Positions 1 through 20,170 of a stretch of 20,170 bases of DNA are shown here, in pieces. How positions within the stretch are numbered: position 1 is the first letter of the stretch; the number at the start of each line of letters is the position of its first letter. The DNA is from a virus, in IMG/VR virus record IMGVR_UViG_3300032047_000187, positions 1 through 20,170 of that record. One strand, written 5' to 3'. The notes beneath the pieces were generated by a model, which saw nothing but the letters and a program-made list of their open reading frames with translations, was not told where the DNA came from and did not search any database. A program made the translations under genes and the position numbers.

Positions 1-1
1 T

Positions 2-2737
2 AGTCAAGATGTCTATTACATGGATTTATATGCTGATGTAAGATATTATACACAGTTTAAGATACATGCAAAAACCTTTGCGCATGGTCACGCAACTAGT
101 AACCCTACTAGTGGTGGTTACCATACGATATTTTACGCATCACCAGCTACAGCTAATATTTCAGATTTTTCTGTAAATCATAATGATCCTTTATTTAGAG
201 GTAATAAAAAATGGCACGCTGGCAACGATGGTAGTGGTACTGGACTCGACGCTGATACAGTAGATGGAATACAAGGTTCAGCTATAATAACAACATCAAA
301 TATAGCTTCTCAAAACGTTAATTCTGCTAATAAAATAGATGGTATTCCCTTTCTTAATACAGGTAGTAACTCCGGAGTTAATGCTGATACTATGGCTCAA
401 AATGGTCATGTGTATTATACAAGTGGAGTTACAAACTTTTCAGGTAATTCAACAGACGGGGGTATATACGCGCAAATATATAATAGCGATTGGCAACATC
501 AAATTGCTGGTGATTACAGATCTGGTCAAATAGCTATAAGAGGTAAAAATAATGGAACGTGGCAGTCTTGGTATAAAGTATGGTCTGAAAATAATGACGG
601 ATCAGGATCTGGATTAGACGCAGATACGCTAGACGGAAGTCAAGCTAGTGCTTTTGCAACACTAAGTGGTTCAAATAGTTTTACTAATTCATACAACGAA
701 TTTGGTAATAATACAGGTGCAGTTAGTAATGATGGAAGTTGGAATGCAAGAGTAAATATTTCTGGTACTTCTCATGCTCGTTTAGATTTATTTGAAGATG
801 CAGATGATTCTAAGTTAAGATTATATGTTCACAGCAACAATAATGCACGAATTGATACAACGTCATCTACAGCTTTAGATTTTGGAACTGCTGGAACGGT
901 AAGAATGACAATACCAGCTGGCAGTGGTGTTGTAACAACAACAGGTCAAGGAACTTTATGGGGATCAGGTAACGACGGTTCAGGTACAGGGCTAGATGCT
1001 GATACATTAGATGGTTACCACAGAACACAGGTAGGAACATTTCAATCAGCAAGTGATTTCGCTGATGGTACATTAGTAACAACAAGTATTGTATCAAGTA
1101 ACACAAATGGAGATTCTTTTGTTATTGAAATTTCTGGTAAAGCATATGGGTCATCAAGGCCACATAAAGTTATAGCAGAAGGGTATATATATAATAACAC
1201 TATAATAAACACTAATGGATCAAACTTAGGAGGCACAAACTTTACGTATCTAAAAGTTATGAACCTTAATGGTAATTTATGTTTTTGGTGGCCAAGACAC
1301 GGTTACTGGAATTCATATGATGTTTATGTAAGAACCGCTAATACAAGTAGTGGTGGAGCTAATCATAATAAAGTTACTGCAATCGCAAACTCTACAGATC
1401 CTTCAAGTGCTACTAAAAAAATTCAAATAAATTTAGGTATGACTTGGACGAGCCATACTGATGGCTCAGGCTCAGGTTTAGATGCTGATACTGTTGATGG
1501 ATTGGAGGTTCACACTGGTACGAACAACGCAGCGAATAAGATAGTTAGAACTGATGGAAATGGATACGCTAATTTTGGTTGGATAAACACGGTATCTGGC
1601 AACTTAGGAACAAGTATTCCCGATAGAATTTATTCTTCAAATGATGGCTATATAAGATACTTAGATTTAGCAAGTTTCCGCTCTGTAATGAACGTAACTG
1701 CAAAAGCTAGTTATCAAGGTCGTGAGCAAAGTACATCAGATACTAACTACTGGATTGGTTCATTAGGATGGGGTACTATAGATTTTAACACAATAGCTCA
1801 TTATGGGTCAGGAAGTATTGATACTTGGAGTAATCCAGGTAATCAACCTTCAGGTACATCTCATTGGGTAGGTAGTCAACATTTACATTATGCGAACGGA
1901 AGTAATTCTTGGTATGGTCAACAAATTGTTGTAGGTGCTGGAGACCCTAGTCTTATGTATGTAAGAGGTGCTTGGGGTGGAACACCGACATCTTGGAGAA
2001 AAATGTGGAACGCAGGTAATGATGGTAGTGGTTCAACGTTAGATGCAGACTTTTTAGATGGGTATGACACCTCGCAAACTGGTGGCGCTAATAGAGTACT
2101 AGTAACTGGATCTAATCAATATTTAAACTTAAACAGCTGGATAAATGTTGCTGGTTCTGGATTATACTCATCCAGTGTAAACGGAGCGCATTTTTATCCA
2201 AACGCAGGTTCTGATTACGGAACATGGAGAATGTCTGGATCAAGAAATGGCTGGAACGGTATCGCATTTAATGATACTAGCGGAAATGCTAACTGTACAC
2301 TAATGGCAGAAACCACAACAATGGGATTGTATAACGATGCAGATAATGAGTGGATGGTTGAAGCTTCAAGAAACGGAGCGGTTTCACTCTACTACAATGG
2401 AGCAGCTAAAATAAGTACAGGTTCTGGAGGTGTTAATGTTACTGGTACTGTAAGCGCTAGTGCGGATGTTATTGCTTATTCAGATGAAAGATTAAAATCA
2501 AATATAAAAACTTTAGATGGTTCTAAGGTTTATGAAATGCGTGGTGTTAGCTTTACTAAAGATGATAAAAAAGGTAGTGGTGTTATAGCTCAAGAGCTAG
2601 AAAAAATAGCACCTGAGTTAGTAAACAATGATAGTGAATTTAAAGCTGTTGCATATGGTAATATAACTGGTTATTTAATTGAAGCTATTAAAGATTTAAA
2701 ACAAGAAGTAGAAGAACTTAAAAAACAAATTAAATAA
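2..2737 (+). CDS. Tail fibre protein, C-terminal part, with S74 intramolecular chaperone domain (5' end outside window)
   Basis: This is a receptor-binding tail fibre or spike. The frame is open from base 2 and the first Met (base 20) has no A-rich leader, so the gene almost certainly begins upstream; residues are numbered here from that Met. The protein is rich in Gly, Asn, Ser and Trp. Five copies of a motif like NDGSGTGLDADTVDG lie at residues 69-83, 192-206, 318-332, 480-494 and 667-681, and segments ending in paired Trp (WQSWYKVW, TSWRKMW) resemble pyocin-knob modules. Residues 821-905 form a Peptidase_S74 domain starting SDERLKSNI, with S821/D822 as the expected catalytic pair, then GVIAQELEKIAPEL and a final short coiled coil. 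In this family the domain drives trimerisation and then cleaves itself off just before the Ser. The gene ends in tandem TAA TAA. Fibre identity is firm; the ligand is unknown. Confidence 0.93.
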   Translation, partial: SQDVYYMDLYADVRYYTQFKIHAKTFAHGHATSNPTSGGYHTIFYASPATANISDFSVNHNDPLFRGNKKWHAGNDGSGTGLDADTVDGIQGSAIITTSNIASQNVNSANKIDGIPFLNTGSNSGVNADTMAQNGHVYYTSGVTNFSGNSTDGGIYAQIYNSDWQHQIAGDYRSGQIAIRGKNNGTWQSWYKVWSENNDGSGSGLDADTLDGSQASAFATLSGSNSFTNSYNEFGNNTGAVSNDGSWNARVNISGTSHARLDLFEDADDSKLRLYVHSNNNARIDTTSSTALDFGTAGTVRMTIPAGSGVVTTTGQGTLWGSGNDGSGTGLDADTLDGYHRTQVGTFQSASDFADGTLVTTSIVSSNTNGDSFVIEISGKAYGSSRPHKVIAEGYIYNNTIINTNGSNLGGTNFTYLKVMNLNGNLCFWWPRHGYWNSYDVYVRTANTSSGGANHNKVTAIANSTDPSSATKKIQINLGMTWTSHTDGSGSGLDADTVDGLEVHTGTNNAANKIVRTDGNGYANFGWINTVSGNLGTSIPDRIYSSNDGYIRYLDLASFRSVMNVTAKASYQGREQSTSDTNYWIGSLGWGTIDFNTIAHYGSGSIDTWSNPGNQPSGTSHWVGSQHLHYANGSNSWYGQQIVVGAGDPSLMYVRGAWGGTPTSWRKMWNAGNDGSGSTLDADFLDGYDTSQTGGANRVLVTGSNQYLNLNSWINVAGSGLYSSSVNGAHFYPNAGSDYGTWRMSGSRNGWNGIAFNDTSGNANCTLMAETTTMGLYNDADNEWMVEASRNGAVSLYYNGAAKISTGSGGVNVTGTVSASADVIAYSDERLKSNIKTLDGSKVYEMRGVSFTKDDKKGSGVIAQELEKIAPELVNNDSEFKAVAYGNITGYLIEAIKDLKQEVEELKKQIK
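224..2062 (+). repeat. Five dispersed in-frame LDADT-DG repeats in the tail fibre
   Basis: Five 45-base units encode the consensus (N/T)DGSG(S/T)GLDAD(T/F)xDG at 224-268, 593-637, 971-1015, 1457-1501 and 2018-2062. The protein is conserved while codons differ, for example TCA GGA TCT against AGT GGT ACT, so these are old repeats kept by selection rather than a recent DNA duplication. They fall between larger modules and look like linkers or turns in the fibre shaft. Spacing is uneven (369, 378, 486 and 561 bases), as if cassettes of different length had been added. Confidence 0.9.
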
Positions 2738-2743
2738 TAAATT

Positions 2744-2917
2744 ATGGCAAATTTTACATGTATTACAATTATAAAAGGTGTTATTGATCCTACTGATGAC
2801 GCTGATAAAATAAAAGTAGATTATGATGATGGCACTCAAAAAACTTTATTAGCAGACACGGATGTATCAGAAGAGTCTGATGTGGTAAAAGATATTCATA
2901 CAACATTTTTTAGTTAA
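2744..2917 (+). CDS. Small acidic protein of unknown function (57 aa)
   Basis: This short open frame fills the gap between the fibre and the next gene. It begins MANFTCITIIKGVIDPTDDA and ends HTTFFS. The start follows an A/T-rich leader six bases after the fibre stop, and its stop lies five bases before the next ATG, so the spacing is that of a real gene in a packed operon. The middle is rich in Asp and Glu (VDYDDG, DVSEESDVVKD). I see no signal peptide, membrane segment or known motif. A tail-associated role is only guessed from position. Confidence 0.6.
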   Translation: MANFTCITIIKGVIDPTDDADKIKVDYDDGTQKTLLADTDVSEESDVVKDIHTTFFS

Positions 2918-2922
2918 CAACA

Positions 2923-3483
2923 ATGGCAGTACCTACTAGTGGAGCTCTAAGCATGGTTAAAATTGCTAGAGAAAGAAAGTATAGTGATTTCAACGGCAGC
3001 CAGAGTATGGGTACTATTTCTATGCGTGATTTAATGGAGGGTGGTAATTCAGGAGGGTCAACAATAAGTTACCCTGCTGTTAACACTGATTCTTGTAATA
3101 ATAATACTTTACCTTTTGGTAGTCAACGTGTAGCTGGTATAACAGAGACAGATACGTATACTGGATGTGGAACTGGTTGCACAATAAGACCGTATATATT
3201 CAATTCATCAGGAACAGACATATCTAATTCAGTGTATGTTTCACCTAGTACAACAATTGCTGATATATACCCTAATGCTGGGCAACCTTATACAAACGTT
3301 GTTTATTATTCTAATCCAAATACGGGTGCTTTATTAGCTAATGGTCAATATTCTGTAGATGTAGTAAGAACTAATAATGGTCAAAGTGGATGCAACTCAT
3401 GTAGTGGTAATGGTAGTTGCTCATCTTTTAATTTCCAAATAACAAATGGAATTCCACAAGCTAGACCAGTTGGAAGTTGTTAA
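2923..3483 (+). CDS. Cysteine-rich putative virion surface protein (186 aa)
   Basis: I do not recognise this protein. The N-terminus MAVPTSGALSMVKIARERK, followed by MGTISMRDLMEGG, resembles leading segments I have seen in tail-associated proteins of Bacteroidota phages. The rest is rich in Gly, Ser, Asn and Thr, as in a beta-structured surface protein. There are seven cysteines, clustered as GCGTGC (about residues 86-91) and GCNSCSGNGSC (about 163-173), with one as the last residue. No membrane segment or signal peptide is visible. It lies five bases after the 57-aa gene and 10 before the next gene, which also ends in Cys. A small adhesin or fibre-tip accessory is the best guess. The cysteines could instead bind metal or form disulphides after release from the cell. 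Confidence 0.6.
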   Translation: MAVPTSGALSMVKIARERKYSDFNGSQSMGTISMRDLMEGGNSGGSTISYPAVNTDSCNNNTLPFGSQRVAGITETDTYTGCGTGCTIRPYIFNSSGTDISNSVYVSPSTTIADIYPNAGQPYTNVVYYSNPNTGALLANGQYSVDVVRTNNGQSGCNSCSGNGSCSSFNFQITNGIPQARPVGSC

Positions 3484-3493
3484 AATATAAAAT

Positions 3494-4123
3494 ATGTTAA
3501 AACCTTATAGATTTTCAGATTTTTACGGATACGATCAAGATTGTGCTAGTTCAACTATACCAACAAGTATTGGTGTAAACGTTAGAGGTATTGAATGGAA
3601 TGGTTTTACAGCAGATGGAACTATTGGTAGTAATGGTGGAGCTAGCGTTACTGCTAGAGGAGTTCTTTATTCATCAACTAATACTTCTCCAACAATAGGT
3701 GGATCAGGTGTTACTCAAATATCTGGTGGTACTGGTACATCAAATTTTTCAATAAATGTACCCGCAGCTGGTAATTTAACTAACTCTACAACTTACTATG
3801 TTAGGATTTATGCTACAAATAGTGTTGGCACAGCTTATTCAACTGTTTTTTCAGTTGAAACTATACGTAGAGCACATGTATTTAAGTATGCTACAGGTAA
3901 GTTTGGTCATTCTTTAGTTTGTAATAGCACTAATACGGTGACTTATTATGCTCAAGCTGATATGTCTATTAATATTGTTTTACAATTACAAGAACCTATT
4001 TACACGTCACCAACACCTAATCACTCTGGTCAACCTAGTGGATTAGTATCTTTATCTGATGGTAACCACAAAGGAAGATGGACTGGATCTGCGTGGCAAT
4101 CAGGATTTACATCAAGTTGTTAA
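3494..4123 (+). CDS. Putative virion surface protein with FN3/Ig-like domain (209 aa)
   Basis: The N-terminus MLKPYRFSDFYGYDQDC leads into an FN3/Ig-like beta-sandwich at about residues 25-123. Its wording (NGGASVTARGVLYSS, STTYYVRIYATNSVGTAYS) closely matches domains common in Bacteroidota surface and secreted proteins, where such domains bind carbohydrate or act as spacers. Residues 128-209 form a second unit with GLVSLSDGNHKGRW and a final FTSSC, resembling C-terminal modules I recall from Bacteroidota phage tail proteins. The protein probably decorates the tail or fibre and helps the phage hold to the host. The start has an A-rich leader (TAAAATATAAAAT), and the methyltransferase gene begins 10 bases after the stop. 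The domain call is good; the role is inferred from domain and neighbourhood. Confidence 0.72.
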   Translation: MLKPYRFSDFYGYDQDCASSTIPTSIGVNVRGIEWNGFTADGTIGSNGGASVTARGVLYSSTNTSPTIGGSGVTQISGGTGTSNFSINVPAAGNLTNSTTYYVRIYATNSVGTAYSTVFSVETIRRAHVFKYATGKFGHSLVCNSTNTVTYYAQADMSINIVLQLQEPIYTSPTPNHSGQPSGLVSLSDGNHKGRWTGSAWQSGFTSSC

Positions 4124-4133
4124 ATATAAAAAC

Positions 4134-4688
4134 ATGGCTATAATAATAAATACAGACAGTATATATAAGGATGATAATATAATAATGCACTCTGATGTTA
4201 CTTTATATTCAGAATCTGCTGCTGATATAATATCAGAAAATGGTGGAAATATACTAGAAATAGGTTTTGGATTAGGAATATCCGCAAATAAAGTGCAAAG
4301 CAATAACCCTGATAAGCATGTAATAATAGAAATAGAAGAAGACATATACAATAAAGCTTTAGAGTGGGCAAGTGGTAAAAGTAATGTAGAAGTTATATTA
4401 GGTGATTGGAAAACAACATTTGGTAATATAACTGACAAATTTGATGGTATATATATGGATGCTGATCAAGATGCTCCAGATGACTTAGAGTCTTTTCCTG
4501 AAAAAGTGAAAAATATATCTAACGATGGGTGTATTTTAATACAAACATCTTGGGGAATGGACAGCGATATACCTAGAAATAAAAATACTTATAAAACAAT
4601 AACGCTAGATGATAATACTAAAAAATGGTATTATGACGATACTTTAGACATAATTTACGTTACATTAACTGATAACGAGTGGGTATAA
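4134..4688 (+). CDS. Class I SAM-dependent methyltransferase, guanidinoacetate/arginine N-methyltransferase-like (184 aa)
   Basis: This is a Rossmann-fold methyltransferase. Motif I is ILEIGFGLGISA (about residues 40-51), continuing ANKVQ. The acidic end of strand 2 is HVIIEIEE, followed by VEVILGDW and FDGIYMD. The string GFG-GI-A-KVQ, then H-IIE, then FDGI matches guanidinoacetate methyltransferase (GAMT) and fungal RMT2 more than DNA methyltransferases, and there is no DPPY or PC motif. GAMT and RMT2 methylate guanidino nitrogens, of guanidinoacetate or of protein arginine; the substrate here is unknown. At 184 aa it is shorter than GAMT (about 236 aa), and the ends differ. I chose ATG 4134 (MAIIINTDS) over in-frame ATG 4059 because it follows ATATAAAAAC and avoids a long overlap with the preceding gene. 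Of 25 Ile codons, 23 are ATA. Sitting among structural genes, it may modify a virion protein, a small metabolite or a host factor. Confidence 0.8.
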   Translation: MAIIINTDSIYKDDNIIMHSDVTLYSESAADIISENGGNILEIGFGLGISANKVQSNNPDKHVIIEIEEDIYNKALEWASGKSNVEVILGDWKTTFGNITDKFDGIYMDADQDAPDDLESFPEKVKNISNDGCILIQTSWGMDSDIPRNKNTYKTITLDDNTKKWYYDDTLDIIYVTLTDNEWV

Positions 4689-4730
4689 GTAAAAAACGTG
4701 AAAATAGCGTAATAATATAAACATAGAAAT

Positions 4731-4748
4731 AACTTAAAAATAATAATT
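4731..4748 (+). promoter_or_regulatory. A-rich translation leader nearly identical to that of the major capsid gene
   Basis: The 18 bases before the ATG start AACTTAAAA and end AATT. Counting the ATG, they match the capsid gene leader at 12253-12273 in 19 of 21 positions. There is no Shine-Dalgarno sequence. A-rich leaders of this kind are the usual strong ribosome-loading signal in Bacteroidota. The match suggests that both genes are translated strongly. Confidence 0.45.
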
Positions 4749-5045
4749 ATGGCAATTACATGGAAATACGACGCTCCTGCTGAAAACGAAACCTCTGTTA
4801 ACGTGGTTTTTACTAGTGATGATCCTGAGATGACTCACACTAGAGGTGTTAACGCTGTTTTTGTAGACGGTAGTTACGATGCTACTGCTACAGAACAAAG
4901 GGTTAGCGAGGTAGCAATGGGGGTTGAAAACAAAATGGCTGTTGGGGCAATATCTGCAGAAGGCGCAGTAGACCCAAGTAAAACAATTGAAGACACAGCT
5001 AAACAAGCTGAAGAAGCTGAATCATCTGAAGAAGATGGTGAATAA
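4749..5045 (+). CDS. Small acidic protein, possible abundant virion component (98 aa)
   Basis: No known family is recognised. The protein begins MAITWKYDAPAENETSVNVV. It has a probable beta-rich first half (VNVVFTSDD, VNAVFVDGSYDA), an alanine-rich middle and a strongly acidic, likely disordered tail (AEEAESSEEDGE). There is no signal peptide or membrane segment. Two features suggest high expression. Its leader is almost the same as that of the major capsid gene. Its codons are also C-enriched compared with its neighbours: all four Asn codons are AAC and only one of three Ile codons is ATA, while the preceding gene is nearly all ATA and mostly AAT. It might be a capsid decoration protein or a small tail protein. 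That is inference from expression signals and location, not homology. Confidence 0.65.
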   Translation: MAITWKYDAPAENETSVNVVFTSDDPEMTHTRGVNAVFVDGSYDATATEQRVSEVAMGVENKMAVGAISAEGAVDPSKTIEDTAKQAEEAESSEEDGE

Positions 5046-5070
5046 TTTTTAACAATTTAAATTAAATAAA

Positions 5071-5355
5071 ATGAAAGACGTAAAAGTAGAGGACATCGCT
5101 CAAGATGTAAACAAGATTACTGATGAAGAATTAAAATCAGTTCAAGAAAAAGTAAATGAAATTAATAATTTACAAATGCAAGTAGGTGGTTTGGAAATTC
5201 AAAAAACAATCGGTATTGAGCAAATAAAAGTTGCACAAAACGATTTAAGTCAACTTCAAAAAACTCTTGAAGAAAATTACGGTAAAGTTTCTGTAAATCT
5301 TCAAGATGGAACTATAAAGCCTATAGAGGAAGATGAATCTGATAAGAAAAATTAG
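5071..5355 (+). CDS. Coiled-coil protein of unknown function (94 aa)
   Basis: Residues 15-75 are almost entirely charged and hydrophobic helix with heptad spacing (ITDEELKSVQEKVNEINNL, LEIQKTIGIEQIKVAQNDL), predicting a coiled coil. The C-terminus is YGKVSVNLQDGTIKPIEEDE. I recall small proteins with this layout (a TDEELK start, a coiled coil, then YG and NLxxG) near the packaging genes of many marine phages, always without an assigned function. The leader TTTAAATTAAATAAA is A-rich. The gene ends in TAG, unlike the TAA used by the other genes that end in this window. Its last 23 bases overlap the next gene in another frame, so the two are probably translationally coupled. Confidence 0.72.
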   Translation: MKDVKVEDIAQDVNKITDEELKSVQEKVNEINNLQMQVGGLEIQKTIGIEQIKVAQNDLSQLQKTLEENYGKVSVNLQDGTIKPIEEDESDKKN

Positions 5356-5551
5356 TATCGGTAAAGATTACAAAAATGAAGCTATGCACTACTCCGTAAG
5401 CCAAGAGGTTTACGGAGGGCATACTATTTGTGATATTATTGAAGAAGACGATAAGTTTAGTATTTATATAAAAAAAGGTGACGAGGTTCTTCCTTGGAAA
5501 GACTTTAATAAAAACATGGCAATAGCTGTAGAATACAATCTTGAGTATTAA
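5333..5551 (+). CDS. Small conserved-looking phage protein (72 aa), function unknown
   Basis: The protein MNLIRKISIGKDYKNEAMHY continues with GGHTICDIIEEDDKFSIYIKKGDEVLPWKDFNKNMAIAVEYNLEY, which reads as a compact beta-rich domain. From memory, small marine phage proteins with RKISIG-DYKN-MHY and a W-K-F-NMP-like end occur beside terminase genes, but no function is known. The ATG lies inside the preceding gene; GAGGA abuts it and is too close to act as a Shine-Dalgarno sequence, so coupling is more likely. Its TAA shares a base with the next ATG (TAATG). The coding sequence contains a strong hairpin at 5392-5417. Later Met codons would remove RKISIG, so the early start is preferred. Confidence 0.7.
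   Translation: MNLIRKISIGKDYKNEAMHYSVSQEVYGGHTICDIIEEDDKFSIYIKKGDEVLPWKDFNKNMAIAVEYNLEY
5392..5417 (+). other. Strong 11-bp hairpin inside a coding sequence
   Basis: CTCCGTAAGCC (5392-5402) and GGTTTACGGAG (5407-5417) pair over 11 bp with a single G-U, closing the four-base loop AAGA. It is unusually GC-rich for its surroundings and lies wholly within the 72-aa gene, about 60 bases after its start. No T-run follows, so it does not look like a terminator. It could act in RNA processing, in translation control, or at the DNA level as a packaging or recognition site near the terminase genes. The structure is plain in the sequence; the role is unknown. Confidence 0.75.
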
Positions 5552-6135
5552 TGCGTGGTTTATATAACTTTGTAGTAAAACCAAAAGGATCAAGATATAA
5601 TAATACTAAAAAAATTGGAGACAAAGAGCTAATATTAAATACTGAAATATTTAGTCACCAATACGTTAACAGAGAAGCAATAGTAATATCAGTGCCAAAA
5701 TTAATATGTACTGATATAAAAGTTGGTGATTCTGTTATAATACATCACAATGTGTTTAGAAGATGGCATGATCAACACGGTAATGAAAGAAATAGTAGAT
5801 CTTATTTCAAAGAAGATCAGTATTTTGTAGCTATAGATCAGATATTTTTGTATAAAAAAAATAATGAATGGTGTAGTTTGCCGGATTATTGTTTTGTAAA
5901 ACCAATTGAATCAAATAGTATTTACGAGGATAAAGAAAAACCTTTAGTCGGTATTGTTAAATACACTAACGGTAAAATTCCTGTAAACAAAAATGATCTT
6001 ATAGGCTTTACTCCAAATAGTGAGTACGAGTTTGTCATAGAAAAAGAAAGATTATATAGAGTTTTATCTAAATTTATTACAATTAAATATGAACACCAAG
6101 GAAAAGAAAAAGAATATAATCCAAGCTGGTTATAG
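5551..6135 (+). CDS. Probable tandem GroES/Cpn10-like co-chaperonin protein (194 aa)
   Basis: Two halves each follow the Cpn10 beta-barrel pattern. In the first (residues 1-102), FVVKPK matches VIVKRK, ELILNTE matches the GIVLTG strand, REAIVISVP the strand before the roof, DIKVGDSVIIHHNVFRRW the VKVGDIVIF strand, and EDQYFVAIDQIFLY the final ESDILAIVE. The second (110-180) has DYCFVKPIE, KPLVGIVKY, NKNDLIGFTPNSEYEFVIEKERLYRV and FITIKYE. GroES caps GroEL during folding, and phage versions such as T4 gp31 help fold the capsid protein. No GroEL is in the window, so it would use the host's. It is twice the usual 95-110 aa. Its start overlaps the previous stop by one base and its end overlaps the next gene by 47 bases. 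It was identified by eye from pattern, so a different barrel protein is possible. Confidence 0.58.
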   Translation: MRGLYNFVVKPKGSRYNNTKKIGDKELILNTEIFSHQYVNREAIVISVPKLICTDIKVGDSVIIHHNVFRRWHDQHGNERNSRSYFKEDQYFVAIDQIFLYKKNNEWCSLPDYCFVKPIESNSIYEDKEKPLVGIVKYTNGKIPVNKNDLIGFTPNSEYEFVIEKERLYRVLSKFITIKYEHQGKEKEYNPSWL

Positions 6136-6364
6136 AGCTGTAGATGAATTAATAAAAGTTGCTAAAGAACCTATAGTAGAAACAGATGATGATATTTCTG
6201 CTGATAGACTTAAAAATGCAGCTGCTACAAAAAAACTAGCGATATTCGATGCCTTTGAAATATTAAATCGTATTGAAGACGAAAAAGCTATTTTAGAAAA
6301 TAAGCCAAAAGAAGAAGTTAAAAAAACTACATTTAGTGGTTTTGCTGAACGAAGATCAAAATAA
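6089..6364 (+). CDS. Putative small terminase subunit or terminase-associated protein (91 aa)
   Basis: This small, mostly helical, highly charged protein begins MNTKEKKKNIIQAGYRAVDE and contains DDDISADRLKNAAATKKLAIFDAFEILNRIEDEK, ending FSGFAERRSK. It lies directly before the large terminase gene with a TAATG one-base overlap, the usual place of the small subunit that recognises phage DNA and regulates the packaging motor. Its size and helical nature fit, but I can see no clear helix-turn-helix, so the name rests on position and on remembered similarity to marine phage proteins beside TerL. The first 47 bases overlap the Cpn10-like gene; no later in-frame ATG keeps the conserved-looking part, so this start is required. 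Confidence 0.6.
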   Translation: MNTKEKKKNIIQAGYRAVDELIKVAKEPIVETDDDISADRLKNAAATKKLAIFDAFEILNRIEDEKAILENKPKEEVKKTTFSGFAERRSK

Positions 6365-8571
6365 TGTACGAGCAGTCTTTATATAAAATAATAGAACCTA
6401 TAAAAATCAATACCATTAAAAGACTTAATAAGTCTAAAAAATGGAAATATGGTTACAATAAAGAAAACGACGTTGTAGTCATAAGTAAAACTGGTGAAAT
6501 AGGTGATATATACGAAATACAAAATCTAAAAATAGCACTACCTAAAACACCAAAAAATCCACACAAATTTGCTAAAGATAAATGGCAAGTAACTTCACAA
6601 CCCAAACAACTACAAAGAATTAAAACTATATTTGACTGGAAAGAGTATCCATCTGATTTTAAAGAAACACATATAGATTACATAGAATCAGAGTTTGAAA
6701 AACGTGAAAATGGTTTTTGGTTTTATAACAAAAGTGTACCAACATATATAACAGGTACACATTATATGTACTTACAATGGAGTAAGATAGATGTAGGTCA
6801 ACCTGATTTTAGAGAAGCTAATAGGTTATTCTATATATTTTGGGAAGCTTGTAAAGCTGATCAAAGATGTTATGGGATGTGTTATCTTAAAAATAGACGA
6901 TCTGGTTTCTCGTTTATGGCATCTGGTGAATTAGTTAACATGGCTACTATATCTAGTGATGCTAGATTTGGTATATTATCTAAAACAGGTCCTGATGCTA
7001 AAAAGATGTTTACAGATAAAGTGGTACCTATATCAGTAAACTATCCTTTCTTTTTTAAACCGATTCAAGATGGTATGGATCGACCTAAAACTGAGTTAGC
7101 ATATAGAGTACCAGCTAGTAAATTAACTAGAAGAAAAATAGAACTTGGTAGTGAAGATAATGATTTAGAAGGATTAGATACAACTATTGACTGGAAAAAT
7201 ACTGGAGATAATAGTTATGATGGTGAAAAGCTAAAAATATTAGCACACGATGAAAGCGGCAAATGGGAAAGGCCTAATAATATATTAAACAATTGGCGTG
7301 TAACAAAAACATGTCTAAGATTAGGTGGTAGAATTATTGGTAAATGCATGATGGGTTCAACGAGCAATGCTCTTGACAAAGGAGGAGATAATTTTAAGAA
7401 AATATATAATGGGTCAGACGTCACAAAAAGAAACCGCAATGGACAGACTAGCTCGGGATTATATAGTTTGTTCATACCTATGGAATGGAATTACGAAGGA
7501 TTCATTGATACTTATGGACACCCTGTATTCGATACGCCAGAAGAAGAAGTGCAAGGACCGTATGATGATGTAATAGATATAGGTATAATAGATCACTGGC
7601 AGAATGAAGCTGATGGTTTAAAAAATGATGGAGATGCTTTAAATGAGTTTTACAGGCAATTTCCAAGAACTGAAGAACATGCTTTCAGAGACGAAACACA
7701 AAATAGTATATTTAATTTAGCTAAGATATACGAGCAAATAGATTACAATGAAGAGGTTAGTGCGCCTATAACTCAAGGTAATTTTCAATGGGTTAACGGC
7801 GTAAAAGATACTAAAGTTATATTTTATCCAGATAACAAAGGTAGGTTTAAAGTTAGTTGGACACCTAAGTTTCAACAGCAAAATAACTTTATAACTAAAA
7901 ACGGAATGAAATACCCAGCTAATGAACACATGGGTGCTTTTGGTTGTGATAGTTATGATATATCAGGAACTGTTGATGGTAAAGGTTCTAAAGGATCTTT
8001 ACATGGTTTAACAAAGTTTAGTATGGAAGATTGTCCACCTAATCATTTTTTCTTAGAATACATAGCTAGACCTCAAACGTCCGAGATATTCTTTGAGGAC
8101 GTTCTAATGGCTTTATTCTTTTACGGGATGCCTTTACTAGCTGAAAACAATAAACCTCGTCTATTGTACTATTTAAGAAGGCGTGGATACAGAGGTTATT
8201 CAATGAATAGGCCAGATAAAATATGGAATAAATTATCTACAGCAGAAAAAGAAGTAGGTGGAATACCTAACTCAAGTGAGGATATAAAACAAGCACATGC
8301 TGCTGCAATTGAAATGTATATACAAGATCATGTTGGTATGAAGAGAGATGGTACGCATGGTGATATATACTTTAATAGCACTTTAAGTGATTGGGCTAAG
8401 TTTGATATAAATAATAGAACAAAGTTTGATGCTGCTATTAGTTCAGGTTTAGCGATAATGGCTTGTAATAAAAACTTATACAGACCAAACGCAGAAATAA
8501 GAAGAGAAAAAGTAAATATAAGTATAGCTAAGTATAAAAATAAAGGTATGCGATCAAAATTAATAGAATAA
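6364..8571 (+). CDS. terL: Terminase large subunit (TerL), DNA-packaging ATPase/nuclease (735 aa)
   Basis: This is the motor that pumps DNA into the prohead and cuts the concatemer. The ATPase half has a Walker A-position segment, CYLKNRRSGFSF (about residues 173-184), then GILSKTG, Walker B KILAHDE (291-297) with D296/E297, and a coupling motif GSTSN (331-335). The nuclease half starts at FGCDSYD (D529 as first metal ligand), continues HFFLEYI (about 561-567), and carries a late acidic ligand at D689 in TKFDAAISSGLAIMA. The P-loop is odd: the usual GK(S/T) is replaced by GFS, so its lysine is missing or displaced. At 735 aa it is longer than many terminases (450-650), with an N-terminal extension of about 100 residues. 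It is followed two bases later by the portal gene, the classic pairing. Confidence 0.92.
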   Translation: MYEQSLYKIIEPIKINTIKRLNKSKKWKYGYNKENDVVVISKTGEIGDIYEIQNLKIALPKTPKNPHKFAKDKWQVTSQPKQLQRIKTIFDWKEYPSDFKETHIDYIESEFEKRENGFWFYNKSVPTYITGTHYMYLQWSKIDVGQPDFREANRLFYIFWEACKADQRCYGMCYLKNRRSGFSFMASGELVNMATISSDARFGILSKTGPDAKKMFTDKVVPISVNYPFFFKPIQDGMDRPKTELAYRVPASKLTRRKIELGSEDNDLEGLDTTIDWKNTGDNSYDGEKLKILAHDESGKWERPNNILNNWRVTKTCLRLGGRIIGKCMMGSTSNALDKGGDNFKKIYNGSDVTKRNRNGQTSSGLYSLFIPMEWNYEGFIDTYGHPVFDTPEEEVQGPYDDVIDIGIIDHWQNEADGLKNDGDALNEFYRQFPRTEEHAFRDETQNSIFNLAKIYEQIDYNEEVSAPITQGNFQWVNGVKDTKVIFYPDNKGRFKVSWTPKFQQQNNFITKNGMKYPANEHMGAFGCDSYDISGTVDGKGSKGSLHGLTKFSMEDCPPNHFFLEYIARPQTSEIFFEDVLMALFFYGMPLLAENNKPRLLYYLRRRGYRGYSMNRPDKIWNKLSTAEKEVGGIPNSSEDIKQAHAAAIEMYIQDHVGMKRDGTHGDIYFNSTLSDWAKFDINNRTKFDAAISSGLAIMACNKNLYRPNAEIRREKVNISIAKYKNKGMRSKLIE

Positions 8572-8573
8572 AA

Positions 8574-11000
8574 ATGGCAGAATCAGTTACAAAAGGTTAT
8601 TTTCCAAGTCAGGTTGTCAGCGATCAAGAGAAGGCTAGTCTTGAATATGGTTTAAAAGTCGGTAGAGCCATAGAGTCAGAGTGGTTTAAACGTGATTCTG
8701 GTACTAATAGATTTTATAATAATCAAAATGAGTTTCATAAGTTAAGGTTATATGCTCGTGGAGAACAAAGTATACAAAAATATAAAGATGAATTATCTAT
8801 AAATGGTGATTTATCATACCTTAATTTAGACTGGAAGCCAGTACCTATTATACCTAAGTTTGTAGATATAGTAGTTAATGGCATGGCTGAAAGAACTTAT
8901 GATATAAAAGCATACTCTCAAGATCCTTATGGAATGAGTAAAAGAACAGCTTATATGGAATCAATATTAAGAGATATTGAAACAAAAGAGCTTATAACTT
9001 TTGCACAAGATTCTTTAGGTATATCATTACAAGAAAATGCACCTGAAACTCTACCTGATAGTGAAGAGGAATTAAACTTACACATGCAGCTTAGTTATAA
9101 ACAAGAAGTTGAAATAGCAGAAGAACAAGCTATTACTACAATATTAACTGGTAATAAGTTTGAAGAGACAAGAAAAAGATTATACTACGATTTAACAACT
9201 CTTGGTATAGCTTGTGTTAAAGACAAGTTTACAACTTCAGAAGGTATAAAAGTAGAGTATGTTGATCCTGCTAATATAGTTTACTCATATACTGAATCAC
9301 CTTATTTTGAGGATTTATATTACGTTGGAGAAGTTAAAACTCTACCAATAAATGAACTTAAAAAAGAATTTCCTGGTTTAGATGAAGGTGAGTTGCAAAG
9401 AATAATAAAACAACCAAACCAAAAATCTAACTTACATTATAGAACAGCAGCACAAAACGATAACGAAGATAAAAACACTATAGAAGTTTTATATTTTAAT
9501 TATAAAACCTATATGAATGAAGTTTATAAAGTAAAAGATACTATTAGTGGAGCTACTAAAGTTATAATGCGTGATGATACATTTGACCCACCTATTGAGG
9601 CTTACGAAGCTCAGTTCGGTAAAATGAAAAGATCTTTAGAGGTTTTATATGAAGGTGTTTTAATTTTAGGTACTGATAAACTTTTAAAATGGGAGTTAGC
9701 TAAAAACATGATGAGACCTAAAAGTGATTACACTAAGGTTAAAATGAATTATAATATAGTAGCACCAAGGTTGTACAAAGGTAAAATAGAATCTTTAGTT
9801 GGTAGAATAACTGGTTTTGCTGATATGATTCAGTTAACACATTTAAAGCTACAACAAGTAATGGCTAGGATGGTTCCTGATGGTGTTTATTTAGATGCTG
9901 ATGGTTTAGCTGAAATAGATTTAGGTAATGGAACTAATTACAATCCACAAGAAGCATTAAATATGTTCTTTCAAACTGGATCTGTTATAGGTAGATCTTT
10001 TACTTCAGAAGGAGATATGAATCCAGGTAAAATACCTATTCAAGAAATAACATCTGGAAATGGTGGTGGTAAAATACAAAGCTTAATTGCTAATTACAAT
10101 TATTATTTACAGATGATAAGAGATGTAACTGGTTTAAATGAGTCCAGAGATGGTAGCACGCCTGATGCTAAAGCTTTAGTTGGTGTTCAAAAACTAGCTG
10201 CTGCTAATAGTAACACGGCTACAAGGCATATATTAAATTCTGGTTTATATCTTACAGCAGAAGTTGCTGAGTCTATATCTTTAAGAATATCTGATATATT
10301 AGAATATTCTCCTACAAGAGATGCTTTTATACAGAAAATCGGTGGTCACAATGTCGGTACATTACAAGATGTTGCTGAGTTACACCTATATGATTTTGGT
10401 ATATTTTTAGAAATATCACCAGATGAAGAAGAAAAACAAATGTTAGAAAATAACATTCAAGTTGCTTTAGCTCAAAAAATGATTGAGCTTGACGATGCAA
10501 TTGACCTTAGAGTTATAAAGAACGTGAAGCTAGCAAATCAATTATTGAAAGTTAGAAGAAAAAAGAAACAAGAGAGAGATCAATTGTTACAAGAAAAAAA
10601 TATACAAACTCAAGCTCAAGCTAATGCACAAGCTCAACAAGTAGCTGCTCAAGCTGAGGTACAAAAAAGTCAAGCTTTAATACAAAGTCAAATGCAATTG
10701 GAGCAAGGCAAAGCTCAATTAGAAAATCAAAAGTTAATACAAGAAGCTGCTATTAAAAAAGAACTTATGAATCATGAATTTATGATCAACATGAGATTGA
10801 AAAATATGGAGCTTAATGTTAACAAGCAGAAAGAAGATGGAAAAGAAGATCGTAAAGATGAACGTACTAGAATACAAGCTAGTCAACAATCTGAATTAAT
10901 AGATCAAAGAAATAACAATAAACCACCTAAAAAGTTTGAATCTATGGGTAATGATAGTTTAGGTGACCTAGGTAATCTAGGTATGTTTAACCCTAGATAA
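8574..11000 (+). CDS. Portal protein (808 aa)
   Basis: The portal is a dodecameric ring at one capsid vertex. It nucleates head assembly, docks the terminase and is the DNA channel. Evidence is its place directly after TerL and before scaffold and capsid genes, its size, and portal-like features: LDWKPVPIIPKFVDIVVNGMAERTYDI at about residues 85-111 (wing/stem region), a central beta-rich section (VKDKFTTSEGIKVEYVDPANIVYSY), and GKIESLVGRITGFADMIQLTHLKLQQVMARM leading into the crown. Residues 650-780 are a Gln/Ala/Lys-rich predicted coiled coil (TQAQANAQAQQVAAQAEVQ), which may form a long internal barrel as in P22. The C-terminus (NDSLGDLGNLGMFNPR) looks flexible. The protein is long for a portal. 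The leader AATAGAATAAAA has no Shine-Dalgarno sequence. Confidence 0.88.
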   Translation: MAESVTKGYFPSQVVSDQEKASLEYGLKVGRAIESEWFKRDSGTNRFYNNQNEFHKLRLYARGEQSIQKYKDELSINGDLSYLNLDWKPVPIIPKFVDIVVNGMAERTYDIKAYSQDPYGMSKRTAYMESILRDIETKELITFAQDSLGISLQENAPETLPDSEEELNLHMQLSYKQEVEIAEEQAITTILTGNKFEETRKRLYYDLTTLGIACVKDKFTTSEGIKVEYVDPANIVYSYTESPYFEDLYYVGEVKTLPINELKKEFPGLDEGELQRIIKQPNQKSNLHYRTAAQNDNEDKNTIEVLYFNYKTYMNEVYKVKDTISGATKVIMRDDTFDPPIEAYEAQFGKMKRSLEVLYEGVLILGTDKLLKWELAKNMMRPKSDYTKVKMNYNIVAPRLYKGKIESLVGRITGFADMIQLTHLKLQQVMARMVPDGVYLDADGLAEIDLGNGTNYNPQEALNMFFQTGSVIGRSFTSEGDMNPGKIPIQEITSGNGGGKIQSLIANYNYYLQMIRDVTGLNESRDGSTPDAKALVGVQKLAAANSNTATRHILNSGLYLTAEVAESISLRISDILEYSPTRDAFIQKIGGHNVGTLQDVAELHLYDFGIFLEISPDEEEKQMLENNIQVALAQKMIELDDAIDLRVIKNVKLANQLLKVRRKKKQERDQLLQEKNIQTQAQANAQAQQVAAQAEVQKSQALIQSQMQLEQGKAQLENQKLIQEAAIKKELMNHEFMINMRLKNMELNVNKQKEDGKEDRKDERTRIQASQQSELIDQRNNNKPPKKFESMGNDSLGDLGNLGMFNPR
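10611..10676 (+). repeat. CAAGCT-rich low-complexity stretch in the portal gene
   Basis: CAAGCT occurs at 10611, 10617, 10629, 10650 and 10671, together with CTCAA and GCTCAA variants, and encodes Gln-Ala runs of the predicted C-terminal coiled coil. The units stay in frame, so length change by slippage or unequal recombination would lengthen or shorten the helix without breaking the gene. Confidence 0.6.
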
Positions 11001-11026
11001 TTTGTTTAATTTTATAATATTATATT

Positions 11027-12247
11027 ATGGCGGAAAAAAATGAAAGCCAAGAGGTTGTAGAAGAAATACAACCTGTTGAAAAAGAAGCTGCAATTAAAGA
11101 AAATGAAACTTTAGTTGATGCTAAAATCGAAACCCCAGAAAAAGAGGGTGGAGATATGAAAATGAAAGAAAAACCTAAAAGACCAAAACAATTAGTCAGT
11201 AATGAAGAAGATGAGGTCATAAAGGTTGACTTAACTAAAAAAGAAGAAGTAGAAGAACCTGTAAAAGAAGAAACTACTGAAGAGCCTGTTGAAGAGGTTG
11301 AAGAACAAACAGAAGAAGCTGTTGTTGAAGAAATAACAGATGAAGAGGTTGAAGAACAAACAGAAGAATTACAAGAACAAGTAGAGCAAGCTGTAGAAGA
11401 ATCACAAAACACAGCTGAACCTTTACCAGAAAATATTCAAAAAGTTGTAGACTTTATGAACGATACTGGTGGTAGTTTAGAAGATTTTGTTAGATTAAAT
11501 CAAGATTATAGTAATCATGATGACATATCTTTACTTAAAGAATACTACAAACAAACTAAACCACATCTAAACGATGATGAAATTAGTTTTATGATGGACG
11601 ATCAATTTTCAATAGATGAAGAGGTTGATGAAGATCGTGACATCAAGAGAAAGAAATTAGCGTTGAAAGAGCAAGTTGCTAGCGCTAAAGGCCACTTAGA
11701 CGGCTTAAAGTCTAAATATTACGAAGAAATTAAAGCTGGATCTAAGCTAACGCAAGATCAACAGAAGGCTGTAGATTTTTTCGATCGTTACAACAATGAG
11801 TTGGAAACAACGCAAAAAGTAGCAGAGGAACAACAAACTGCTTTTTTAAATAAAACCAATAAGGTTTTTAACGACAAGTTCAAAGGTTTTGAATATAATG
11901 TTGGAGAAAAAAAGTTTAGGTTTAATGTGAAGAATAGCGATAAAGTTAAAGAAACTCAAAGCGACATAAATAATTTTGTTAAGAAGTTCCTTAACAAAGA
12001 TAACGTTATGGATGACGCTCAAGGTTATCATAAATCTTTATTTACCGCTATGAACCCTGATGCTGTTGCCAAACACTTTTATGAACAAGGTAAAGCTGAT
12101 GCTATAAAAGATAGCATGGCTAAGTCTAAAAATATCAACATGGATGCTAGAAAAGTAAATGACAATGTCATACCTACTCCAGGTTGGTCAGTAAAAGCTG
12201 TTCCTGGTGACTCAGTTTCTGATTTCAAAGTTAAAATTAGAAAATAA
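11027..12247 (+). CDS. Head scaffolding protein (406 aa)
   Basis: Scaffolding proteins fill the prohead, guide the capsid protein into the right shell and then leave. The call rests on position (between portal and major capsid genes) and composition. Residues 1-135 are extremely acidic and disordered, dominated by Glu with VEEQTEE repeats. The middle is helical and charged (RKKLALKEQVASAKGHLDGLKSKYYEEI, DQQKAVDFFDRYNNELETTQK). The C-terminus is basic (MDARKVNDNVIPTPGW, then DFKVKIRK); in P22-like systems a basic C-terminal helix binds the coat protein. No Ser-His-Asp protease signature is visible, so a fused protease is unlikely. The leader TTATAATATTATATT is AT-rich, 26 bases after the portal stop. 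Confidence 0.82.
   Translation: MAEKNESQEVVEEIQPVEKEAAIKENETLVDAKIETPEKEGGDMKMKEKPKRPKQLVSNEEDEVIKVDLTKKEEVEEPVKEETTEEPVEEVEEQTEEAVVEEITDEEVEEQTEELQEQVEQAVEESQNTAEPLPENIQKVVDFMNDTGGSLEDFVRLNQDYSNHDDISLLKEYYKQTKPHLNDDEISFMMDDQFSIDEEVDEDRDIKRKKLALKEQVASAKGHLDGLKSKYYEEIKAGSKLTQDQQKAVDFFDRYNNELETTQKVAEEQQTAFLNKTNKVFNDKFKGFEYNVGEKKFRFNVKNSDKVKETQSDINNFVKKFLNKDNVMDDAQGYHKSLFTAMNPDAVAKHFYEQGKADAIKDSMAKSKNINMDARKVNDNVIPTPGWSVKAVPGDSVSDFKVKIRK
11290..11368 (+). repeat. 28-bp exact direct repeat in the scaffold gene
   Basis: The same 28 bases, beginning TGAAGAGGTTGAAGAACAA, occur at 11290-11317 and 11341-11368. They are 51 bases apart, an exact multiple of three, and both encode EEVEEQTEE in frame. 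Because the DNA itself is identical, this is a recent duplication or is kept uniform by recombination. Loss or gain of one unit would change the acidic tail by 17 residues. Confidence 0.85.
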
Positions 12248-12270
12248 ATTAAAACTTAAAATTAAAAATT
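12248..12270 (+). promoter_or_regulatory. A-rich leader of the major capsid gene
   Basis: Only 23 bases separate the scaffold stop from the capsid ATG. They consist almost entirely of A and T (ATTAAAACTTAAAATTAAAA, then ATT), with no Shine-Dalgarno sequence. The part from 12253 matches the leader at 4731-4748 closely. It is read as a strong Bacteroidota-type ribosome-loading leader. I see no convincing promoter here. Confidence 0.5.
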
Positions 12271-13698
12271 ATGGGAGCATTTGCTGGAACTGGTGCGGAA
12301 CTATCGCACTTAACTCCGAGACCGAATAAGACATTATTTGGTTCAAATTACTTAAGCATCTCAGGCAACGATTTTAATTTCACAAAACAATTCCTACCGG
12401 AAGTTTATGAAAAAGAAGTCGAAAGATACGGAAATAGAACAATTTCTGGATTTTTAGCTATGGTTGGTGCTGAAATGCCTATGGCTTCTGACGAAGTCGT
12501 ATGGTCAGAACAAGGTAGAATTCACGTTGCTTACGACGATGTCGTAGGTACTGACGTTTCTGCTAACTTACTAACTTTTTCTGCTGCACACTTAATTAAC
12601 GTTGGTGATACTATCATCGTTAGTAAAGGTGGTGCAACTTTAAAATGTTATGTATCTGCTGTGCCTAGTGCAACTACTATAACAGCTCAACCTTATACTG
12701 CTGCTGATATTTCTGGTATCGGTTCTGATGGGGTATCTGCTGTAAAAGTATTTGTATACGGTTCAGAATATGCAAAAGGATCAAGTAACGCTGGTAACAA
12801 AAAAGACGCTACGTTTACTTCTTTCTCTAATAAGCCAATTATTTTGAGAGACAAGTATAGCGTAAACGGATCTGACACTGCTCAGATTGGTTGGGTTGAA
12901 GTTGCTACTGAAGCTGGTACTTCTGGATATTTATGGTACTTAAAATCTGAGCATGAAGCAAGGATTAGATTTGAAGATCAATTAGAAATGGCTATGATTG
13001 AAGCTGAGAAAAAAGCAGGTTCATCTGCAATTTCTGCTTCAGGTATTTCTGGATCTGAAGGTTTATTCGCTGCTATCACGTCTAGAGGTTTAGTATATAA
13101 CAACGCTGATTTTGATGACCCAGTATCTTCTGGTGTTCATGAAGGTTTAGCTGAGTTTGATTCTATCTTACAAGAACTTGATAAGCAAGGTTCTATTGAA
13201 GAAAACATGATGTTCTTAGACAGAGCTACAACTCTTTCTATTGACAACATGCTTGCTGCTCAAAATTCTTACGGTACAGGTGGTACTTCTTATGGTGTTT
13301 TTAATAACTCTGAGGAAATGGCGTTAAATTTAGGTTTCTCTGGATTCAGAAGAGGTTCTTATGACTTCTACAAAACTGACTGGAAATACTTAAATGACTC
13401 TACTACTAGAGGACTTGTAGCTGATATTGAAGGTGTTATCGTTCCTGCTGGAACTTCAACAGTTTACGATCAGATTATGGGTAAAAACATCCAAAGACCA
13501 TTCTTACACGTTAGATATAGAGCATCTGAAGCTGACGATAGAAGAATGAAATCTTGGATCACTGGATCTGTAGGTGGTAACTTTACAAGCGACGAAGACG
13601 CTATGAACGTTCATTTCTTATCTGAGAGATGTCTATGTGTTCAAGCTGCTAACAACTTTGTATTGTTAAAGTCTACTGATGGTGTACAAGGTGACTAA
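12271..13698 (+). CDS. Major capsid protein (475 aa)
   Basis: This is the main shell subunit, expected to have the HK97 fold. Evidence is its place straight after the scaffold gene, its size, and its layout. There is an N-arm (PNKTLFGSNYLSISGNDFNFTKQFLPEVYEKEVERY) and a beta-rich insertion at about residues 93-165 (LINVGDTIIVSKGGATLKCYV, SAVKVFVYGSE), which may form a surface bump. A spine-helix-like region is LKSEHEARIRFEDQLEMAMIEAEKK (about 225-249), and an A-domain-like end is RPFLHVRYRASEADDRRMKSWITGSVGG. Expression signals are strong: an A-rich leader, a terminator right behind, and codon use unlike most other genes here, with only one ATA among 25 Ile codons. No propeptide cleavage site or protease partner is evident. 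The name rests on context and pattern rather than on a search. Confidence 0.85.
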   Translation: MGAFAGTGAELSHLTPRPNKTLFGSNYLSISGNDFNFTKQFLPEVYEKEVERYGNRTISGFLAMVGAEMPMASDEVVWSEQGRIHVAYDDVVGTDVSANLLTFSAAHLINVGDTIIVSKGGATLKCYVSAVPSATTITAQPYTAADISGIGSDGVSAVKVFVYGSEYAKGSSNAGNKKDATFTSFSNKPIILRDKYSVNGSDTAQIGWVEVATEAGTSGYLWYLKSEHEARIRFEDQLEMAMIEAEKKAGSSAISASGISGSEGLFAAITSRGLVYNNADFDDPVSSGVHEGLAEFDSILQELDKQGSIEENMMFLDRATTLSIDNMLAAQNSYGTGGTSYGVFNNSEEMALNLGFSGFRRGSYDFYKTDWKYLNDSTTRGLVADIEGVIVPAGTSTVYDQIMGKNIQRPFLHVRYRASEADDRRMKSWITGSVGGNFTSDEDAMNVHFLSERCLCVQAANNFVLLKSTDGVQGD

Positions 13699-13713
13699 TC
13701 ACAGTAACTTATG

Positions 13714-13750
13714 AAGGTAAGGGTGCTTCGGCACCCTAAACCTTTATTTT
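13714..13750 (+). terminator. Rho-independent-type terminator behind the major capsid gene
   Basis: The core stem GGGTGC (13721-13726) pairs with GCACCC (13731-13736) around a TTCG tetraloop closed by C-G, a very stable loop. An A-T pair extends it, and outer strands AAGGT (13714-13718) and ACCTT (13740-13744) pair below a small internal loop. TATTTT follows directly, then AAACTTTTTAA. It lies 15 bases after the capsid stop. It probably limits or partly stops read-through, separating abundant capsid mRNA from the connector genes. No clear promoter follows it, so partial read-through is likely. Confidence 0.85.
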
Positions 13751-13773
13751 AAACTTTTTAATTATATTATATC

Positions 13774-14544
13774 ATGGAAAAACAAACAATAGGCGTACCT
13801 AAAGGTGTGCATTGGGAAGTAAAAGATAGAATTTACTATCTCACAACAAAAGAACAACCTCTGGTATTTTCTCTACCAGGTAAACATACTAGAAGAAAAC
13901 CTCTATTATGGTTCGATTCTGAACAAGGATTTCAAAGAGAACTAAGATATGCAACTAACCAACCGTCTCCTTTAGCAGATGAGCAAAAGGGAACTTCTAC
14001 GTTAGGAAGAATTATCTTTAGAAACGGTGCTTTATCAGTACCTGCAAGAATGCAATCGTTACAAAAACTATTATCAATTTATCACCCACTTAAAAATGTT
14101 ATATTTCAAGAGCATGATCAAGTGGAAGAAGCTGGTAATGATTTAGATTACATTGAATTAGAAATTGAAGCTTTAAATGTGGCTAAAGATTTAGACATAG
14201 AATTAGCTGAAGGTATACTTAGAGTTGAAATAGGTAGCCAAGTTTCTAAAATGACTTCAAAAGAAATAAAAAGGGATTTATTATTATTTGCAAAAAGAAA
14301 TCCAAGTTTATTTATAAGTTTAGCACAAGATGAAAACGTTCAACTAAGAAACTTTGGTATAAAATGTGCCGAAGCAGGTTTAATAAAACTTTCACCTGAC
14401 AACAGAACATTCACATGGGCTAGCAATGGTAGAAAACTAATGAACATACCGTTTGATGAACACCCATACTCAGCATTAGCTGCATGGTTTCAGACAGATG
14501 AAGGTTTAGAAGTTTTCAACAACTTAGAAAAAAGATTAAAATAA
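13774..14544 (+). CDS. Probable head-neck/structural protein of unknown function (256 aa)
   Basis: No characterised family is recognised. The N-terminal half is beta-rich (GVHWEVKDRIYYLTTKEQPLVFSLPGKH, KPLLWFDSEQGFQRELRY, TLGRIIFRNGALSVPA). The C-terminal half is helical (DYIELEIEALNVAKDLDIELAEGILRVEIG, KEIKRDLLLFAKRNPSLFISLAQDE) and ends with MNIPFDEHPYSALAAWFQTDEGLEVFNNLE. From memory, proteins with this YYLTT-PL-F / LLYFD / IPF-P-ALA-Q-DEG pattern sit directly behind capsid genes in many uncultured marine phages, always as hypothetical proteins. Its position suggests a head-completion or minor head protein. The gene has its own leader (TTTTTAATTATATTATATC) after the terminator. There is no signal peptide or membrane segment. 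Confidence 0.72.
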   Translation: MEKQTIGVPKGVHWEVKDRIYYLTTKEQPLVFSLPGKHTRRKPLLWFDSEQGFQRELRYATNQPSPLADEQKGTSTLGRIIFRNGALSVPARMQSLQKLLSIYHPLKNVIFQEHDQVEEAGNDLDYIELEIEALNVAKDLDIELAEGILRVEIGSQVSKMTSKEIKRDLLLFAKRNPSLFISLAQDENVQLRNFGIKCAEAGLIKLSPDNRTFTWASNGRKLMNIPFDEHPYSALAAWFQTDEGLEVFNNLEKRLK

Positions 14545-14554
14545 TTAATCACTT

Positions 14555-14585
14555 ATAGAGGTAACCATCTCTATGGGGTGGTTAC
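14555..14585 (+). promoter_or_regulatory. Overlapping, mutually exclusive hairpins in a gene leader
   Basis: Two stems share bases. Hairpin A pairs ATAGAG (14555-14560) with CTCTAT (14569-14574) around eight bases. Hairpin B pairs GTAACCATCTC (14561-14571) with GGGGTGGTTAC (14575-14585), with two G-U pairs, around the loop TAT. Both cannot form together, as CTC belongs to both. The element fills the gap between the gene ending at 14544 and the start at 14606. No T-run follows hairpin B, so it is not a typical terminator. It could be a weak terminator, an RNA-processing site or a leader switch. Confidence 0.5.
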
Positions 14586-14605
14586 TTACTATAAATAAAA
14601 ATATT

Positions 14606-15325
14606 ATGGCAGTAAACATAGATACAGTATACCAAAGAGTATTAGCAATAGCAAACAAAGAGCAAAGAGGATACATAACACCTCAAGAGTTTAACTTATT
14701 TGCTAATCAAGCACAGATGGATATTTTTGAACAATACTTTTATGACTTAGATCAGTTTATGAAAATGCCTGGTAATGATTCTACACATTCTGATATGGTA
14801 GATATTATTAATGAAAAAATTGATGTATTTGAAAGAAACTCGCAGGCAGTAGTAATGAGCGCTAGCGGTGTAGGAACTTTACCTGTTCATTATCGTATGG
14901 GTGAATTATACACTAACAAGTGTGGAAGCTATGTTGAAATAGAAAAAATTAATCAAAACGAGCTATATCATATACTAAACTCACCTTTAACTAATCCGAC
15001 AATAAGCCGACCTGTATATGTTAGAAATCAAACAACAGCTAATGGTGAAAGGGCTATACAAATTTATCCAACAACAATAGATAATAATGATACGGTTGTA
15101 TGCAACTATATAGCTAAGCCACAACAAGTTGAATGGTCTTCTACAACTGTGTTAGGCGAAGAATTATATAACGTTACAAATTCTGATAATTTTGAATTAC
15201 ACGATTCAGAAGAGTCTGAATTAGTTATAAAAATATTAGAGCTAGCTGGTATAACAATAAAAGATCCTCAGTTATATCCAATAGCTGCTCAAGAGGAAGC
15301 ACAGAACGTACAACAAGAAAAATAA
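14606..15325 (+). CDS. Putative head-tail connector protein (239 aa)
   Basis: The protein begins MAVNIDTVYQRVLAIANKEQ, then RGYITPQEFNLFANQAQMDIFEQYFYDLDQFM, a helical N-terminus. It continues with a beta-rich middle (GVGTLPVHYRMGELY, SRPVYVRNQTTANGERAIQIYPTTI, TVVCNYIAKPQQVEW) and a C-terminal helix (ESELVIKILELAGITIKDPQLY). Helix, beta, helix with a late 'C-YI-KP' strand is a layout I associate with adaptor or tail-tubular-A-like proteins of short-tailed phages. Its place between capsid and large tail genes fits a ring joining portal and tail. In-frame ATG 14573 would put the start inside the leader hairpins and add an unlike stretch (MGWLLTINKNI). ATG 14606 follows ATAAATAAAAATATT and is preferred. 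Family not confirmed. Confidence 0.65.
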   Translation: MAVNIDTVYQRVLAIANKEQRGYITPQEFNLFANQAQMDIFEQYFYDLDQFMKMPGNDSTHSDMVDIINEKIDVFERNSQAVVMSASGVGTLPVHYRMGELYTNKCGSYVEIEKINQNELYHILNSPLTNPTISRPVYVRNQTTANGERAIQIYPTTIDNNDTVVCNYIAKPQQVEWSSTTVLGEELYNVTNSDNFELHDSEESELVIKILELAGITIKDPQLYPIAAQEEAQNVQQEK

Positions 15326-15331
15326 TAAAAT

Positions 15332-16420
15332 ATGTCATTATTCACAGGAACACAAAGACAGTATTACGATAACAGTCAGCAAAGAACTGCTAGCGCTGGA
15401 CAAACCGCTTTTACATTTAATTTTAGCCCAGCACCATCTACAGCTTCTGATTTTGATATATTTGTAAATGGTAGTGAAGTTTCTGCGTCTACATACGGAT
15501 ATAGTAACAACGTTGTAACATTTACTAGTGGTAACGAAAAATCTGCTGGAGATGTAATTACTTTAAAACAAAAAACATTTAGTGAAGAACTAGGTAATTA
15601 TCAATATATAAAAATAGATGATATTATAAATAACTTTATAATAAATTATGTTGGTGAAGATAAATTAATACCTAAAATAAAAAGAACAGATGTATCTTTT
15701 CATGTTCAAAGAGGTATGCAGGAATTTAGTTATGATACATTGAGATCAGAAAAATCACAAGAAATAGAAATACCACCTTCATTAAAAATGAAACTTCCAC
15801 ACGATTATGTTAACTATGTTAAGCTATCATGGAAAGACACATCTGGTATTGAAAGAGTTATATATCCAGCAATAAAAACAAGCAACCCAAAAGCCTTGTT
15901 ACAAGATGGTAGTTATGATTATTTATTTAATAGTGATAACACGTTATTAGAAGCATCTGAGTCAAACACGTGGTCAACATACAAAGCTCAAGGAGATGGA
16001 AATGAAACTGAAGCTGATACAAATCAAAACGCTGTTGATCAAGTTTTAGCAGAGGGTAGAAGATATGGTTTAGAACCTTCTTTTAGTCAAGGTAATGGTG
16101 TTTTCTACATAGACAACACAAGAGGTTTTGTACATTTTAGCTCAGATTTAAACACAAAAACAATAACTTTAAAATATATAAGTGATGGTGTTGCTACAGA
16201 AGCTGAAAAAATAATACATAAACTTGCTGAAGACGCTATATATAAATACGTAGCACACGCTATATTATCAGCAAGAACGTTAGTACCTGAATATTTAGTG
16301 GCAAGATTTAAAAAAGAAAAATTTGCAGCTATAAGAAAAGCTAAACTTAGATTAAGTAATTTAAAAGCTGAAGAACTTAGTCAAGTTTTAAGAAATAAAT
16401 CTAAAGTAATTAAACATTAA
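15332..16420 (+). CDS. Putative head-tail connector/neck protein with inserted beta domain (362 aa)
   Basis: The core protein begins MSLFTGTQRQYY and resumes at about residue 90 with LGNYQYIKIDDIINNFIINYVGEDKLIPKIKRTDVSFHVQRGMQEFSYDTL, then EIEIPPSLKMKLPHDYVNYVKLSW and helical C-terminal segments. I recall marine phage neck-region proteins in which the first dozen residues run straight into GNYQ. Here residues about 18-83 (RTASAGQTAFTFNFSPAPS, DFDIFVNGSEVSASTYGYSNNVVTFTSGNEKSAGDVITLKQKT) form an extra beta domain resembling the repeating 'GQ-FTF, V-VNG, Y-, I-F, GD-I' unit of T7-like fibre N-termini. That unit usually attaches fibres to the tail. The protein may be a connector ring with a docking domain. 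It is followed by a four-base gap and the large tail gene. Confidence 0.65.
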   Translation: MSLFTGTQRQYYDNSQQRTASAGQTAFTFNFSPAPSTASDFDIFVNGSEVSASTYGYSNNVVTFTSGNEKSAGDVITLKQKTFSEELGNYQYIKIDDIINNFIINYVGEDKLIPKIKRTDVSFHVQRGMQEFSYDTLRSEKSQEIEIPPSLKMKLPHDYVNYVKLSWKDTSGIERVIYPAIKTSNPKALLQDGSYDYLFNSDNTLLEASESNTWSTYKAQGDGNETEADTNQNAVDQVLAEGRRYGLEPSFSQGNGVFYIDNTRGFVHFSSDLNTKTITLKYISDGVATEAEKIIHKLAEDAIYKYVAHAILSARTLVPEYLVARFKKEKFAAIRKAKLRLSNLKAEELSQVLRNKSKVIKH

Positions 16421-16423
16421 GAT

Positions 16424-19400
16424 ATGCCAGAGTTAAAGCATCACTTTCGTGCAGGTAAAATGAACAAAGACCTGGACGAGAGGTTAGTACCTAATGGAGA
16501 GTATAGAGACGCGCAGAATATAGAAATATCTACTTCTGAAGGTGATGATGTAGGTACTATACAAAACGTAAGAGGTACTACTAGAATAAAAGGTAAAGAA
16601 TTTAATTCAAATTCTAAATCAATAACTTCTAACTGGGATACTTTAAGTTTTGGCTTAACAAACGCTAAATGTGTTGGATCTGTTCTTAACACTGAAAACG
16701 ATAAGATATACTGGTTTATAAAAGCAGACGAGTCAGATTGTATTGCTGAATATGATGATATAAAAGGTATTATATCACCAGTTTTAGTAGATGCTAACAA
16801 TATACTTGATTGGCAAGATGATACGTATATAACTGGTATAAACGTTTTAGATAACATGTTATTGTGGACCGATGACGTTAAAGAACCTAAGAAAATAGAT
16901 ATAACAATATTTAAATCTGGTTGTTCTAACAACTTTACAACACACACCAAGTATAGTGGGCAAAAAATTCCATCTGGATTTAATCCTGCAGCTTTTGGTG
17001 ATTTTACAGAAGAAAATATAACTGTAGCTAGAAAAGCACCTATTGTTCCACCAACATTAACAATGAGTTCTTCTACTAGAGGCGGTATAGGTACTGGAAC
17101 TTCAAGCGTAATAATAAGTAACGCAACAGCTACAACGTTTACATCCACAGAGGGTATATCTAAAGATGCTGGTACCACATTAAACCTAACTTTTTCACCT
17201 TTACCAAATTGGCAAGTAGGAGATATTATAACTTGTAAATCAACATACGAAGACTTAGGTCAGCAAGAAACTTTTGAAATAAAACTTTTAATAAGTAGTA
17301 TAAGTAGTAGCAATGTATTTAGTTGCGTTATACAAAGTATACCAATTGAAATACCTTATGTACCATTAACATGGGAAGCTATATTAAGTGAAGAAGGTGT
17401 TTTATTTGAAAAAAAGTTTGTAAGATTTGCTTTTAGATTTAAGTATTATTCTGGTGAATATTCTGTATTTTCACCTTTCAGTGAATTAGCTTTTTTACCT
17501 GACACTTTTGAATACTTGTCGACAAATGGTTATAATGATGGTATGATAAATAATTTAAGACAGTTATCTATTAGCATACCAGGATATAAACCTATAGATG
17601 TTCAAGAAGTTGATATATTATACAAGGAATCAAATAATAGTAATGTTTATGTTGTAGACACACTTAAAAGAAATAGCTCTGGATCTTTCCCTACAGAGTA
17701 TAAACTAGAATCAGAAATTATAAGTAAAGTTGTAGAGAGTAATCAAATGATTAGACCTTGGGATAATGTTCCTAGAAAAGCAAAAGCTCAAGAGGTTACA
17801 GCTAATAGACTTATATTTGCAAACTATTTACAAAACTATAATATAGAGGACTTTAATCTTCCGGATATATCTATGTCTATTAGTCAATCTTCTATATCAA
17901 CAGTAAAAGAACCTGAGTTATCTATAAAATCATTAAGAACATATCAGGTAGGTGTTGTTTATATAGATGCGTATAATAGACAGTCACCAGTGTTTACTAG
18001 CTCTCAAGCTTCTAAACAAACTAGTAAAAATTATGCTAAAACAGTAAATAGTATAAACGTTACTTTAAATAATCAGCCACCAGACTGGGCTACGCATTTT
18101 AAATACTACATAAAAGAAACATCTAACGAATACTATAATCTAGCTATGGATAGGTATTATCTAGCAGAAGATGGTAATGTTTGGTTAAGTTTTCCTTCAT
18201 CTGAAAGAAATAAAATTGATGAAGAGACTTATTTGATATTAAAAAAGAAACACGATTCAGACGATTTTGTTACTACAAAATCAAGGTATAAAATACTAGA
18301 CATATCAAATGATGCACCTGATTTTCTTAAAATAAAAGAAAGAGCTGTAGCAACTGGTGATGTAGAAGCTAGATCATCTAGTATACCTCAGGTAGGTAGT
18401 ATATCATTTGAATTTAGAGGACCAGACCCTGCTTCAAATACTAGCTTTGGTGAAGGTTTTTCATCTGATGCTGTTATACAAATATCTGTAAACGGAATAA
18501 GAAGTGATAAGTATAACGTTCTTAGTGGTGGTCCAACTGGTGATAAAGATACTACTGGATCAAATAACCAAAAAGAACACATATATAAAATAACATTAGA
18601 AGAGCCAATTAAAACTGGTGATACTATGGTTAACAATATAACAGCTGGTAGTGATTTTGAAATAATACTGTTTGAAGAAAAATTTGAAAGAAAAGCTGAA
18701 TTTTATGGTAGGTTTTTTGTTAAGATTAATAGAGATGGTAATTTTGATACAAATATAATAGATAGTTTTCCAGAAGAAAACGAGCAATTTGGTATTTCAG
18801 ATACTAGAACTATTTTTACTAACTGTCCTAACACTGGACCAGGTGATTCTACTTCAGAAGCATCTTGGTATGATACTAGAGCTAGGAACAACAAAGTGAG
18901 TCAAGCTAATAATGGTCACCCTGTTTTAGGTTCTCACAATATGACAGTTGTTTTTGCGGGTGGACCAAAAAGTGGAACTAGAAACTTTGGACCAGGTCAC
19001 GGTGTTCCAAATGACTTTTTAAAAGTTTTATCAACACACGAAACATTATTTAGGTTTAAAGGATCTACTAACAATGCGTTAGGTGAAATATATAAAGTTA
19101 CTAACTGTGATATTGATTATAAATATAGAAGAAACGGTAGAAAAAAATTATTCTCTAGTAAGCAAAGAAGATATAATATAACATTCGAGCACCACAAAAA
19201 CGGAACACCTTACGAAGACTCTTTTACTAGTAATGGTGGTAACTTTTCTGGAAACTATATAGATGAAATACAGTTACTACAAAATGTAATAACAACAGAC
19301 GTTGAAGTGCTAACATCGAATAACCCTGCTATATGGGAAACAGAACCTAAAGAATCTGTTGAACTAGATATTTATTATGAAACTGGTGCGTCAAGACCGG

Positions 19401-20170
19401 TTAGTGATCACGGTGGAACGCATACTTTAGACTTTAAAAACTGCTACTCGTTTGGTAATGGTGTAGAATCCGACAGAATAAACGATGATTACAACGCTCC
19501 TCGTATAGGTAAAGGAGTTAAAGTCTCTGCTGTATTAGACGAACCTTATAAAGAAGAAAGAAGAAAAAATGGTTTAATATTCTCTGGCTTATTTAATTCA
19601 ACAAGTGGTATAAATAGATTAAATCAATTTATACAAGGTGAACCTATAACTAAGGATTTAAACCCTCACTATGGCAGTATACAAAAACTACATGCTAGAA
19701 ATACTGATTTAATAGTATTCTGTGAGGATAAAGTTTTAAAGGTACTAGCAAATAAAGATGCTTTGTTTGAAGCTAGTGGTAATCCACAGTTAACAGCTAC
19801 TAATAGAGTACTTGGCCAATCTATACCTTTTGTAGGTGAGTACGGTATATCTTTAAATCCAGAATCATTTTCTTCATACGCTTACAGAGTATATTTTGTA
19901 GATAAAGCTAGAGGAGCTGTTTTAAGATTGTCTAGAGATGGTTTAACACCTATATCTGATTTAGGTATGAAAGACTTTTTTAAAGATACTTTACCTAAGT
20001 CTAATTTAATATTAGGTAGTTATGATGATAGTAAAGGTTTATACAACTTAACGTTAGATGGTCAAACAGTTTCTTTTGATGAAAAGGTAAATGGTTTTCC
20101 TAGTTTTAAATCATTCATACCTGAAGCCGCTTTATCATTAAATAATGTTTACTACAGTATAAAAAATGGT
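16424..20170 (+). CDS. Large tail protein, possibly tail-tubular/stabilisation type (over 1,249 codons, 3' end outside window)
   Basis: The frame beginning MPELKHHFRAGKMNKDLDER stays open from base 16424 to the last base (I read it through with no stop), so the gene runs off the right edge. The opening RAGKMNKDLDERLVPNGEYRDAQNIEIS is one I recall from large tail proteins of Bacteroidota and marine phages. Phrases such as NMLLWTDDVKEPKKIDITIF and RVYFVDKARGAVLRLSRDGLTPISDLGM, the latter near residue 1160, resemble beta-propeller blades seen in tail-tubular B or tail-stabilisation proteins, which form the nozzle of short tails. It is far larger than T7 gp12 (about 790 aa). The middle is rich in beta strands without visible repeats. 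No membrane segment or coiled coil is seen. Structural tail identity is likely; the exact role is open. Confidence 0.72.
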   Translation, partial: MPELKHHFRAGKMNKDLDERLVPNGEYRDAQNIEISTSEGDDVGTIQNVRGTTRIKGKEFNSNSKSITSNWDTLSFGLTNAKCVGSVLNTENDKIYWFIKADESDCIAEYDDIKGIISPVLVDANNILDWQDDTYITGINVLDNMLLWTDDVKEPKKIDITIFKSGCSNNFTTHTKYSGQKIPSGFNPAAFGDFTEENITVARKAPIVPPTLTMSSSTRGGIGTGTSSVIISNATATTFTSTEGISKDAGTTLNLTFSPLPNWQVGDIITCKSTYEDLGQQETFEIKLLISSISSSNVFSCVIQSIPIEIPYVPLTWEAILSEEGVLFEKKFVRFAFRFKYYSGEYSVFSPFSELAFLPDTFEYLSTNGYNDGMINNLRQLSISIPGYKPIDVQEVDILYKESNNSNVYVVDTLKRNSSGSFPTEYKLESEIISKVVESNQMIRPWDNVPRKAKAQEVTANRLIFANYLQNYNIEDFNLPDISMSISQSSISTVKEPELSIKSLRTYQVGVVYIDAYNRQSPVFTSSQASKQTSKNYAKTVNSINVTLNNQPPDWATHFKYYIKETSNEYYNLAMDRYYLAEDGNVWLSFPSSERNKIDEETYLILKKKHDSDDFVTTKSRYKILDISNDAPDFLKIKERAVATGDVEARSSSIPQVGSISFEFRGPDPASNTSFGEGFSSDAVIQISVNGIRSDKYNVLSGGPTGDKDTTGSNNQKEHIYKITLEEPIKTGDTMVNNITAGSDFEIILFEEKFERKAEFYGRFFVKINRDGNFDTNIIDSFPEENEQFGISDTRTIFTNCPNTGPGDSTSEASWYDTRARNNKVSQANNGHPVLGSHNMTVVFAGGPKSGTRNFGPGHGVPNDFLKVLSTHETLFRFKGSTNNALGEIYKVTNCDIDYKYRRNGRKKLFSSKQRRYNITFEHHKNGTPYEDSFTSNGGNFSGNYIDEIQLLQNVITTDVEVLTSNNPAIWETEPKESVELDIYYETGASRPVSDHGGTHTLDFKNCYSFGNGVESDRINDDYNAPRIGKGVKVSAVLDEPYKEERRKNGLIFSGLFNSTSGINRLNQFIQGEPITKDLNPHYGSIQKLHARNTDLIVFCEDKVLKVLANKDALFEASGNPQLTATNRVLGQSIPFVGEYGISLNPESFSSYAYRVYFVDKARGAVLRLSRDGLTPISDLGMKDFFKDTLPKSNLILGSYDDSKGLYNLTLDGQTVSFDEKVNGFPSFKSFIPEAALSLNNVYYSIKNG

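Follow-up and report, generated by a model that had tools for sequence, protein, structure and literature searches.

A GAMT/RMT2-branch methyltransferase in the tail module of a flavobacterial-type phage and its possible role in tail protein modification

The window analyzed here is a virus fragment of 20,170 bases and represents a whole record. Its gene order runs from the C-terminus of an S74-type tail fiber through two small proteins, a methyltransferase, and small ORFs to a GroES-like gene, followed by terminase, portal, and capsid genes. The features are as follows:

2..2737, plus strand: tail fiber, C-terminal part with a Peptidase_S74 intramolecular chaperone (PF13884, 3.3e-11; many PHROG tail-fiber matches)
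2923..3483, plus strand: small tail-module protein of 186 aa with no assigned function; position conserved in the window clade
3494..4123, plus strand: small tail-module protein of 209 aa with no assigned function; conserved position directly 5' of the methyltransferase
4134..4688, plus strand: class I SAM-dependent methyltransferase of the GAMT/RMT2 branch, 184 aa
4749..5045, plus strand: 98-aa ORF with no assigned function
5551..6135, plus strand: GroES-like co-chaperonin (phrog_13932, 1.2e-18)
6364..8571, plus strand: terminase large subunit (phrog_6681, 9.4e-168)
8574..11000, plus strand: portal protein (phrog_6547, 5.1e-154)
12271..13698, plus strand: major virion structural (capsid-type) protein (phrog_13704, 1.4e-102)

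The large terminase subunit is 45 to 62% identical to those of Flavobacterium, Cellulophaga, Tenacibaculum, and Maribacter phages and of MW202828, which points to a flavobacterial-type marine phage as the source of the window. MW202828 has no methyltransferase gene between its fiber and its GroES-like gene. In the window, the GroES-like gene separates the tail module from the terminase. The capsid-type protein matches a Crassvirus major capsid model weakly and below threshold (8.4e-4), which hints at a distant crAss-like kinship of this flavophage group.

The methyltransferase ORF contains ILEIGFGLGISANKVQ, HVIIEIEE, VEVILGDW, and FDGIYMD in that order, exactly as the first-pass annotation had quoted them. 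An alternative, longer reading could start from an ATG at position 4059, and the start at 4134 is the one common to loci L010 and L011. Six viral loci (four aligned over their full length, the near-identical L001, and the truncated L004) form what we call the window clade, with 82 to 99% identity and the same neighbors wherever sequence covers them. Since these homologues keep synteny and their pairwise dN/dS values lie between 0.11 and 0.17, the ORF is beyond chance: it is real and under purifying selection.

Curated libraries cannot place the protein, because its matches there are generic and below threshold (RrnaAD, Methyltransf_25, TrmB, and ksgA) and no PHROG matches it. Searches against the PDB gave a clear-cut answer. 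With the single sequence, GAMT chains occupied the top four ranks (1.2e-10 to 9.5e-9), with the next family at 6.7e-4; a six-sequence profile (A1) reached GAMT at 1.8e-14, and a profile of canonical phage relatives (A3) at 1.9e-29, with the next family at 0.0068. The AlphaFold model of the window enzyme (pLDDT 89) aligned to GAMT structures with Z scores of 19.5 to 21.1 (at best 178 residues at an rmsd of 2.6), compared with 15.7 for the best non-GAMT fold, and Foldseek scored GAMT at 7.0e-13 versus 3.5e-6 for other folds. Sequence, profile, and predicted fold thus firmly assign the window enzyme to the GAMT/RMT2 branch, as the first-pass annotation had proposed in preference to a DNA methyltransferase; two of the checks it had named, a structure prediction against GAMT and a profile search for a rival family, came out in favor of GAMT. 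Neither DNA nor FkbM nor O-methyltransferase families competed in sequence, profile, or fold, and no DNA methyltransferase family was matched by the window protein in Pfam, PHROGs, or NCBIfam. Similarly, the PRMT family was absent among the Pfam and NCBIfam matches of 51 family members. RMT2 and GAMT belong to the same methyltransferase branch, and RMT2 carries N-terminal ankyrin-like repeats. No ankyrin repeat was matched in the window enzyme, whose 184 aa correspond to the methyltransferase domain alone.

We then mapped the residues of the active site:

4197..4199, plus strand: V22, at the position of GAMT Glu45; Val only in the six loci of the window clade
4251..4271, plus strand: SAM-binding motif I, ILEIGFG (residues 40 to 46); E-x-G-x-G invariant in 54 aligned phage relatives
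4329..4331, plus strand: E66, the acidic end of strand 2 (HVIIEIEE), invariant in 54 aligned phage relatives
4407..4409, plus strand: W92 of the GDW motif, a signature of the GAMT branch, equivalent to W116 of rat GAMT; Trp in 120/120 viral and 58/58 bacterial relatives
4458..4460, plus strand: D109, the equivalent of the catalytic GAMT Asp134; Asp in 120/120 viral relatives

As in class I methyltransferases generally, E66 is expected to contact the SAM ribose. In GAMT (1xcj), Glu45 holds the guanidinium group, and Asp134 is the second acid of the site. The latter takes up the proton of the substrate (PMC12471008). The SAM motif E-x-G-x-G, the GxW motif, and the catalytic Asp are all present in the window enzyme, but the guanidine-binding Glu45 is replaced by Val22. 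Among 120 non-redundant viral loci, this position is Glu at 113 and Asp at one, and the six loci with Val are exactly the window clade. V22 was paired with Glu45 by sequence alignment, which is gapless from M18 to G37; the neighboring D21 might compensate for the missing Glu. The first-pass annotation had held that losing the active-site acids of GAMT would speak against its proposal, and the outcome is split, with Asp134 kept as D109 and Glu45 changed to Val22. Given this loss of Glu45, we do not class the window enzyme as a GAMT enzyme proper. Most bacterial relatives hold Gln and His at the two acid positions, so these acids do change within the branch. Among them is a flavobacterial chromosomal GAMT-like family of 262 aa (L111, L115, L118, L120-L122, L124, L126, L127, L130-L132, L134, L138, and most of L144-L155), in which Gln (or Leu) and His replace both catalytic acids. 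Two copies of the methyltransferase (L025 and L026) occur in tandem, the first of which has Asp at the Glu45 position.

How widespread is this family? Scans of viral contigs returned 218 relatives and then at least 550, while 50,697 named phage records held one clear relative only, encoded by the 634-kb LR745206 directly after two long tail-fiber-like ORFs. The family is thus widespread in uncultured, mostly marine phages and nearly absent from named ones. A Vibrio phage "methyltransferase" match (H23) was set aside: it is weak (9e-4) and divergent and lies beside an integrase and host-like genes, outside a tail module. In the tree, the viral sequences group together (SH-aLRT 88), including one rumen MAG sequence and L095, and the window clade sits inside this group on a long stem of 1.07 changes per column. 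The bacterial relatives include domains embedded in nonribosomal peptide synthetases (NRPSs) as well as the flavobacterial chromosomal family; at six loci (L113, L116, L128, L135, L137, and L148), GAMT-like stretches lie within ORFs of about 1,200 aa that resemble NRPS modules. A subfamily with an MHxGE or MHxCE motif (L017-L022, L030-L036, L070, L076, and L078) adjoins ORFs that resemble 2OG-Fe(II) oxygenases, SGNH hydrolases, and sulfotransferases (weakly annotated or judged by eye), not the carbohydrate-binding module (CBM)-like partner described below. A literature search of open-licence papers found nothing on a phage-encoded arginine methyltransferase or a phage GAMT.

The first-pass annotation had described the methyltransferase as lying between surface-protein and packaging genes, and the window bears this out, with the S74 tail fiber upstream and the GroES-like, terminase, portal, and capsid genes downstream. 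It had also regarded this placement as an oddity, whereas it is in fact a family-wide pattern. Upstream of the enzyme, 78/120 non-redundant viral loci have an ORF of 300 aa or longer on the same strand, with 10 more cut by the contig end, and the representatives tested mostly matched tail-fiber PHROGs. Furthermore, a CBM-like protein adjoins the enzyme in 91/120 loci, downstream in 87 (a family of about 228 aa) and upstream in 4, and the four upstream partner domains are homologous to the downstream family (hhalign 98.7%). The downstream partner starts between -13 and +5 relative to the stop of the enzyme, mostly at -1 or 0. It has no Pfam family match, and no homologues were found in named phages. 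Its predicted structure (pLDDT 88) most resembles a chondroitin-sulfate CBM (8wab, Z 16.0) and an alginate CBM (7vbo, Z 13.9; next fold 10.0), so that we predict a CBM-like polysaccharide-binding fold and regard the partner as a candidate glycan binder. No such partner was found in 29/120 enzyme loci, the window clade among them. We rejected the possibility that the neighbors at 2923-4123 are disguised copies of this partner, as hhalign gave a probability of 0.1.

Next, we asked whether any partner residue tracks the presence of the enzyme. A first reciprocal scan with a partner pattern (A7) yielded 66 loci with room upstream, 50 with the enzyme and 16 without. Across all partner columns, Arg49-Gly50 was by far the most enzyme associated (difference 0.75; next unrelated column 0.47), with Arg in 87/87 partners with the enzyme and 4/16 without it (5/16 if the loop is shifted by eye). 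In a set extended by a further scan (A8), in which Arg49 was called by regular expression and four positives were settled by eye, Arg was found in 94/94 partners beside an enzyme and 7/26 without one. The patterns of both scans leave out Arg49. Several enzyme-free partners have Lys at this position, and R58, F63, D108, and D159 are invariant both with and without the enzyme. For the 16 enzyme-free loci of the first scan, no hidden enzyme was detected in the whole records, a search that had no positive control and covered records that are possibly fragments. In the model, Arg49-Gly50 forms the two-residue turn at the tip of a beta-hairpin between strands 37-48 and 51-64. Mapped onto the tree, presence of the enzyme switches about 11 times and presence of the Arg 8 times, and no contrast runs counter to the association; using well-supported branches only, the phylogenetic correction leaves six independent contrasts, three for the association, none against it, and three neutral (p 0.25), too few for a test with adequate power. 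The association between Arg49 and the enzyme is hence suggestive, not established. It suggests that the enzyme of the relatives may methylate Arg49 of the partner; alternatively, Arg49 could be a glycan-binding residue that was lost in divergent proteins. Five enzyme-free CBM-like tail proteins (L282, L284, L285, L290, and L303) carry a strongly basic terminal stretch of the RRRRR type, which sets them apart from the enzyme-associated ones.

It is tempting to combine these observations into one reading, to which we give a probability of roughly 45%: the enzyme would be a SAM-dependent N-methyltransferase from the GAMT/RMT2 branch, encoded by a late phage gene, and its substrate would be a host-contacting tail protein made by the same module, with Arg49 of the partner as the target in the relatives and a changed target in the window clade. 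In the relatives, the enzyme would be co-translated with its CBM-like tail partner and would probably methylate the guanidino group of the hairpin-tip Arg49, with Glu45 and Asp134 gripping the guanidinium and Asp134 taking up the proton. In the window clade, the SAM site and the catalytic Asp would have been retained, and the Glu (to Val) and the partner lost. With one of the two guanidinium-gripping acids missing and no partner alongside, the window enzyme probably has another target within its own module, either a different residue or a different protein, which might be the fiber or one of the two small proteins at 2923-4123. An "ARG" tripeptide in the 3494-4123 product was considered as a target and dropped, being SKG in L011. 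The earlier suggestion of an arginine substrate on a virion protein is therefore well motivated in the relatives, by the cassette and the tracking partner Arg, and weakened for the window copy, by Val22 and the lack of a partner. Against modification of a tail protein as set out here stand the few independent contrasts left by the phylogenetic correction (p 0.25), the Arg-Gly kept by 7/26 enzyme-free partners, the lack of the CBM-like partner at 29/120 enzyme loci (window clade included), and the missing Glu for gripping a guanidinium in the window enzyme. Late expression might also by itself account for the co-localization in a late operon.

The best-surviving alternative, though in our view unlikely, concerns the window clade: its enzyme may act on a non-guanidino group (Lys, an N-terminal amine, His, a glycan, or a small molecule), the loss of Glu45 having opened the pocket and Asp109 serving as the base for another nucleophile. 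Such a switch would fit the fixation of Val in 6/6 window-clade loci despite purifying selection, the long stem of the clade within the viral group, and the chromosomal flavobacterial relatives, whose change of both acids (mostly to Gln and His) argues that the branch switches substrates. However, Asp134 and the remaining fold are unaltered, and D21 beside V22 might replace the Glu. Less plausible still, in our view, is that the target of the family during infection is a host protein or a free guanidino metabolite, with the tail-module position only setting late timing. Among the closest characterized relatives, GAMT does act on small molecules and RMT2 on a host protein, and methylated host peptides increase during Cellulophaga phage infection (PMC13288928), but neither the near-touching coding with one tail-partner family in 87/120 loci nor a partner Arg that tracks the enzyme would be expected. 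Finally, a non-catalytic tail-fiber assembly chaperone that retains the methyltransferase fold would suit the lost Glu45 and the fact that dedicated chaperones are common beside fiber genes, yet it is very improbable, because the SAM motif, E66, D109, and W92 are invariant family-wide, beyond what a scaffold needs.

The family can be compared with known systems. GAMT (PDB 3orh, 1xcj, and 1khh), the best match in sequence, profile, and fold, shares with the window enzyme the SAM motif, GxW, and the catalytic Asp134, and with most phage relatives also Glu45 within a V-M-x-x-W-E motif. In contrast, the window enzyme is shorter, has Val22 for Glu45, and lies in a phage tail module, where creatine synthesis is implausible. 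The fungal RMT2-type arginine delta-N-methyltransferases offer the analogy of a protein arginine substrate and differ by their ankyrin repeats. Bacterial GAMT-like enzymes (L095-L155, comprising NRPS-embedded, 262-aa flavobacterial, and 328-aa chlamydial ones) share the signatures V/I-M-x-x-W-E/Q, GxW, and FDGI-x-x-D/H with the phage family, but, apart from L095 and one rumen MAG sequence, they are separate from the phage group, and they have other contexts and vary in their active-site acids. BlsL, a guanidine methyltransferase, has low similarity to GAMT (PMC5572114). The CBM modules 8wab and 7vbo resemble the fold predicted for the partner that accompanies most relatives; unlike them, this partner belongs to a tail module and has Arg-Gly at its hairpin tip, and it is absent from the window. 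Independent support that such modification exists comes from Cellulophaga phages, marine and flavobacterial like the window phage, for which the first report of phage virion protein methylation appeared in 2026: in free virions, Arg and Lys residues of structural and tail-fiber proteins are methylated, including Arg23 and Arg580 in the phi18:1 tail fiber (PMC13288928). That study credits host enzymes, as its authors know of no such enzyme encoded by these phages (PMC13288928).

For virion methylation, the family thus offers candidates at three levels: an enzyme encoded by the phage, its substrate, and the single residue modified. As a wider and more tentative proposal, a large lineage of mainly marine uncultured phages may use a dedicated GAMT-branch protein-arginine methyltransferase to mark the Arg-Gly tip of its own carbohydrate-binding tail protein, with the window clade having since switched its target residue. 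If true, this would amount to self-modification of the receptor-binding apparatus, with a possible effect on adsorption: phages would tune their adhesins post-translationally, which bears on host recognition at sea, and the window clade would provide a naturally occurring test case of a switch in substrate.
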